A DNA stretch of 64,000 nt. Source: Parapedobacter lycopersici (GTDB lineage Bacteria; Bacteroidota; Bacteroidia; Sphingobacteriales; Sphingobacteriaceae). The stretch is taken from the NCBI RefSeq assembly GCF_024643285.1, contig NZ_JAMSLW010000002.1, forward strand, positions 372,001-436,000, read 5' to 3'. A model generated the notes under the pieces. That model ran no database searches, was not told where the DNA came from, and worked only from the letters and a program-made list of their open reading frames with translations. Positions 1 to 64,000 of this stretch are shown piece after piece. A program made the translations under genes and the position numbers. The stretch's first letter is position 1, and every line of letters begins with the position of its first letter.

Positions 1-440
1 GCACCCAGGTAAAGAATGGAAGTCAGGTTAACAACGATATACAAAAGCAGCCAAAACACGGCCATAATGGTACTCACCGTTCCGTTATACCGCTGAGCGA
101 GAAACTGCGGCATGGTATAGATCTTGTTTTTGAGGTAAACAGGGATAAAGAACACGGCCACGATGAGCAGGGTCGCCGCCGCCAGCCACTCATAGGCCGC
201 GATGGCCAGCCCCAGCTTAAACCCGTCGCCACTCATGCCGATAAACTGTTCAGCGGAAATGTTGGACGCGATCAGCGATGCGCCGATGGCCCACCAAGTG
301 AGCGACCCTTCAGCCAGAAAGTAATCTTTTGTATTCAGCGCTTTGGCCTTCTTACGGTAGTAAATCCATAAGCCATATCCTGAAACAACAATAAAATAGG
401 TCAAAAAAACCAGGTAATCTGAAAACGCTAACGTATGCAT
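1..440 (-). CDS. Sodium:solute symporter (SGLT-like), N-terminal part, cut by window edge
   Basis: The reverse strand from the ATG at 440 is open to the window edge and gives 146 residues of a sodium/solute symporter (SSS family). The segment 'WAIGASLIASNISAEQFIGM' matches the N-terminal core of sodium/sugar cotransporters of the vSGLT/SGLT type, followed by 'YTMPQFLAQRYN'. Three hydrophobic segments are visible (about residues 7-27, 78-100 and 125-144). It should import a solute, probably a sugar or sugar-like compound, with Na+; the substrate cannot be read from this fragment. The C-terminal three quarters lie outside the window. No clear promoter is seen in the 148 bp upstream. Confidence 0.88.
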   Translation of the reverse strand, partial: MHTLAFSDYLVFLTYFIVVSGYGLWIYYRKKAKALNTKDYFLAEGSLTWWAIGASLIASNISAEQFIGMSGDGFKLGLAIAAYEWLAAATLLIVAVFFIPVYLKNKIYTMPQFLAQRYNGTVSTIMAVFWLLLYIVVNLTSILYLG

Positions 441-588
441 TGGCAGGCCTTTAAATTGGTTATAACGGACTACTAATGTAACTATTAATTACAAGATTCC
501 AATAGGATGTGGTATGATTTTCCGGCAAATACGGGATCTGACACAGCCGGTCAGGACAGGGAACAAGCGTTAAGCAAACACGATGCGG

Positions 589-1212
589 TTACGCAAATTG
601 TTCGATAAAATGCTGGATAACCCAGGGATAAAAAAGTATGGTAAGTACAATGCCAAAAACAGCACCGTAAAAGTGAGCATCGTGATTGATGCCGTCCCGT
701 GCATTCTTTGAAGCCCAGACACAATAGCCCAGGAACAGGATCCCGAATAACCAGGCAGGCATGGGAATAATCAGGAATACCCCAAGCATCATCTTCGGAT
801 CGAACAGGATGAAGCTGAACAGCACCGCGCATATTGCGCCGGAGGCACCCAGGCTGTAGTAGGAAGGGTTATTCCGTTCTTTATACACCGTACCCACGTC
901 GCTCAGCACCAATCCAAGTACATAGATGATCGCAAACTGCAAATGCCCCCAGCTGCTCAGGTTTGCCAATAGGGCCTCCAGTGAAAAACCGAAAAAATAA
1001 AAGGTCAGCATATTGAACAGCAGGTGTCCCCAATCGCGGTGAATCAGTCCGCTGGTCAGCAAGGTATGTAACTGTTTCCCCTTGCTTACCGTGTAGGGAT
1101 GCAGCATAAACCGTTCGTAAAACTGATGATTTGAAAATGTGTAAATGCTGGTGGCGATGGTAAAGGCAAAAATAATGCTGGCCACCGGGGTTCCGATCAG
1201 GTATTGTTCCAT
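589..1212 (-). CDS. Rhomboid family intramembrane serine protease
   Basis: A 207-residue polytopic membrane protein with the rhomboid signature. The nucleophile motif GASGA is at residues 122-126 (catalytic Ser124) and the catalytic histidine is His180 in 'NHDAHFYG'; the conserved HRDWGHLLFN stretch is at 58-67. About six membrane segments can be seen, the basic bacterial rhomboid fold with no extra cytosolic domain. It would cleave membrane proteins within the bilayer; the substrates are unknown. It lies 43 bp downstream of the radical SAM gene on the same strand and could be co-transcribed with it. Confidence 0.93.
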   Translation of the reverse strand: MEQYLIGTPVASIIFAFTIATSIYTFSNHQFYERFMLHPYTVSKGKQLHTLLTSGLIHRDWGHLLFNMLTFYFFGFSLEALLANLSSWGHLQFAIIYVLGLVLSDVGTVYKERNNPSYYSLGASGAICAVLFSFILFDPKMMLGVFLIIPMPAWLFGILFLGYCVWASKNARDGINHDAHFYGAVFGIVLTILFYPWVIQHFIEQFA

Positions 1213-1255
1213 TAAAACTGCTTAAGCTGTCGAAAATAACAAAAAAATCCGGCTA

Positions 1256-2326
1256 TTAAAAAAGTTCCAGCTGTCGCCCAGTACGGGGCGTAAACAGATC
1301 CAGCCGGAGCGGCGGCAAACCCGCATCGGGCATGTAACGGCTCAGGCCAAGCCGGAACAGCTGGTTGATGCTATCGGCTTCCTTGCCTTCACCACGCATC
1401 CGGATACCCCACCGGCTGTCGTTGAGCTTTCCGCCGTGACAGGCCGCGATACCGTGAAGCACCTTTTCTGCGCGTTCAGGATAAGCCTTGTGCACCCAGT
1501 CCACGAACAGTTCGCCAATCGCACCGTTCAGCCGGACAATGGTATAAGAGGCGGCCCGGGCACCGTGAGCAGCCGCTGCCTCAATAACCGCCGGCATTTC
1601 GTTGCTGTTGAGGCCGGGGACGATGGGCGCACACATGAGCATGACCGGTATCCCGGCGTCGCTTAGCTTCCGCATTACAGTAAGCCGTCCCTTGGCAGTG
1701 ACCGTCCGGGGTTCCATTTTCATCCGCAGTTCTTCATCCAGTGAGTTGAGGGTCACGGCCACCTGAACAAGCTGTAGCCGGGCCAATTCGGCCAACAGGT
1801 CGATGTCACGCAACACGAGGCTATTCTTGCTGATGATGGAAACTGGGTGCCTGTAATCCAGCATCACCTCCAGAATGGACCGGGTAATTTTCAGTTTGCG
1901 TTCAACCGGCTGGTAACAGTCGGTATTCCCGGAAAGCATGATCACCGACGGCTTGTATCCCTTGGCGTTGAACTGCTTTTCCAACAGGGCCGCGGCGTTC
2001 CGCTTGACGATGATCTTCCGCTCGAAATCCAGTCCGGCACTATACCCCCAATATTCATGCGCGTTGCGGGCGTAGCAATAAATACACCCGTGTTCACATC
2101 CCTGGTAGGGATTAACGGAATAAGCCATATGCAGGTCCGGACTGTCACTGACGCTGATGATCTTCTTTGGATGTTCCTCGATAAGCTGCGTATCTGAATG
2201 CTCCAGGAATTCCTCGTCCAGTCCCTCCATGTGCTCGGCCACATAGCGATTAGCCGCGAATTTGTTATGGGTGTTAATCTGTGCACCCCGGCCTTTAAAA
2301 TAAGTAGTATTCTGTATGGTGTCCAT
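1256..2326 (-). CDS. PA0069 family radical SAM protein
   Basis: A 356-residue radical SAM enzyme. The [4Fe-4S] cluster motif CxxxCxxC is in 'CEHGCIYCYARN' (about Cys77, Cys81, Cys84), preceded by 'YSVNPYQG', which is typical of the PA0069/spore-photoproduct-lyase-like group. The reaction of this family is not established. ATG 2326 is preferred over a GTG one codon upstream. A TATATTTG promoter box ends only five bases before it, so the message would have almost no leader. The C-terminus 'LDLFTPRTGRQLELF' is usual for the family. Confidence 0.9.
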   Translation of the reverse strand: MDTIQNTTYFKGRGAQINTHNKFAANRYVAEHMEGLDEEFLEHSDTQLIEEHPKKIISVSDSPDLHMAYSVNPYQGCEHGCIYCYARNAHEYWGYSAGLDFERKIIVKRNAAALLEKQFNAKGYKPSVIMLSGNTDCYQPVERKLKITRSILEVMLDYRHPVSIISKNSLVLRDIDLLAELARLQLVQVAVTLNSLDEELRMKMEPRTVTAKGRLTVMRKLSDAGIPVMLMCAPIVPGLNSNEMPAVIEAAAAHGARAASYTIVRLNGAIGELFVDWVHKAYPERAEKVLHGIAACHGGKLNDSRWGIRMRGEGKEADSINQLFRLGLSRYMPDAGLPPLRLDLFTPRTGRQLELF

Positions 2327-2330
2327 CACA

Positions 2331-2338
2331 CAAATATA
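2331..2338 (-). promoter_or_regulatory. -7 box TATATTTG of the radical SAM gene
   Basis: TATATTTG fits the Bacteroidota -7 consensus TAnnTTTG exactly. The sequence 19 bases upstream reads CTG instead of TTG. The box is followed by TGTG and then the ATG, so the predicted transcript starts at or next to the start codon. Confidence 0.5.
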
Positions 2339-2379
2339 CTAATATTTTTAGTATTACAGCATAATGTATCCGCAGCGGA

Positions 2380-3027
2380 TTATCCTTCCAATAGAAACAG
2401 GTAGAGGTTTTTTGGGCCGTGTGCCCCCATAACGAGCGTTTTTTCGATATCCGCTGTTCGGCTGGGACCGGTAATCAAGTTGATCATGGAGGGAAGTCGG
2501 TCGCCGTATCGTTGCGTTACAAGTGCCAGGCCATCTTTGATGTCCCATACCAGCTGCGAAGTAAACGCAATGACGATATGTATGTGGGGATAGATGCCCA
2601 ATCGCCGTCCGGCGGCATTTCCGTTACTCACCAGTATACTGCCCGAACGGGCAACGAGTGCTTCGCAGGCCGTGATGCCGGCCTCCGCATCGGCGAAATC
2701 CTGGTCGGTAACATAAACAGGGAAATCATAACGGGCAAGCAGTTCCTGGATATGCGGTTCCCAGGCGTACATCTTGCGCAGCTTTTCCTTTTCGGCCAGC
2801 AGCACCAGATTCTCAATCAGCTGCAGCTCGTCTTCACAGTACACAAACTGCCCGGCAACCGCTGTAAACTGCCGCGCAAACCGGATATCGATAGACTCTT
2901 CATCTTCCGGATACAGGGGTGTTTCCTCAAAGCTGGGGTACGGATGCTCCCGCTTCTGAAGCAACGCCTGCCGGACCTTCTTCAGCATCAGCTCCTTCGA
3001 TGTGGTATGCTTGGTATTTTTCTGCAA
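2380..3027 (-). CDS. LUD domain protein (LutC/YkgG-like)
   Basis: A 215-residue LUD-domain protein. The C-terminal half holds the family core ('GITACEALVARSGSILVS' at about 107-124, 'DRLPSMINLITGPSRTADIE' near 176-195, ending '...VMGAHGPKNLYLFLLEG'). LutC is one of three subunits of L-lactate utilisation, but no lutA or lutB is present here. Lone LUD proteins next to ftsH are common in Bacteroidota and their role is not known. It starts 33 bp after the ftsH stop, so it is probably in the rsfS-ftsH operon. Confidence 0.85.
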   Translation of the reverse strand: MQKNTKHTTSKELMLKKVRQALLQKREHPYPSFEETPLYPEDEESIDIRFARQFTAVAGQFVYCEDELQLIENLVLLAEKEKLRKMYAWEPHIQELLARYDFPVYVTDQDFADAEAGITACEALVARSGSILVSNGNAAGRRLGIYPHIHIVIAFTSQLVWDIKDGLALVTQRYGDRLPSMINLITGPSRTADIEKTLVMGAHGPKNLYLFLLEG

Positions 3028-3060
3028 AGCGGTGCTGTTTAAACAACCGTACCGGCAAGA

Positions 3061-5178
3061 CTACTCCACCTTACGGTTGATTTCTTCGTCTTCAGGACTG
3101 GTATCGGGCTGCCCGTTTTCGAACGTATCCGAATGATCTTCCACGCCTTCATGGATCATACCCTCGGCAGCCTTGCTCTGGTCAGCTTCGTCGTGGTTTC
3201 CATTCACAAACTCATCATACGTCGTACGGTGGTCAAATGGGCGCTTGCCTAGGATTTCCTCCAGATCGGACTGGAAAAGAATTTCCTTTTCCAACAGTTT
3301 CTCCGCGAGGGTGATGAGGCCGGCTTGGTTTTCGAGCAACAGTTTTTTGGTCTTTTCGTAAATGTCCGATATAAGTTGCCGCACTTCGTCGTCGATCAGC
3401 TGCGCTGTCTTCTCCGAATACGGTTTGTGGAACTGCGTTTCCTGGTTATCGTTGAACGATACGTTCCCTACCCGATGATTCATGCCGTATACGGCAACCA
3501 TCGCGTAAGCCAGCTTGGTAATCCGTTCCAGGTCGTTCTGCGCTCCGGTGGATATTTTGCCAAATGTAATGTCTTCAGCAACCCGTCCGCCCATGGTCAT
3601 GCACATTCCATCCACCAGCTGTTCAGTAGTATACAGGAACTGCTCTTTAGGCAGGTATTGTGCATAGCCCAGCGCAGCAACACCACGGGGAACAATGGAT
3701 ACCTTCACCAATGGATCCGCATGTTCAAGGAACCATCCGGCAATCGCATGTCCCGCTTCGTGATAGGCAACGATGCGTTTTTCTTCAGGTGAAATAATCT
3801 TATTTTTCTTCTCCAGTCCACCGATTACCCGGTCAATGGCATCCTGGAAGTCCTGCATATCAATTGCCGGCTTATTCCGCCGTGCCGCAATCAGCGCCGC
3901 CTCGTTACAGACGTTGGCAATTTCAGCACCTGCAAAACCCGGTGTCTGGGCTGACAGTTTCTTGGCATCCACCTCCGCGGCCAATTTCAGCGGCTTAAGG
4001 TGTACCTTAAAGATCTGCTCCCGACCAACAAGATCCGGCTTATCGATGGATATCTGCCGATCGAAACGTCCAGGGCGCAGCAGGGCGGAATCCAGTACAT
4101 CCGGCCGGTTGGTGGCCGCCATAATGATGATTCCGGAATCCGTACCAAAACCGTCCATTTCCACCAGCAACTGGTTCAGTGTATTTTCCCGTTCATCGTT
4201 TCCGCCCATGACACTGTTTTTTCCACGTGCCCGGCCAATTGCATCGATCTCGTCAATAAAAATGATACAGGGTGCCTTGTCCTTTGCCTGACGGAAAAGG
4301 TCGCGCACCCGGGATGCGCCAACGCCGACAAACATCTCCACGAAATCCGAACCCGACAGCGAGAAAAATGGCACCTGTGCTTCGCCGGCCACAGCCTTTG
4401 CCAGTAACGTTTTCCCGGTACCCGGTGAGCCGACCAGCAGCACGCCTTTGGGTATCTTTCCTCCGAGATTGGTGTATTTTTTCGGATTTTTAAGAAAGTC
4501 CACCACTTCCATGACTTCCTGCTTGGCTTCTTCCAGCCCGGCAACGTCGTTGAAGGTAATGGCCACCTGCGATTCCTTGTCAAACAAGGTGGCTTTTGAT
4601 TTTCCTATATTGAAAATCTGGCCACCGGGACCGCCACCGCCGCCGCCCATACGCCGCATAATAAAAACCCAGAACACAATAATCAGCAATAGGGGAAGCA
4701 TGATGGAAAAAATCCATCCGGTCCATGCATTTGTCCGGTCCTCCAGTTTAAGGGATACCCGGTCGCTTGGATCCAGGCTCTCCTGTGCGGTACTGAGCTT
4801 CCGCTCCAATGCATCATAGGAACCATCGGTAAAATAGTAATTCGGTCCCGAGCTGGGTGCAAGGAGCAAGGAGTTGGGATTAGGCCGTACATCTTCGTAT
4901 TTGGCATCGGCAAGCCGATCCTTTTTGATGTACACCTCAACAAATACCAGGTCGTTCTGCTTATAAGCCACCAGCCGGTCTACATCGCCCGACTGCAGCA
5001 TATTCTTCTCAAATTCCTGATAAGTAATTTGCTTGGCCTGTTCGTCACTAAATATATATTGAAGGGCAAAAAAGCCCAAAATCATTGCAATCCACAGCCA
5101 CATGATATTAAATTTCGGTGGCTTTGGCGTAACCTTCTTCGTGGGTACTCGCTTCATTCTATCAGCTCCGTTCGACAT
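3061..5178 (-). CDS. ftsH: ATP-dependent zinc metalloprotease FtsH
   Basis: A 705-residue membrane-anchored AAA+ protease that degrades misfolded and regulatory membrane and cytosolic proteins. Two membrane segments (about 25-43 and 153-174) flank a periplasmic domain. Walker A GSPGTGKT is at 250-257, Walker B IIFIDE at about 305-310 and the second region of homology (RPGRFD) at 368-373. The zinc motif HEAGH is at 473-477, with Asp549 in 'GAQNDLER' as the likely third ligand. A Gly-rich linker follows the second membrane segment. The acidic C-terminal tail past residue 640 is longer than in E. coli. It starts 30 bp after rsfS. Confidence 0.98.
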
Positions 5179-5208
5179 TTCTTTCCTTATCGTTTTCGTT
5201 TACTTAGC

Positions 5209-5583
5209 TTATGCACTTTGATAATACTCCGTTTCAGCATCGCCCCATAGGTCTTCGATGCCGAAGTGTTTGCGTTTTTCAGTTTTGAATATATGGACCA
5301 CCACGTCTACAAAATCCAGCAGAATCCACTCTCCATGTTCCAACCCTTCTTTTCGCCAGGGTTCCTGTTTTAATACTTTATATACTTCCTCTTCGACGCT
5401 CCTCGCCAAAGCATGCACCTGAACAGCAGAATCTGCGTGGCAGATAACGAAATAATCAGCAAGAGAACTATGGATATTCCTCAAATCAAGCCGCGCAATT
5501 TCATTTCCCTTCTTTTCCTGCATTCCGTGTATAACAACCTCGGATAAATGGGTAGACAGGCCTGATTTTTTATTTTTTACCAT
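5209..5583 (-). CDS. rsfS: Ribosome silencing factor RsfS
   Basis: A 124-residue RsfS/Iojap protein. It binds ribosomal protein uL14 and blocks subunit joining when nutrients are limiting. Visible family features are 'ADYFVICHADSAVQVHALA' (about 42-60) and 'GEWILLDFVDVVVHIF' (about 86-101). It is the first gene of the rsfS-ftsH-LUD block on the minus strand and is divergent from birA, with only 48 bp between the two starts. Confidence 0.95.
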   Translation of the reverse strand: MVKNKKSGLSTHLSEVVIHGMQEKKGNEIARLDLRNIHSSLADYFVICHADSAVQVHALARSVEEEVYKVLKQEPWRKEGLEHGEWILLDFVDVVVHIFKTEKRKHFGIEDLWGDAETEYYQSA

Positions 5584-5605
5584 TAAAAATTGTTATAGTT
5601 TTGAG

Positions 5606-5637
5606 CAAAATTACCCACTATATTAACCGTATTGCAA
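5606..5637 (-). promoter_or_regulatory. Promoter of rsfS-ftsH (TTG-N21-TAATTTTG)
   Basis: On the minus strand TTG (5635-5637) and TAATTTTG (5606-5613) are separated by 21 bases, giving a 22-base leader before the rsfS ATG. On the plus strand the same gap holds TAGTTTTG (5596-5603), a candidate -7 box for birA. The divergent promoters therefore overlap. Confidence 0.55.
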
Positions 5638-6402
5638 AGTAACACAATTTTGGGATTATTTGTTGGACAAAATGTTATTACCTTACCCTCCGTGGATTCG
5701 ACAAACGAATACCTCAAGGCTGAACTGTCAAAATCCACGCCAGTTGTCGAAGGGACTGTAATAATGGCAGTCGAGCAGGTTGCGGGCCGCGGGCAGAAAG
5801 GGGCTACCTGGCATAGCGAGGCGGGGAAAAACCTGACTTTTAGTGTGCTGTTCAATCCGGTGTTCCTGCATCCCAGCAACCAGTTCCGTTTAACGGTAGC
5901 CATTAGCCTGGCACTCGCCCATTGGCTGGAATCTGTATTGCAATACCCTGTTAGCATAAAATGGCCGAACGACAGTTATGTCGACGGACGAAAAATTGCC
6001 GGCATTTTAGTGGAAAATATGCTCAAAGGCCAGACATGGAAGTCGGCTATCGTCGGTATCGGCATCAACGTTAACCAAACGGATTTTCCCGTCGGGGCTG
6101 CCCGTCGCCCCTGTTCCATCAAACAATTTTTACATAGGGATAGCAATATCCCTGAATTATTGTCCGATCTTTGCAACTACCTGGAACAGGAGTACCTGGC
6201 ACTAAAAAACGGGGGGCATGAGGCCCAGCTGGCGCAATACAAGCAACGGCTGTACCGGTTGGGGGAGCCCCATCCCTTTCTGATTGACGGCGTACAGGTA
6301 ACGGGTATGTTGTGCGGCGTAACCGAGACAGGCAAGCTCATGATCGATTTTAACGGCCATGTAGCGGCCTTTGACATTAAAGAGGTGGAATTCGTATTTT
6401 AA
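5632..6402 (+). CDS. birA: Biotin--[acetyl-CoA carboxylase] ligase (BirA, no HTH domain)
   Basis: A 256-residue biotin protein ligase. It activates biotin with ATP and transfers it to a lysine of the biotin carboxyl carrier protein. The biotinyl-AMP loop GRGQKG is at 52-57, KWPND at 110-114 and GRKIAGILVE at about 119-128. There is no N-terminal DNA-binding domain, so it is a monofunctional ligase and not a repressor. The start is TTG at 5632: no ATG is in frame upstream, and homology begins within a few residues of this codon. Confidence 0.95.
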   Translation: MQSNTILGLFVGQNVITLPSVDSTNEYLKAELSKSTPVVEGTVIMAVEQVAGRGQKGATWHSEAGKNLTFSVLFNPVFLHPSNQFRLTVAISLALAHWLESVLQYPVSIKWPNDSYVDGRKIAGILVENMLKGQTWKSAIVGIGINVNQTDFPVGAARRPCSIKQFLHRDSNIPELLSDLCNYLEQEYLALKNGGHEAQLAQYKQRLYRLGEPHPFLIDGVQVTGMLCGVTETGKLMIDFNGHVAAFDIKEVEFVF

Positions 6403-6413
6403 TCTTTAATTCG

Positions 6414-6421
6414 TAATTTTG
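6414..6421 (+). promoter_or_regulatory. -7 box TAATTTTG before the dsbD gene pair
   Basis: TAATTTTG lies about 105 bases before the ATG at 6526 and TTC stands near the -33 position. A leader of about 100 bases follows; I see no strong structure in it. Confidence 0.35.
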
Positions 6422-6525
6422 CAGCTCCAGTATCGGTTGCCCGGCAATATCAGCCTTGATGCACAGCGCTGCATCCCAAACGTTATGTTCCATTAGTTTG
6501 CAAACGATTAATATTGTCCCATATC

Positions 6526-6975
6526 ATGAAAAAATTCCTTTTTGCTTCCGTTATTCTATTATTTGCAGTAAGCGGTGCCACGGCTCAGCTACTGAAACCC
6601 GTTAAATGGCAGTTCGGTGCAAAAAAAATAAGCGATACTGAAGCAGTTGTCTTTATGAAGGCCACGATGAATAAGGGCTGGTACATTTATTCACAGCACC
6701 TGGGAGATGGTGGCCCTATACCGACATCCTTTGCGTTCACGCCGTCCGGTGCTTATTCACTGATCGGCCAGCCCGCTGAACCTAAGCCTAAGACCAAGCA
6801 CGAACAGGTGTTTGATATGGATGTGGCTTATTTTGAAAATGAAGTTGTTTTCCAGCAAAAAGTAAAATTGACGAAAGGGGCCACCGCTGTAAAAGGAACC
6901 GTGGAGTTTATGGCCTGCAATGCCACGCAGTGTCTGCCGCCGGATGAAGTTGAATTTACAATCGCAGTAAAATAA
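6526..6975 (+). CDS. DsbD N-terminal-domain protein (periplasmic, separate gene)
   Basis: A 149-residue secreted protein. The signal peptide 'MKKFLFASVILLFAVSGATA' precedes an immunoglobulin-like domain related to the N-terminal (alpha) domain of DsbD, with the conserved end 'FMACNATQCLPPDEVEF' carrying the CxxxxxC cysteine pair used in thiol exchange. An upstream in-frame TTG at 6514 is rejected because the ATG at 6526 gives a proper signal peptide. The membrane and thioredoxin parts of DsbD are encoded by the next gene, 12 bp downstream. Confidence 0.85.
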   Translation: MKKFLFASVILLFAVSGATAQLLKPVKWQFGAKKISDTEAVVFMKATMNKGWYIYSQHLGDGGPIPTSFAFTPSGAYSLIGQPAEPKPKTKHEQVFDMDVAYFENEVVFQQKVKLTKGATAVKGTVEFMACNATQCLPPDEVEFTIAVK

Positions 6976-6987
6976 CAGGCTCCCGGC

Positions 6988-8655
6988 ATGAAACGCTTAT
7001 TCAACCTCCTTATACTGTTAAGCATTGCCATGTCCGTACTGGCCGCGCCGGCAGCATTCGGACAGGCCGACACATTACTCAGTTTCGATGATGTCGAGTT
7101 TACGGACGGACAGGATACTGCACCCGCACCGGACACGGCGGTAGCACCGGCAACTGGCATATCGCCTGCGGTAACATCGCCGGCAGTACCGGCAGATGGC
7201 GCACCCGATACGCTCTGGGGCATTTTCATCGCAGGGATTATCGGCGGTTTTGCGGCCTTTCTGATGCCCTGTATCTATCCGATGGTACCGCTCACGGTGT
7301 CCTTTTTTACCAAACGGAGCGGTTCAAGGTCCAGGGGCATCATCAACGCCCTGTTATATGGGGTCTTTATCATTGTCATTTATGTCGCGCTCGGCATGCT
7401 GGTGACACTGTTTTTCGGCGCATCCGCGCTCAACGAGGCGGCCAGCAGCGCCTGGTTCAACCTGATATTCTTTGTCATTATTGTCATTTTCGCGGTTTCT
7501 TTCCTGGGTGCATTTGAGATCACCCTGCCTTCGCGCTTTGTCAACAAAATGGACGAGAAATCCAATCGGGGCGGCTTATTGGGTTTATTCTTCATGGCAT
7601 TCACGCTGGCCCTGGTATCCTTTTCCTGCACCGGCCCTATCATCGGTTATTTATTGGTTGAGGCCGTATCCAAGGGCGCGCTGATGGGCCCGGCGATCGG
7701 CATGCTTGGCTTCTCGATCGCATTAGCCATCCCCTTTATGCTATTTGCCTTTTTCCCTTCGTGGCTCAAGGAAATGCCTAAATCAGGCGGATGGCTCAAT
7801 ACCGTGAAAGTGTCACTGGGCTTCCTGGAATTGGCATTGGCTTTTAAATTCCTGTCCAATGTCGACCTCGCCTATCATTGGGGGATACTGGACCGCGAAG
7901 TATTCCTGGCCATATGGATCGTGATCTTCGGCTTATTTGGGCTTTACTTGCTGGGTAAATTGCGGTTTTCGCATGACAGCGATATGCCCTTTCTATCCGT
8001 TCCGCGTCTTTTTATTGCCATCGCCGTGCTTTCATTTACTGTTTACATGATCCCGGGAATGTGGGGAGCACCGCTCAAGGCGTTAAGTGCCTGGCTGCCG
8101 CCGTCGCCTACGCAGGATTTCAATCTCCATCAGGCGATGTATACCACCGGCGGAACCCAGGCGGGCAGTGGCGTTGCCAAAAAATACGCTAACCTGTTCC
8201 ACGCACCCCACGGTATCGATGCCTTTTACGACTACGACCAGGCATTGGCCCATTCACAACAGGTGAATAAGCCCCTACTGCTCGACTTTACCGGTTGGAG
8301 CTGCGTGAATTGCCGGAAAATGGAAGAGTCGGTGTGGCCCGATCCCCGGGTACTGAAACGCCTGAAGGAAGATTTCATATTGGTATCATTATACGTCGAT
8401 GACCGCACGGAGCTGGCCCCCGAAGAGCAGTATACCTCCGAGTTCAGCGGAAAAAAAATCCGGCGGGTCGGCCAGAAATGGTCGGACTTTCAGGCTGCAC
8501 GTTTCGGCGCCAACGCACAGCCTTACTATGTGATCGTGGATGGGGAAGGGAATCAATTGGTTCCTGCCCAGGCCTATAATGAAGACATCGAAAATTACAT
8601 TAATTTTCTGGATAGTGGCCTGGCAGCCTTCCATGGCACCGCCGGGGCAAATTAA
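6988..8655 (+). CDS. dsbD: Thiol:disulfide interchange protein DsbD, membrane plus thioredoxin domains
   Basis: A 555-residue protein that carries electrons from cytoplasmic thioredoxin across the inner membrane to periplasmic substrates. A signal peptide (1-25) is followed by a low-complexity Ala/Pro/Thr linker (about 40-70). Eight membrane segments follow, with the two redox cysteines in MPCIYP (Cys95) and SCTGP (Cys214). The C-terminal thioredoxin domain has the active site WSCVNC (Cys439, Cys442). The alpha domain normally found at the N-terminus is instead the preceding gene, so DsbD is split here. Confidence 0.92.
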   Translation: MKRLFNLLILLSIAMSVLAAPAAFGQADTLLSFDDVEFTDGQDTAPAPDTAVAPATGISPAVTSPAVPADGAPDTLWGIFIAGIIGGFAAFLMPCIYPMVPLTVSFFTKRSGSRSRGIINALLYGVFIIVIYVALGMLVTLFFGASALNEAASSAWFNLIFFVIIVIFAVSFLGAFEITLPSRFVNKMDEKSNRGGLLGLFFMAFTLALVSFSCTGPIIGYLLVEAVSKGALMGPAIGMLGFSIALAIPFMLFAFFPSWLKEMPKSGGWLNTVKVSLGFLELALAFKFLSNVDLAYHWGILDREVFLAIWIVIFGLFGLYLLGKLRFSHDSDMPFLSVPRLFIAIAVLSFTVYMIPGMWGAPLKALSAWLPPSPTQDFNLHQAMYTTGGTQAGSGVAKKYANLFHAPHGIDAFYDYDQALAHSQQVNKPLLLDFTGWSCVNCRKMEESVWPDPRVLKRLKEDFILVSLYVDDRTELAPEEQYTSEFSGKKIRRVGQKWSDFQAARFGANAQPYYVIVDGEGNQLVPAQAYNEDIENYINFLDSGLAAFHGTAGAN

Positions 8656-8675
8656 ACGCTATAACAACGATTGGC

Positions 8676-9653
8676 ATGAGCAACATCAAGAACATCGCAG
8701 TATTTACCTCCGGCGGGGATGCCCCCGGCATGAATGCCGCCATACGGGCCGTGGTGCGGGCGGGACTGTATTACAACCTGAACATGTTCGGCATCGGCCG
8801 CGGGTACGATGGCATGGTGCATAACGATATCTTTCCGATGGACGCCAAATCGGTGGCCAACATCATCCAACGCGGGGGAACCATCTTAAAAACGGCCAGG
8901 AGTGAGGAATTCCGGACGACAGCAGGCCGGAAACAGGCGTATGATAACCTCCGCGCCCGTGGCATTGACGCCCTTGTGGCTATCGGGGGCGACGGCACAT
9001 TTACCGGTGCCGCTAAATTCATTGAAGAGTTTGACATCCCGGTCATCGGTTTGCCTGGCACCATTGACAACGATCTTGCAGGCACTGATTTTACCATCGG
9101 GTACGATACGGCAATCAACACCGTCATCGAAGCGGTCGATAAGATCCGGGACACCGCCGAATCGCACGACCGGGTATTTGTTGTGGAAGTGATGGGCCGC
9201 GATTCCGGCTTAATTGCGCTGCGGTCGGGTATCAGCGTTGGTGCGGAGTGCGTGCTTATTCCGGAAATCAAGGTGGATTATGAGGCCATGATGGCCCGAC
9301 TCGACCGGACCCGTAAAAATAAGGCTTCACGTATTATTATCGTAGCTGAAGGCGATGACGCCGGCGGTGGTTTTGCCGTGGCCGAACGGGTTAAGGCCCG
9401 TTTCCCCCACTACGATCTCCGTGTATCCATACTGGGCCATATCCAGCGCGGTGGCAGCCCTACCTGTATGGACCGTGTACTGGCCAGCCGTCTCGGCGTG
9501 GCTGCCGTAGAGGGTTTGTTAAACGGCCGTAAAGGAGAAATGGCCGGGCTGATTCACGGACAGGTCGAATTTACCCCGTTCAGCAAGGCCATTAAGCACA
9601 TCAGTAACATCAACGAAAACCTGATCCGGATTGTGGATATCCTGTCGATTTAA
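8676..9653 (+). CDS. pfkA: ATP-dependent 6-phosphofructokinase
   Basis: A 325-residue glycolytic enzyme converting fructose 6-phosphate to fructose 1,6-bisphosphate. The nucleotide motif 'GGDAPGMNAAIR' is near residue 13, 'GGDGTFTGA' near 105, the catalytic 'PGTIDNDL' near 128 and 'MGRDSG' near 174. The glycine in GGDGT points to ATP use and not pyrophosphate. The gene starts 20 bp after dsbD and its stop is 15 bp from the convergent stop of the TlpA-like gene. Confidence 0.97.
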   Translation: MSNIKNIAVFTSGGDAPGMNAAIRAVVRAGLYYNLNMFGIGRGYDGMVHNDIFPMDAKSVANIIQRGGTILKTARSEEFRTTAGRKQAYDNLRARGIDALVAIGGDGTFTGAAKFIEEFDIPVIGLPGTIDNDLAGTDFTIGYDTAINTVIEAVDKIRDTAESHDRVFVVEVMGRDSGLIALRSGISVGAECVLIPEIKVDYEAMMARLDRTRKNKASRIIIVAEGDDAGGGFAVAERVKARFPHYDLRVSILGHIQRGGSPTCMDRVLASRLGVAAVEGLLNGRKGEMAGLIHGQVEFTPFSKAIKHISNINENLIRIVDILSI

Positions 9654-9668
9654 TGCGGCAGCCAGCGG

Positions 9669-10784
9669 TTAGTTTAGCAGCTCCTCCAGTTTTGCATGCA
9701 ACGCTTCGCCACGTAAGTCTTTGGCAATAATCTTCCCCTCGGGATCCAGCAGGAAATTCGCGGGAATGCCTTTGATGGCATATTGCTGCACGACGTTGGT
9801 TTGCCACCATTTCAATTCCGATACATGGGCCCAGTCCTGAAGACCGTCGGTATGGATAGCCTTTAACCAGGCTTCCTTTGCGCCCGGGCGATCCAGCGAT
9901 ACGCCGAATACCGTAAAATTCCGGTCCTTGAACCGCTGGTAGGCAGCCACCACATTCGGGTTTTCGTGCCGGCAGGGCAGGCACCAGCTGGCCCAGAAAT
10001 CAACCAGTACATATTTGCCCCTGAAGGAGGAAAGTGCAATTTCATTCCCTGCCGTATCGGGTTGGGCAAATTCCGGTGCTACTGCTCCCACACCGACCCG
10101 TTCCATACTAGCAACCAATTCCTTGATAACCTGTCCTTTTTCCGTACGTTTAAGCTTAGCCGAAAGCCGTTTAAAACTAGGCACCACCAGTTCATGACCG
10201 CCCGGTTTCTCTACATAAACATACAGCAGGTCAAGGCTCAAAGGACTTTTGGGATGCTTCTTGATAAATTGAAAATCAATCGCCTCCTGCTCTTCCATAA
10301 TCGCCATCATCTGGGCAGAAAGCGCAGCCTGGAATGCGGAATCCTGTTGCTGTTCTCCGGAAGCCGAATTATACTGTCTTCTGACTTCCGTAACCTTCGC
10401 TATCAGTGCTGCCAATTGCGCCTGGTAGGTCGTAAAATCCCGGTTTACCCGTCCCCCCTTCACCGTTGCATGGGTCAGTGAGTCAGCCGACGTGATCCGG
10501 ATGATGCCCCGTTCCAGGTAAATTTCCTTACGGTCCGGCATCGATTCCTCCGTTTCGGGAAGGCTTACCACCAGCGCGCGCGACGGTGCATCCACACTCC
10601 CCCGGAATTCGAACAAACCCTCGGGTGATACCGTCGTCGAATCCAGCGCCATACCGGTTGCCGTTTGGTAACTTAAGTACACTTTTTCCGGCCGTGTTCC
10701 GATTTTTCCGGTCACCGTAAATTCGTCCTGCGCCATCACACCCAGCGGAACACACGCCAGCGCAATCCATACCCCTTTTTTCAT
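9669..10784 (-). CDS. TlpA-like thioredoxin with N-terminal DUF4369-type domain
   Basis: A 371-residue secreted protein. A signal peptide (MKKGVW...GVMAQ, 1-19) is followed by a beta-rich DUF4369-type region with 'FTVTGKIGTRPEKVYLSY', a helical middle part (about 125-215) and a C-terminal AhpC/TSA-thioredoxin domain with the active site WASWCLPCRHENP. This layout is common in Bacteroidota periplasmic or outer-membrane-linked thiol oxidoreductases. It is probably a disulfide reductase or heme-maturation-type thioredoxin; the substrate is unknown. Confidence 0.88.
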   Translation of the reverse strand: MKKGVWIALACVPLGVMAQDEFTVTGKIGTRPEKVYLSYQTATGMALDSTTVSPEGLFEFRGSVDAPSRALVVSLPETEESMPDRKEIYLERGIIRITSADSLTHATVKGGRVNRDFTTYQAQLAALIAKVTEVRRQYNSASGEQQQDSAFQAALSAQMMAIMEEQEAIDFQFIKKHPKSPLSLDLLYVYVEKPGGHELVVPSFKRLSAKLKRTEKGQVIKELVASMERVGVGAVAPEFAQPDTAGNEIALSSFRGKYVLVDFWASWCLPCRHENPNVVAAYQRFKDRNFTVFGVSLDRPGAKEAWLKAIHTDGLQDWAHVSELKWWQTNVVQQYAIKGIPANFLLDPEGKIIAKDLRGEALHAKLEELLN

Positions 10785-10930
10785 CTGTACAATTTGTTTC
10801 TTATCGGTAATGAAGCGTGCCCAAGCTGTTTTACTCCGGTCTTTTCGAGCGACAGGTCGCTGCAGGTTTCATCCATATCCTATTAATTTCTTTCTGCTTT
10901 TGGGCGTTCATGTGTGTTACGTCCCTGCCA

Positions 10931-11728
10931 TTACCACCTTCCGCTGGCTCCGCCACCACCAAAACCTCCTCCACCAAAGCCGCCGAAACCACCTCCACCG
11001 CCGCCGAAGCCGCCACCACCACCAAAGCCACCGCCGCCGCCACCACGACCCAAGCCGCTCAGCAATGTCCACCACAGCAGGTCCGACGTACCACGGCGAT
11101 CCATTACGCCGCCACCGCCGCCACCGCGTCCACGGCCTACCAGCGCCATAATAACCACAACTACGATCACCAAAAAAAGCAAGCCGCCGAAGCCACTGCC
11201 TTCGGCTGATTTTTTCGGACCCGCTCTGTATTCACCCTTGGTATAGGATATCAGGGCGTCCGTACCGCGGTCGATGCCGGTAAAGTAGTCGCCCTGCCGG
11301 AAAGCCGGCTTAATTTCGTTCTCAATAATACGATAGGCAATCGCATCGGGCACAGCGCCTTCTACGCCATACCCCGTCTGGATGGTCATCGCCCGGTCTC
11401 CCAGTGCCACCAACAGCAGAATTCCATTATCGTGTTCCCTGCCGCCAATGCCCCATTGTTGTGCCAAACGCACACCATAATCGGCAATATCATACTGGCC
11501 GGTCGACTGCATCACCACGACCGCAATCTGGGTCGACGTACTGTCGTCAAAGGCGACCAGTTTCCGTTCCAGCTGCTCGACCTGTGCTGCATTCAGCGTA
11601 TTGGTGTAGTCGTTGACAAGCCGGTTGGGCTGCGGGGGGAAATCCTGCCCGGACACGGTACCGTATAGGCCCGTAACCAAGATCAGGAAAAGAATAAAAT
11701 ATCGGTACATGTTTCGCTGTCTGCCCAT
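10931..11728 (-). CDS. TPM domain protein with glycine-rich C-terminus
   Basis: About 265 residues. A signal peptide (hydrophobic 'YFILFLILVTGLYGTVSG') is followed by a TPM domain ('NRLVNDYTNTLNAAQVEQLE', 'GNGILLLVALGDR'-like region, 'YRIIENEIKPAFRQGDYFTG'), a membrane segment ('GLLFLVIVVVVIMALV') and a tail that is mostly glycine and phenylalanine. The start is chosen at ATG 11728 because AGG lies 5-8 bases before it; ATG 11710 is the alternative. Longer readings run into the preceding gene. TPM proteins of this kind act near membrane-protein repair; no activity is proven here. Confidence 0.85.
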   Translation of the reverse strand: MGRQRNMYRYFILFLILVTGLYGTVSGQDFPPQPNRLVNDYTNTLNAAQVEQLERKLVAFDDSTSTQIAVVVMQSTGQYDIADYGVRLAQQWGIGGREHDNGILLLVALGDRAMTIQTGYGVEGAVPDAIAYRIIENEIKPAFRQGDYFTGIDRGTDALISYTKGEYRAGPKKSAEGSGFGGLLFLVIVVVVIMALVGRGRGGGGGGVMDRRGTSDLLWWTLLSGLGRGGGGGGFGGGGGFGGGGGGFGGFGGGGFGGGGASGRW

Positions 11729-11738
11729 AATCACCTGC

Positions 11739-12188
11739 CTATTTGCCGTCATAATCATCACCTTTACCGAAAACGACGTCATTGGGCAGTTCGTTAATGT
11801 CGTCTTCCATACGCGGGAAAAATTGCTGCAGTTGTTTGCCGGCATGCTTGATGCCATCGATCAGTCCCCGTACCAGATCGTCCTTCCGGAATGCCTGCAA
11901 CATCAGGTCCCGGGTTTCTTCCCAGAAATCCGCTGGCACTTTCTTATCGATTCCATGGTCACCGATAATCGCAAACTGATGGTCGTCCACCGACATGTAA
12001 ATCAGCACCCCGTTATGGAGGGCCGTACGGTCCATGCCCAGCCGGCGAAAATACCACACCGCGCGATCCAGCACCTCACCCTTGCAGCGCGGCTCTATCG
12101 CCAGGCGGATTTCCCCCGACGTGTGATTCTCCGCCACACTGATGGCATGCACAATCTTTTCCTGCTGCTCTGCTGTAAACAACTCCAT
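11739..12188 (-). CDS. TPM domain protein, soluble
   Basis: A 149-residue single TPM domain with no signal peptide or membrane segment: 'HAISVAENHTSGEIRLAIEP' near 13-32, 'AIIGDHGIDKKVP' near 86-98 and 'DLVRGLIDGIKHAGKQL' near 114-130. It sits between lemA and the secreted Gly-rich TPM gene with gaps of 13 and 10 bp, so the three form an operon. The lemA-TPM-TPM order is widespread in bacteria; the soluble partner may work on the cytoplasmic face. Confidence 0.85.
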   Translation of the reverse strand: MELFTAEQQEKIVHAISVAENHTSGEIRLAIEPRCKGEVLDRAVWYFRRLGMDRTALHNGVLIYMSVDDHQFAIIGDHGIDKKVPADFWEETRDLMLQAFRKDDLVRGLIDGIKHAGKQLQQFFPRMEDDINELPNDVVFGKGDDYDGK

Positions 12189-12201
12189 TTCAGGTCAACA
12201 A

Positions 12202-12780
12202 TTAAAATTGTACCTCGGGGGCCTGTTCCGCTCCCGCTTCCGCGGCAAAATATCCCTTCTGCTTGAAACCAAATAAGCCTGCGGTAATGTTATTCGGAAA
12301 CCGCCTTACAGAGGAGTTATATTCCTGCGTAGCTTCGTTGAAGGCCCTACGCTCCGTGCTGATCCGGTTTTCCGTGCCTTCCAGCTGTGCCTGTAATTCC
12401 ATGAAGTTCTGGTTGGCCTTCAGCTCGGGATAGCGCTCAACCGTAACCAGCAGGCGCCCCAGAGATTGCGACAGCGCATCCTGCGACTGCTGAAACTGCT
12501 GGATCGCTTCCGGTGTCAGGTTTTCCGGATCAACCGTAACCGATGAAGCCTTTGCCCGGGCTTCAATTACCTGGGTAAGGGTTTCCTGTTCAAAATTAGC
12601 AGCTCCCTTAACCGTGTTTACCAGGTTCGGGATCAGGTCTGCCCGCCGTTGGTAGGCATTTTCCACCTGGGCCCATTTGCCCTTTACATTTTCTTCCAGG
12701 TTAACGAGTGAGTTGTACCCGCAGGAGCTGAACGACAATGCGGTAAGCACCCCCGCCATCAGGATAAATAATCTTTTCAT
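12202..12780 (-). CDS. LemA family lipoprotein
   Basis: A 192-residue LemA protein with a lipoprotein signal: lipobox SFSSC about 22 residues from the ATG at 12780. An in-frame upstream ATG would add MLNQIN and weaken the signal. Core features are 'VENAYQRRADLIPNLVNTVK' (about 38-57) and the long helical bundle up to 'RFPNNITAGLFGFKQKGYF'. LemA proteins are membrane-anchored helical bundles of uncertain role. It heads the operon with the two TPM genes. Confidence 0.93.
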   Translation of the reverse strand: MKRLFILMAGVLTALSFSSCGYNSLVNLEENVKGKWAQVENAYQRRADLIPNLVNTVKGAANFEQETLTQVIEARAKASSVTVDPENLTPEAIQQFQQSQDALSQSLGRLLVTVERYPELKANQNFMELQAQLEGTENRISTERRAFNEATQEYNSSVRRFPNNITAGLFGFKQKGYFAAEAGAEQAPEVQF

Positions 12781-12839
12781 ATTGATTTGATTTAGCATAT
12801 GTTAATCATACGAATGTACTACTTTGACGGCAAAATCCA

Positions 12840-12847
12840 TACCTTTG
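12840..12847 (+). promoter_or_regulatory. -7 box TACCTTTG before the COG2509 gene
   Basis: TACCTTTG lies 33 bases before the ATG at 12881. The only nearby upstream TTG is 13 bases away, so the -33 element is not convincing. Confidence 0.35.
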
Positions 12848-12880
12848 TTACGCTTTGGGATAAAAACCTGACACACCAGC

Positions 12881-14422
12881 ATGCAAAAAGAAATCGAACT
12901 CGGCATTTCGCCGGATAAAATTGCGGACGAAAGTTACCTTATCCAACAGGCCGCCGCTGTCCTTCAACTTCCCGTTTCCGACATTACTGCCATAAAAATA
13001 CGCAAACGGTCGATCGATGCCCGTGCGAAGCAGGTGGTCTACCGGATCCGGGTGGTCGTTTTCATTGGCGAACAGCCCGTCCCTGACAGGTTCCATTTTT
13101 CATATGCCAATGTTGCAGCTGCCCCGCCGGTGATTATTATCGGTGCGGGTCCGGCCGGCCTTTTTGCTGCACTGCGCTGCATCGCACATGGGTTGCGGCC
13201 CATCGTGTTGGAACGCGGCAAAGCAGTGCAGGAGCGCCGCCGGGACCTGGCGCTGCTGAACAAAGAGGGCATCGTAAATCCCAATTCCAACTACTGTTTC
13301 GGGGAAGGCGGAGCCGGCACCTATTCCGATGGAAAGCTTTATACCCGGTCGAACAAACGGGGCGATGTGCAGCAGGTGCTGCAGTTCCTGGTTGCCCACG
13401 GCGCCCCGTCGGACATCCTGGTGGATGCGCGTCCGCACATTGGAACCAATAAACTGCCCCACATCATCCAGGCCATCCGCCAAACTATTTTGGCGTACGG
13501 CGGTGAAATCCGGTTCGACAGCGAGGTCTGCGACATACTGGAACAGGCGGGGCAGGTAGCCGGCGTGGAACTGGTATCCGGCGACCGCTTCGCGGCGCGT
13601 CACGTCATCGTCGCCACGGGACACTCCGCCCGGGATATATTCGCGTTGTTCCGCCGGAAAAACTGGCTGGTGGAGGCCAAACCATTTGCGTTGGGTGTGC
13701 GCATCGAACATCCGCAGGAAATAATCGACCAGGCGCAGTACCATTGCGACGTACGCGGACCGCACCTTCCGCCAGCTTATTACAATGTAGTGGAACAGGT
13801 GGGTTCACGCGGTGTATTCTCCTTCTGCATGTGCCCCGGAGGCATCATCGCGCCATGCGCTACGGGCGCCGGTGAGGTGGTCGTCAACGGCTGGTCACCC
13901 TCCCGGCGCAATAACCCGCATGCCAACTCAGGCACCGTGGTGCAGGTTGATTTCGGGGATGTTCCCGATGCCGCGACTAATCCTTTCGCGCTCCTTGAGT
14001 TTCAGCAGGCCGTTGAACAACGTGCTTTCCAGGCAGGCGGTGGCAATCTCGTGGCACCTGCCCAGCGGATGGTTGATTTTGTAGCGGGGAAGTTGTCAGC
14101 TACATTACCGGAAAACTCCTATAAACCCGGTACGAAAAGCGCACCGCTGGCCGAAGTGCTGCCCGCTTTCGTACACGACGCGCTGCGGAAGGCACTTCCG
14201 CTGTTCGGCAAAAAAATGAAGGGTTATTATACCAATGAGGCTTTATTAGTAGGTGTAGAGTCGCGTACATCCTCTCCGGTCCGTATCCCCCGGGATAAGG
14301 AAACCCTGCAGCATCCACAGGTAAAAGGACTGTATCCCTGTGGTGAAGGGGCCGGATATGCCGGCGGAATTGTCTCCGCCGCCATTGACGGCATGAATTG
14401 TGCCGACCGGATTGCAGGGTAG
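12881..14422 (+). CDS. FAD-dependent dehydrogenase of the COG2509 family
   Basis: A 513-residue flavoprotein. A short N-terminal domain (about 1-80, 'KRSIDARAKQVVYRIRVVV') precedes the FAD-binding GAGPAGL at about 88-94. The conserved 'NYCFGEGGAGTYSDGKLYTR' follows near 133-152. The C-terminal 'GLYPCGEGAGYAGGIVSAA' is a second FAD-binding strand-turn. The family is widespread and annotated as an uncharacterised NAD(P)/FAD-dependent oxidoreductase; its substrate is unknown. The stop is 18 bp from the convergent sufD stop. Confidence 0.9.
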   Translation: MQKEIELGISPDKIADESYLIQQAAAVLQLPVSDITAIKIRKRSIDARAKQVVYRIRVVVFIGEQPVPDRFHFSYANVAAAPPVIIIGAGPAGLFAALRCIAHGLRPIVLERGKAVQERRRDLALLNKEGIVNPNSNYCFGEGGAGTYSDGKLYTRSNKRGDVQQVLQFLVAHGAPSDILVDARPHIGTNKLPHIIQAIRQTILAYGGEIRFDSEVCDILEQAGQVAGVELVSGDRFAARHVIVATGHSARDIFALFRRKNWLVEAKPFALGVRIEHPQEIIDQAQYHCDVRGPHLPPAYYNVVEQVGSRGVFSFCMCPGGIIAPCATGAGEVVVNGWSPSRRNNPHANSGTVVQVDFGDVPDAATNPFALLEFQQAVEQRAFQAGGGNLVAPAQRMVDFVAGKLSATLPENSYKPGTKSAPLAEVLPAFVHDALRKALPLFGKKMKGYYTNEALLVGVESRTSSPVRIPRDKETLQHPQVKGLYPCGEGAGYAGGIVSAAIDGMNCADRIAG

Positions 14423-14440
14423 TTGCCTGACGCCGCGCGG

Positions 14441-15739
14441 TTAAAGTCCCTCTTCCACGAGGTGCTCCACATACTTTCGCACCATATCGTTGGCAAAGCG
14501 GCTCGTCACGTCAAAAGCAAAGGCATGCACCAGTAACACCCGGGCCTGTGCTTCGCTGATTCCCCTCGCCCTCAGGTAAAAAAGTGCTTCGGGGTCAAAC
14601 TGGCCGATGGTGCAGCCGTGGCTGCATTTTACGTCGTCAGCAAAAATCTCCAGCTGCGGCTTGGTATAAACCGCCGACTGCTCACCGATCAGCATATTGT
14701 TGTTTTGCTGGAAGGCATTGGTTTTCTGCGCATCCTCGCGGACAAATATCTTGCCGTTGAATACAGCCGTGGACGTATCCTGCGTAATGTTTTTATACCA
14801 TTCGTAGCTTTCGCAATGGGGCTTGAGGTGGTCTACGATGGTATGGTTATCCACAAACTGGTTGCCCGCCGTCAATGCAATGCCATAAAGGTGGCTCTCC
14901 ACTTCACTGGCATCCAGCCGGACATTGATGTTATTCCGGACGAAGGATGCCCCCGGGAAACTGCAGTTATAATTATTATACAGGCTGTGTTTTTCCTGGT
15001 ATACTTCCGTGTGGTTGAGGTAATTGCCGGATTCACCCGCTACCTGCAGGGCATAGTGCTGCAGTTTGCCGCCCTCGTGTACCACAATTTCACTTACGTG
15101 GTTGTTCAGGTACTGCGCTGCACCATCTTCCGTAACCAACGATTCAATGATTTCCATTTCTCCATGCCGGCCAACCACGTACAGGTTGCGTACCTGGGTG
15201 AACAACGGGGTCTCCGCTGCAGCCACATGGATGATATGCACCGGTTTATCCAGTACCGCGTTCGGCGCCAGTGAAATAAAGACCCCGGATTTAAACAGCG
15301 CCGTATTCAGCGCAACGAAAGGGTTATCCGTCTTATCGGCATATTCCGCAAAATGCTTGGTGAAAGCCAATTCATCCGCCGCTTTTTCCATGGGCAGTAC
15401 CGTTAGCCCCGCCACCGGTACCGAATCAGACAGCGCTTCACTAAAAACACCGTCTACCAATACAATCCGATAGGCATCCAGCCCCGGAATGGCCGCCAAT
15501 GCCAGGTCCGCATGCAATGGCTGGTCTGCGCCGGCCAGTGTATATGGCTGATTAAGGAGCGGTTGTGTATTGGTATATTTCCAGTCTTCCCATTTCACCG
15601 TAGGGAAACCGGTTTGTTTAAACCGCTCAAAGGCAAGCTTACGCAGTTCACCGAGCGGATGCGGTGCCTGCACCGCGCAGTCCTCCTCATATGCGCGGGT
15701 GAGTTGGTTATATAGGGATTCCGTTACTTGTGTAATCAT
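14441..15739 (-). CDS. sufD: Fe-S cluster assembly protein SufD
   Basis: 432 residues, counted from ATG 15739 ('MITQVTESLYNQL'); longer readings run back into sufC. SufD pairs with SufB and SufC in the SufBC2D scaffold that builds Fe-S clusters. The beta-helix core is recognisable ('NLYVVGRHGEMEIIE', 'ALTAGNQFVDNHTIVDHLKPH'), with the conserved end 'DDVKCSHGCTIGQFDPEALFYLRARGI' split around residues 365-391. It lies 43 bp after sufC. No cysteine desulfurase gene follows: the next gene is convergent. Confidence 0.95.
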   Translation of the reverse strand: MITQVTESLYNQLTRAYEEDCAVQAPHPLGELRKLAFERFKQTGFPTVKWEDWKYTNTQPLLNQPYTLAGADQPLHADLALAAIPGLDAYRIVLVDGVFSEALSDSVPVAGLTVLPMEKAADELAFTKHFAEYADKTDNPFVALNTALFKSGVFISLAPNAVLDKPVHIIHVAAAETPLFTQVRNLYVVGRHGEMEIIESLVTEDGAAQYLNNHVSEIVVHEGGKLQHYALQVAGESGNYLNHTEVYQEKHSLYNNYNCSFPGASFVRNNINVRLDASEVESHLYGIALTAGNQFVDNHTIVDHLKPHCESYEWYKNITQDTSTAVFNGKIFVREDAQKTNAFQQNNNMLIGEQSAVYTKPQLEIFADDVKCSHGCTIGQFDPEALFYLRARGISEAQARVLLVHAFAFDVTSRFANDMVRKYVEHLVEEGL

Positions 15740-15782
15740 TATTTCTTTCGCTAGTGGCGTTCGATAATACCGTCTTATTTTA

Positions 15783-16547
15783 TTAAACAGCGTTTTCCGC
15801 CCCAACAGTTTCTTTAATCCAGTCGTATCCTTTTTCTTCCAGCTCCAATGCCAGTTCCTTGGTGCCGGAACGCACAATACGTCCTTTATACAGCACGTGT
15901 ACGAAATCCGGAACGATGTATTCCAGCAGCCGCTGGTAGTGGGTAATCACGATGAAGGCATTATCCTTTGAACGCAGGTGATTTACTCCGCTGGCCACGA
16001 TGCGCAGGGCATCGATATCCAGTCCCGAATCGGTTTCATCAAGAATGGCCAGCTTCGGTTCCAGCATAGCCAGCTGGAAAATTTCATTGCGTTTCTTTTC
16101 ACCACCCGAGAACCCTTCGTTCAACGACCGGTTAGCCAGCTTGGCATCAAACTCAACCAGCTGCTGTTTTTCCTTTACCATCTTCAGGAAATCCCGGGCT
16201 TCCAGCGGCGGTAATCCTTTGTATGCGCGGATTTCGCTCAGCGCGGTCTTCAGAAAGTTGATATTGGATACTCCGGGGATCTCCACCGGATATTGGAAGG
16301 CCAGGAATACGCCTTCGCGCGCCCGGTCTTCGGGCGAGAGCTCCAGCAAATCCTTACCGTCCAGCAACACCTCGCCAGCAGTCACTTCGTAGGACTCCCG
16401 TCCGGCAAGCACATTCCCGAGCGTACTCTTGCCCGAACCGTTGGGTCCCATAATGGCATGTACCTCTCCCGCCTTTACCTCCAGATTTAAGCCCTTCAGG
16501 ATTTCCTGACTTTCGACTGCAGCGTGTAAATTATTGATTGTTAACAT
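15783..16547 (-). CDS. sufC: Fe-S cluster assembly ATPase SufC
   Basis: A 254-residue ABC-type ATPase that powers conformational change in the SufBC2D complex. Walker A is GPNGSGKST (about 34-42), the signature motif is 'GFSGGEKKRNE' (about 145-155) and Walker B is 'LAILDETDSGLD'. No membrane segments, as expected. It lies 62 bp after sufB and 43 bp before sufD. Confidence 0.97.
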   Translation of the reverse strand: MLTINNLHAAVESQEILKGLNLEVKAGEVHAIMGPNGSGKSTLGNVLAGRESYEVTAGEVLLDGKDLLELSPEDRAREGVFLAFQYPVEIPGVSNINFLKTALSEIRAYKGLPPLEARDFLKMVKEKQQLVEFDAKLANRSLNEGFSGGEKKRNEIFQLAMLEPKLAILDETDSGLDIDALRIVASGVNHLRSKDNAFIVITHYQRLLEYIVPDFVHVLYKGRIVRSGTKELALELEEKGYDWIKETVGAENAV

Positions 16548-16609
16548 TCTATTTTGCGTACTATAAATTATTTGCGTTTAATTTCATTCAAATGGAGCCG
16601 TCCGGACGC

Positions 16610-18061
16610 TTATCCGACGCTGCCTTCCAGGGAAATTGCAAGCAGTTTCTGTGCTTCAACAGCAAATTCCATTGGGAGCTGATTAAGCACCTCCTTGGCA
16701 TACCCGTTGACAATCAGGCCTACAGCTTTCTCCGGATCGATTCCCCGCTGGGTAAGGTAGAACAGCTGGTCCTCCCCGATCTTGGAAGTAGTTGCTTCGT
16801 GTTCGAGCGTAGCGGTTCTATTCCGGTTTTCGATATAGGGAAATGTATGTGCACCGCAGCGGTCGCCGATCAGCAGCGAATCACATTGCGTAAAATTACG
16901 GGAACCTTCCGCACCGGGACCAATCTTCACCAGTCCGCGGTAGCTGTTGTGGCTGGTACCTGCCGATATGCCCTTTGACACAATCTTGCTGCGGGTATGC
17001 TTACCCAGGTGAATCATTTTCGTACCTGTATCCGCAAGTTGCTTGTTACGCGTCAGGGCGACGGAATAAAACTCGCCGACCGAATGATCGCCTTTCAGGA
17101 TTACGCCCGGATATTTCCAGGTAATCGCCGATCCGGTTTCTACCTGGGTCCAGGAGATCTTGCTGTTATCGCCTTTGCATATGCCGCGCTTGGTCACGAA
17201 ATTATAAATTCCGCCTTTGCCATCCTTATCGCCCGGATACCAGTTCTGCACGGTCGAATATTTGATTTCGGCATCCTTCAGCGCAATCAGTTCCACGACT
17301 GCCGCATGCAGCTGGTTTTCATCCCGCATCGGGGCCGTACACCCCTCCAGGTAGCTGACGTAGGCTCCCTCGTCGGCAATGATCAAAGTCCGCTCAAACT
17401 GGCCGGTATTTTCGGCATTAATTCGGAAATAGGTGGAAAGCTCCATCGGGCAGCGCACCCCCTTAGGGATATATACAAACGAGCCATCGGAAAATACGGC
17501 CGAGTTCAATGCCGCATAAACATTGTCCGTCTGCGGCACCACGCTGCCAAGGTATTGTTTCACCAGCTCAGGATGCTCCTGTACTGCTTCGCCAAAGGAA
17601 CAGAAGATAACACCCTGTTCTTTCAGTTTTTCACGGAATGTGGTTTTCACCGACACACTGTCAAACACCGCATCCACGGCAACCACGCCGGCCAGTACTT
17701 TCTGTTCATCAAGCGGAATCCCCAGCTTTTCAAAGGTAGAAAGCAATTCGGGGTCTACTTCATCCAGGCTGTTCAGTTTGGGTTTTGCTTTGGGAGCCGC
17801 GTAATAGGAAATATCCTGGAAGTCTATTTCCGGGAGCGTGAAATTCTGCCAGGCAGGCATATCCATCTTCATGAAATGGCGCAATGCCTTAAGCCGCCAC
17901 TCCAGCAACCATTCCGGTTCATTTTTCTTAGCCGAGATTAACCGCACCGTATCTTCACTAAGCCCCTTCGGGGCAATATCCATCTCGATATCGGTTGTAA
18001 ACCCGTATTTATACTCTTCGAGCGCGAGCTCTTTTAACATTTCATCGTCTTTTGTACTCAT
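16610..18061 (-). CDS. sufB: Fe-S cluster assembly protein SufB
   Basis: A 483-residue scaffold subunit on which the Fe-S cluster is built. Recognisable family segments are '[20 protein letters not shown]' (about 197-216), '[20 protein letters not shown]' and '[19 protein letters not shown]'. It is first in the sufBCD operon. A TAACTTTG box sits about 60 bases upstream, and the leader contains ACAAAATGTAAA (18073-18084), the same 12-mer as at 19594-19605. Confidence 0.98.
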
Positions 18062-18121
18062 AATGCTCCTTCACAAAATGTAAACATCATAACGGCTGGC
18101 GGCATCTCCGCTTTAGCCCTG

Positions 18122-18129
18122 CAAAGTTA
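18122..18129 (-). promoter_or_regulatory. -7 box TAACTTTG of the suf operon
   Basis: TAACTTTG is a perfect match to TAnnTTTG on the minus strand, 60 bases before the sufB ATG. No TTG stands at the right distance upstream, so the -33 part is weak. Confidence 0.5.
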
Positions 18130-18330
18130 CGGTTTTGGCCGCAATAAACCTTATCCATGCACTGTTCTTTTCATGTAAAATAGCGAAAATCAAGCAGATT
18201 TGCAGTTTCCATCCCGCCGATCCGGTATTTTTACAAATCGGTGATAATGAAAAATTCGCCTGTCGTCCGACGCCGTAGGATCGGGCTACATGACTGCGCA
18301 GCAATTCTTCAAAAATTAATTGTATTATTG

Positions 18331-18345
18331 CCAAATATAATTTGG
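18331..18345. promoter_or_regulatory. Inverted repeat CCAAAT-ATA-ATTTGG, candidate Lrp-type operator
   Basis: A perfect 6-bp inverted repeat with a 3-bp centre, 36 bases before the ATG of the Lrp/AsnC-type gene. It covers the AT-rich segment where the -7 element should be. Lrp/AsnC regulators often control their own gene, so an autoregulatory operator is a reasonable inference. Confidence 0.4.
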
Positions 18346-18380
18346 TATATTGCCCTGTTTAGCATATTAAAAACACAGTT

Positions 18381-18851
18381 ATGCCTTTCCAACCCGATAA
18401 AACCGATTTCAAAATCCTGAAATTGCTGCAGGAAAACGGCCGGATCACCAACCTGCAGCTGGCTTCGAGCATCGGCCTCTCGCCTGCTCCCACGCTGGAA
18501 CGGGTACGCAAACTCGAAAACTCGGGATACATCAAAAGCTATCACGCATTTGTCGACGAAGAGAAGCTCGGACTGGGCATCAAATCATTTATCCAGGTTT
18601 CCCTCGACTTCCATACGCATAACGCCATTCCGGAGTTTGTCGCCGCCGTGCAGCACATCAAGGAGGTGACCGAATGCCACCACGTAACGGGTCAGTGCGA
18701 TTTCATCCTGAAGGTATACGTAAAGGACATCAAGGCTTACGAGGCCGTCATCATGGAAAAAATAAGCAAGATCCCCTACGTGAAAACATTCCAGACGATG
18801 ATGATCATGTCGACCAGTAAGAAAGAACCCATCGTGCCCATGGAATACTGA
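18381..18851 (+). CDS. Lrp/AsnC family transcriptional regulator
   Basis: A 156-residue regulator with an N-terminal helix-turn-helix ('KILKLLQENGRITNLQLASS', then 'SPAPTLERVRKLENSGYIKSY') and a C-terminal RAM ligand-binding domain ('ECHHVTGQCDFILKVYVKDI' at about 97-116). Such proteins sense amino acids as octamers. The effector cannot be told from sequence. The stop codon directly abuts that of the convergent ung gene. The nearby sufB gene is a possible but unproven target. Confidence 0.93.
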   Translation: MPFQPDKTDFKILKLLQENGRITNLQLASSIGLSPAPTLERVRKLENSGYIKSYHAFVDEEKLGLGIKSFIQVSLDFHTHNAIPEFVAAVQHIKEVTECHHVTGQCDFILKVYVKDIKAYEAVIMEKISKIPYVKTFQTMMIMSTSKKEPIVPMEY

Positions 18852-19523
18852 TCAGACCTGCCAGTCGATCGGCTTCAGTCCATGCGCTTCCAGAAACTGG
18901 TTGGCCCTGGAAAAATGCCCGCATCCAAAAAAGCCGTTGTGGGCCGATAACGGCGAGGGGTGTGCGGCGGTCAGGATATGGTGCTTCCGGTAGTCGATTA
19001 AGGCCGCCTTATCCTTGGCATACCTCCCCCACAGCAGAAAAACCAATCCTTCGCGACGCGCCGACAATTCGGCAATAGCCTTATCGGTAAACGTTTCCCA
19101 TCCCTTCCGCTGATGCGATCCGGCGGTATGTGCACGTACCGTCAACGTTGCGTTGAGCAGCAGTACCCCCTGATCGGCCCAGGCCGTCAGGTCGCCATGG
19201 TCCGGAATCCGGAAACCCGGAATATCCGTCTGCAGTTCCTTATACATATTCCGCAGGGACGGCGGGATTTCAATGCCGCGGGGCACCGAAAAGGATAGTC
19301 CCATGGCCTGCCCGACGTTGTGGTACGGGTCCTGCCCCAGGATCACCACCTTTACCCGATCGAACGGGGTGTGTTCAAATGCGTTAAAAATAAGCCGGTT
19401 CGGCGGAAAGACGGCATGCTGCTGCAATTCGGATTTCAAAAACCCTTTAAGTGCCTGCATGTAGGGTTTTTCAAATTCCGGCTCCAGTACGGCCTTCCAG
19501 CTGCTTTCTAAGTGAATGCTCAT
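18852..19523 (-). CDS. ung: Uracil-DNA glycosylase (family 1)
   Basis: A 223-residue base-excision repair enzyme that removes uracil from DNA. The water-activating motif GQDPYH is at about 63-68 (Asp65) and the second motif is 'HPSPLSAHNGFFGCGHF' near 181-197. The ATG at 19523 gives 'MSIHLESSWK', the usual family start; the longer reading from 19580 adds an unrelated 19-residue tail. Its length is that of the E. coli enzyme. Confidence 0.97.
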   Translation of the reverse strand: MSIHLESSWKAVLEPEFEKPYMQALKGFLKSELQQHAVFPPNRLIFNAFEHTPFDRVKVVILGQDPYHNVGQAMGLSFSVPRGIEIPPSLRNMYKELQTDIPGFRIPDHGDLTAWADQGVLLLNATLTVRAHTAGSHQRKGWETFTDKAIAELSARREGLVFLLWGRYAKDKAALIDYRKHHILTAAHPSPLSAHNGFFGCGHFSRANQFLEAHGLKPIDWQV

Positions 19524-19590
19524 ATGCGTTGGCAATATATTCTTTATTTGGCAATACCCGGTTGAAAACAGCCGGTACAAATAAATAAAT

Positions 19591-19605
19591 TTTACAAAAT
19601 GTAAA
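19591..19605. promoter_or_regulatory. Perfect inverted repeat TTTACA-AAA-TGTAAA
   Basis: A 6-bp perfect inverted repeat with a 3-bp centre in the divergent gap between ung and the small TPR gene. Twelve of its bases (ACAAAATGTAAA) recur in the sufB leader at 18073-18084. It could be a regulator-binding site; the regulator is unknown. Confidence 0.35.
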
Positions 19606-19688
19606 GAAAACAGGTTGTAGAAGCGCCCAAATAAACGGATATTTGCCTAATTTTTATTTTGTTGGGTTTACGCAAAGAAATAGATTAC

Positions 19689-20225
19689 ATGTCAAATATT
19701 GTTCGAATTATCCTCTCTTCACTCCTGCTACTGGGTACCGTGGCCTTATTCATTTATGGCGAGTGGGGCTGGGGAATATTGGGTATCTTCCTTACCCTTA
19801 TCGCGTTCGTCACCGTTTTTTTCAACGAGAACATGCTTATTGCGCAATTTTACCTGCGCAAAGAAAATATGCCAAAAGCCGCTAAGTGGCTGGGAAACAT
19901 TACCCAGTATGAAAAACAGCTCATCCGCGCACAGCATGGTTATTACCACCTGCTGCTTGGCCTGCTCGAATCCCAGAAAGCGCCGCTCCAGTCGGAAAAA
20001 TATTTCAAACGGGCACTGACGCTGGGCCTGCACATGGGACACAACGTTGCCCTGGCGAAATTAAGTCTGGCTGGTATTGCCATGGCCAAACGCAATAAAA
20101 GGGAAGCCACCAAATACCTGCAGGAAGCCAAAAAAGCAGACAAGAATAAACTGCTGGCCGACCAGATCAAACTGATGAAAGACCAGATGGGGCTGATGGA
20201 TAAGCAGCAGATCCGGTACCGGTAG
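19689..20225 (+). CDS. Small membrane protein with TPR-like helices
   Basis: A 178-residue protein, from ATG 19689. Two hydrophobic segments (about 5-23 and 27-46) anchor it in the membrane. The rest is helical and TPR-like: 'AAKWLGNITQYEKQLIRAQH', 'HYYLLLGLLE'-type and 'SEKYFKRALTLGLHMGHN' segments, with a basic tail rich in Lys. No function is assigned; similar small proteins occur in many Bacteroidota. A GATATTTG box preceded at 20 bases by TTG (from about 19616) is a possible promoter. An upstream in-frame TTG (19659) is rejected. Confidence 0.75.
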   Translation: MSNIVRIILSSLLLLGTVALFIYGEWGWGILGIFLTLIAFVTVFFNENMLIAQFYLRKENMPKAAKWLGNITQYEKQLIRAQHGYYHLLLGLLESQKAPLQSEKYFKRALTLGLHMGHNVALAKLSLAGIAMAKRNKREATKYLQEAKKADKNKLLADQIKLMKDQMGLMDKQQIRYR

Positions 20226-20226
20226 G

Positions 20227-20709
20227 TCAGTTGCCCAGGTAAACATCCAAAAACCGGCCCACTTCCGCCCGGTCTTCAAATACCACTTTCGTTACCGCTA
20301 TCCGCTTGGCATCCGGCGCAATGCGTTCCACCGTGACGGTTAACGGAACCGCTGTACGGGGCTGCAGTACGTAGTGCAGGTAATTCTGCCGGTCGGTGAA
20401 CCGCATGAGTACCTGTCCCAGAGCCATGGTGGAAAAGTAATATGCATTCCGCTGATCGTCGACCAGCTGGGTACCATAAACGTTGATTTTCAGTTCGCGC
20501 GGATCGGCTTTAAGGTTGGTCAGTGTAATCTCCACGGTCGCGGTGTGCGTAGCTGAGTCGATCCGGAAGTCCACCACATCGAACTGCACGCTGTCCACCA
20601 CCACTGTAGTAGAATCCACCGGGTCGGTCGCAGCGTTCCCCGACTGTGCCGCCGCCAGAACGGGCGCCATGCAAAGGATCAGCAGGTATAGTTTGGAGTG
20701 CAATTTCAT
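20227..20709 (-). CDS. Hypothetical secreted protein
   Basis: 160 residues with a clear signal peptide (MKLHSKLYLLILCMAPVLAAAQ). The mature part looks beta-rich ('VDFRIDSATHTATVEITLTN', 'LKINVYGTQLVDDQRNAYYF'), resembling an immunoglobulin-like or DUF4352-type sandwich. I do not recognise a family. It follows the DUF4293 gene with a 9-bp gap and is probably co-transcribed with it. The stop lies 1 bp from the convergent stop of the TPR gene. Confidence 0.7.
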   Translation of the reverse strand: MKLHSKLYLLILCMAPVLAAAQSGNAATDPVDSTTVVVDSVQFDVVDFRIDSATHTATVEITLTNLKADPRELKINVYGTQLVDDQRNAYYFSTMALGQVLMRFTDRQNYLHYVLQPRTAVPLTVTVERIAPDAKRIAVTKVVFEDRAEVGRFLDVYLGN

Positions 20710-20718
20710 TCCATGGTG

Positions 20719-21192
20719 TTACCGGAGCCGGTCGGCCGACTTGATTAGTTTTTCGTCCTTACGTACCCCGCCCATGGCCATCAACAGAAAGATCATCGCG
20801 ATGGGCAGCAGGAAAAAGCCGACGCCGATGTTCCGGGCTGAAAGGAACTGCCGGGCTTCGGTCAACGCCGTACTTGCCGACGAATACAGCCAAAAGCCGA
20901 ACAGGAGAATCAGCACCAGCTCAAGCACAATCAGCTGCAGCTGCAGCTTGCGCTGTTTATACTGAAAGACAATGTACAAAGGAAAGATACCCAGTACTAC
21001 GGTGGCTATGGTCTGCAGCAGAAACCATTCCTCACGGATGGCCTGTCCTTCGAATCCACGGTATTTTCCCGTCACCTTCAGCGCCTGGCCCATGCCGGCA
21101 AGATCTGCATATTGCAGGTAGGGAAAAAGGAATAACGCAAAAATGGTGGCAGAAGCCAGAAACAACCAAATAGTTTGTATGCGCTGTATCAT
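20719..21192 (-). CDS. DUF4293 family membrane protein
   Basis: 157 residues, starting 'MIQRIQTIWLFLA', the hallmark start of DUF4293. Four membrane segments are seen (about 7-26, 61-78, 86-104 and 122-141). The function of the family is unknown; it is a conserved small inner-membrane protein of Bacteroidota. Its promoter (TAAGTTTG, 21225-21232) lies back to back with that of truA. Confidence 0.85.
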   Translation of the reverse strand: MIQRIQTIWLFLASATIFALFLFPYLQYADLAGMGQALKVTGKYRGFEGQAIREEWFLLQTIATVVLGIFPLYIVFQYKQRKLQLQLIVLELVLILLFGFWLYSSASTALTEARQFLSARNIGVGFFLLPIAMIFLLMAMGGVRKDEKLIKSADRLR

Positions 21193-21224
21193 AAGGACGT
21201 AACCTGATTATTGATTAGATAAGG

Positions 21225-21259
21225 CAAACTTAGAAAAATTGTTTTAAATCCTACCTTTG
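21225..21259. promoter_or_regulatory. Back-to-back promoters for DUF4293 gene and truA
   Basis: The minus strand carries TAAGTTTG at 21225-21232, 32 bases before the DUF4293 ATG. The plus strand carries TTA-N19-TACCTTTG, with the -7 box at 21252-21259, only 6 bases before the truA GTG. The whole divergent control region is 72 bp. Confidence 0.5.
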
Positions 21260-21264
21260 TTCCT

Positions 21265-22032
21265 GTGAAAACCTTGCAAACACGGTATTTTATTGAAATT
21301 GCTTTTGACGGAGGCGCTTACCATGGCTGGCAGGCGCAGCCCAATGCCCGCACCGTGCAGGAACTGCTTGACGCCGCACTTGGCGTGGTGGTGCGCCAGC
21401 CGATCGCAACCACCGGATGTGGCCGTACCGATGCGGGGGTGCATGCCCGCCAGCTGTATGCGCACTTCGACCTGGCTGCAGGTAACGACATACCTGACCC
21501 GCAGCGGATGCTGCATAGCCTGAATTCGCTGCTGCCCCCGGATATCGCGGCCAAAAGGCTGATTGCCGTACCGTCGGATGCCCATGCCCGGTTCGACGCG
21601 GTAAAACGATCTTATGAATATCACCTTCACTTCGACAAGAACCCCTTTTTACAGGGCCGGTCCTGGCAGGTGCACGGAATTCCCGACGTGGACGCCATGA
21701 ACAAGGCGGCCGGCTACCTGTTGGATTACCGCGATTTCGCCTGTTTCAGCAAATCCAATACCCAGGTGGCTACCTTTACCTGCAAACTCACCCGCGCCGA
21801 ATGGCAATGGACACCGGACGGAAGGCTCATTTTTTATATTTCGGCCGACCGGTTCCTCCGCAACATGGTGCGCGCCATAGTGGGCACCCTCCTGGAAATC
21901 GGCCGGAAGGAAAAACCCCCTGAACATATGCATACCGTGGTTGCCAGCCGCAACCGCAGCGCAGCGGGCACCTCCGTACCGGCTCACGGCCTGTACCTCA
22001 CCGAAGTCGTATATCCCTACATCCCCGAATAA
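21265..22032 (+). CDS. truA: tRNA pseudouridine(38-40) synthase TruA
   Basis: A 255-residue pseudouridine synthase acting on the anticodon arm of tRNAs. The catalytic aspartate is Asp56 in 'GCGRTDAGVHARQ'. Other family motifs are 'YHGWQAQPNARTVQ' (about 19-32) and 'FLRNMVRAIVGTLLEIGR' (about 195-212). The start is GTG 21265 or TTG 21274; no ATG is available. Because the promoter box ends at 21259, the message probably has almost no leader. Confidence 0.95.
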   Translation: MKTLQTRYFIEIAFDGGAYHGWQAQPNARTVQELLDAALGVVVRQPIATTGCGRTDAGVHARQLYAHFDLAAGNDIPDPQRMLHSLNSLLPPDIAAKRLIAVPSDAHARFDAVKRSYEYHLHFDKNPFLQGRSWQVHGIPDVDAMNKAAGYLLDYRDFACFSKSNTQVATFTCKLTRAEWQWTPDGRLIFYISADRFLRNMVRAIVGTLLEIGRKEKPPEHMHTVVASRNRSAAGTSVPAHGLYLTEVVYPYIPE

Positions 22033-22051
22033 GATACGTGAAAAAAATCCG

Positions 22052-22059
22052 TACTTTTG
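22052..22059 (+). promoter_or_regulatory. -7 box TACTTTTG before the ABC exporter
   Basis: TACTTTTG fits the consensus and lies 38 bases before the TTG start at 22097. No good -33 TTG is seen. Confidence 0.35.
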
Positions 22060-22096
22060 CACCCTGTCCTTTTGCTGACAGCCAAGAACAAGTAAA

Positions 22097-23860
22097 TTGA
22101 GCGAGTCCCAGGTTACCGGTAAAACATACGATGCGCACCTCCTCCGGCGGGTCATGCGCTATGTAAAACCCTATCGGGGTATTTTTATCGGTTCCATCGT
22201 GCTCACCCTCGTTATGGCGGCCGTGGCGCCGGCGCTGCCCATGCTGATTGAATATACGCTGGACCGGTTTATCCTTCAGAACGACACCGATGGGCTGCGC
22301 ATGATGCTGATACTGATGCTGGGACTGCTGCTGCTCCAGACGGTCATCCGCTATTTTCACACGCTGATGACCAATACACTAGGGCAATCGGTCATCCGCG
22401 ACCTGCGGATTGATGTATTTAACCACATTACCGGGCTCCGGCTCAAATATTTTGACCGCACACCGATCGGGCGGCTGATTACCCGTACAATCTCCGACCT
22501 GGAAACCATTGCCAATATCTTTTCAGAAGGACTGCTCCAGATTATCGGCGACGTGCTGCAACTGGTCGTTATCCTCGGCGTGATGTTTTACAGCGACTGG
22601 AAACTTACACTTATCGTGTTGATTCCCATGCCGTTGATGATTGGCGCCACATACGTTTTCAAAGAGGCCATGAAATCGGCTTTCCAGGACGTGCGTCAGT
22701 GGATTTCCAACTTAAATACCTTTCTCCAGGAACACATTTCCGGCATCAGTATCATTCAGTATTTTGCCCGTGAGGAACAGGAAATGCGGAAATTCAAGGC
22801 AACCAATGCCGAACACCGCAATGCACATATCCGGGCCAACTGGTATTTCTCGATTTTCTTCCCGGTCATCGAAATCATCATGGCCATTGCCCTGGGGCTC
22901 TTGGTCTGGTACGGTTCAAGGGAAGTGCTGGCCGACCGGCTGTCGCCGGGCGTCATCGTAGCATTCATCATGTATATTAACATGATTTTTCGCCCCATCC
23001 GGGAACTCGTCGATAAATTCAATACGCTGCAGATGGGCATGGTCAGTGCCGAGCGCATCTTTGCCGTACTCGACACCGATGAAAAATCAGCCAATGACGG
23101 CCGGCAGCAACCCGCCCACGTCCGTGGCGAAATCACGTTCAATAAGGTATGGTTCGCCTACGACGAGCAAAAGTGGGTGCTTAAAGACCTGAATTTCCAT
23201 ATCCGGCCGGGAGAAACACTGGCACTTGTTGGTGCCACCGGTGCCGGAAAATCATCCACCATCAATATACTGAGCCGTTTTTACGAGGTGAATCAGGGTG
23301 CTATTCTGCTCGACAACATGGATATCCGCGAATATGAGCTTAATTTCCTGCGCCGCACCATCGCCACCGTTTTGCAGGATGTTTTTCTGTTTGCCGATTC
23401 CATTGCGAATAACATCAGCCTGAACAATCCCGACATTACCCGCGAACAGATCATTCAGGCATCCCGCCAGGTGGGTGCACATGATTTTATCCAGCGGCTG
23501 CCCGGTGGATACGATTACCAGGTCCAGGAACGCGGGGCTACCCTGTCTTCGGGGCAGGCCCAGCTCATCTCCTTTATCCGGGCGCTGGTGCACGATCCGA
23601 AAATCCTGGTGCTCGACGAGGCCACATCAGCGGTAGATACCGAAACCGAAATCCTGATCCAGCAGGCCATCGACACATTGATGAAAGGGCGTACTTCCAT
23701 TGTGATTGCCCACCGCCTTTCGACCATTCAGAAAGCCGACAAAATTATCGTGCTGGACAAAGGGGAAATGAAAGAAATGGGATCACACCAGGAATTACTC
23801 CGCATCGATGGCTATTACAAACGCCTGTACGACCTGCAATTTAATTCCGCGGGAATCTAA
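22097..23860 (+). CDS. ABC exporter, fused permease and ATPase (MsbA/MdlB type)
   Basis: A 587-residue half-transporter working as a dimer. Residues 1-320 hold six membrane segments; the ATPase follows with Walker A 'GATGAGKSS' (about 376-384), signature LSSGQ, Walker B 'ILVLDEATSAVD' and the switch histidine in 'IVIAHRLST'. The signature differs from the usual LSGGQ by a Ser, a change tolerated in this group. Candidate substrates are lipids or drugs. The start is TTG 22097 and the stop overlaps the convergent serine hydrolase stop by 4 bp. Confidence 0.93.
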   Translation: MSESQVTGKTYDAHLLRRVMRYVKPYRGIFIGSIVLTLVMAAVAPALPMLIEYTLDRFILQNDTDGLRMMLILMLGLLLLQTVIRYFHTLMTNTLGQSVIRDLRIDVFNHITGLRLKYFDRTPIGRLITRTISDLETIANIFSEGLLQIIGDVLQLVVILGVMFYSDWKLTLIVLIPMPLMIGATYVFKEAMKSAFQDVRQWISNLNTFLQEHISGISIIQYFAREEQEMRKFKATNAEHRNAHIRANWYFSIFFPVIEIIMAIALGLLVWYGSREVLADRLSPGVIVAFIMYINMIFRPIRELVDKFNTLQMGMVSAERIFAVLDTDEKSANDGRQQPAHVRGEITFNKVWFAYDEQKWVLKDLNFHIRPGETLALVGATGAGKSSTINILSRFYEVNQGAILLDNMDIREYELNFLRRTIATVLQDVFLFADSIANNISLNNPDITREQIIQASRQVGAHDFIQRLPGGYDYQVQERGATLSSGQAQLISFIRALVHDPKILVLDEATSAVDTETEILIQQAIDTLMKGRTSIVIAHRLSTIQKADKIIVLDKGEMKEMGSHQELLRIDGYYKRLYDLQFNSAGI

Positions 23861-24984
23861 TAGACTTCATTCAGCCAGCGGAAAAGCGACACGGGCTCGT
23901 CGGTCGCCGCCACCTGGGGGTTGATTCCCATAAGCTGTGCCACCCGCTCAAAAATCCCGGCTATTTCCATGTCGTCACGGTTGGTGAATAACGCGATCGT
24001 CAATCCGCGGCGCGGGTTCAGGTATACGATGTTGTGGAAGCCGGTACTCTCCCCTGAATGGAACAGGCAGGTAGTCCCATCTTTTTCGCGGCCAATGAAC
24101 CAACCCATGCTATAGTACACGTTCCCTTTGACAGGTGCTTTTTCGGCTTCCAGTAAATCCTGATAGGCGGATGACGGGAAACTGTCGACCAGCAATGCTT
24201 CGGCCCAGCGCAGGTATTCCTGTGCCGACAGGTACACGCCCCCATCGCCCTGGGCAGCACTGGTGAGGCTCTGGTCGGCAAATACAAAACGGTCCCCATC
24301 CGGGTGATAACCGTATGCCCGACTGGCGATTTCCACCTGTGGTTCATACACCAGTGCTTCCTCCATGCCCAGTGGCAAAAAGATATGCTGCCTTACAAAA
24401 TCGGCATAGCGCTGGCCGCTTACTTTCGCAACGATGAGTGACAGCAGGCAGTAACCGGTGTTACTGTACCGGAAGCGGGTACCGGGTGCAAAGTAAGTCT
24501 GCTCCTGCCTCCTGATCAGCTGCAGCACATCGGCATCCAGTACCTGTACGGTCTGTGAATCGGGAATTAATGCCTCATAATCCCAGATACCCGACGTGTG
24601 GTTCAGCAGCTGCCGGACGGTGATCGCACCCACGCTATCGGAAAGGCCTTCAAAAAATTGCGCCAGCGGAGCTTCCATGGTGAGTTTCCCTGCTTCAGTC
24701 AACAGGTAAACGGCCATCGCGGTAAACTGTTTGCTCACCGAGGCCATACGGAAATGCGTATCGGCTTTTATGGCGGTACCCGTTTCCAGGTCGGCCGAGC
24801 CGTACCCCCGGCTGAAGACCGGCTCTTCTCCCTCTTTGATCACCAGCACACCTCCGGGTAACCGGTCCGATGGATAATGCTGCCGCATCACGGCATCCAG
24901 CTGTTCAGGAAGGGACTGTGCCGCGGCAGACGGCAGCAAAAGGCCCAATGTCACGGCAAGGAATAATAAATGGCGTATCATCAT
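23857..24984 (-). CDS. Serine hydrolase of the beta-lactamase / class C PBP family
   Basis: A 375-residue secreted protein. The signal peptide (1-22, ending AAAQ) is followed by the beta-lactamase fold with SxxK at Ser82-Lys85 ('ASVSKQF'), the YxN motif in 'FRYSNTGYCLL', and HSG in 'CLFHSGESTGFHN' as the third motif. Family members act as DD-peptidases, esterases or amidases; the exact substrate is unclear. A good promoter (TTG-N18-TAACTTTG) lies upstream with a 17-base leader. Confidence 0.9.
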   Translation of the reverse strand: MMIRHLLFLAVTLGLLLPSAAAQSLPEQLDAVMRQHYPSDRLPGGVLVIKEGEEPVFSRGYGSADLETGTAIKADTHFRMASVSKQFTAMAVYLLTEAGKLTMEAPLAQFFEGLSDSVGAITVRQLLNHTSGIWDYEALIPDSQTVQVLDADVLQLIRRQEQTYFAPGTRFRYSNTGYCLLSLIVAKVSGQRYADFVRQHIFLPLGMEEALVYEPQVEIASRAYGYHPDGDRFVFADQSLTSAAQGDGGVYLSAQEYLRWAEALLVDSFPSSAYQDLLEAEKAPVKGNVYYSMGWFIGREKDGTTCLFHSGESTGFHNIVYLNPRRGLTIALFTNRDDMEIAGIFERVAQLMGINPQVAATDEPVSLFRWLNEVY

Positions 24985-25001
24985 GTATCACACGGTTTAT
25001 C

Positions 25002-25030
25002 CAAAGTTACTAATATCCGATAGAAACCAA
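25002..25030 (-). promoter_or_regulatory. Promoter of the serine hydrolase gene (TTG-N18-TAACTTTG)
   Basis: On the minus strand TTG (25028-25030) and TAACTTTG (25002-25009) are 18 bases apart, close to the ideal spacing, leaving a short leader before the ATG at 24984. Confidence 0.6.
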
Positions 25031-25094
25031 GTCAATGAACGGCACGGCGATCAGGTATAGGAAAGGGTGAAGACTTCTGGCACATTTCTTCGGA

Positions 25095-25149
25095 GTGAGT
25101 CCATAGTGAGTCCAGGGTGAGTCCGGAATGAGTCCAGAGTGAGTCCAGT
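25095..25149. repeat. Five tandem copies of an 11-bp unit (GTGAGTCCAGA)
   Basis: Five contiguous units of 11 bp: GTGAGTCCATA, GTGAGTCCAGG, GTGAGTCCGGA, ATGAGTCCAGA, GTGAGTCCAGT. TGAGTCC is invariant in all five. Eleven bases are close to one DNA turn, so all copies face the same side of the helix. It lies about 185 bp before the DUF4407 ATG. Confidence 0.9.
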
Positions 25150-25333
25150 TTTTTACGTAAATAGCTGGACCCACCCCGGACTGCTGGCGGGTTCAGCGCG
25201 AAGCAGCTACGGCAACGTGGTAAACCTGTCTGTACCGCCGTGGGAACAGCACGTAAACCCAGCCGCTTTATGGCGGCGGATCAACGTAACAATATCGCAG
25301 CCGTGCGGTCTAACCGATCAAACCCCTGATGCG

Positions 25334-26422
25334 ATGAAACAGGTAACCCTCTTCTTCTGGTGGTGCAGCGGCGCGCACCGGGAAACGCTGGAACATTATC
25401 CCGCCGAACGGCATAAATACGTCGGTATCGGAGCCACCATATTTTTCACCGGCCTTTTTGCGGCATTATCGGGTGGATATGCCCTGTATTTCGTATTCAG
25501 TGGCAGCGGGCCTGCGGGCTTATATGCGCTGTTTTTCGGACTGCTGTGGGGGCTGGCCATTTTTAACATGGACCGCTACATCGTTGCCAGCATTAATAAA
25601 AATGCTCCGGGAGGCAAGCAGCTGCTGCAGGCTACCCCACGGATACTGCTCGCCATCCTGATTGGCATCGTCATTTCACGGCCGCTCGAACTCAAAATAT
25701 TCGATAAGGAAATCCGCCAGCAGCTGGCCACCAATTACCTGGACCAGCAACGGGCTACGCTGGATACGCTGAACCTCGCGTTTGACCGCAAATACACCCT
25801 GGAACTGGAGCGGCTGGCCGCCCTGCGCAGCGAACGGGATACGCTGGAGGCCGCCATCAAGGCCGGGCACGTGAAGCTGTACCAGGAGACGTTCGGCGAT
25901 AAAACGCCGGAGACTTCGGGAATTACCGGTTATGGACCATATGCCAAAAGACGGCAGGCCGACCTGGATAAACAGGAACAGTACCTGGACTCGTTACGCA
26001 CGCGCATCCAACACCAGGAAACATTTATCCGGGAACAAAAACAAGCGGAAGGCCTATCGGATGAGCGGCTGCTTACGGGCGCGCGACTGGACAGCGTGGT
26101 CCAGCATGCCGGCTTTGCCGATCGGAATGCGGCGTTAGGCGACCTGAAATACCGTGCCGACGGCAGCGTGAATACCGCCAATTATGCGGCGATCACCTTT
26201 ATCATGTTACTCTTTGTCTTTTTTGAGTGTCTGCCCGTGCTGGTCAAGCTGATGAGCACACGGGATGCGTATGATGTGTCGCTGCGCGACCGGCAGGCGG
26301 TGGACTTTCACCGGTCGGCAAAAAACAGGGATGCCGAAACAGCCGTTATTGACGGGGTTCACGACCTCCGGATAAAAACGGAGATCGAAAAGCAGGCACG
26401 GGTACTGTTGGATACGGATTGA
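25334..26422 (+). CDS. DUF4407 membrane protein with coiled coil
   Basis: 362 residues, starting 'MKQVTLFFWWCSGAHRETLE', the typical DUF4407 start. Three N-terminal membrane segments (about 29-50, 60-79 and 98-116) are followed by a long, charged, coiled-coil region (about 125-265, rich in Glu, Arg and Gln), then a fourth membrane segment ('AITFIMLLFVFFECLPVLV'). The function of the family is unknown. The frame is open upstream to a GTG inside the 11-bp repeat (25139), but those 65 codons do not resemble the family and are rejected. Confidence 0.85.
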   Translation: MKQVTLFFWWCSGAHRETLEHYPAERHKYVGIGATIFFTGLFAALSGGYALYFVFSGSGPAGLYALFFGLLWGLAIFNMDRYIVASINKNAPGGKQLLQATPRILLAILIGIVISRPLELKIFDKEIRQQLATNYLDQQRATLDTLNLAFDRKYTLELERLAALRSERDTLEAAIKAGHVKLYQETFGDKTPETSGITGYGPYAKRRQADLDKQEQYLDSLRTRIQHQETFIREQKQAEGLSDERLLTGARLDSVVQHAGFADRNAALGDLKYRADGSVNTANYAAITFIMLLFVFFECLPVLVKLMSTRDAYDVSLRDRQAVDFHRSAKNRDAETAVIDGVHDLRIKTEIEKQARVLLDTD

Positions 26423-26432
26423 ATTTTGCCGG

Positions 26433-27485
26433 TTATCCCAGCGGCTGATACCGCTCGACCCGGAGGTTAACACGCATGCCGGTCCGGTACGTACCGATGT
26501 CCCGGTGTATTGCCTGAAGCGTCACGCCATTCCGGCCGAGCGTCAGCTCCTCGTAAAACCCTTTGAAGCGCACTTCCAGCAGTTCAAACGCTCCGGCGGG
26601 GTCGGGAGCCGGGATGAGCCACTCCGGATGGATGGCCACCGACGTTCCGGTACGGATGTCCAGCTCCAGGGCTTCGATCGGGTTCAGCACGTTGCTCCGC
26701 GCCAGCAAACGGGCGGTGTAGGCATCCGGGGGCTGTTGGTAAAGTGTTAATGGGTTGCCCGCCGCCACCAGTCGCCCGCCACGCAGGATGATCAACTCAT
26801 CGGCCATGGAAAGTACTTCGGCCGGATCGTGTGACACCAGGATCACCGTAAGGCCGGTATCTGCCACAATGGAACGGATATCGCGTTGCAGGGAGTCCCG
26901 GAAGGAGGCGTCCACCTGGTTGAACGGCTCGTCCATCAGCAATACTTCCGGCTCATTAACCAGTGCCCGGGCGATAGCCACCCGCTGCTTTTCTCCGCCA
27001 CTGAGGTCGGCAACGCGCTGTTTATCCAGGTGCGCGATGCGCAGCTGCCGTAAAATACGTTCGGTTTTTGCCTGTTTTGCGTCCAGATCCGTATTCGGCA
27101 GCTGTGAGGCGATATTGTCCCACACATTGGCATAGGTATTCAGGTCGTCAAAGCCCTGCGAGACCATCCGCATGGCCTCATGCCCGGGAATCAGCTTTTC
27201 CTGCGGGCCGGGCACTTTCCTTCCCCGGTAGCGGATTTCGCCCTCCTGAAGTTCCAAGAGGCCATAAATCAGTCGCAGCAAGGTACTCTTTCCGCTCCCG
27301 CTTTCACCAACAATTGCCGTAATTTTCCCCTCCCCGATTTGAAAAGACAGTCCGCTTACCGCAATAACCGGTTGTTTACCCGAAAACGAGCGGCCGACGT
27401 TTTCACCATGGATGAAAGCCAGGCCTTCGCGCGGCACATCAGCAGGAAGGGAACAGGAAGGGGAATTTGTAGCGGGTACAGCCAT
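26433..27485 (-). CDS. ABC transporter ATP-binding protein with TOBE-like C-terminus
   Basis: About 350 residues. Walker A GESGSGKST is at 60-68, the signature is 'LSGGEKQR', Walker B 'EVLLMDEPFNQVD' and the switch His in 'VILVSHDPAEVL'. The region after about 265 resembles a TOBE domain, as in the sugar, polyamine or Fe3+ uptake ATPases of the CysA/PotA group. No permease or binding-protein gene is nearby, so its partner is unknown. The start at ATG 27485 directly abuts the T-run of a terminator; the frame stays open to 27584. Confidence 0.85.
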   Translation of the reverse strand: MAVPATNSPSCSLPADVPREGLAFIHGENVGRSFSGKQPVIAVSGLSFQIGEGKITAIVGESGSGKSTLLRLIYGLLELQEGEIRYRGRKVPGPQEKLIPGHEAMRMVSQGFDDLNTYANVWDNIASQLPNTDLDAKQAKTERILRQLRIAHLDKQRVADLSGGEKQRVAIARALVNEPEVLLMDEPFNQVDASFRDSLQRDIRSIVADTGLTVILVSHDPAEVLSMADELIILRGGRLVAAGNPLTLYQQPPDAYTARLLARSNVLNPIEALELDIRTGTSVAIHPEWLIPAPDPAGAFELLEVRFKGFYEELTLGRNGVTLQAIHRDIGTYRTGMRVNLRVERYQPLG

Positions 27486-27517
27486 AAAAAAGCCGCCCCG
27501 GCAGGTACCGGGACGGC
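27486..27517 (-). terminator. Intrinsic terminator of the sigma/anti-sigma/barrel operon
   Basis: On the minus strand GCCGTCCCGG, loop TACCTG and CCGGGGCGGC form a 10-bp stem with one G-U pair, followed by six T. It lies about 70 bases after the beta-barrel gene and ends exactly at the ATG of the next gene (27485). Confidence 0.8.
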
Positions 27518-27518
27518 A

Positions 27519-27526
27519 CAAAATTA
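27519..27526 (-). promoter_or_regulatory. -7 box TAATTTTG of the orphan ABC ATPase gene
   Basis: TAATTTTG with TGG 19 bases upstream fits the consensus well. It ends 2 bases before the terminator stem, so transcription from it would begin within the first stem arm. Confidence 0.5.
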
Positions 27527-27586
27527 CGAAAAATGTACCGGATTGCCAGCGACGGTAATTATCAGTCCCTGCCGGCGGGCGCATTG

Positions 27587-28483
27587 TCAGAACCCAAACA
27601 TCAACCCGAATGCGAAATTGCGCAGCCCTTCCTGCTGCGGACTGTTTTCAAAGCTATCGTTAATGTAATACTTGGCATAGATGCCGAAAGGGCCTACGCC
27701 AACCCGGGCAAATGCGCCGTAGCGGAATTGCGCTAAGTTATAGTCATCCTTAAATTTTTGCTTTCCAAATTCGTCACTTTTAAAGCGTTGGGTGCCCTTC
27801 AGCAGGAAACCGCCCTCTGGTCCGACAGCAAATTTCAGTCGGCCCAACCCGTCATAATGACGGCTGCGCCACTCGAACGTGAGCGGCAGCCGGAGGTAGG
27901 TGGCTGTCAGCCGGTTCTTCGTATAATTGATTTCGTTACGGTCGACGATATCCCAGGCCAGCGGGGTGGTGTTTTCCCGCAGATCGATGTTCTCACGGAA
28001 CCGGATATAGGTCCAGTCAAATCCACCGGATAAAAAGATACGGAAGTGGTCGTTGAAGCGGTAACCCACCTGCAACAGGTCGAACCCGAAATTAACCGTC
28101 TTTCCGGGCCGGTACCGGAAGTCCCGGTTATTATCGGACAACGTAAAGCTTCCGTTATCCACTAACCTGACCAGCCCGAGATCAATCCGCGACAGGGTAA
28201 TACCATAAATGGGGCGCGCGTTCCGGGTATCATGAGCTGTTTCCTCCGGTTCATCCGTCTGGAGCCGATATGTCTTTTCCTCGCTTCCAACACGGATTAT
28301 GCCTTCGTCTTCACCGGGAACCAGAATCCGTACCTTGCGTTTCTCTCCGGTATCCACGTCTTCCACAATGACCGTATCGGCCGAAATCGCACGCTGGCGC
28401 TGGCGCTCTGCACGCTGGCCTTCCTGGGCAACGGATGCCAGGGCGATGGTGCATAAAAATAATGTAAGGCTGGTGTATTTCAT
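27587..28483 (-). CDS. Outer-membrane beta-barrel protein
   Basis: 298 residues with a signal peptide (ending ASVAQ, about 19). After a charged N-terminal part (about 20-90), alternating beta-strands ('VNFGFDLLQVGYRFNDHFRI', 'YLRLPLTFEWRSRH', 'GPFGIYAKYYIND') lead to a terminal Phe ('LMFGF'), as in outer-membrane proteins inserted by BamA. The specific function is unknown. It is the third gene of a sigma / anti-sigma / barrel unit, which suggests its expression depends on that sigma factor. Confidence 0.75.
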   Translation of the reverse strand: MKYTSLTLFLCTIALASVAQEGQRAERQRQRAISADTVIVEDVDTGEKRKVRILVPGEDEGIIRVGSEEKTYRLQTDEPEETAHDTRNARPIYGITLSRIDLGLVRLVDNGSFTLSDNNRDFRYRPGKTVNFGFDLLQVGYRFNDHFRIFLSGGFDWTYIRFRENIDLRENTTPLAWDIVDRNEINYTKNRLTATYLRLPLTFEWRSRHYDGLGRLKFAVGPEGGFLLKGTQRFKSDEFGKQKFKDDYNLAQFRYGAFARVGVGPFGIYAKYYINDSFENSPQQEGLRNFAFGLMFGF

Positions 28484-28505
28484 GTCTGACTGATTTAGTA
28501 ACGTA

Positions 28506-29267
28506 TTATTTCCTGCTTCGGTTTCGTGCCAGGTTAAATTCGATTTTTATGGAGCCTTCGCTATCGCTGGAAAAGAGCACCGCTTTTTCTTCCCGTCGGT
28601 CTACCGTTCCCACTACGAAATTCAGCAGCTGGCTTACGCCGAACGGATTGGAGCGCGGTGCGGATGCCAGCATTTCCGCTGCCGTGTCGTCCAGCACCAC
28701 CGGGGGCTGCAGGTCGGGCACTTCGGCAATGTCCGATCCGGAACTACCCGTCTCCGGAGTGGCACGGAGCGATGGCGGGGTTGCGGCGGGTGGTAGCTGC
28801 ACGGCTGGTGTTTGTTTTACGGCCGGTTCGGAAGGGAGCACTTCCTGTATCGGTGCGGTTGCCGCCGGTATTGGCTCCGACCGTACTTTTCGCGGTAATG
28901 CCCGTGCTGTCCGGGTACGTCCGGGCATTACCGATGCAGTTTCCCCGGCCGGACGGCTGGCCGCGACGGGACCGGCGGGCTGTGCATGCGTTTCCGCCAT
29001 TGGTGCCGCTGTTTTCCCCTGCAGGTAAATAACCGGTACCGGACGGCTGGCCCAGTAGGACAGCACGCCCACCAGCAGCACTGCGGCGGCGGCCCACCGC
29101 CAGGCAACGGACACGGTACGGCGCCGGACAGGCATCGCAGCCTCATCCGGCGTTTTACGCGCCAGGCCGGCCTCAATCTTATCCCACAGGCCGGCAGAGA
29201 CGTCCGGGGTAAAATTTTTCATCTTATCCCGGATATGGCGATCAAATGGATTATCATCTGGATTCAT
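28506..29267 (-). CDS. Probable anti-sigma factor, single-pass membrane protein
   Basis: 253 residues. The N-terminal cytoplasmic part 'MNPDDNPFDRHIRDKMKNF' with 'VSAGLWDKIEAGLARK' is typical of Bacteroidota proteins encoded next to ECF sigma genes. One membrane segment is at about 54-70 ('AAAAVLLVGVLSYWA'), followed by a Pro/Ala/Thr-rich periplasmic region. The role is inferred from topology and from the overlap with the sigma gene (14 bp). No zinc-binding HxxxCxxC motif is seen. Confidence 0.7.
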   Translation of the reverse strand: MNPDDNPFDRHIRDKMKNFTPDVSAGLWDKIEAGLARKTPDEAAMPVRRRTVSVAWRWAAAAVLLVGVLSYWASRPVPVIYLQGKTAAPMAETHAQPAGPVAASRPAGETASVMPGRTRTARALPRKVRSEPIPAATAPIQEVLPSEPAVKQTPAVQLPPAATPPSLRATPETGSSGSDIAEVPDLQPPVVLDDTAAEMLASAPRSNPFGVSQLLNFVVGTVDRREEKAVLFSSDSEGSIKIEFNLARNRSRK

Positions 29268-29805
29268 ATGCTTTTATTTGCTTGATTCGTTCTTTAAGCC
29301 AGTTTCTGGCCCTTGATAACTGCGATTTGGACGCCCCCTCGCTGATCTCCAGCAGTTCGGCAATCTCCTTATGCGAATATCCCTCAATGGCATACAGGTT
29401 AAATACGGCCCGGTAGCCATCCGGTAACAGCCGGATCATAGCCAGCAGGTCTTCACATGCCAGTGCATCGATCACCGCTGCTTCCTGCGGCGCGTCCGTT
29501 ACCTCCGACAGCTCCATCACCTGCACAGACCGGCCGTTTTTCCGGTACGTTTCAATTGCGGTGTTAATCATTACCCGGCGGATCCAACCTTCAAATGACC
29601 CCTCACCGCGAAAGCTCTCAATCTGGGTAAACACCTTAATAAACCCGGCCTGCAGCACATCTTCGGCCTCGGCAGTGGTTCTCACGTAACGCATACACAC
29701 ACCCAGCATGCCGGAGGCCAACTTGCGATACAGCATTTCCTGGGCTCGGGGGTCGTTTGCTTTACAACCTTCATACAAATGATCTAATGCAACGGTTTGC
29801 TCCAA
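29254..29805 (-). CDS. ECF-type RNA polymerase sigma-70 factor
   Basis: A 183-residue extracytoplasmic-function sigma factor. Region 2 runs over about 18-87 ('RYVRTTAEAEDVLQAGFIKVF', 'FEGWIRRVMINTAIETYRK'). Region 4 covers about 118-172 ('LPDGYRAVFNLYAIEGYSHK' and 'IAELLEISEGASKSQLSRAR'). The start is TTG 29805. The promoter before it (AACCTTTT ... CATCTTA) looks like an ECF-type element, so the factor probably drives its own gene. The downstream genes encode the likely anti-sigma factor and a beta-barrel. Confidence 0.93.
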   Translation of the reverse strand: MEQTVALDHLYEGCKANDPRAQEMLYRKLASGMLGVCMRYVRTTAEAEDVLQAGFIKVFTQIESFRGEGSFEGWIRRVMINTAIETYRKNGRSVQVMELSEVTDAPQEAAVIDALACEDLLAMIRLLPDGYRAVFNLYAIEGYSHKEIAELLEISEGASKSQLSRARNWLKERIKQIKAYESR

Positions 29806-29823
29806 TGCTGATGTGTTTATTGC

Positions 29824-29850
29824 TAAGATGCAATTAATTGGGAAAAGGTT
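29824..29850 (-). promoter_or_regulatory. ECF-type promoter before the sigma gene (AAC-N17-CATCTTA)
   Basis: On the minus strand AACCTTTT (29843-29850) and CATCTTA (29824-29830), with 17 bases between AAC and CATC. It does not match TAnnTTTG. The -35-like octamer AACCTTTT is identical to that at 63868-63875 before the terminal lipoprotein gene. Confidence 0.5.
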
Positions 29851-29917
29851 GCATGGAAAGGATATTTTTTAGGCCCGGGCCGCCGCCAGTGGGTCGGTAT
29901 GGGCTGGGCCGGGTAGT

Positions 29918-30334
29918 TTAACCCAGGGAAACCGTGCAGGTACGTTTGCCATCCGCGTCCGCATCAATCCGCACAGAAACGGCATCGGGCGGCAACAGGC
30001 CAGCTATTTTTTCGGGCCACTCTACAAAACAATAGTTGCCGGAATAAAAATACTCCTCGTAGCCCAGATCGAATGCCTCTTGTTCGGATTTTATGCGGTA
30101 AAAATCAAAGTGGTAAACCGGCCCGCGGGGGGTTGTGTATTCATTGACAATGGAGAAGGTAGGACTTGCCGTGGCGTCGGTTACCCCCAGCTGTCCGCAA
30201 ATGGCTTTAATCAAGGTCGTTTTACCTGTGCCCATCGGACCGTAGAATAGCAATACACGCCGCGTACCGGCTGCGTCCAGCAGCTTCGCAGCCGCATCGG
30301 AAAGGGCGCCCAAATGCGCGATTTCGATAACCAT
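29918..30334 (-). CDS. tsaE: tRNA threonylcarbamoyladenosine biosynthesis ATPase TsaE
   Basis: A 138-residue P-loop ATPase needed with TsaB and TsaD for t6A37 modification of tRNAs that read ANN codons. Walker A is GPMGTGKTT (about 32-40); 'ATASPTFSIVNEY' and 'VYHFDFYRIKSEQEAFDLGY' are the conserved switch and substrate regions, and 'CFVEWPEKIAGLLP' is typical near the end. It starts 21 bp after the porX stop, so it probably shares a transcript with porX. Confidence 0.96.
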   Translation of the reverse strand: MVIEIAHLGALSDAAAKLLDAAGTRRVLLFYGPMGTGKTTLIKAICGQLGVTDATASPTFSIVNEYTTPRGPVYHFDFYRIKSEQEAFDLGYEEYFYSGNYCFVEWPEKIAGLLPPDAVSVRIDADADGKRTCTVSLG

Positions 30335-30355
30335 GCGACAAAAATACGGTTTTTG

Positions 30356-31909
30356 CTATTTGGTGGTGTACGTAATGTAGGGAATTATGACCTCTTCGAG
30401 CGATATGCCGCCGTGCTGGAATGTCTCATTGAAATAATTGACAAAATGGTTGTAATTATTCGGGTAGACAAAATAGGTATCCTCTTTTGCAAAAATGAAG
30501 CTGGAGCTTACGTGCAGTTTAGGCAGCATGGCGTCATGCGGATTCTTGATGTGGAAGACATCCTTAGCAATATAATTCAGGTTTTTCCCCTGTTTATAAC
30601 GCAGGTTGGTGTTGGTGTTCCGGTCGCCGATTACCTTGCTGGCATGCTTGACCCGGATGGTGCCGTGATCCGTGGTAATGATGACCCGAACCTGTTTCTG
30701 TGACAGCCATTTCAGGGCATCCAGCAAAGGTGAATGCTCAAACCACGACAGGGTCAGTGAACGATAGGCTGCTTCATCATTGGCTAATTCGCGGATCATG
30801 GCCATGTCCGTGCGGGCATGCGAAAGCATATCCACGAAATTATACACCAGCACATTCAGATCATTTCCCATCAGGTTGCTCAGGTTTTCGGCGAGGTCGC
30901 GCCCCTGATCAAGCGTAAGTATCTTATGGTACGCGTGCTTGCACTCCCTGCGGTACAGCCGTTTAATCTGATCGGCCAGAAACTTATCCTCATGCAGGTT
31001 TTTGCCTCCCTCATCCTCATCATTCTGCCAGAGGTCCGGAAACCGCTTTTCCATCTCCAGCGGCATCAATCCGCTGAATATGGCATTACGGGCATACTGG
31101 GTAGCCGTTGGCAGGATGCTGTAATAGCTATCCTCTTCTTCCAGACGGAAATAATTGGTGATGACTTCGTTAATCACCCGCCATTGATCATACCGCAGGT
31201 TGTCTATCAGGAAAAAGAACGTGGGCCTATCCTCCTGAAGACCCGGAAAGACCTTTTTACGGAACAGCTGATCCGACATGACCGGACCGTTTTCGGGTGA
31301 TGCAATCCACCGGAGGTAGTTCTTTTCCATAAACTTGGAAAACTGCATGTTGGCCTCTGCTTTTTGCAGCGTAAGTACTTCATGCATCCCTGCGTCTTCC
31401 AGTTTTTCCAGGGAAAGCTCCCAGTAAACCAATTTTTTATATACGTCTTCCCATTGCCGGAAATCCAGGTTGTCATTGAGGATCATGCCCAGGTTACGGA
31501 AATCCTGCTGGTAGGCCATGGAGGTTTTTTCGCTCACCAGCCGTTTGTTTTCCGTCAGTTTCTTGATAGTAAGCAGGATCTGCTTCGGGTTTACCGGCTT
31601 AATCAGGTAATCATCTATCTTAAACCCGATCGCCTCCTCCATCAGGTGTTCTTCCTCATTTTTAGTAACCAGTACCATGGGTACGGCCGGATTGATGTTC
31701 TTCAGCTCAAACAGCGTTTCCAGGCCGGTGAGGCCGGGCATGTTCTCATCCAGGAAAACCAGGTCGTAAAACCCCTTTTTGAATGCGTCTACGGCATCGT
31801 TTCCGTTCGTTACGGTTTTCACGCTGTAGCCTTTTTCATTGAGCAGCATGATGTGCGGCTTCAACAAATCAATCTCATCATCTGCCCAGAGTATATTCGT
31901 TTCCTGCAT
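30356..31909 (-). CDS. porX: Response regulator with PglZ phosphodiesterase domain, PorX (T9SS regulator)
   Basis: 517 residues. The receiver domain (about 1-120) has the acidic pair 'WADDE' and phosphoacceptor Asp54 in 'LVFLDENMPG'. A helical linker is followed by a PglZ/alkaline-phosphatase-like domain (about 200-517) with 'FFFLIDNLRYDQW', 'NFVDMLSHARTDM' and 'VIITTDHGTIRV', which carry the likely zinc ligands. In Porphyromonas and Flavobacterium PorX controls type IX secretion together with PorY. Its partner kinase is not in the window. An inverted repeat lies 39 bp upstream. Confidence 0.95.
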   Translation of the reverse strand: MQETNILWADDEIDLLKPHIMLLNEKGYSVKTVTNGNDAVDAFKKGFYDLVFLDENMPGLTGLETLFELKNINPAVPMVLVTKNEEEHLMEEAIGFKIDDYLIKPVNPKQILLTIKKLTENKRLVSEKTSMAYQQDFRNLGMILNDNLDFRQWEDVYKKLVYWELSLEKLEDAGMHEVLTLQKAEANMQFSKFMEKNYLRWIASPENGPVMSDQLFRKKVFPGLQEDRPTFFFLIDNLRYDQWRVINEVITNYFRLEEEDSYYSILPTATQYARNAIFSGLMPLEMEKRFPDLWQNDEDEGGKNLHEDKFLADQIKRLYRRECKHAYHKILTLDQGRDLAENLSNLMGNDLNVLVYNFVDMLSHARTDMAMIRELANDEAAYRSLTLSWFEHSPLLDALKWLSQKQVRVIITTDHGTIRVKHASKVIGDRNTNTNLRYKQGKNLNYIAKDVFHIKNPHDAMLPKLHVSSSFIFAKEDTYFVYPNNYNHFVNYFNETFQHGGISLEEVIIPYITYTTK

Positions 31910-31947
31910 CGTTTTCAGTATCCTTCGCTAATTTTTACTGTTCGTTC

Positions 31948-31968
31948 GGCAAGCAGTTACTGCTTACC
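31948..31968. promoter_or_regulatory. 21-bp inverted repeat upstream of porX
   Basis: GGCAAGCAG-TTA-CTGCTTACC: 9-bp arms with 8 of 9 matching and a 3-bp centre, 39 bases before the porX ATG in the divergent porX/HD gap. It may be a regulator-binding site or a hairpin in the porX leader. Confidence 0.45.
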
Positions 31969-32045
31969 CCTGTCTATTTTCCACGAACATAACGAAAAGT
32001 TGACTGATCCAGCGATTTTTAACATTAATTAACAGGCAGGTCTTG

Positions 32046-32053
32046 TATCTTTG
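32046..32053 (+). promoter_or_regulatory. -7 box TATCTTTG of the HD-domain gene
   Basis: TATCTTTG with TTA 18 bases upstream. Its last three bases are themselves a TTG in the reading frame of the gene, which is why that TTG is not the start. Confidence 0.45.
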
Positions 32054-32098
32054 CAGGCAGGTGAAGCCATCAGGGCTATCCTGCAATTGGAACGCGCA

Positions 32099-33328
32099 TT
32101 GAATAAGAAAAAAATAATAAACGACCCGGTATATGGATTCATTTCCATTCCCTCTGCTTTTATTTTTGATCTGATCCAACACCCGTATTTTCAGCGGCTG
32201 CGTTACATCAAGCAGGTCAGCATGACCCACCTGGTTTATCCGGGCGCTTTACATACCCGGTTCCAGCATGCGCTGGGCGCCATGCACCTGATGGGCCTGG
32301 CAATTGAAACGCTGCGAAACAAAGATATCGCGATTACCCCGGAGGAGGAGGAGGCTGTACTGGCCGCCATTTTACTGCACGACATCGGCCATGGCCCTTT
32401 TTCCCACTCGCTGGAACATACGCTGGTGGAAGGGGTTTCCCATGAAATGCTGTCGATGCTCATGATGAATGAACTGAACCAGACCTTTGGGGGGCGGCTC
32501 GATCTGGCGATCACGATTTTCAACAACAGTTATCCCAAAAAATTTCTTTACCAGTTGGTATCCGGACAGCTTGATATCGACCGGATGGACTACCTGAACC
32601 GCGACAGCTTCTTCACGGGTGTTTATGAAGGGGTGATCAGTTTTGACCGGATCATCAAAATGCTGAATGTTGCCGGCAATGAATTGGTGCTCGAACAAAA
32701 GGGAATTTATTCAGCCGAAAAATTCCTGATCGCGCGGCGGCTGATGTATTGGCAGGTATACCTGCATAAGACCGTGTTAAGTGCCGAGCAGATGCTCCTT
32801 AAAATTCTCCAACGGGCCAAGGAACTGTGTGGAATGGGCATTACCTTATTTGCCTCGCCATCCTTGGAACATTTTTTGTGCAACAGGATTACCCGGGAAA
32901 ATTTCACTGGGGATGTGTCACATTTGGTACATTTTTCGCGTCTTGATGACACTGATATTTTGTCGGCAATCAAGACGTGGGCATATCACGCAGACGATGT
33001 ATTGAGCATGCTGTGTACCCGGTTGATCACGAGGGAGCTTTACCATACGGAACTGCATACGACTGCTCCGGCGCGGGAGCAGCTTGCGGATCTGAAACAA
33101 AAGGCCGTAACATTTTTTGGAATCGATCCGTCAAAGGCGGATTATTACGTTTGGGTGCAGCCCATTGAGAACAGCGCCTACGAACTGAATGACAGTAATA
33201 TAAAAATTTTAATGAAGGACGGCAGCATATTGGATATCGCCGAAGCTTCAGATTTAGCTAACCTGGAAACATTATCAAAGAAAGTCCAAAAATTTGCTGT
33301 TTCTTTTCCCAAGGAATTATTGCGGTGA
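32099..33328 (+). CDS. HD-domain phosphohydrolase (dNTPase-like)
   Basis: About 409 residues from TTG 32099, giving 'MNKKKIINDPVYGFISIP', the usual start for this family; no ATG occurs earlier than about residue 58. The HD signature is 'HTRFQHALGAMHLM' followed by 'LLHDIGHGPFSHSLEH', with a later 'QLDIDRMDYLNRDSFFTG' supplying the remaining metal-site aspartate. It resembles SAMHD1/YdhJ-type phosphohydrolases acting on nucleotides. It stands before the lipid A genes but has no evident link to them. Confidence 0.9.
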   Translation: MNKKKIINDPVYGFISIPSAFIFDLIQHPYFQRLRYIKQVSMTHLVYPGALHTRFQHALGAMHLMGLAIETLRNKDIAITPEEEEAVLAAILLHDIGHGPFSHSLEHTLVEGVSHEMLSMLMMNELNQTFGGRLDLAITIFNNSYPKKFLYQLVSGQLDIDRMDYLNRDSFFTGVYEGVISFDRIIKMLNVAGNELVLEQKGIYSAEKFLIARRLMYWQVYLHKTVLSAEQMLLKILQRAKELCGMGITLFASPSLEHFLCNRITRENFTGDVSHLVHFSRLDDTDILSAIKTWAYHADDVLSMLCTRLITRELYHTELHTTAPAREQLADLKQKAVTFFGIDPSKADYYVWVQPIENSAYELNDSNIKILMKDGSILDIAEASDLANLETLSKKVQKFAVSFPKELLR

Positions 33329-33361
33329 TTTCCATACAATGGACTGACAACCAGCAATAGT

Positions 33362-33391
33362 TTGTTTATAGTATTTAAACTTATAAATTTG
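33362..33391 (+). promoter_or_regulatory. Promoter of lpxD (TTG-N19-TAAATTTG)
   Basis: TTG (33362-33364) and TAAATTTG (33384-33391) are separated by exactly 19 bases, a perfect match to the Bacteroidota consensus. The ATG at 33395 begins four bases after the box. Confidence 0.7.
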
Positions 33392-33394
33392 CAG

Positions 33395-34435
33395 ATGCAA
33401 TTTTCCGCACATCAAATCGCAACACTCGTAGGCGGGTCCCTGGAAGGAGACCCTAATGTGATGGTGGGACAATTGGCCAAGATTGAGGAGGCGTCAAGTG
33501 GCTCTTTATCCTTTTTATCCAATCCGAAATACGAACCCTATCTTTATACCACACAGGCATCGGTCGTGATTGTCAATGCCGACCAGAAACTGGACAGGCC
33601 GGTGCAGAGTACGATTATCCGGACCAAGAACGCATATTCCGCGTTTTCCACCCTGCTGGAGGTATACAACAAGATGCGCCTGGAAAAAACAGGAGTGGAG
33701 CAGCCTTCTTATATTCATCCCAGCGCGAAAATCGGGAAGAACGTTTACATCGGTGCTTTTGCTTATATTGACAAGGATGCAGTTATCGGCGATAACTGTA
33801 AAATATATCCCCACGTTTATGTGGGCGACCATGTGCAGATCGGGAACGACACAACCCTGTTCCCCCGTGTATGCGTTTATTACGACTGTGTCATCGGTGC
33901 GCACGTGACTGTACACTCGGGTACGGTGATCGGGAGTGATGGCTTCGGATTTGCCCCGAAAGAAGACGGCACCTATCAGAAAATCAACCAGATTGGCAAT
34001 GTGCTGATCGAGGATCACGTGGAGGTGGGCGCCAATACGGTAATCGACCGGGCCACCATGGGGTCGACTGTGATTCGCCAGGGTGTAAAACTGGACAACC
34101 TGATTCAGATTGCCCACAATGTGGAGGTGGGTAAAAACACGGTCATTGCGGCCCAGTCAGGTATTTCCGGCAGTACAAAGATTGGGGAACGTGCTGTAAT
34201 CGGCGGACAGGTAGGCGTTGTAGGCCACATCAACATCGCTAACGGGAGCCAGATACAGGCCCAGTCCGGCGTCAACCGGGCTATTGTGGAAGAAGGGAAA
34301 AAATGGTCGGGAAGTCCCGCCACACCTTATAACGCACAGATGCGCTCACAGGTAATTTATACCCGCCTGCCGGAATTGGAGCGGCGGCTGGAAGAACTGG
34401 AACAATTACTATTAACTAAAGAAGAATCGAAATAA
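33395..34435 (+). CDS. lpxD: UDP-3-O-(3-hydroxyacyl)glucosamine N-acyltransferase LpxD
   Basis: A 346-residue lipid A enzyme that adds the second acyl chain to the UDP-glucosamine precursor. An N-terminal uridine-binding domain (1-100) precedes the left-handed beta-helix of hexapeptide repeats ('YIHPSAKIGKNVYIGAFAYI', 'SDGFGFAPKEDGTYQKI', 'HNVEVGKNTVIAAQSGISG'). The catalytic histidine is in 'QIAHNVEVG'. The C-terminus is an alpha-helical arm ending 'LLTKEESK'. ATG 33395 is chosen; the reading from 33362 would start inside the promoter. Confidence 0.97.
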   Translation: MQFSAHQIATLVGGSLEGDPNVMVGQLAKIEEASSGSLSFLSNPKYEPYLYTTQASVVIVNADQKLDRPVQSTIIRTKNAYSAFSTLLEVYNKMRLEKTGVEQPSYIHPSAKIGKNVYIGAFAYIDKDAVIGDNCKIYPHVYVGDHVQIGNDTTLFPRVCVYYDCVIGAHVTVHSGTVIGSDGFGFAPKEDGTYQKINQIGNVLIEDHVEVGANTVIDRATMGSTVIRQGVKLDNLIQIAHNVEVGKNTVIAAQSGISGSTKIGERAVIGGQVGVVGHINIANGSQIQAQSGVNRAIVEEGKKWSGSPATPYNAQMRSQVIYTRLPELERRLEELEQLLLTKEESK

Positions 34436-34468
34436 ATCTACCTTAATCCCGTTCGGGGATCAGTCATA

Positions 34469-35884
34469 ATGACTATGAATGTAAAACAAAGAACAATTAA
34501 GTCTGAAATTACCGTCTCAGGTGTCGGTTTACATACCGGGAAGCCGGTAACCATGACACTGAAACCTGCTCCGGAGCATCACTGGTATAAATTCAGACGC
34601 ATCGACCTGGAAAACCAACCCACTGTCTTAGTTGACGCTGATCATGTTTCGGACACTTCCCGGGGGACAACGATTTCCCAGAACGGCGCCAGTGTCAGTA
34701 CCATCGAGCATTTAATGGCTGCGCTGGTGGGGCTGCAGATCGACAACGTGCTGATCGATATCGACGGACCGGAAGTACCGATCATGGACGGCAGCTCGGC
34801 TCCATTTGTAAAAGTGCTGGAACAGGCGGGCTACACCGATCAGAATGCCGACCGCGATTATTACGAAATTCCACATAATATCCATCATACCGAATCCGAC
34901 CGCAAGGTGGAGATGGTTGCCATGCCGCTTGACGGCTACCGTTTTACCTGCATGATTGATTTTAACTCGCCGGTACTGGGGAGCCAGCATGCATCCATCA
35001 GTAACATCGACGAGTTTTCTAAGGATATCGCGCTATCCCGCACCTTCTGTTTCCTGCATGAACTGGAAATGCTGTTGAAAAATAACCTGATCAAGGGAGG
35101 CGACCTGAATAATGCCATTGTTGTGGTAGACAAAGAGGTAAGCAAGGAAGAACTGCGGAACCTGGCCAAGCTGTTCAACCGTGAGGACATCGACGTGGCG
35201 AAAGAAGGCATCCTGGACAACATTGAGCTGCGCTACCAGAATGAGCCGGCCCGACATAAGCTGCTGGATATGATTGGCGACCTTGCCCTGGTGGGGCGGC
35301 CGATCAAAGGCCACATCATGGCAGCGAGACCGGGGCACGCGGCGAACGTAGCGTTTGCCAAAAAGATAAAAGCACAGATAAAAAAGGAGAAAGGCCGGAA
35401 ATATGCGAAGGTCTATAATCCCAATGTACCGCCGTTGTATGACACGATACAGATCATGAAGATCCTGCCGCACAGGCAGCCATTCCTGATGGTGGATAAA
35501 ATTCTGGAGCTGACAAAGACTCATGTGGTGGGATTAAAGAATGTAACCATGAATGAAGACCTGTTCATGGGACATTTCCCTGGGGCACCCGTTTTTCCGG
35601 GCGTGCTGCAAATCGAGGCCATGGCGCAGACCGGCGGGATACTGGTATTGAGCACGGTACCTGATCCGGAGAATTACCTGACGCTGTTTCTCAAAATTGA
35701 GAACGCCCGTTTTAAAGCACAGGTCAATCCCGGTGACACCATTATTTTCCGGTGTGACCTGCTGGAGCCCATCCGCCGGGGCATTGCCCAGATGAAGGGC
35801 ATCGGCATGGTAGGGGAAAAGGTCGTTGTAGAAGCAGAGTTAATGGCACAAATCGTAAAAGTAAAGGATAACCAGGCATCATGA
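34469..35884 (+). CDS. lpxC: Bifunctional LpxC deacetylase / FabZ dehydratase
   Basis: A 471-residue fusion. Residues 1 to about 305 are LpxC, the zinc deacetylase that commits UDP-acyl-GlcNAc to lipid A; zinc ligands are seen in 'STIEHLMAAL' (His) and 'RHKLLDMIGDLAL' (His and Asp). Residues from about 325 are FabZ, the 3-hydroxyacyl-ACP dehydratase, with 'ILPHRQPFLMVDKILEL' and 'MGHFPGAPVFPGVLQIEAMA'. The fusion is usual in Bacteroidota and couples competing uses of hydroxyacyl-ACP. It overlaps lpxA by 4 bp. Confidence 0.98.
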   Translation: MTMNVKQRTIKSEITVSGVGLHTGKPVTMTLKPAPEHHWYKFRRIDLENQPTVLVDADHVSDTSRGTTISQNGASVSTIEHLMAALVGLQIDNVLIDIDGPEVPIMDGSSAPFVKVLEQAGYTDQNADRDYYEIPHNIHHTESDRKVEMVAMPLDGYRFTCMIDFNSPVLGSQHASISNIDEFSKDIALSRTFCFLHELEMLLKNNLIKGGDLNNAIVVVDKEVSKEELRNLAKLFNREDIDVAKEGILDNIELRYQNEPARHKLLDMIGDLALVGRPIKGHIMAARPGHAANVAFAKKIKAQIKKEKGRKYAKVYNPNVPPLYDTIQIMKILPHRQPFLMVDKILELTKTHVVGLKNVTMNEDLFMGHFPGAPVFPGVLQIEAMAQTGGILVLSTVPDPENYLTLFLKIENARFKAQVNPGDTIIFRCDLLEPIRRGIAQMKGIGMVGEKVVVEAELMAQIVKVKDNQAS

Positions 35885-36675
35885 TACAGCCACTTGCATA
35901 TATACACCCACAGGCCAAGATTGCCGGTAATGTGGTTATTGAACCCTTTGTTACGATACATAAGGATGTCGTCATCGAAGACGGCACATGGATCGGCTCC
36001 AACGTGACGATCATGGATGGTGCTCGGATCGGAAAGAACTGCCGCATATTTCCCGGAGCAGTCATCTCGGGAATCCCACAGGACCTGAAGTTCGATGGCG
36101 AGGACACGACGGTTGAAATCGGAGACAATACCACCATCCGGGAGTGCGTCACGATAAACCGGGGCACGAAGGACAAATGGAAGACTGTCATCGGAAAAAA
36201 CTGCCTCATCCAGGCATACAGCCATATTGCACACGACTGTATTATTGGCGATAACTGTATTTTCTCAAACAGCAGCACACTGGCCGGACACATCACCGTG
36301 GGCGATTATGTGGTACTGGCTGGCCTGGTAGCGGTTCATCAGTTCTGCCACATCGGGTCACACGCGTTCATCGCAGGAGGTTCATTGGTGCGGAAAGATG
36401 TGCCGCCGTTTGTTAAGGCTGCGCGGGAGCCGCTTTCCTATGTGGGCATCAACTCCGTTGGCCTCCGGAGACGGGGATTTTCCTCCAGCCAGATCAATGA
36501 AATACAGGATATTTACCGGATTCTTTTCGTTAAGAATAACAACCTGACGAAGGCCCTGGATATCATCGAAGCGGAATATAAACCCACAGAGGTCCGCGAT
36601 GAAATACTGGATTTCATCCGGAATTCCAACCGCGGCGTAATGAAGGGATTCGGTCAGAGCAAGGGTATGCTTTAA
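35881..36675 (+). CDS. lpxA: UDP-N-acetylglucosamine acyltransferase LpxA
   Basis: A 264-residue enzyme for the first step of lipid A synthesis, transferring hydroxyacyl from ACP to UDP-GlcNAc. Hexapeptide beta-helix repeats fill the first two thirds ('LAYIHPQAKIAGNVVIEPFV', 'IGKNCLIQAYSHIAHDCIIG'), with the catalytic His in 'SHIAHDC'. The C-terminal helical domain is 'GLRRRGFSSSQINEIQDIYR'. The start ATG overlaps the lpxC stop (ATGA), which suggests translational coupling. Confidence 0.98.
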   Translation: MIQPLAYIHPQAKIAGNVVIEPFVTIHKDVVIEDGTWIGSNVTIMDGARIGKNCRIFPGAVISGIPQDLKFDGEDTTVEIGDNTTIRECVTINRGTKDKWKTVIGKNCLIQAYSHIAHDCIIGDNCIFSNSSTLAGHITVGDYVVLAGLVAVHQFCHIGSHAFIAGGSLVRKDVPPFVKAAREPLSYVGINSVGLRRRGFSSSQINEIQDIYRILFVKNNNLTKALDIIEAEYKPTEVRDEILDFIRNSNRGVMKGFGQSKGML

Positions 36676-36702
36676 GGGATAAGGACTACTAATGCCGGCC
36701 AC

Positions 36703-37326
36703 GTGGAGATAGTGCTCGAAGATATGGGTAGACGGTTTAACCGGGAATGGATTTTCCGGCACCTGGACTACCGATTTTCAGCCGGGCAAAGCTATGCCGT
36801 ACTGGGGCCGAACGGCTCCGGTAAATCTACACTGCTACAGGTCATTGCATCCAGCCTTACCCCTTCTACGGGCCATATCCGGTACGCACTGGACGGATCG
36901 GCCATAGCTATCGACCAGGTGTACCGACTCATTGCCATCGCAGCGCCCTACATGGAACTGATTGAAGAGTTTACGCTCGCCGAACTGGTTGCGTTCCATT
37001 TTTCATTTAAAAAATACCTTCCGGGATACGACCTCCAGGCAATCATTGAACTGACGGGACTGCAGGCAGCCCGCGATAAAGCGCTGCGCCACTTTTCTTC
37101 GGGTATGCGGCAACGGGTAAAACTGGCGCTGGCCTGCTGCTCGGATGTGCCTGTCCTGTTACTGGACGAACCCACATCCAACCTGGACCGTGCAGGGATC
37201 GACTGGTACCTGGAGCTGGTCAGGGCAACACAGGAAAACCGGTTGCTGATCGTATGCTCGAACCAGGAACACGAATACCGTTTCTGCACGGAAACCCTTC
37301 GGATTACCGATTACAAACAGGCATAA
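36703..37326 (+). CDS. ABC transporter ATP-binding protein (export type)
   Basis: A 207-residue stand-alone ATPase. Walker A GPNGSGKST is at about 37-45, signature 'FSSGMRQR' near 128-135, Walker B 'VPVLLLDEPTSNLD' near 146-159. It has no membrane domain. The start is GTG 36703, 27 bp after lpxA, so it belongs to the lpx operon; a permease partner is not encoded here. By context it may serve lipid or envelope export, but this is inference. Confidence 0.85.
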   Translation: MEIVLEDMGRRFNREWIFRHLDYRFSAGQSYAVLGPNGSGKSTLLQVIASSLTPSTGHIRYALDGSAIAIDQVYRLIAIAAPYMELIEEFTLAELVAFHFSFKKYLPGYDLQAIIELTGLQAARDKALRHFSSGMRQRVKLALACCSDVPVLLLDEPTSNLDRAGIDWYLELVRATQENRLLIVCSNQEHEYRFCTETLRITDYKQA

Positions 37327-37364
37327 CCGACTGTCCGTGGCAGACGTGTTTTTTTGTGATGCAT

Positions 37365-37395
37365 TTGTATCTGGGGACCGAATTCTGTATTTTTG
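37365..37395 (+). promoter_or_regulatory. Promoter of efp (TTG-N20-TATTTTTG)
   Basis: TTG (37365-37367), 20 bases, then TATTTTTG (37388-37395). It gives a leader of about 25 bases before the efp ATG and separates efp from the lpx operon. Confidence 0.65.
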
Positions 37396-37425
37396 GACAG
37401 TTAAGAATTACGAATAGCAATACGT

Positions 37426-37986
37426 ATGGCTAAAGCTTCAGAAGTAAAGACAGGTAATATTTTACGTTTCAATGGTGCACTGGTAAACGTAGAGGAATTT
37501 ATTCACCGCACGCCCGGCAACCTGCGGGCGTTTTATCAGGCGCGGATGCGCAATGTAAAAACCGGCAAACTCGTTGAATACCGTTTCCGTACGGATGAGG
37601 AAGTTGAAATCGCGCGGGTAGAAACCAGCGATTACCAGTATCTGTATGAGGAGGGCGAGACATTTGTGGTGATGGACAATAATACGTTTGAACAATTTAA
37701 TGTTCCGAAGCATCTTTTCGGTGATTCGGCACGGTTTTTGAAAGAAGGTATGCAGGTGATTGTGGCGCTTGAGAGCGATGAACCGATCATGGCTCAGGCA
37801 CCCACAACCGTAGAATTGGAAATTACCTATACGGAACCGGCAGTTAAAGGCGACACATCTACCAATGCCTTAAAAAGTGCGACAGTGGAAACGGGAGTGG
37901 AGATTAAGGTACCTCTTTTTGTAAATCAGGGAGACAAAGTAAAAGTAGATACACGTACGGGAGATTATATCGAACGGGTGAAATAA
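37426..37986 (+). CDS. efp: Elongation factor P
   Basis: A 186-residue translation factor that rescues ribosomes stalled at polyproline. It has the three beta-barrel domains of the family, ending 'VDTRTGDYIERVK'. The loop that normally carries a modified Lys34 (PGKGxAF) reads PGNLRAF here, so the usual modification site is Asn. The same loop is, to my knowledge, typical of Sphingobacteriales. No EpmA, EpmB or EarP gene is in the window. An intrinsic terminator follows. Confidence 0.97.
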   Translation: MAKASEVKTGNILRFNGALVNVEEFIHRTPGNLRAFYQARMRNVKTGKLVEYRFRTDEEVEIARVETSDYQYLYEEGETFVVMDNNTFEQFNVPKHLFGDSARFLKEGMQVIVALESDEPIMAQAPTTVELEITYTEPAVKGDTSTNALKSATVETGVEIKVPLFVNQGDKVKVDTRTGDYIERVK

Positions 37987-38018
37987 AGATATCAAATTTT
38001 TAGGTTTAGGTTGATTAT

Positions 38019-38057
38019 TCGGTCTTGGGGCTCCCCGCTCCAAGGCCGATGTTTTTT
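38019..38057 (+). terminator. Intrinsic terminator after efp
   Basis: TCGGTCTTGG (38019-38028) pairs with CCAAGGCCGA (38040-38049) in a 10-bp stem with one G-U pair, followed by TG and six T. It lies 33 bp after the efp stop and supports ATG 38100 as the start of the next gene. Confidence 0.85.
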
Positions 38058-38099
38058 AGGGGTACTTTATTCGGTATATTCGCACCGGACAACGGGAAT

Positions 38100-38711
38100 A
38101 TGGACCAGACCAAACATGCTTTACGTCAAGCCTACCGGGAAAAGCGGATCCGGCTTTCTGCCGATGAACTCAACCGGTTAAACGAATCGCTCCTGGAGCA
38201 GGTTAAGCAATTCGACATGGTGGGTATCCGCACGATACACCTATTTTTACCCATTAAGGGGAATCACGAACCCGACACATTTGCCATTGCGGATTGGCTG
38301 CTGGAACGGTATCCGGGCATCCGGCTGGCCACTACGCAGCACGGGAAGGATATGCAGGCGATGACGCCGGTCATCTGGGATCGCCGGGCGCCGCTAAAGG
38401 AGAACCGCTGGAAAATTCCCGAGCCGGAACAGGGGGTGTCCATTCCTGCGGACACTATTGATGCGTTGTTTATACCCCTGCTCGCTTTTGACAAAAATGG
38501 AAACCGGGTGGGTTATGGAAAGGGGTTTTACGATCGTTTCCTGGATACCTGCCGGCCGGATGCGCTCCGCATCGGATTATCACTGTTCGACCCGGTGGAT
38601 GCGATCAGTGACCTGCATACCCACGACATTCCGCTCTCCCATTGCATTACCCCCACCGGACGGTGGGCATTCAGCGGACCGGACACTGCTAATACAGTAT
38701 CCGGAACTTGA
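38100..38711 (+). CDS. 5-formyltetrahydrofolate cyclo-ligase
   Basis: A 203-residue enzyme that converts 5-formyl-THF to 5,10-methenyl-THF with ATP. Family features are 'RQAYREKRIRLSADE' near the N-terminus, 'FLPIKGNHEPDT' near 44-55 and the ATP-binding loop 'NRVGYGKGFYDRFL' near 136-149. The ATG at 38100 is chosen because the terminator of efp ends at 38057. The 3' end overlaps the convergent phosphatase gene by 23 bp. Confidence 0.95.
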   Translation: MDQTKHALRQAYREKRIRLSADELNRLNESLLEQVKQFDMVGIRTIHLFLPIKGNHEPDTFAIADWLLERYPGIRLATTQHGKDMQAMTPVIWDRRAPLKENRWKIPEPEQGVSIPADTIDALFIPLLAFDKNGNRVGYGKGFYDRFLDTCRPDALRIGLSLFDPVDAISDLHTHDIPLSHCITPTGRWAFSGPDTANTVSGT

Positions 38712-39978
38712 TGGTGTGGTCAATCTGCCGCAGCTGTTTAAGTAACTTCCGGTCGTATGCCGTGTCGACATCGGTTACCGCATAACCGATATCGCCCTTG
38801 GTCATCAGAAACTGGGCGATGATATTAATCTGATTTTCCGCAAACAGCTGATTGATCTGCGCCATGACGCCGGGTACATTCTGATGAATGTGAAGCAAGC
38901 GGTGGGCTTTTTCCACTTTTGGCAGCTGCAGGTTTGGAAAATTACGGCTCATATAGGTATCTCCCCTATTGATAAAATCGGCCATGCGCCGGGGGATAAA
39001 TTCACTGTTTCGTTTTTTCGCTTTTTTATCATCGAATAGCACAATCCCCTTTTCATTGCAGATTTCCCGGTTTACCTGATCTTTGCTATCGCCCAGGTAG
39101 CCCAGTGTTTTCAGCTTATCCGCGCGTGTCAACTGGTCGTCGCTCAGTTTCACGTTACTTCCCAATAGCAGCATCCCGACGTCTTTCACATATTTTTCTT
39201 CAAATGTTTCCTTGACACGGATAGAGAAGCCATCCCGTTTGAGGATGTGAGCCGCAATTTCGGGGACATTCCCCACAATCAGGCACAGAATCCGGTTCTT
39301 GGGATAAGAAATCGCCCTGGGCAGGTCATTGACATACAGGAATTCGTCAAAACTTGGTGTAATGTGGTCGGCCTTTTCCGACACGCTTTTACGCTCGATA
39401 TTTTCGGTAAATGCAAAGAAACGTTCAATTAATCCGGATTCCTTTAGCTGAAAGTCCGAATAACCATCACCGATACCGTAAATTTTACCGGGCAGCTGCA
39501 GCTGTTTCAATAGCTTCACCTTGCCGCCCTCTTCCGAAAGCGGATTGTTTTCGTCGTAGCCGGTGATGTTTCCCTCCTCGTCAAATGTAAAGGTATTGGC
39601 ATATACATTTTCCTGCTGGATATGGTACGGCGATACGACGGGAATAATAAACTCCTTAAAGCCGCCGGACACGATGAGTGCGCTTTCGCTGTGTTTTTTA
39701 AAGAACTCGCGGTTGCGGAGAAACGACGGAGACACCTTTTTCTTCAATACCGACACCAGTTTCTTAAGGTGGTCGCGGTTGGCCTCCAGTAACCTGATCC
39801 TGCCGGCGAGGCTGTCGCGGAAAGACAGCTGGCCATTCATGGCGAGATTTGTCAACCGCTCTATTTCCTCATAGATCAGTTCCCTGGCCGGGTGTTTAGC
39901 CAATGAAATCCGGGCCAATTCGTCTAACGCTTCCACCTGTGTAAAGGTGCTATCGAAATCGATGATGTAATAGTTCAT
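38689..39978 (-). CDS. SerB-like phosphatase fused to a SerA remnant and ACT domain
   Basis: 429 residues with three parts. Residues 1 to about 210 are a HAD-IB phosphatase close to SerB: nucleophile DFDST (Asp7, acid Asp9), 'VSGGFKEFI' and 'GDGYSDFQL'. Residues about 225-315 resemble half of the substrate-binding domain of phosphoglycerate dehydrogenase ('VKLSDDQLTRADKLKTLGYL'). Residues 357-429 are a SerA-type ACT domain ('RLLHIHQNVPGVMAQINQLF'). The NAD-binding Rossmann domain of SerA is missing. It probably makes serine from phosphoserine under control by the ACT domain; regulation is inferred. Confidence 0.85.
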   Translation of the reverse strand: MNYYIIDFDSTFTQVEALDELARISLAKHPARELIYEEIERLTNLAMNGQLSFRDSLAGRIRLLEANRDHLKKLVSVLKKKVSPSFLRNREFFKKHSESALIVSGGFKEFIIPVVSPYHIQQENVYANTFTFDEEGNITGYDENNPLSEEGGKVKLLKQLQLPGKIYGIGDGYSDFQLKESGLIERFFAFTENIERKSVSEKADHITPSFDEFLYVNDLPRAISYPKNRILCLIVGNVPEIAAHILKRDGFSIRVKETFEEKYVKDVGMLLLGSNVKLSDDQLTRADKLKTLGYLGDSKDQVNREICNEKGIVLFDDKKAKKRNSEFIPRRMADFINRGDTYMSRNFPNLQLPKVEKAHRLLHIHQNVPGVMAQINQLFAENQINIIAQFLMTKGDIGYAVTDVDTAYDRKLLKQLRQIDHTIKFRILY

Positions 39979-39994
39979 CCGTTATTTATGTATG

Positions 39995-40978
39995 TTATTG
40001 TTTTGTTGATAATGCGGTACAGATTTCGCGCAGGGTATCGTCGATGGGACGGAACGTAATGCCGGTCGCCCGACGAACCTTTTCATTGGAAAACTGCCGG
40101 ATCCGGCTGGCCGACCGGGCAACCTCGCGGGTGAGCGATGGCCGTTTGCCGGTAAACCAGGCCAACCCATGCGCCATCCGCCAGGCCAGGCTCAGCACAA
40201 ACGGGGTCGCCTTAAAGCGCGGGGCCGGCCGGCCAAGGTAGGTGCTGCACCTTGCCAGCAGTTCCCTGTTGGACATGTTGACGTTGCTTAACAAAAAACG
40301 CTCACCGCGGATGGCCCTGTTTTCCATCAGGAGGATCATTGCCTTCGCCACATCCTGAACGTCAATAAGTCCGACATTACCCGTCGCATAAAAATTCAGG
40401 CCGTTTTGCAGGTTGGCGAAAAGTGTCCCGGTTGTTCCGTTCCCGCCCGCCCGGGCGGTGGCGCCAATAATCAGTGCGGGATTGACAATGACGGCATCCA
40501 GCCCTTCCGCAATGCCCCGCCAGACTTCCTGCTCTGCTTCATATTTCGCGATGGAATAGCCCGATTTACCGTTGTTGTATTCCCAAAGGTCTTTTTCCGT
40601 AACCGCCGCACCGGATTTGGACTTGCCCAATGCAGCCACCGAACTTACGTGCAACAGCCGTGCGCCGTGTTCGAGTGCAAGTGTCACGACATGGGCTGTC
40701 CCCTCGACATTGATTTTTCGCAGCCGATGGCGATCCGCCGGATGAAAGGAAATAAAAGCCGCGCAGTGATAAACCTCGGTAATCCCTTCAAATGCTTCTT
40801 CCAACGCAAAAAAATCATTGATATCAGCCGTAACCCATTGCAGCTGCGGTTGATTTTCCAGGGATACTGGAATTTGGGAAGAATCGCGTTTTGTCGCGCG
40901 CACATGAACCCCCGAGTCGATGAGCTGCTGAATTAATGCCGAACCGAGAAAGCCTGTTCCTCCTGTTACTAAAACCAC
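39995..40978 (-). CDS. NAD-dependent epimerase/dehydratase family reductase
   Basis: A 327-residue extended short-chain dehydrogenase. The nucleotide-binding TGGTGFLGSA is at about 5-14 and the catalytic YSIAK (YxxxK) near 144-148, with 'LLHVSSVAALG' supplying the Ser. It resembles dihydroflavonol-4-reductase-like or 3-beta-HSD-like enzymes; the substrate is unknown. The start is GTG 40978. A TACTTTTG box on the minus strand (41010-41017) is a plausible promoter. It ends 16 bp upstream of the phosphatase gene, possibly co-transcribed. Confidence 0.88.
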   Translation of the reverse strand: MVLVTGGTGFLGSALIQQLIDSGVHVRATKRDSSQIPVSLENQPQLQWVTADINDFFALEEAFEGITEVYHCAAFISFHPADRHRLRKINVEGTAHVVTLALEHGARLLHVSSVAALGKSKSGAAVTEKDLWEYNNGKSGYSIAKYEAEQEVWRGIAEGLDAVIVNPALIIGATARAGGNGTTGTLFANLQNGLNFYATGNVGLIDVQDVAKAMILLMENRAIRGERFLLSNVNMSNRELLARCSTYLGRPAPRFKATPFVLSLAWRMAHGLAWFTGKRPSLTREVARSASRIRQFSNEKVRRATGITFRPIDDTLREICTALSTKQ

Positions 40979-41097
40979 TGTCGATAAACCCTTGGTAAAA
41001 TAATGCTTCCAAAAGTAAGGTAATAAATGGATATTTGTGGAATATCAGGCCATGATTCTAATTTTTTTGGCGTTTTGACCTACAACACGGAAATACG

Positions 41098-42282
41098 ATG
41101 TCCTTATCTGATTTTTTTGCTCCCGTTTCACCCGATAACCTGGCTCCCGAAAACGGCTATTTGAATTCGCAAATCGGAAAAATAATCCGCGCCTATGACC
41201 GCGAATTTCCCGACCTTACCGAAGACAAGCCGGACCTCGCACTATTTGGGGTGCTGGACGACCGGATGGCGATCGGCAACGATGGCTGTGCACAGGCTCC
41301 GGACGCTGTACGGGAGCACCTTTATCAGCTGTACCAGGGCGATTATAAGCTCCGGATGGCCGACCTGGGGAATATTTTGGCAGGAGAAACGGTAACGGAC
41401 ACCTATGCGGCCGTAAAGACCGTCTGTGCCGAGCTGATCAAATCGAATATCATTCCGGTGATCATCGGCGGCGGACAGGACATTACTTATGCGCAATACC
41501 TCGCTTATGAAAAACTGGAGCAGAAGGTGGAAGTTGCGCTGGTGGATTCACGATTCGATCTGGATCAGGAAAATACCGAAAACGCGCCGCTGAATTCGCT
41601 GACTTACCTGAACCACATCATCCTGCACCAGCCGGATTACTTGTTTAATTTGAGTAACCTGGCCTATCAGACGTATTTTGTGAGCCAGGAGTCCATAGCC
41701 ATGTACGACAAGCTGTACTTTAATGCGATGCGGCTCGGCCTCATTGCAGGCAAAGCCGACCAGGTGGAACCCATTGTCCGGGCAGCGGATATGCTGAGTT
41801 TTGACATCGGGGCCGTACGGTTTTCGGATGCACCGGGCAATGCCCGGGCAACGGTTAACGGCCTGTTCGGCGATGAGGCCTGTCAGATCTGCCGGTACGC
41901 TGGCATGAGCGACAAGCTCACATCCATTGGCTTCTACGAGTGCAATCCGCGACTCGACCGGAGCAGGCAGACCGGAATGCTGGTTTCGCAGATGATCTGG
42001 TATTTTATCGACGGATTCTATCACCGGAAGCACGATGTGCCACTGGTACCGAAATCCGCTTACATCACCTACCGTACCACCCTGGATGACGACGCCAGCT
42101 ATGAACTGGTATTTGTGAAGAGCAAGAAGTCAGACCGGTGGTGGATGCAGGTGCCCTATTCGGGAGTCAAATCCGTTAACGAACGGTACCACCTGGTGCC
42201 CTGCCGCTATGAAGACTATCAGTTAGCCGTTGGCGGCGAAATGCCTGACCTTTGGTGGAAGACCCACCAAAAATTAATTTGA
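41098..42282 (+). CDS. Arginase-fold (ureohydrolase) protein with degenerate metal site
   Basis: 394 residues with the arginase/formimidoylglutamase fold, but several manganese ligands are changed. The GG(D/G)H motif reads 'IGGGQDIT' (Gln127 for His), the DAHxD motif reads 'VDSRFDLD' (Asp150 and Asp154 kept, Arg152 for His), and SxDxDxxDP reads 'SFDIGAVRFSDAPG' (Gly238 for Asp). 'GFYECNP' keeps the conserved Glu281. A C-terminal extension past about 320 is extra. Databases often label this family formimidoylglutamase; catalysis is doubtful here. It precedes rmuC by 16 bp. Confidence 0.85.
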   Translation: MSLSDFFAPVSPDNLAPENGYLNSQIGKIIRAYDREFPDLTEDKPDLALFGVLDDRMAIGNDGCAQAPDAVREHLYQLYQGDYKLRMADLGNILAGETVTDTYAAVKTVCAELIKSNIIPVIIGGGQDITYAQYLAYEKLEQKVEVALVDSRFDLDQENTENAPLNSLTYLNHIILHQPDYLFNLSNLAYQTYFVSQESIAMYDKLYFNAMRLGLIAGKADQVEPIVRAADMLSFDIGAVRFSDAPGNARATVNGLFGDEACQICRYAGMSDKLTSIGFYECNPRLDRSRQTGMLVSQMIWYFIDGFYHRKHDVPLVPKSAYITYRTTLDDDASYELVFVKSKKSDRWWMQVPYSGVKSVNERYHLVPCRYEDYQLAVGGEMPDLWWKTHQKLI

Positions 42283-42298
42283 CGAATAGTTATTTACC

Positions 42299-43660
42299 AT
42301 GGAGATTTACCTGATTGCCGTTGCCCTCATTATCCTGATCGTTGCCGTTGTGTTACTGATCAAACGCCCCCGGTATACCGGGGCGTCGGAATTGACGGCA
42401 TTGCAACAGGAAAAAGAGGTGCTGGTGGTTCAGCTGGCCCGTGCGGAACAACAGGCGGAAAGCCTGGCTGCCGAAAAAGAGCGGATCACGGTCCTGCTCC
42501 GGGAAGAGCAGCAACGGCTCATCAATGAGCTGCAGCAGGAACGCGCGCGGTTGGCCGACGCAGAAAAAGCGCTTGAAAACGCCCGGGCGTACTATACCTC
42601 GCAACAGGAGAAGCTAAAAGAGCAGAAAGCCGAAATTGAAACCATTAAACAGCAATTCAACACCGAGTTTCAGGTTATTGCCAGTAAAATCCTGGAAGAG
42701 AAGACGCAAAAATTTACGGAGACCAACAGCAAGTCCCTTGACCAGATCCTGAATCCGCTCAAGGAAAAAATAAAGACGTTTGAAGAGAAAGTAGAAAAAA
42801 CCTATCAAACCGAGGCCAGCGAACGGAATACCCTGAAAGGCGTGGTGCAGCAATTGATGGAACAAAGCCTGCGTATTAAGGATGAGGCCAATAACCTGAC
42901 GCGTGCGCTCCGGGGCGACAGCAAAAAACAGGGCAATTGGGGGGAAGTGATCCTGGAACGGGTACTGGAGCGTTCGGGGTTAGTCAAAGACCGGGAATAC
43001 CGCCTGCAGGCGTCGCTGATCGATGAAGAGGGCAAGCGCCTGCAACCCGACGCCATCATTGACCTACCTGACGAGAAGCACCTGGTGGTCGATTCCAAAG
43101 TGTCGCTAGTTGCCTATGAGCGTTGGGTGAACGCCGACACCGACGAAGACCGGGAGGCATTTGCCAAGCAACACATCCTGTCGATAGAAAATCACGTGAA
43201 GGGCCTTTCGGCAAAAAATTATCACGACCTGTACCAGATCAACTCACCGGATTTTGTATTGCTTTTTATGCCCATCGAATCGGCATTCAGCATGTCCATT
43301 ACGTATAAAGCGGATCTTTTCAGTGACGCGTGGGACCGGAGGGTGGTAATTGTAAGCCCATCTACCCTGTTGGCCACCCTGCGGACGATCGCCAGCATGT
43401 GGAAACAGGAGCGGCAAACACGCAACGTGCTGGAGATTGCAAAAGAAGCCGGTGCGCTTTACGATAAGTTCGTGGGCTTTCTGCAGGATATGGATCGCGT
43501 GGGAGAGCAATTGAACCGGGCGGTGCGTTCACACGAAGATGCTACCAAGAAATTAGGCAGCGGGCCCGGGAACGTCATTAAAAAGGTAGAAAAGCTAAAG
43601 AAGCTGGGAGCCCGCGCAAGCAAGCAGATTGACAGCAACCTGATTGACGACGAGGAATAA
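42299..43660 (+). CDS. rmuC: DNA recombination protein RmuC homolog
   Basis: 453 residues. An N-terminal membrane anchor (about 3-22, 'LIAVALIILIVAVVLLI') is followed by a long coiled coil (about 35-200) and the RmuC nuclease-like domain ('KKQGNWGEVILERVLERSG' near 209-227, 'PDEKHLVVDSKVSLVAYERW' near 257-276, 'IMPIES'-type 'LLFMPIESAFS' near 325-335). RmuC limits inversions at short inverted repeats. Length and layout are normal for the family. Confidence 0.95.
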   Translation: MEIYLIAVALIILIVAVVLLIKRPRYTGASELTALQQEKEVLVVQLARAEQQAESLAAEKERITVLLREEQQRLINELQQERARLADAEKALENARAYYTSQQEKLKEQKAEIETIKQQFNTEFQVIASKILEEKTQKFTETNSKSLDQILNPLKEKIKTFEEKVEKTYQTEASERNTLKGVVQQLMEQSLRIKDEANNLTRALRGDSKKQGNWGEVILERVLERSGLVKDREYRLQASLIDEEGKRLQPDAIIDLPDEKHLVVDSKVSLVAYERWVNADTDEDREAFAKQHILSIENHVKGLSAKNYHDLYQINSPDFVLLFMPIESAFSMSITYKADLFSDAWDRRVVIVSPSTLLATLRTIASMWKQERQTRNVLEIAKEAGALYDKFVGFLQDMDRVGEQLNRAVRSHEDATKKLGSGPGNVIKKVEKLKKLGARASKQIDSNLIDDEE

Positions 43661-43745
43661 CATTGTCCTTCCGTTCTTATTTTTTTTGGCTAACTTAGCT
43701 GATACAAAACCAGAATATTTCATTAGCTACGTATTTACCAACGCG

Positions 43746-45170
43746 ATGTTCCAAATAAGACAGTTACTACTTGCCAGTATTGCCGTATGTTTCACATCCA
43801 TTACCCTTGCCCAGTCCCTATCGCAGAAAATCACCACTGCTTTCCACCAATTTGCATCGCATGAAAGCCTGGCATACGGCACCGCTTCGCTGACGGTGAT
43901 CAACGCCAAGACAAACCAAGTGGTGTTTTCGGCCAATGAAAAGGTTGGCCTCGCCCCGGCTTCCACGCTAAAAACGCTTACCTCGGCCGCTGCGTATTAC
44001 CTGCTCGGCACCGATTATACCTATGAAACCACACTGGCTTACAGCGGCGAAATTGACCCGCAGGGAAACCTAAAGGGGGATATTATTATCCGCGGCAGCG
44101 GCGACCCGTCGCTGGGCAGCGACCGGTTCCCTCAGACTTCGGACCAAACCGTGCTTTCGGGCTGGGTAAAGGCAATACAGCAGGCGGGAATCAGGCACAT
44201 TGAGGGCGCGGTAATTGTAGACGACTCCCGCTATAACGGCCACACGGCACCGGGCGGATGGACCTGGCAGGACATGGGCAATTACTACGGTGCGGGCGTA
44301 TCGGCCCTGAACTGGCGGGAGAATGCGGTGGGCGTTAATTTCCGCGCAGGCGGCACCGTGAATGCACCTACCTCCATCGTGAGTACGACAGCTGATATCT
44401 CTTACCTGCAGCTGGTTAATGAAACGACCACCGGCGATCGTGGTACAGGCGATCGTGTATATGCTTTTTCCGCACCCTATGCCTCGCGCATTTACCTTCG
44501 GGGAACCTATGGCATCGATCTCCGGAAAACCGTCTATCTGTCGTTGCCGGACGGGGCTTATGACGCCGCGTACCAGCTGCACACGGCATTGGCTAACGCA
44601 GGGATTGACCAGACCAGTGCACCCACAACGTTTCACCTGCTGAAACTGGCGGGCAGTGAGATCCCGCAGCCGGGTAAGGTGCTGGAAAATTACCGTTCGC
44701 CCGCATTACGCGAATTGATTTACTGGTTTAACCAAAAAAGCATTAACCTGTATGGCGAGGCTTTCCTGAAAACCATGGTATACCAGGAAGAAGGCAAGAC
44801 CGACACCCGTGACGGGGCGGAGATGCTCCGGGATTTCTGGACCAATAAACTAGCTATTGCTCCGGGTGAACTGAAGCTTATGGATGGTAGCGGGCTTTCA
44901 CCGGAGAACCGGATTACCACACATGCGATGGCACGTATTCTCACCTCGATCCGCACCGCACCCTGGTTCGGGAGTTTTTACGAAAGCTTGCCAACATATA
45001 ATGGAATGAAGATGAAAAGCGGTACCATAGGCGGTGTACTGGGCTATACCGGTTATCAGACTGCGCCTGACGGCACGCCGCTGGTATTTTCCCTGCTGGT
45101 AAACAATTATCAGGGGCCTGCGCAGCCGATGCGTCAGCGCATGTTCCAATTGCTAAATACGTTGAAATGA
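43746..45170 (+). CDS. dacB: D-alanyl-D-alanine carboxypeptidase/endopeptidase (PBP4, DacB type)
   Basis: A 474-residue class C penicillin-binding protein that trims or opens peptidoglycan cross-links. A signal peptide (1-24, '...SITLAQS') is followed by SxxK in 'APASTLKTLT', SxN in 'DGSGLSPENR' and KSG in 'MKSGTIGG'. The longer reading from 43644 starts inside rmuC and has no start signal. It is followed by 120 bp and then maeB, so it is probably a separate transcript from maeB. Confidence 0.93.
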   Translation: MFQIRQLLLASIAVCFTSITLAQSLSQKITTAFHQFASHESLAYGTASLTVINAKTNQVVFSANEKVGLAPASTLKTLTSAAAYYLLGTDYTYETTLAYSGEIDPQGNLKGDIIIRGSGDPSLGSDRFPQTSDQTVLSGWVKAIQQAGIRHIEGAVIVDDSRYNGHTAPGGWTWQDMGNYYGAGVSALNWRENAVGVNFRAGGTVNAPTSIVSTTADISYLQLVNETTTGDRGTGDRVYAFSAPYASRIYLRGTYGIDLRKTVYLSLPDGAYDAAYQLHTALANAGIDQTSAPTTFHLLKLAGSEIPQPGKVLENYRSPALRELIYWFNQKSINLYGEAFLKTMVYQEEGKTDTRDGAEMLRDFWTNKLAIAPGELKLMDGSGLSPENRITTHAMARILTSIRTAPWFGSFYESLPTYNGMKMKSGTIGGVLGYTGYQTAPDGTPLVFSLLVNNYQGPAQPMRQRMFQLLNTLK

Positions 45171-45251
45171 CCCATTTTAGTCGGGGAAAAGGGACCTCGA
45201 TGGAGACACATGACAATACCAAACAGCTGTTTACCAATCAGAAAAGAATCA

Positions 45252-45259
45252 TAACTTTG
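45252..45259 (+). promoter_or_regulatory. -7 box TAACTTTG of maeB-ruvA-sprA
   Basis: TAACTTTG with TTT 19 bases upstream. The leader to the maeB ATG (45291) is about 28 bases. It is the only clear promoter before the maeB-ruvA-sprA row. Confidence 0.5.
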
Positions 45260-45290
45260 CAATGATTTGCTATTAGCCAACACAGTTACC

Positions 45291-47570
45291 ATGAACAAAA
45301 CAAATCGTAAGCAGGATGCGCTGAATTATCACGCAATGGGCAGACCCGGGAAAATTGCGGTGATACCAACCAAACCGACCCAGTCGCAACGTGACCTTTC
45401 CCTGGCTTACTCCCCCGGGGTAGCCGAACCCTGCCTAAAGATAGCCGAGAATAAAGACGACGTATATAAGTACACGGCCAAGGGCAACCTGGTTGCCGTG
45501 ATCAGCAACGGCACGGCGGTGCTTGGGCTCGGGGATATCGGCCCCGAAGCCGGGAAACCGGTTATGGAAGGCAAAGGACTGCTCTTTAAGATCTTTGCCG
45601 ACATCGACGTGTTTGACATTGAACTAAACACCAAAGATGTCGACGAATTCGTGCGCACCGTGAAATGCCTGGAGCCCACCTTCGGAGGCATTAACCTGGA
45701 AGACATCAAAGCCCCGGAATGTTTCGAAATTGAGCGGAGGTTGAAGGAGGAAATCAACATCCCGGTTATGCACGACGACCAGCATGGGACTGCCATCATT
45801 TCAGGGGCCGCCCTGATCAATGCCTGTGCCATGCAGAAAAAGAAGATCGAAAAGGTAAAGATCGTGGTAAACGGCGCCGGTGCAGCCGCCATTTCCTGTA
45901 CACGCATGTATATTGCGCTTGGTGCACAGAAAGAAAACATCATCATGCTCGACAGTAAGGGGTGCATCCGGAAAAGCCGCACCGACCTGAATAATACGAA
46001 AGCGGAATTTGCTACCGACCAATCGGTTGACACGCTGGAAGAAGCGTTAAAAGGTGCGGATGTCTTTATCGGCCTCTCCGTTGCTGACGTCGTTTCTTCC
46101 GAAATGCTGAAAAGCATGGCCAAAAATCCGATTGTTTTTGCCATGGCAAACCCCGACCCGGAAATTTCCTATCCCCTGGCGGTAAAGACCCGTAAGGATG
46201 TAATCATGGCTACCGGGCGCTCCGATTACCCTAACCAGGTAAACAATGTGCTGGGGTTCCCCTATATTTTCCGCGGTGCGCTTGACGTCCGGGCTACGGC
46301 TATTAATGAAGAAATGAAAATCGCGGCGGTAAAGGCCATTGCCGCATTGGCTAAACAACCGGTACCCGAATCCGTAAACCAGGCGTATAACACCAATAAC
46401 CTGAAATTCGGCCCGGAATACATCATTCCCAAGCCCACGGATCCCCGGTTGATTACGGAAGTTGCTCCCGCTGTGGCAAAAGCGGCGATCGCATCAGGTG
46501 TCGCGCGGACGACCATTACTGACTGGGATAAATACACCGAGGAACTGCGCCAGCGGCTCGGGCTGGACGACCGCTTAATGCGCAACCTCAGCGATGCCGC
46601 CAAGCGAAACCCCAAACGGGTTGTGTTTGCGGAGGCTGATAATTACAAGACCCTACGTGCCGCGCAGATTGTTAAAGAGGATGGCATTGCCATTCCCATC
46701 CTGCTGGGAAACAAACAGAAAATCGGGCGGCTGATCGCAGACAACCTGCTGGACCTGGATGATGTACAGATTATTGATCCATTGGAGGAAGTGACAACCG
46801 AACGGTTCCAGCAATACGTGGATTACCTGTACGCCAAGCGGCAGCGCCGTGGCGTTTCTTTATTGGACGCCCGTAAACTAATGCTCGACCGGAATTATTT
46901 CGGGGCCTGTATGGTTCAGTTTGACGAGGCAGACACGCTGATCTCCGGCCTGACGAAGAATTACGCGACGACCATCCGGCCGGCGCTGCACGTCATCGGT
47001 ACACGGCCGGGCAGTAAACTGGCGGGGATGTACATGATGCTCACGCCAAAAGGGCCGGTATTTTTCGGCGACACAACCATCAATGCAAATCCAACAGCCG
47101 AGGAGCTGGTAGACATCACCTTGTTGTTGAATGAGGCGGTCAAAAAAATGAATATTGCACCCCGTATCGCCTTACTCTCCTATTCGAACTTCGGTTCCAA
47201 TGACGGGGAAGTTCCTTTTAAAGTCCGTGATGCAGCAAAAATACTCCGGGAAAAACATCCGGATATTTTAGTGGACGGAGAGATGCAGGCTAACTTTGCT
47301 GTGAATGCCGACCTGCTTGCTGCCAATTTTCCATTCAGCACACTGAACGGAAGCCCGGCGAATACGCTTGTATTCCCTAACCTGGAATCGGGTAACATCG
47401 CCTATAAACTCCTTCAGGAAATTGGCAACGCAGAGGCTGTAGGACCGATTCTGCTCGGCATGAATAAACCGGTGCATGTATTGCAGCTCGACAGTTCAGT
47501 TCGTGAAATTGTAAACATGGTGACCATTGCCGTAGTGGATGTACAATCAAGAGAAACTAATTCACGTTAA
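45291..47570 (+). CDS. maeB: NADP-dependent malic enzyme with phosphotransacetylase-like C-terminal domain
   Basis: A 759-residue malate decarboxylase making pyruvate, CO2 and NAD(P)H. The malic N-domain (about 15-150) has '[20 protein letters not shown]' and '[15 protein letters not shown]'. The NAD-binding domain follows (about 160-410, '[20 protein letters not shown]'). Residues from about 430 are a PTA-like domain ('[20 protein letters not shown]'), which in MaeB acts as a regulatory acetyl-CoA site. ATG 45291 is chosen over an in-frame TTG at 45267. The maeB-ruvA-sprA order recurs in Bacteroidota. Confidence 0.97.
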
Positions 47571-47584
47571 CGACCCGGGCTGCC

Positions 47585-48166
47585 ATGTATGAATACCTAA
47601 GTGGAAAACTGGCTTTTAAAGCACCAACCTACGTAGTCCTGGATGTTGGTGGCGTCGGCTACCATATACACATATCACTGCATACCTTTGCACAGATCAA
47701 GGATGCCGAACAATGCAAGCTGTATATCAGCTTCCAGGTCCGCGAAGATGCACATACCCTTTACGGGTTTGCCGAAGAAGGCGAACGCCGCCTGTTTGAA
47801 CACCTGATTTCCGTATCCGGGATCGGGCCGGGTACCGGAAGGATGATCCTTTCCTCCATCACGCCGGATGAGATCCAATCAGCGATCATTAACGGGAATG
47901 TGCCCCTAATTCAACGAATCAAGGGCATCGGACCAAAAACAGCCCAGCGGATGGTGCTTGAATTACAGGACAAACTGAAGAAACAGGGCGGGGATACGCT
48001 GATTGCTGTCCATAGACCCCAAAGTATTCCTGAAGAAGCATTAAGTGCGCTGGTTATGCTTGGGTTTGCCCGGCCACAGGCGGAGAAGACACTCGCCGGC
48101 ATTGTGCAGCAACAGCCTACGTTAACGGTGGAAGCGCTTATTAAAGAGGCCTTGAAGAAATTATGA
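47585..48166 (+). CDS. ruvA: Holliday junction branch-migration protein RuvA
   Basis: A 193-residue subunit that binds four-way junctions and loads RuvB. The N-terminal OB domain begins 'MYEYLSGKLAFKAPTYVVLD'. Two helix-hairpin-helix motifs follow, at 'HLISVSGIGPGTGRMILSS' and 'IQRIKGIGPKTAQRMVLELQ', and the C-terminal three-helix domain ('ALSALVMLGFARPQAEK') contacts RuvB. It is 14 bp after maeB and 39 bp before sprA. Confidence 0.97.
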   Translation: MYEYLSGKLAFKAPTYVVLDVGGVGYHIHISLHTFAQIKDAEQCKLYISFQVREDAHTLYGFAEEGERRLFEHLISVSGIGPGTGRMILSSITPDEIQSAIINGNVPLIQRIKGIGPKTAQRMVLELQDKLKKQGGDTLIAVHRPQSIPEEALSALVMLGFARPQAEKTLAGIVQQQPTLTVEALIKEALKKL

Positions 48167-48205
48167 TAGAATGGAACACTAACTGATACCAATTTTACAT
48201 CTACC

Positions 48206-51200
48206 TTGTACCAATTGAAAAGAAAACTGCCGTTCCGCGGCCTGCTGTTATTGCTGTCATTGCTGGCTATTGCTGTGCATAGCTCGGGCCAAACTGTTGT
48301 GGACTCTACCAGCCGGGACAGTATTAAACTAAAGTATCCATTTGACGACCTCCCCTTTCTGAACCTTTATCCAAAGCGGGGCGGCTTCCGCCTGGGCAAT
48401 CCCTCAAATATTGACCGGGAAGTTGTTTTTGACCCGATTACCCGGCAATACATTATCCGCGAAAAATTAGGGAGCCGGCTGTATCGGCCGCCGCAGTATC
48501 TTACCATTGACGAGTATCAGGAATACGAGCAGCGACTGCTTAAACAGAATTACTGGCGTGAATTATCGGACCGGCAACTTACCACTGCACGGCAGGAACG
48601 GCTGATTCCTACCATTTATGTACAAAGTGAGGCATTTGAACGGATTTTCGGCGGAAACACCATCGATATCATCCCCCGGGGCAGCGCGGACATCAGTATT
48701 ATGGCACAGCGTAACAAGAACGCGAACCCGATGTTCAACGAGCGTCAGCGCAGGCAATGGGGTTTCGATTTCGATCAGCGTATCCAGATGAACCTGACCG
48801 GCCAGATCGGCGACCGGCTGAAGATTACCACCAATTACAATACCGAGGCGCAGTTTGATTTTGAAAACCAGATCCGGTTGGACTATACGGGCAAAGATGA
48901 CGACATCATTCAACGCATCGAACTGGGGAATGTCAGCATGCCCCTTAACACCACATTAATCAGTGGTACGCAGGCATTATTCGGCCTCAAAACCCAATTG
49001 CAGTTCGGGCGGTTGAACGTAACCGGAATTTTCTCGCAGCAACGTTCGCAACAACGGGAAATTACAATTAAAAATGGCGCTCAGGAGAGTGAGTTTGCAT
49101 TGAAGGCTGATGAGTACGAAGATAATCAGCACTACTTTCTATCCCAGTATTTTCGCGACAATTTCAACCGTGCCATGGCGTTGGCACCGCTGATCACGAC
49201 CGACATCAACATTACGCAGATTGAAGTGTGGATCAGCAACCGCAGCAATTCGGTTAATGATTCACGGGACGTGCTGGCGTTAATGGACCTGGGTGAATAC
49301 ACGCCATACAATTCGCTAATCAGCCGCGGCAGTTCCCGATACCCGTCGACAGGTATACCGGGCGAACTGGCCACGCAGGTATCCAACAACCTGCTGACGC
49401 TGCTCCCCCCGGATGCACGTTATACGCAATCCAACGGTGTACAGGCCTTTTTCCAGGGCACGGGCGGCAATGACAACTATGCCAAGCTGACTTATGCGCG
49501 CAAGCTGAACGAAGGGACGGAATATACGGTGAACCGACGCTTGGGTTTTATTTCGTTGAACATGCCCCTGAACGGCGACCAGATACTGGCAGTAGCTTAT
49601 CGCTACACCGCCAATGGACGGGAGTACCAGGTGGGGGAATTCTCCACGGATATTCCAGTGACTCCCTCGCAACCGCAGATGCTGTATGCCAAGCTGCTGA
49701 AAAATGAAATCCTGAAAACCAATTTACCCACCTGGGACCTGATGATGAAGAACATCTACTCGATCGGAGCCTATGGGGTAGGACAGCTTAACTTTAAGTT
49801 CAATATTTTCCGGATTGAAGATGAGAGCGGTGTGGAGCGCCCGGCCATGTATGAGGGACAAAACACGCAGAATAAACTCTGGATACAGTTAACGGGACTC
49901 GACCGGCTCAATCCGCAAAATGCACAGCAGCCCGATGGGTTCTTTGACTTTCTGCCGGGGTTGACCATTGATCCGGAACGGGGGCGCGTCATGTTCCCCG
50001 TTGTCGAACCGTTCGGCAGTGACCTGGCCAGGCAGTTTGTGCCCGGGGCCGAACAGGCGTTAATTGACAAATATGCTTACCAGGCGTTGTACGACTCAAC
50101 CAAAGTGATCGCACAGCAGTTGTTTCCCAATAAGAATCGATACCTTATTAAAGGCACTTATGAATCGGAAGTAGGCACCGAGTTCCAGCTGGGTGCGATT
50201 AACGTTCCACGGGGCTCAGTACAGGTATTCGCCGGCCCGGCACCGCTCCAGGAAGGCGTCGATTTCATGGTCGATTACGATATCGGCCGTGTACGGATTC
50301 TCAACCAGGCACTGCTGCAATCCGGACAACCCATCCGCATAAAAATGGAGAACAATGAGTTATTCGGACTGCAGCAACGCACCATGTTGGGCGGGCGGCT
50401 CGACTACCTGGTAAATGATAAATTACAGCTGGGCGGTACCATCATGAACCTGACAGAACGGCCACTAACGCAAAAGGTAAACATCGGAGAGGAACCCATA
50501 TCAAATACGATGTGGGGACTGGACATGACGTATAATTCACCATCGCGGTGGTTAACGAGGCTTGTCGATAAAATCCCCTTTATTGACACCCGGGAGGAAT
50601 CATCAATCTCCTTTTATGGTGAGTTTGCCCAGCTGCTGCCCGGTCATCCGCGGGCGCTGAACTTTGCCGGCACGCGGAGCGGGATAACCTATGTCGATGA
50701 TTTCGAAAATAGCCGCTCGTTTATCGATCTTAAAGGAGCATATAACTGGCAGTTGTCGGGTACACCACAATTATTCCCAGAATCTCAGCTGATCGACTCG
50801 CTGCCTTACGGATTCAATCGGGCACGGTTGGCCTTTTATAATATTGATCCGATATTTTACCGAAACATCAACCTTACGCCAAGTAACATCAACCATACGG
50901 AATTATCCAGTCACCGGGTTCGTGAAGTACTGGAGCAGGAAGTATTCCCATACCGTGAGTCCACTACCGGATTGCCGTTGTTCCTGTCGACGCTTGACCT
51001 GGCGTTTTACCCGACCATCCGCGGACCGTATAACTACACCACAACCGGTGTTAATCCCGACGGGACACTTACCAATCCCCGCCGCAGGTGGGGCGGTATG
51101 TTCCGGAAAATCGATGCCCCTGATTTCGAAGCGCAGAACATAGAATTCATCGAACTGTGGATGATGGATCCATTTGCCACTAACCCCGGCTCACCGGGCG

Positions 51201-54200
51201 GGGACCTGTACTTCAATCTGGGTAATATCTCCGAAGACATCCTGAAGGATGGTCGGAAGGCAATGGAAAACGGCATGTCACCCTCCGGCGACCTCTCGCA
51301 GATTGATGAAACGAACTGGGGAAGGGTACCCCGGCAGCAGCCCGTAATCCAGGCATTTGATAACGACCCGGCAGCACGGGCACGGCAGGATATTGGACTG
51401 GACGGGTTAAACGACAGCGACGAACGGGGTTTTCACGCCAGTTTCCTCACCCAGACACAGGCCCTGCTCAACTCCAATGCTGCCCAGGAGCTGATGGATG
51501 ACCCCTCGGGTGACAACTTCCGTTATTTCCGCGGGCCGGACCTGGACAACCAGAATGCAGGTATCCTGAAACGGTACGAACGTTTCAATGGTCCGGAAGG
51601 TAATGCACGCACCCCCGAACAATCGCAGAACGAGTTCGGCGTGGAGACATCGGCTTCCACCCTCCTTCCGGATGGGGAAGACATCAACCGGGATAATAAC
51701 ATGAACGAGGCGGAAGAATACTACCAGTATAAAGTGTCGCTCCGGCCGCAGGACATGGTAGTTGGTGAAAACTATATCTCCGATATGCACGTTGCGGAAG
51801 TTTCACTGCCCAATGGCACAAAGGAACAGGTCAAATGGTACCAGTTCCGTATTCCGCTCGCACAGTATAAAGAGCGCATCGGTGATATCCGCGATTTTAA
51901 GTCCATCCGTTTCATCCGGATGTTTATGACTGATTTTGCCGATACGGCCGTTGTCCGGCTGGCACAGGTACAGCTCGCCCGTGGCGAATGGCGCCGGTAC
52001 AATGCGGAAAATAATACCGCCAAGGTGATCGTTGATCCCAGCATGGGCAACGTGAGCCTGGATCAGTCCACCATTGAAGTGGCGGCGGTCAATATTGAGC
52101 AGAATGGCAACCGTCAGCCGATACCATACGTGGTTCCGCCGGGTATTGAGCGCCAAATGGACTGGGGGAACCTGAACACCAATGTGAGGCTCAATGAGCA
52201 ATCCCTGTCGTTGGATGTAAAAAACCTACGCGACGGGTACGGACGCGCCGCATACCGCACGGCAACCAACGATTTCAGGGCCTATGGCCGCCTGGAAATG
52301 TTTATCCATGCTGAAGGGATGTACTTAAAGGATGGGGATTTCCGTGCGTTCATAAGGGTAGGTACCGATGATCAGTATAACTACTACCAGTATGACATGC
52401 CCCTGAAAATCACACAGCCCGGCACGGCAGACCCGGAAACCATATGGCCCCAGGAAAACCGGATGAATGTCCGTATCCGTATTTTCCAGGAAGCTAAGGA
52501 GGCACGGAATAAAGCGACGCTTAATGGGCAGCCCTGGCCGATTGATGAACCCTTTACCTATTTTGATGGCCAGAATCGGGTAATCGTGATGGGGCAGCCC
52601 GATATCAGCAAGGTGCGGTTTTACATGCTTGGCGTAATGAATCCCCTTCGCGGCAGCGAGGTAAGTATTCCCGGCGACGACGGCCTGGATAAATCCGGCG
52701 TCTTTTGGTTTAACGAATTGCGCCTGAGCGATTTCGATGACAAAGGTGGCTGGGCAGTTACGGCAAGGATGAATGCGAAGCTAGCCGACTTTGCGAACAT
52801 TACCGTTTCGGGCAGCAAAAGCACCATCGGCTTTGGCTCGATAGACCAGCGTATCGGCGAGCGCAGCCGCAGCGAGGACCGCTATTTCGATATTGTGACC
52901 AACGCGGAGCTGGGCAAATTCTTTCCGACGGATTATGGCCTGCGTATTCCGTTGTTCTTTAGCTACACGAATCAGGTGAGCACACCTGAATACAATCCGC
53001 TGATGCCGGATATTGAGATGAACAGTGCGCTGGCCAATTTATCACGCAACAGCCGCGATTCGCTCCTGCGGGTAACCCAGGATTACACCACCCGCAAAAG
53101 TTTTAACCTCACCAATGTCCGCAAAATCCGTACGGATATTGAGAAGCCGGTCCGCCCCTGGGATATTGAGAACTTCAGTGCCACGTACGCCTATTCGCAG
53201 TATTATCACCGCGATTATTTAACCGAAATTGCGTTGCAGAAAAATTACCGTGCAGCACTGGATTACACATTCAGTGCCAGCGGCGAACACTTTATTGAAC
53301 CTTTAAAAAACAGCTTTAAGAAAAATTACCTGAGCTTGCTGCGGGATTTTAATTTCAATCTGATGCCCTCGTTGCTCAATTTCCGCATTGATGTAAACCG
53401 GATATACAACGAAAATACGCTCCGCGACAACTCGCCCGACAATTTCCTGCCAAGCATGGGAACGCTGTATAATAAGAATTTTACGATGAATCGGCTATAC
53501 GGCATCAGCTGGAACCTGACGAAGTCGTTAAGGCTTGATTTTAACGCCACAAATTACGCCATTGTAGATGAACCCGACGGGCGGCTGTATGGCCTGAAAC
53601 GGGATACACTGTGGGAAAATTTCTGGCGGCTGGGCCGCACGACGGACTACAACCACATGCTGAATATTACCTATTCACTGCCAATCAGCAAAATCCCCGG
53701 CTTAGACTGGATCAATGTGGATGCCCGATACGGCGCTCAATTCGCCTGGCAGACCGAACCGCTGTTATCCATTAACAGCGCCGAAATCAACATGGGAAAC
53801 AGCATCCAGAATTCACGCACTATTCAGGTAAATCCGACATTAAACATGGCGGGTTTGTATAATAAATTTGGCTTCATCCGCAATAATACCGGACTGGACG
53901 CGTCGGGTGCAGGAGCATTTTTTACCGGTTTGCTCACCAGTATCAAAAATATTAACGCGGCCTATACACGGGTACAGAACACCTTTTTACCCGGTTATCT
54001 GCCAAAGACAAATATGCTGGGGTACGACTTTGACCGGAATGCGCCCGGATGGGGATTCCTGTTTGGCAGTCAGCGTGACATCCGCATGCGTGCAGCGGCC
54101 AATGGGTGGATTACTACCGACACGTTGCAGACGCAGCTTTATATGAATTCGCTAACGGAGGATTTCTCACTGCGCGCCATGATGGAGCCTTTCCGCGACC

Positions 54201-55249
54201 TTAATATTGAGCTTACCGCGGTAAAATTAAATAACCGGAATTATACTTCATCTTTCCAGTATACCGGCGAAACGGACAATTACCGGAATCTTACCCCGGT
54301 GACTACCGGGAACTACAGTATTTCCTATCTCTCCATCGGTACGGCATTTAAAGACCACGAACAGCTGTTCCGTACATTTGAACGGAACAGACAGGCCGTT
54401 TCCCAGCGGTTGGGACAGCGTAATCCCAATTCAACCGGCTCGGAAGACGGGTTTGCAGATGGTTACGACCGCACCTCCCAGGATGTAGTGGTCAACGCTT
54501 TTTTGGCGGCTTATCGCGGCAAGGATGCACGCCGGAGTAAATTAACCAGTTTTCCGAATATCCCATTTCCGAATTGGAATGTTACTTATAATGGCCTGAG
54601 TAAAATACCCCTGCTTAGTGAATTCGTTACCTCACTGACCTTGCGTCATGGTTACAATAGTCGGTACTCCATTAATGGATACAATTCGGTGATCCGCTAT
54701 TCGGAGGTAAACGGATTTCCGTTTGAGCGGGATATCAATGGTAATTTCCTGCCGGAATATCAGTTTCAGCAAATCTCGATCTTCGAACAGTTTACACCGC
54801 TATTGGGTCTGGATGCGCGTTTTAAAAATGACCTGACTGCCAATGTGGAATACCGGAGGGGCCGTACGTTGAATCTAAGTCTGCAAAATAGCCAGCTGGC
54901 GCTGCTCAACGACGAATCTTTTGTACTGGGCATGGGTTATCGCGCGACCGGCTTCCGTATGCCGTTTGGGTGGTTCAGCAATTTCAAGATGAGCAACGAC
55001 CTTAACTTCCGGCTGGATGTGTCTATCAACGATCTGAAAACACTGGTATATCGCTCGGATATTAACGAATCAGAAGTGTCCGCGGGGAATAAAAGCATTT
55101 CCTACCGCCCGTCCATTGACTATGTCATAAACCAGCGGTTTAATATCCGGCTATTTTTTGACAGCAATTCCGTACGTCCATATACCTCACAGACTTTTGC
55201 CACTTCCTATGCGAATTTCGGCTTTAATCTGCGCGTGATGTTCCAGTAA
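48206..55249 (+). CDS. sprA: SprA, T9SS outer-membrane translocon / cell surface protein
   Basis: A 2347-residue protein. SprA (Sov) is known to form the very large outer-membrane barrel through which type IX substrates leave the cell. A signal peptide (hydrophobic 'GLLLLLSLLAIAVHSSG') is followed by long stretches of alternating beta-strands ('RIQMNLTGQIGDRLKITTNY', 'LQLGGTIMNLTERPLTQKV') through to the last strand 'SYANFGFNLRVMFQ', with terminal aromatic residues. The start is TTG: 48206 or, more in line with a short leader, TTG 48215. No frameshift is seen over 7 kb. Confidence 0.96.
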   Translation: MYQLKRKLPFRGLLLLLSLLAIAVHSSGQTVVDSTSRDSIKLKYPFDDLPFLNLYPKRGGFRLGNPSNIDREVVFDPITRQYIIREKLGSRLYRPPQYLTIDEYQEYEQRLLKQNYWRELSDRQLTTARQERLIPTIYVQSEAFERIFGGNTIDIIPRGSADISIMAQRNKNANPMFNERQRRQWGFDFDQRIQMNLTGQIGDRLKITTNYNTEAQFDFENQIRLDYTGKDDDIIQRIELGNVSMPLNTTLISGTQALFGLKTQLQFGRLNVTGIFSQQRSQQREITIKNGAQESEFALKADEYEDNQHYFLSQYFRDNFNRAMALAPLITTDINITQIEVWISNRSNSVNDSRDVLALMDLGEYTPYNSLISRGSSRYPSTGIPGELATQVSNNLLTLLPPDARYTQSNGVQAFFQGTGGNDNYAKLTYARKLNEGTEYTVNRRLGFISLNMPLNGDQILAVAYRYTANGREYQVGEFSTDIPVTPSQPQMLYAKLLKNEILKTNLPTWDLMMKNIYSIGAYGVGQLNFKFNIFRIEDESGVERPAMYEGQNTQNKLWIQLTGLDRLNPQNAQQPDGFFDFLPGLTIDPERGRVMFPVVEPFGSDLARQFVPGAEQALIDKYAYQALYDSTKVIAQQLFPNKNRYLIKGTYESEVGTEFQLGAINVPRGSVQVFAGPAPLQEGVDFMVDYDIGRVRILNQALLQSGQPIRIKMENNELFGLQQRTMLGGRLDYLVNDKLQLGGTIMNLTERPLTQKVNIGEEPISNTMWGLDMTYNSPSRWLTRLVDKIPFIDTREESSISFYGEFAQLLPGHPRALNFAGTRSGITYVDDFENSRSFIDLKGAYNWQLSGTPQLFPESQLIDSLPYGFNRARLAFYNIDPIFYRNINLTPSNINHTELSSHRVREVLEQEVFPYRESTTGLPLFLSTLDLAFYPTIRGPYNYTTTGVNPDGTLTNPRRRWGGMFRKIDAPDFEAQNIEFIELWMMDPFATNPGSPGGDLYFNLGNISEDILKDGRKAMENGMSPSGDLSQIDETNWGRVPRQQPVIQAFDNDPAARARQDIGLDGLNDSDERGFHASFLTQTQALLNSNAAQELMDDPSGDNFRYFRGPDLDNQNAGILKRYERFNGPEGNARTPEQSQNEFGVETSASTLLPDGEDINRDNNMNEAEEYYQYKVSLRPQDMVVGENYISDMHVAEVSLPNGTKEQVKWYQFRIPLAQYKERIGDIRDFKSIRFIRMFMTDFADTAVVRLAQVQLARGEWRRYNAENNTAKVIVDPSMGNVSLDQSTIEVAAVNIEQNGNRQPIPYVVPPGIERQMDWGNLNTNVRLNEQSLSLDVKNLRDGYGRAAYRTATNDFRAYGRLEMFIHAEGMYLKDGDFRAFIRVGTDDQYNYYQYDMPLKITQPGTADPETIWPQENRMNVRIRIFQEAKEARNKATLNGQPWPIDEPFTYFDGQNRVIVMGQPDISKVRFYMLGVMNPLRGSEVSIPGDDGLDKSGVFWFNELRLSDFDDKGGWAVTARMNAKLADFANITVSGSKSTIGFGSIDQRIGERSRSEDRYFDIVTNAELGKFFPTDYGLRIPLFFSYTNQVSTPEYNPLMPDIEMNSALANLSRNSRDSLLRVTQDYTTRKSFNLTNVRKIRTDIEKPVRPWDIENFSATYAYSQYYHRDYLTEIALQKNYRAALDYTFSASGEHFIEPLKNSFKKNYLSLLRDFNFNLMPSLLNFRIDVNRIYNENTLRDNSPDNFLPSMGTLYNKNFTMNRLYGISWNLTKSLRLDFNATNYAIVDEPDGRLYGLKRDTLWENFWRLGRTTDYNHMLNITYSLPISKIPGLDWINVDARYGAQFAWQTEPLLSINSAEINMGNSIQNSRTIQVNPTLNMAGLYNKFGFIRNNTGLDASGAGAFFTGLLTSIKNINAAYTRVQNTFLPGYLPKTNMLGYDFDRNAPGWGFLFGSQRDIRMRAAANGWITTDTLQTQLYMNSLTEDFSLRAMMEPFRDLNIELTAVKLNNRNYTSSFQYTGETDNYRNLTPVTTGNYSISYLSIGTAFKDHEQLFRTFERNRQAVSQRLGQRNPNSTGSEDGFADGYDRTSQDVVVNAFLAAYRGKDARRSKLTSFPNIPFPNWNVTYNGLSKIPLLSEFVTSLTLRHGYNSRYSINGYNSVIRYSEVNGFPFERDINGNFLPEYQFQQISIFEQFTPLLGLDARFKNDLTANVEYRRGRTLNLSLQNSQLALLNDESFVLGMGYRATGFRMPFGWFSNFKMSNDLNFRLDVSINDLKTLVYRSDINESEVSAGNKSISYRPSIDYVINQRFNIRLFFDSNSVRPYTSQTFATSYANFGFNLRVMFQ

Positions 55250-55297
55250 GGGAGACGGTGCTTTTTATTGGGCGTCAGTGAATAGTTAGATTTTCCG

Positions 55298-55305
55298 TAT
55301 CTTTG
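55298..55305 (+). promoter_or_regulatory. -7 box TATCTTTG of panD
   Basis: TATCTTTG ends five bases before the panD ATG (the spacer is TACC), so the predicted transcript is leaderless or nearly so. No -33 TTG is at the right distance. Confidence 0.45.
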
Positions 55306-55309
55306 TACC

Positions 55310-55657
55310 ATGATCATAGAGGTATTGAAATCCAAGATTCATCGGGTGCGGGTCACACAGGCAGAATTGAACTATGTGGGAAGTATCACGATTGATGAGG
55401 ATTTGCTGGATGCGGCGAATATGCTTGCGAACGAAAAGGTGCAGGTCGTAAACAACAACAACGGAGCCCGCTTTGAAACGTATGTAATTAAGGGGGAACG
55501 GGGCTCGGGTACGATCTGCCTGAACGGGGCCGCAGCCCGGCTTGCACAGGTAGGTGATGTAATCATCATTATTTCATACGCACAAATGGAATTTGAAGCT
55601 GCAAAAACGCATCAGCCGATATTGGTCTTTCCTGATGAAAACAACAAGTTGATTTAG
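55310..55657 (+). CDS. panD: Aspartate 1-decarboxylase (pyruvoyl enzyme)
   Basis: A 115-residue proenzyme for beta-alanine, a precursor of pantothenate. Self-cleavage occurs between Gly24 and Ser25 in '[11 protein letters not shown]', which turns Ser25 into the pyruvoyl group. Other family features are '[19 protein letters not shown]' and '[15 protein letters not shown]' near 64-82 and 84-98. No panB or panC is next to it. It is 60 bp after sprA. Confidence 0.97.
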
Positions 55658-55682
55658 GATACAACAACAACTAACACTAATT

Positions 55683-55718
55683 TTAGATTATCCTAATTAA
55701 AATGTTAGGCTAATCAAA
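55683..55718. promoter_or_regulatory. Two DtxR/IdeR-like boxes before the TonB receptor gene
   Basis: TTAGATTATCCTAA (55683-55696) matches the DtxR/IdeR-type core TTAGGTTAGCCTAA at 12 of 14 positions. TTAGGCTAATCAAA (55705-55718) matches at 10 of 14. Their starts are 22 bp apart (two helical turns). Parts of both also form an imperfect 11-bp inverted repeat. The second box overlaps the -33 position of the TACCTTTG promoter at 55728-55735. Confidence 0.5.
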
Positions 55719-55727
55719 CTTTATGAC

Positions 55728-55735
55728 TACCTTTG
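55728..55735 (+). promoter_or_regulatory. -7 box TACCTTTG of the TonB receptor gene
   Basis: TACCTTTG gives a leader of about 45 bases before the ATG at 55786. The region around -33 is covered by the second DtxR-like box, so a bound repressor would block the promoter. Confidence 0.5.
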
Positions 55736-55785
55736 CAGGAGTTATTCTTGTATTGGTTATGGTTAAACAGTAAAATTAGTTGTTA

Positions 55786-58182
55786 ATGAAGCTATTCTTT
55801 CTCTCCCGCATCAAGCCTGTCCCCTTTCCGGCACTGTTAAAACATCTTTTTTTGGTTGGTTTGTTAAATTTGCTCTCCGGCCATCTTCATGCACAGGACA
55901 CCGGTATATTGACCGGAAAGGTTACCTCTACTGATTCCCTCCCGCTTGACAAAGCATCCGTTACCATTGAACGCACCGATTTAGGTACCACAACCGCCGC
56001 AGATGGAAAATTTGAATTCCATCTCCCTCCCGGTGAATACCGCGCATGGATACGCATTGTGGGTTACCAGCCCCACCGGAAGTCTATTGTGATTTCATCC
56101 GGCAAAGTCACCCATATTGACGTGATATTACAGGAAGATCGCCTCAACTTAAATGAAGTTGTCGTCAGTGCCACCCGTTACGGCGTTGACCGTCGGGAAG
56201 CCCCGGTCATTGTAAATGTGATCAGCCCGAAAATATTCAATGCAACACAATCTGTCGCCATGTCCGAAACACTGAATTACCAACCGGGTGTACGCGTAGA
56301 GACCAACTGTCAGAATTGCGGATTTACGCAGGTAAGACTCAATGGGCTGGGCGGTGCATATTCCCAGATTCTGATTAATAGCCGCCCCGTGTTCAGCGCC
56401 CTTAGTAGTGTATATGGTCTTGATCAGATCCCCACCAGCATGGTCGACCGCATTGAGGTAGTACGGAGTGGCGGATCAGCGCTATTCGGATCGAATGCCA
56501 TTGCCGGAACCATCAACGTGATTACCAAGGACCCGGTGGAAAACACCTGGCAGATCGGTTCCACCAATGCACTGGTCGATGGTTCCAAATGGGACAACAC
56601 CGTCGATTTCAATGCCTCAATTATCTCGGAAGACCTGGCCACGGGTGTAACATTCTATGGTATGAACCGTAATCGGCAAGCATTTGATGCCAATGGGGAC
56701 GGATTTACGGAAATGACCAAGCTGAAAAACACAACATTTGGTGGAAAGGCGTTTTATATGCCGTCCGATGTTAACCGGATAACACTGGATTTCAGTGTGA
56801 TCAACGAATTTCGGCGTGGCGGGGACCGTCTCGACCTGGCCCCGCACTTTACTGACATTACGGAACAGCTGGATTACAGCACGTTTTTGGGTGGACTTAC
56901 ATTTGATCATTACAGCACGGATTACAGAAATAAATTTTCGGTTTACACTTCGGCACAGAAGGGAAAAAGGAATAGTTTCTACGGCGGTCTGGGAGGAAAC
57001 AGGACACCTGCGGACAGCTTACTGGCGAGCAACGCCTATGGCCATACCGATGACCTGGCGTGGGTAGGCGGGCTACAGTTCACGCACAACTTTGCGAATG
57101 ATGTGCTGACCGCCGGTGCCGAACATCAGCTTAACGATACCCAGGATGAAATCGCCGGATATGCACGTTTGGTTGACCAGACCTCCAACAGCACCGGGCT
57201 TTACGCACAATACGAATGGAAACCGGTGAGTGCATTTACAGCGCTCGTGGGTGCGCGCTATGACTATGTGACCATCAATGGCCGCTATACGCTCCGTGAC
57301 ATCAACCGGATCGGCGACGTCCGTACCGGTGTGCTCAGTCCGCGGCTTACGTTGCTGTACAACATTACGGACGACCTACAGTTCCGGGGTGGTTATGCCC
57401 GTGGCTTCCGGGCGCCGCAGGCATTCAATGAAGATATGCACGTATCGTCCGTTGGAGGCCAGCAGGTGTTTGTCCTGATTTCCGACAACCTGAAAACCGA
57501 GTATTCCAATGCCTACACGGCCTCGCTGAACTTGATGAAAAATGTTGGAAACACGCAGTTCAGTGCATTGGTTGAAGGCTTTTACACCGATCTGCGCAAC
57601 CCGTTCACAAATGTGTTGTCCACGGAGCTGGCAGGTGTACTGCTTGAGGAAATGCGGAATGGCGCAGGAGCTTATGTGACCGGCACCAATATCGAGCTGA
57701 GTATGGCACCATCTGCCCGCTATAGCCTGCAGGCCGGGGGCACCGTACAGCGCTCGCGCTACCGTGAGGCCCAGGTACTCTTTGATGGTACTGCGGAACT
57801 GCCGGCAGTAACTACGGATGAATTTGTAAAATCGCCTAATGTATACGGCTATATCAGCAGTAACTGGAAAGCAACCGAGCAGCTCAGTGTCGACGTAACC
57901 GGTACATATACGGGGTCTATGATTGCTCCGCACGTGGTAAATGACAATGCTTTCATCCTGTTAAAAAATACCCCGGAGTTTTTTGAACTTAACATGCGTC
58001 TAGGTTATGTATTTAAGATTAAAACGGACTTTAGCATAGAGTTAAGCGGAGGGGTGCAAAACCTGTTGAATAGCTATCAAAAAGATTTTGATATGGGTCC
58101 GGCAAGGGACTCGGACTATATTTACGGCCCGGCGAGGCCACGCACTTATTTCCTCGGGTTAAAAATCGGACACTTCCATTGA
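55786..58182 (+). CDS. TonB-dependent outer-membrane receptor with CxxC in the plug
   Basis: About 798 residues. A signal region (to about residue 38, 'LSGHLHAQ') precedes a carboxypeptidase-like beta-sandwich (about 40-125, 'GILTGKVTSTDSLPLDKASV'), the plug (about 130-245, 'GGSALFGSNAIAGTINVITK') and a 22-strand barrel ending 'FLGLKIGHFH'. The plug carries a CxxC pair in 'VETNCQNCGFTQVRLNGL'. The ligand is probably a metal complex, judged by the DtxR-like boxes upstream. No TonB gene is in the window. A thioredoxin gene follows at 15 bp. Confidence 0.92.
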   Translation: MKLFFLSRIKPVPFPALLKHLFLVGLLNLLSGHLHAQDTGILTGKVTSTDSLPLDKASVTIERTDLGTTTAADGKFEFHLPPGEYRAWIRIVGYQPHRKSIVISSGKVTHIDVILQEDRLNLNEVVVSATRYGVDRREAPVIVNVISPKIFNATQSVAMSETLNYQPGVRVETNCQNCGFTQVRLNGLGGAYSQILINSRPVFSALSSVYGLDQIPTSMVDRIEVVRSGGSALFGSNAIAGTINVITKDPVENTWQIGSTNALVDGSKWDNTVDFNASIISEDLATGVTFYGMNRNRQAFDANGDGFTEMTKLKNTTFGGKAFYMPSDVNRITLDFSVINEFRRGGDRLDLAPHFTDITEQLDYSTFLGGLTFDHYSTDYRNKFSVYTSAQKGKRNSFYGGLGGNRTPADSLLASNAYGHTDDLAWVGGLQFTHNFANDVLTAGAEHQLNDTQDEIAGYARLVDQTSNSTGLYAQYEWKPVSAFTALVGARYDYVTINGRYTLRDINRIGDVRTGVLSPRLTLLYNITDDLQFRGGYARGFRAPQAFNEDMHVSSVGGQQVFVLISDNLKTEYSNAYTASLNLMKNVGNTQFSALVEGFYTDLRNPFTNVLSTELAGVLLEEMRNGAGAYVTGTNIELSMAPSARYSLQAGGTVQRSRYREAQVLFDGTAELPAVTTDEFVKSPNVYGYISSNWKATEQLSVDVTGTYTGSMIAPHVVNDNAFILLKNTPEFFELNMRLGYVFKIKTDFSIELSGGVQNLLNSYQKDFDMGPARDSDYIYGPARPRTYFLGLKIGHFH

Positions 58183-58197
58183 AATACTTTTATTGAT

Positions 58198-58683
58198 ATG
58201 AACCGGCGGACGTTTATTTCCCATTGTTGCCTCACGGCTTGCGTCGTTCTCCCAGGGCCTACCATAGTCAGGGCAGTGCAGAAGCAGCAGATTAACTGGC
58301 TGACATTTGAGCAGCTGTCCGACTCCCTGGTCCATAGCCCTAAAAAAGTGCTAATCAGCTTCTATACCGATTGGTGTGTTTATTGTCACAAAATGCACCG
58401 GGAGGTTTTCACCAATCCCGAAGTAGTACGCCGGGTAAATGCCGCCTATTATGCGGTAAAGTTTGATGCCGAGTCGACCGATGCTATTCATTTTGACGGG
58501 CAGCTGTTTCTAAACCGGCGGGCAACCAAACGCAGAAAAGGTTTTCACGATATCGCATTACTGCTGGGTTCGCGGAACGGCCAATTTAACGTACCTGTAA
58601 CGCTTTTGTTGGATCCGGATTTCCGGATGATTCACCGCAGCTTCCAATACCTGGACAGCAAAAAGCTTTTAGAGTTGTTGTAA
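58198..58683 (+). CDS. Periplasmic thioredoxin-fold protein linked to the TonB receptor
   Basis: 161 residues. A signal-like N-terminus ('RRTFISHCCLTACVVLPG') precedes a thioredoxin fold with the active site 'TDWCVYCHKMHREVF' (CVYC at about 61-64) and a later 'VPVTLLLDPDF' with the cis-proline. It resembles DUF255/thioredoxin-7 type proteins. It follows the TonB receptor gene by 15 bp and a terminator hairpin comes after it, so the two form a two-gene operon. The CxxC in the receptor plug may be its redox partner (inference). Confidence 0.85.
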   Translation: MNRRTFISHCCLTACVVLPGPTIVRAVQKQQINWLTFEQLSDSLVHSPKKVLISFYTDWCVYCHKMHREVFTNPEVVRRVNAAYYAVKFDAESTDAIHFDGQLFLNRRATKRRKGFHDIALLLGSRNGQFNVPVTLLLDPDFRMIHRSFQYLDSKKLLELL

Positions 58684-58737
58684 TTTCGCTTTTGGGTGTA
58701 GCAATCTGGAACAACCCAACGTTATAAAACGCATAGT

Positions 58738-58766
58738 ACCACCGGCAATCGCATTTGCCCGGTGGT
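58738..58766 (+). terminator. Terminator-like hairpin after the thioredoxin gene
   Basis: ACCACCGG (58738-58745) pairs with CCGGTGGT (58759-58766), with an additional CAA/TTG pairing inside the loop. The following T-run is short (TTGTT), so termination may be partial. Confidence 0.6.
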
Positions 58767-58809
58767 TTGTTAAATTGTGTTAATTGGTCTATTAATCGGA
58801 TTATTTAAA

Positions 58810-58817
58810 TAACTTTG
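58810..58817 (+). promoter_or_regulatory. -7 box TAACTTTG of the FKBP lipoprotein genes
   Basis: TAACTTTG lies 18 bases before the ATG at 58836. TTG at 23 bases and TTA at 15 bases upstream are both poorly spaced for a -33 element. Confidence 0.4.
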
Positions 58818-58835
58818 CGATTGCAAGGTACTAAC

Positions 58836-59426
58836 ATGAACAACATGAAAAAAGTAAATTTACTTGTATTGGGCCTGGTTGTCACGATGGGTTTTTCTTC
58901 CTGTCTGAAAGAGGATTCGTTTGATGAAAGTGCGCAGTTTGAGCTCGAGAAACCCCTGTTGGAAAAATATGCAACAGAAAATTTCGACAACCCACAGCTA
59001 AATGAAACGCTGGGCATATGGTATGAAGTGCTTGAGGAGGGTGATCCTGATTCTTATGAATATAAAATCATCCAAAATGCACAGAATCCAAATGAACCGT
59101 ATGTGGAAGCGCCCGAGGTCTTAGTGAAGTATACCTTGAAGTTACTTGACAATACGGTGGTTGAAGAAAAATCAGCTGGTGTAGAGATGTCACTGGGCAG
59201 AACCATCTATGCTTGGCAGTATGCTTTTTTACCACGACAGATTGAAGGGCGATCGCTTTCTGGGCTAACCGAAAATGGTTTGAAGAAGGGTTCTCGAATC
59301 CGAATTGCAACACCCTCACGCTGGGCATACCGGAATGGCGGTAGTAATGGCATTGCACCCAACACACCACTGGTCTTTGATATCGAGGTACTCGACATCC
59401 ATTCGCCCGATGATGATGCGGAGTAA
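58836..59426 (+). CDS. FKBP-type peptidyl-prolyl isomerase lipoprotein
   Basis: A 196-residue lipoprotein: 'NMKKVNLLVLGLVVTMGFSS' then the lipobox Cys. One FKBP domain covers about 60-190 ('VLVKYTLKLLDNTVVEEKSA', 'GLTENGLKKGSRIRIATPSR', 'TPLVFDIEVLDI'). It should assist folding of proline-containing proteins in the periplasm or at the outer membrane. ATG 58836 is used; a further ATG is at 58845. It is followed after 40 bp by a second FKBP lipoprotein gene and then gldB, so a link with gliding/T9SS proteins (as for GldI) is possible. Confidence 0.85.
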   Translation: MNNMKKVNLLVLGLVVTMGFSSCLKEDSFDESAQFELEKPLLEKYATENFDNPQLNETLGIWYEVLEEGDPDSYEYKIIQNAQNPNEPYVEAPEVLVKYTLKLLDNTVVEEKSAGVEMSLGRTIYAWQYAFLPRQIEGRSLSGLTENGLKKGSRIRIATPSRWAYRNGGSNGIAPNTPLVFDIEVLDIHSPDDDAE

Positions 59427-59466
59427 CGGCTGTAACTATTAGTAAATAAAGTATTTCACATAAAAA

Positions 59467-60387
59467 ATGACCAAATCGACTTCTTATTTTGCTGCTGCCG
59501 GACTGGCAATGATTATATCACTGGCAGGTTGTGAGAAAAAGGAATATCAATCGGTTGAGGAGATGGATAGTATCAATATCCAGGACTACATCCGGAAGAA
59601 CAACCTGAATGTGCAGCGGTATAAAGAAACCGATCTTTTTTACGAGGTACTGGAGGAAGGCACCGGAAGGCCGATCAGTTATGATCAGGTTTACCCGATT
59701 GTGTATACCGTCAAAAGTCACGACGGGGTATACAACGCCAATGATACCCTAGACAGGAATAACCGATATGGCGAATATTTCGGTTATTTCCCGTTTGGAT
59801 CATCCCTCGCCGGCCTGCCAAACTCACCGGTTGAGCAAACCGGCGACTTTAAAGAAGTTATCCGGGAAGCATTACAGCGTACCAACGGCAAGATCCGCAT
59901 CATCGTTCCCTCCCGTCTGATGTATGGGCGCAAAGGTAATACGGCGCTCGGCGTTCCCCCCAATGCGTCGATGGATTACGAGGTAATCGTGCATGATAAT
60001 TTTGAAGATTATGAAGACGGCGTGATTCGTAACGCAATTGCCAAAGCAGGATTGGATATCGCTGATTTTACCAAACGGGAAGATAATATTTACTACCATA
60101 TCATTACGCCGGGTGATGGCGATGTGATAACTACGGATTCCACGGTAACAGTGGATTATACCCTGCGGAACCCCGCGGGTGTTACTATCGATTCAGGAAC
60201 GGATGCAGAATTCAGTTTAGGCGGCGGTACCATTGAGGCGTGGCCTAAGATCATCCCCTTGATTAAGAAAGGTGGAAAAATCAGGTTCTTCACGCCAAGT
60301 GCCCATGCCTATGGCCTTACCGGAAGCTCTACGGGTAGCATTGGCCCATTCCTGACGTTGGACTTTGAAGTAGAGGTTAAGAAATAA
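59467..60387 (+). CDS. Lipoprotein with two FKBP-type domains
   Basis: 306 residues with a lipobox (LAGC, Cys about 22). Two FKBP-like domains are recognisable: about 60-178 ('GKIRIIVPSRLMYGRKGNTA') and about 205-305 ('STVTVDYTLRNPAGVTIDSG', 'LIKKGGKIRFFTPSAHAYGL'). The first has a long insert between its early strands and may have lost isomerase activity. It lies 9 bp from the convergent gldB stop. Confidence 0.85.
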   Translation: MTKSTSYFAAAGLAMIISLAGCEKKEYQSVEEMDSINIQDYIRKNNLNVQRYKETDLFYEVLEEGTGRPISYDQVYPIVYTVKSHDGVYNANDTLDRNNRYGEYFGYFPFGSSLAGLPNSPVEQTGDFKEVIREALQRTNGKIRIIVPSRLMYGRKGNTALGVPPNASMDYEVIVHDNFEDYEDGVIRNAIAKAGLDIADFTKREDNIYYHIITPGDGDVITTDSTVTVDYTLRNPAGVTIDSGTDAEFSLGGGTIEAWPKIIPLIKKGGKIRFFTPSAHAYGLTGSSTGSIGPFLTLDFEVEVKK

Positions 60388-60396
60388 AATAAGCCC

Positions 60397-61431
60397 TTAT
60401 CGGCCTCCCCGGTACCTGGATTCGTCCAGTATCTGCTGGGCATCTTTATTAGCAAGCAGCGCCGGAAGCGAAACCTCCGGGTGTCGGTCCATATAATTCC
60501 GTACAATTTTCCATCCGATAAAAACACCTAATTTGGGTGCCGATTCATTCCCTTCCCCTAACTCAGGTGTAAAGGGCGCCTCGCCGAGGTATTTCTGAAT
60601 GCGGTAATAATTGGCATCGTATAACAATTCTTCCTGTAAAAACCAGGCCCATATATCCCGCTCATAGTTCGCTGCCCATTCCTGCTGCTGTCCGGTATAT
60701 CCGATTTTAAGGCTATCCGCCACATCCGGCAGTACCTGATCCATCATATAAAGGATTTTCCCCTGATATACCATATGCTGAAGGAGGTTGACATCGAGGT
60801 CGTTCTGCGGCAGTAACTCCTGGCGTATATAGGTCTCCACCACACGGGGAACGATATTTTCAGGGGTGAACCGGCGTGACAGGTAATGCGGAATGCTCTC
60901 GCGCAGCGCCGGATAAAATTCGGAATCCTCCCCCAGGAACATATCCAGTCCAATGCCAATGTAGCCCTGTCCGACAGGAACCTGCATGGCAAATCCCGAA
61001 AAAAAGGCAATGAATCGCGGAACAGTCATTTCCGGAAAATAGTATTTCAATCGCTTAAATGCATCGGTTAGTCCCACCTCCTGCGCTACCATATCCGGAT
61101 AGGTAGTGTAAACACTGCTTTTCAACGCCTTAAAATCATCCGTTTCAATTACCTGTTTCAAAACTGCTGCAATGCGCAGGCTATCCAGTGGATTACCGGC
61201 CTCCAGCATATGCTGCATGTAATCGGCATAGAAATAATCATACCGGTTAAGCCACTCCCGGTTCTTCTGAAGGATATTATCCCGATGGAGGCTGTCCAAT
61301 GCCTTATCGAATCGCTCGATATGAACAACCACATCAATGTGGCTGACGTCGATGCGCTCCCTCCCTCCGCAGGAAGCCAGGACGATAATCAAAAAAAAGC
61401 CATAAATTAGCGGCGTTCGAATTTCAAGCAT
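60397..61431 (-). CDS. gldB: Gliding motility lipoprotein GldB
   Basis: A 344-residue lipoprotein (lipobox LASC, Cys about 21). The GldB family pattern is clear: 'SHIDVVVHIERFDKALDSL' near 30-48 and 'VGQGYIGIGLDMFLGEDSEF' near 153-172, with a conserved C-terminal helical region ('YMMDQVLPDVADSLKIGYT'). GldB is required for gliding and chitin use in Flavobacterium johnsoniae. ATG 61431 gives a proper lipoprotein signal; the longer reading is rejected. gldC is not adjacent. Confidence 0.92.
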   Translation of the reverse strand: MLEIRTPLIYGFFLIIVLASCGGRERIDVSHIDVVVHIERFDKALDSLHRDNILQKNREWLNRYDYFYADYMQHMLEAGNPLDSLRIAAVLKQVIETDDFKALKSSVYTTYPDMVAQEVGLTDAFKRLKYYFPEMTVPRFIAFFSGFAMQVPVGQGYIGIGLDMFLGEDSEFYPALRESIPHYLSRRFTPENIVPRVVETYIRQELLPQNDLDVNLLQHMVYQGKILYMMDQVLPDVADSLKIGYTGQQQEWAANYERDIWAWFLQEELLYDANYYRIQKYLGEAPFTPELGEGNESAPKLGVFIGWKIVRNYMDRHPEVSLPALLANKDAQQILDESRYRGGR

Positions 61432-61439
61432 TATTTTTG
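61432..61439 (+). promoter_or_regulatory. -7 box TATTTTTG of the PorT-like gene
   Basis: TATTTTTG lies directly outside the gldB start codon on the opposite strand, about 70 bases before the ATG at 61509. Confidence 0.35.
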
Positions 61440-61508
61440 TTTCGTTGTTGGCAACGAAGTTAATGAAAAGTTGGTATTCAGACAGCCCACAGGTATAACG
61501 CAACCCAT

Positions 61509-62168
61509 ATGTTACGACGCATCACCCCATTTTTACTTTTAGTTATCTTACTTACCCTGAGTGGCCGCACCTCGGCACAGGACTACTACAGTTCTACTTA
61601 TCAATACAAACCCATATCGCTGGGTATCACGTTTTCACCCAATATGGGATGGATGCGGTATGGCGATTCAGACCAATACCAGGGAGCGGCAAAATTGGGG
61701 TATGCCTATGGCTTATTGGCGGATTTCGCCTTTTCGGAGAACTATTATTTTGCTTCAGGATTATTAATCAACACATTGAACACAAAAAGCACTGGACCCG
61801 CCGCGGATGTGGCCGGCGCAACGATAGACCGGGAATACCGGATTCAGTATGCGGAAATACCCATTGCGCTAAAATTGAAAAGTACCCAGCGGTACTTCCG
61901 CAGTTACTACGGGCTATTCGGATTCACCGCTGGTTTTAAATTGAATGCGAAAGAAAAACAACAAGGTGCCGATACCCGTACTTCCCTGGGCAAGGAGGCA
62001 GATTTACTGCGTCTGGCATTGCAGATTGGGGGTGGCGTTGAATGGCAACTGGATCACAACCTGGTGATGATGACCGGGCTGACGTTCAACAACGGATTTA
62101 CGCAGGCTATCAGAGCCGGCGAACCACGGAACTCGTATGCCGCATTCAACTTCGCTATTTTTTTCTAA
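61509..62168 (+). CDS. PorT-like outer-membrane beta-barrel protein
   Basis: 219 residues with a signal peptide ('LLLVILLTLSGRTSAQ', about 1-24). It is an eight-strand-type barrel of the PorT/OMP_b-brl family ('ISLGITFSPNMGWMRYGDS', 'YAEIPIALKLKSTQRYF', 'LQIGGGVEWQLDHNLVMMTG'), ending in 'AFNFAIFF'. PorT is needed for type IX secretion in Porphyromonas; placement beside gldB and nadE supports that role but does not prove it. It is 19 bp before nadE. Confidence 0.8.
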   Translation: MLRRITPFLLLVILLTLSGRTSAQDYYSSTYQYKPISLGITFSPNMGWMRYGDSDQYQGAAKLGYAYGLLADFAFSENYYFASGLLINTLNTKSTGPAADVAGATIDREYRIQYAEIPIALKLKSTQRYFRSYYGLFGFTAGFKLNAKEKQQGADTRTSLGKEADLLRLALQIGGGVEWQLDHNLVMMTGLTFNNGFTQAIRAGEPRNSYAAFNFAIFF

Positions 62169-62187
62169 CCAGGCTTAATAAACGTAC

Positions 62188-63831
62188 ATGATCATCGCGC
62201 TGGCACAGCTCAACTACCACATTGGTAATTTTGAGCAAAATACTGCTAAAATAATCCGGGCCATTCATTCAGCCCGGGATCAGGGGGCCGACCTTATTGT
62301 GTTTGCCGAACTGGCGATTGGCGGTTACCCGGCAAAGGATTTATTACGGTCCGACGCTTTTCTGGCGGCCTGCCAGCAGTCGCTGCTTCAGATCGCCGAA
62401 CAAAGTCTTGGCATTGCCTGCATTATTGGCGTGCCTTTGTCCAACACGACAGGCAGGGGTAAAGCGCTGTTCAACTCGGCAGTCTTTTTAGCTGAAGGCA
62501 AAGTACAGCAAATCGTCAACAAAGGATTGTTGCCCGATTATGACATATTTGATGAATACCGTTATTTCCAACCGGCCGATACGTATCAATGCATATCTTA
62601 TCAGGGACACCGGATTGCACTGACTATCTGTGAGGACCTCTGGAATGCTGCGGAGCCTAAATTATACGCGGGGAGTCCGATGGACAAGCTACGTGAAGAA
62701 CAGCCGGACATTATAATCAACATTGCCGCATCGCCATTTTCATACAGCCACCAGCAAGAGCGCATTGCTGTATTGCAGACAGAAGCGAAACGGTCGAAAC
62801 TGCCGCTGCTGTACCTGAACCAGGTGGGGGCACATGCTGATATCATTTTTGATGGCCGGTCCATTATCCTTTCAGACGAAGGTGAGCTGGTGGATACGAT
62901 GGCACCTTTCGAAGAGGATATTTGTTATTACCGGCTTGAAAACAACAAGATTGCACCGCTGCAAAAGCACAGCGATCTGCAGCAACCGGATGAAATTGTC
63001 CTGATTTATCAGGCATTGTTACTTGGCATTCGGGATTATTTCAAAAAATCGGGATTTACGCGAGCGGTAGTGGGATTATCAGGAGGAATCGATTCCGCGG
63101 TCGTTGCGGCACTTGCATGTGAGGCGTTGGGACCAGAGAATGTGATGGCCGTCCTTATGCCTTCCGTGTATTCAAGCGATCATTCTGTCAGCGATGCGCT
63201 TGATCTGGTACACTACACCGGATGCCTGCATGAAATCATTCCTATACAACCCATCGCCGAAGCGTTCAACCAACAGTTAACGACTGCTTTTAAAGGGCTA
63301 CCGCCGGATATCACCGAGGAAAATATCCAGGCCCGCGTTCGCGGCACCCTGTTGATGGCGGTGGCAAATAAACACGGTTACATTCTTCTGAACACATCCA
63401 ATAAAAGCGAAGCTGCCGTTGGCTACGGCACCCTGTACGGGGATATGGCAGGCGCATTGGGCGTAATCGGCGACGTGTACAAGACGCAGGTATATCAATT
63501 GGCGCACTACATTAACCGCGACCGGATACTCATACCCCACAACACGTTGATAAAGCCACCTTCCGCGGAATTACGGCCAGACCAGCAGGACAGCGATTCA
63601 CTGCCGGAATACGAGCTGTTGGATGCGGTACTCTTTCAATATATCGAACATGAAAAAAGCGCAGAGCAACTTGTTGGTCTGGGCTTCGACCCCGCATTGG
63701 TAAACCGCATCCTGAAACTGGTCAACCAGGCAGAATTCAAACGTTTCCAAAGTCCGCCTATACTACGAATAAGTAATAAGGCATTTGGTGGCGGACGGGT
63801 GATGCCGCTGGTAGCCAAATACCCCCTTTAA
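62188..63831 (+). CDS. nadE: Glutamine-dependent NAD+ synthase
   Basis: A 547-residue enzyme. The N-terminal nitrilase-type glutaminase domain (about 1-255) has the Glu-Lys-Cys triad in 'FAELAIGGYP' (Glu), 'VNKGLLPDYDIFDEYRYF' (Lys) and 'LTICEDLWN' (Cys). The C-terminal synthetase (from about 275) has the ATP loop 'GLSGGIDSAVVAAL' and 'NTSNKSEAAVGYGTLYGD'. It converts deamido-NAD+ to NAD+ with glutamine-derived ammonia. Confidence 0.97.
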   Translation: MIIALAQLNYHIGNFEQNTAKIIRAIHSARDQGADLIVFAELAIGGYPAKDLLRSDAFLAACQQSLLQIAEQSLGIACIIGVPLSNTTGRGKALFNSAVFLAEGKVQQIVNKGLLPDYDIFDEYRYFQPADTYQCISYQGHRIALTICEDLWNAAEPKLYAGSPMDKLREEQPDIIINIAASPFSYSHQQERIAVLQTEAKRSKLPLLYLNQVGAHADIIFDGRSIILSDEGELVDTMAPFEEDICYYRLENNKIAPLQKHSDLQQPDEIVLIYQALLLGIRDYFKKSGFTRAVVGLSGGIDSAVVAALACEALGPENVMAVLMPSVYSSDHSVSDALDLVHYTGCLHEIIPIQPIAEAFNQQLTTAFKGLPPDITEENIQARVRGTLLMAVANKHGYILLNTSNKSEAAVGYGTLYGDMAGALGVIGDVYKTQVYQLAHYINRDRILIPHNTLIKPPSAELRPDQQDSDSLPEYELLDAVLFQYIEHEKSAEQLVGLGFDPALVNRILKLVNQAEFKRFQSPPILRISNKAFGGGRVMPLVAKYPL

Positions 63832-63867
63832 CCCTTCAGTCCAGCTGATTACTATTAAAATCCGTTA

Positions 63868-63890
63868 AACCTTTTTCGGGATTAATCGTC
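63868..63890 (+). promoter_or_regulatory. ECF-type promoter (AAC-N16-CGTC)
   Basis: AACCTTTT begins at 63868 and CGTCTAAT at 63887; between AAC and CGTC are exactly 16 bases, the classic ECF spacing. The gene that follows begins about 57 bases after CGTC. Confidence 0.5.
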
Positions 63891-63932
63891 TAATGAATGA
63901 CTGATCACCACGTAGGCGATTGTCTATACCGA

Positions 63933-63939
63933 AAGGAGG
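63933..63939 (+). promoter_or_regulatory. Strong Shine-Dalgarno AAGGAGG
   Basis: AAGGAGG stands 7 bases before the ATG at 63947. Most genes in this window show no Shine-Dalgarno sequence, so this one is unusual here. Confidence 0.75.
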
Positions 63940-63946
63940 CTGACAA

Positions 63947-64000
63947 ATGAAAAAGCTGATTATATATATGCTGCCACTGGTCATGGTGGCACTTTCCTGT
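63947..64000 (+). CDS. Start of a small lipoprotein gene, cut by window edge
   Basis: The first 18 codons read 'MKKLIIYMLPLVMVALSC', a lipoprotein signal with the lipobox ending at Cys18. The rest lies outside the window and the family cannot be told. Upstream stand an ECF-type promoter (63868-63890) and a strong ribosome-binding site, so it is probably a stress or envelope gene under an ECF sigma factor (inference). Confidence 0.8.
   Translation, partial: MKKLIIYMLPLVMVALSC

Follow-up and report, generated by a model that had tools for sequence, protein, structure and literature searches.

In E. coli pyrC and pyrD, the position of the transcription start within the first arm of an inverted repeat decides whether a hairpin forms at the 5' end of the RNA, and that hairpin, once formed, masks the ribosome site on the mRNA of the same gene. 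Start-site selection at pyrC is cited in a study of E. coli polymerase, according to which the start seldom strays from its usual place by more than 1 bp upstream or 2 bp downstream (PMC5730371). Primary-sigma promoters of the Bacteroidota carry a -7 box of consensus TAnnTTTG (PMC7366714, PMC9723704). Mapped transcription starts put this box at -12 to -5 in Flavobacterium psychrophilum (PMC9723704), and in F. johnsoniae a -33 element could not be identified (PMC7366714). We analyzed a 64,000-nucleotide stretch of the 3.6-Mb assembly of Parapedobacter lycopersici (the window) and compared one of its gene boundaries with these systems. The boundary has the G+C-rich stem, short loop, T6 run and operon-end position of an intrinsic (Rho-independent) terminator, but here the promoter of the next gene abuts the stem and its predicted start lies inside arm 1. 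That promoter is like a Bacteroidota primary-sigma promoter in the sequence of its box and in the distance to the inferred start, except that its initially transcribed bases would form half of the previous operon's terminator. The likeness to pyrC/pyrD switching is a 5' hairpin that depends on where within the first arm transcription starts; in contrast, the terminator described here would act on upstream transcripts, and a choice of start sites by nucleotide levels characterizes the pyrC type. Several other Sphingobacteriaceae (L021, L022, L026, L040, L301 and L304) have an ordinary terminator followed by a promoter, which serve the same two functions for the same genes as separate elements in the order terminator, box, ATG, and it is from this order that the interlock differs. 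A literature search on overlapping terminators and promoters, which covered papers available without subscription and so is no proof of novelty, found no description of such an interlock. Taken together, we consider it probable that the site is an interlocked gene boundary, in which the terminator of the upstream operon and the abutting promoter of an ABC ATPase gene share sequence and transcription from the promoter starts inside arm 1.

The genes on both sides of the boundary lie on the minus strand. The upstream operon begins with an ECF-type sigma factor gene (29254..29805; Pfam Sigma70_r2/r4_2, TIGR02937), which is overlapped by 14 bp by a putative anti-sigma-like gene (28506..29267), and ends with an outer-membrane beta-barrel gene (27587..28483; PF13568). 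The putative anti-sigma-like gene had no match in Pfam; its position and sequence suggest the role, and its product has one probable membrane segment. The ABC ATPase gene that follows (26433..27485; PF00005) is a single-gene unit convergent with a DUF4407 gene on the plus strand (window 25139-26422), which ends 10 bp from the end of the ABC gene. Between the two minus-strand units we found, in the direction of transcription, the -7 promoter box TAATTTTG (consensus TAnnTTTG) at 27526-27519, a single T at 27518, a stem-loop of 11 pairs, 9 of them G-C, with a 4-base loop at 27517-27492 (arm 1, 27517-27507; arm 2, 27502-27492), a T6 run at 27491-27486 that adjoins the start codon, and the ATG of the ABC gene at 27485-27483. 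The box was assigned by its conservation in orthologs, its enrichment one base before stems and the published consensus (PMC9723704), and the two arms by folding and covariation. The first-pass annotation had described a 10-bp stem, TTTTTT directly before the ATG and a box ending 2 bases before the stem; the T-run stands as described, while the stem is better given as 10-11 bp and the spacing was found to be 1 base. The hairpin folds with -23.8 kcal/mol (z = -4.7), none of 200 shuffles was equally stable, and the stem ranked as the top terminator-like site within 25000-32000. With a stable G+C-rich stem and a T-run directly after it, the element would be the intrinsic terminator of the sigma/anti-sigma-like/barrel operon, its T-run serving as the U-tract, and the box one base upstream of the stem would be the primary-sigma promoter of the ABC gene.

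Comparison in related genomes had been proposed as a check, and it came out in favor of the element. The box, hairpin, T-run and ATG were all present in 8 of the 9 Parapedobacter genomes, with the start codon directly 3' of the T-run in the ABC orthologs, and the gap between box and stem was likewise 1 in 8 of 9. The letters T, A, TTT and G of the box were invariant in the 8 congeneric orthologs and the two nn positions varied, as is the case for a conserved -7 consensus with free nn. The stem sequences diverged (GCCGTCCCGG, GCCACCCCGG, GCTGTTCCGA and others) and partner bases co-varied, with double (compensatory) changes in 6 of 10 pairs. The covariation score of the stem was 0.404 as compared to 0.239 after shuffling (0 of 500 as high), and slid versions of the stem all scored below it (0.10-0.15). 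The same layout with quite different stems was seen in 7 of 11 Sphingobacterium loci (L034, L036, L037, L038, L041, L042 and L043), some of which have a box ending in A, and in G023 (L013) and G037 (L027); at all these loci the box overlaps or abuts the stem. A joint MAFFT alignment of Parapedobacter and Sphingobacterium (A2) misplaced the arms and was left out of the pair counts. The substitution pattern marks the hairpin as an RNA-type element whose pairing is preserved by compensatory changes. The same comparison bears on an alternative raised in the first-pass annotation, by which translation begins at an in-frame ATG further upstream (27584), so that the hairpin would be coding. The frame is indeed open in P. 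lycopersici, and in this genome only. Stops lie 39-51 nt before the ATG in L002, L008 and L009, the latter two have no usual start codon between the stop and the ATG, and the hairpin lengths of relatives differ by numbers not divisible by three. With the upstream frame of the relatives closed in this way, the coding alternative fails, and we assign it practically no probability.

To find further occurrences, we searched the P. lycopersici genome with a covariance model of the ABC element (R1). This search identified two more junctions, nuoA|nuoB and PpiD-like|DUF2480, whose families were confirmed by Pfam. The interlock was present at both junctions in 9 of 9 Parapedobacter genomes and also in many other genera, further Sphingobacteriaceae among them. 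At nuoA|nuoB the 10-bp stem was 100% paired and had double changes in 8 pairs, and at PpiD-like|DUF2480 double changes occurred in 7 of 11 pairs; alignments A6 and A7 took in hand-picked loci outside Parapedobacter. The stem is thus maintained as an RNA structure in relatives at the ABC, nuoB and DUF2480 junctions alike. A generic model with shortened loops (R2) was built from the three junctions and later found its own training junctions; it matched three places in the P. lycopersici genome and one to four in each other Parapedobacter genome, and the matches in congeners were these three junctions plus one extra match in G005. Across 119 genomes of the class, R2 detected further junctions of the same anatomy in other families of Bacteroidia, including a barrel|NAD synthase-like junction (L395) and, in two different families, a DUF1573-like|aminotransferase junction (L397 and L398), the gene names being putative and given by sequence. 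In these three loci the upstream stop codon lies 11-12 nt before the box. At nuoA|nuoB (L261, at ~27340 of contig C21 in P. lycopersici; orthologs L262-L273) we also noted a palindrome-like conserved motif, TTAGAACGTTTCTAAATAA, upstream of the box. Going by the sequence, the complex I operon may be split at this point, with a regulated promoter for nuoB.

The recurrence bears on the possibility that a repressor binds over the start site and uses the inverted repeat as its DNA operator. A position over +1 is typical of operators, and the lowest part of the stem (TGCCG) is partly conserved. The stem as a whole argues otherwise, since its sequence drifts almost freely while pairing holds, and a T-run follows the stem in the interlocked loci of all three junctions; we therefore regard an operator as very improbable. 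At the three junctions a further box between the hairpin and the ATG was found in none of 53 interlocked loci as compared to 12 of the 26 in which the terminator stands separately, a comparison in which the loci are related, so that a Fisher P overstates the evidence and is indicative only, and in which the strict box classes four Sphingobacterium loci (box ending in A) as separate. Because of this difference, the box of the interlock is most simply read as the promoter of the downstream gene.

We then asked how often a box would meet a stem in this way by chance. In 2.06 Mb across four genomes, containing 864 terminator hairpins, a strict TANNTTTG box exactly 1 base before the stem was observed 5 times against 0.61 expected per position (Poisson P ~4e-4). 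Four of the 5 cases had strong stems, namely the ABC site, its ortholog in G003, the DUF2480 junction of P. lycopersici and the nuoB junction of G003. The conjunction of box and hairpin is far from chance, and coincidence is untenable because compensatory stem changes accompany the layout in the 8 of 9 congeneric genomes that retain it. It could still be argued that a terminator and a promoter were simply packed side by side, with no selection on the relation of the start site to the stem, as the intergenic space is short and the normal order of terminator and then box is common in other species. Under simple packing one would not expect the gap to stay at 1 (or -2 to 2) across three unrelated junctions in many genera, nor boxes to be enriched at exactly gap 1, and we find this explanation unlikely. 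A generic design used at every operon was also considered and rejected, since 0.86 Mb of the P. lycopersici genome held only two strict gap-1 cases with strong stems and the generic model found three junctions.

The published position of the box at -12 to -5 (PMC9723704) places the predicted +1 on the minus strand at the G at 27514, the 5th base past the box and the 4th base of arm 1. This agrees with the proposal of the first-pass annotation that local transcripts begin inside the first arm and lack a complete stem. Since larger shifts of the start are rare in E. coli (PMC5730371), starts would be expected at 27515-27512, all within arm 1. A purine occupied the 5th base past the box in 16 of 17 ABC orthologs, and most nuoB and DUF2480 sequences had one at the 6th base, so that a candidate start purine was present 5-7 nt past the box. 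A polymerase arriving from upstream would transcribe the whole stem and stop at the T-run, while one recruited at the box would start about 5 bases past it and make an RNA without the three lowest pairs of the stem. The remnant hairpin, held three bases off the U-run, would terminate inefficiently and local transcripts would escape. When folded, full-length RNAs reached -10 to -24 kcal/mol and their stem lay directly against the U-run; predicted local RNAs lost 3 to 5 pairs, their stem ending 3-5 bases short of the U-run. Almost no stem was left in the predicted local RNAs of Sphingobacterium (-1 to -5 kcal/mol); those of Parapedobacter kept a 5- to 9-bp stem, which in P. lycopersici has 8 bp and -15.2 kcal/mol and ends three bases short of the T-run. 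Because a stem is retained in Parapedobacter, escape in this genus would rest on the lost contact with the U-run, and in P. lycopersici the 8-bp remnant, the weak point of the interlocked reading, may terminate part of the local transcripts or slow their translation. Overall, the terminator and promoter reported in the first-pass annotation are there as observed, and the interlocked interpretation is supported as far as sequence goes, every sequence-level prediction put to a test having held. If transcripts confirm it, the interlock would be a recurring gene-boundary device in Bacteroidia, in which a ~40-bp piece insulates the two operons and does not block itself, the terminator being specific for incoming transcripts because RNA from the next promoter begins within arm 1. 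Annotation would be affected here, as a terminator just before a start codon would not necessarily be an attenuator, and a compact insulator design would be on offer.

A hairpin that works for the upstream gene and a box that works for the downstream one would be expected to be lost independently, and the sequences support this. In loci that keep the interlock at the ABC junction, the barrel gene is the immediate upstream neighbor and no strong terminator other than the hairpin lies between the barrel stop codon and the start of the ABC gene. L004, with ~600 bp between the barrel and ABC genes, retains the box and has lost the hairpin; where the sigma operon is absent and tsaE lies upstream (L010 and L039), the interlock is absent. 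Many other genera have a separate terminator after the barrel gene and a box 3-10 nt before the ATG (L021, L022, L026, L040 and L053). The reverse loss was seen at PpiD-like|DUF2480, where the PpiD-like gene of L300 and L303 is still followed by the hairpin but not by a box, and where in L301, L304 and L310 the box comes after the terminator. The two parts of the element therefore evolve separably. On the other hand, L011 and L035 have the barrel gene and the box with no clear terminator, and in L005 the hairpin is present even though the end of the barrel gene is 199 nt distant, and these loci count against the pattern.

These losses also help to judge whether the hairpin is instead a 5'-leader element of the ABC mRNA, be it an attenuator, a start-site-choice switch or a stem that stabilizes the mRNA, with termination of the upstream operon incidental. 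The stem begins at a fixed distance from the box, as a leader element would, and the remnant stem predicted for local transcripts is stable in P. lycopersici. A parallel exists in the promoters of carB (carbamoyl-phosphate synthase large chain), where across Sphingobacteriaceae the box TA(C/T)CTTTG is followed at the same place by a strongly conserved hairpin, e.g. CACTCCGACAAAACAGTCGGAATATCC (L382, at ~524800 of contig C12 in P. lycopersici, L365, L372-L380 and others). In many genomes the gene upstream of carB is divergent, so a stem over the start site is possible where no upstream gene needs an end, and start-site-overlapping stems with another role do exist in this family. By analogy, the carB hairpin resembles a pyrimidine-sensing start-site switch; a search of Rfam gave no match for it. 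It has no T-run in Parapedobacter, however, unlike the hairpin of the ABC junction. At the ABC junction the distance from the barrel stop to the box is only ~20 nt in several orthologs, which leaves no room for a sensor, and we detected neither a sensor nor an anti-terminator upstream of the terminator. The letters of stem and loop lack the conservation expected of a binding site, and no Rfam family matched at or near its curated threshold, the best hit for the ABC site being a sub-threshold Burkholderia sRNA. Moreover, the hairpin is gone in L004 and L040, in which the upstream gene lies far off or is followed by a terminator of its own, and the barrel operon would otherwise be without a terminator. 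The lack of space for a sensor, together with the way the hairpin tracks the upstream gene in evolution, makes a leader attenuator unlikely, and we hold a leader function of any of these kinds to be rather improbable. In a bolder extension, the interlock would be a switch as well as a boundary, in which slight shifts of the start within arm 1, set by the initiating nucleotides, would decide whether ABC, nuoB and DUF2480 transcripts have stem enough to terminate, a doubtful proposal to which we give little weight. Its wider form, with the similarly placed carB leader hairpin as a pyrimidine-sensing relative, is just as speculative.

Apart from these junctions, four Parapedobacter genomes share a conserved intergenic stretch at about position 1500 of L244, L248, L258 and L242, consisting of GTTTTAAGATTTAAATGATTTTTTTAATTGTTAATTTGCA followed by the terminator GCCGTCCCGA, which from its sequence may be an unannotated small RNA.
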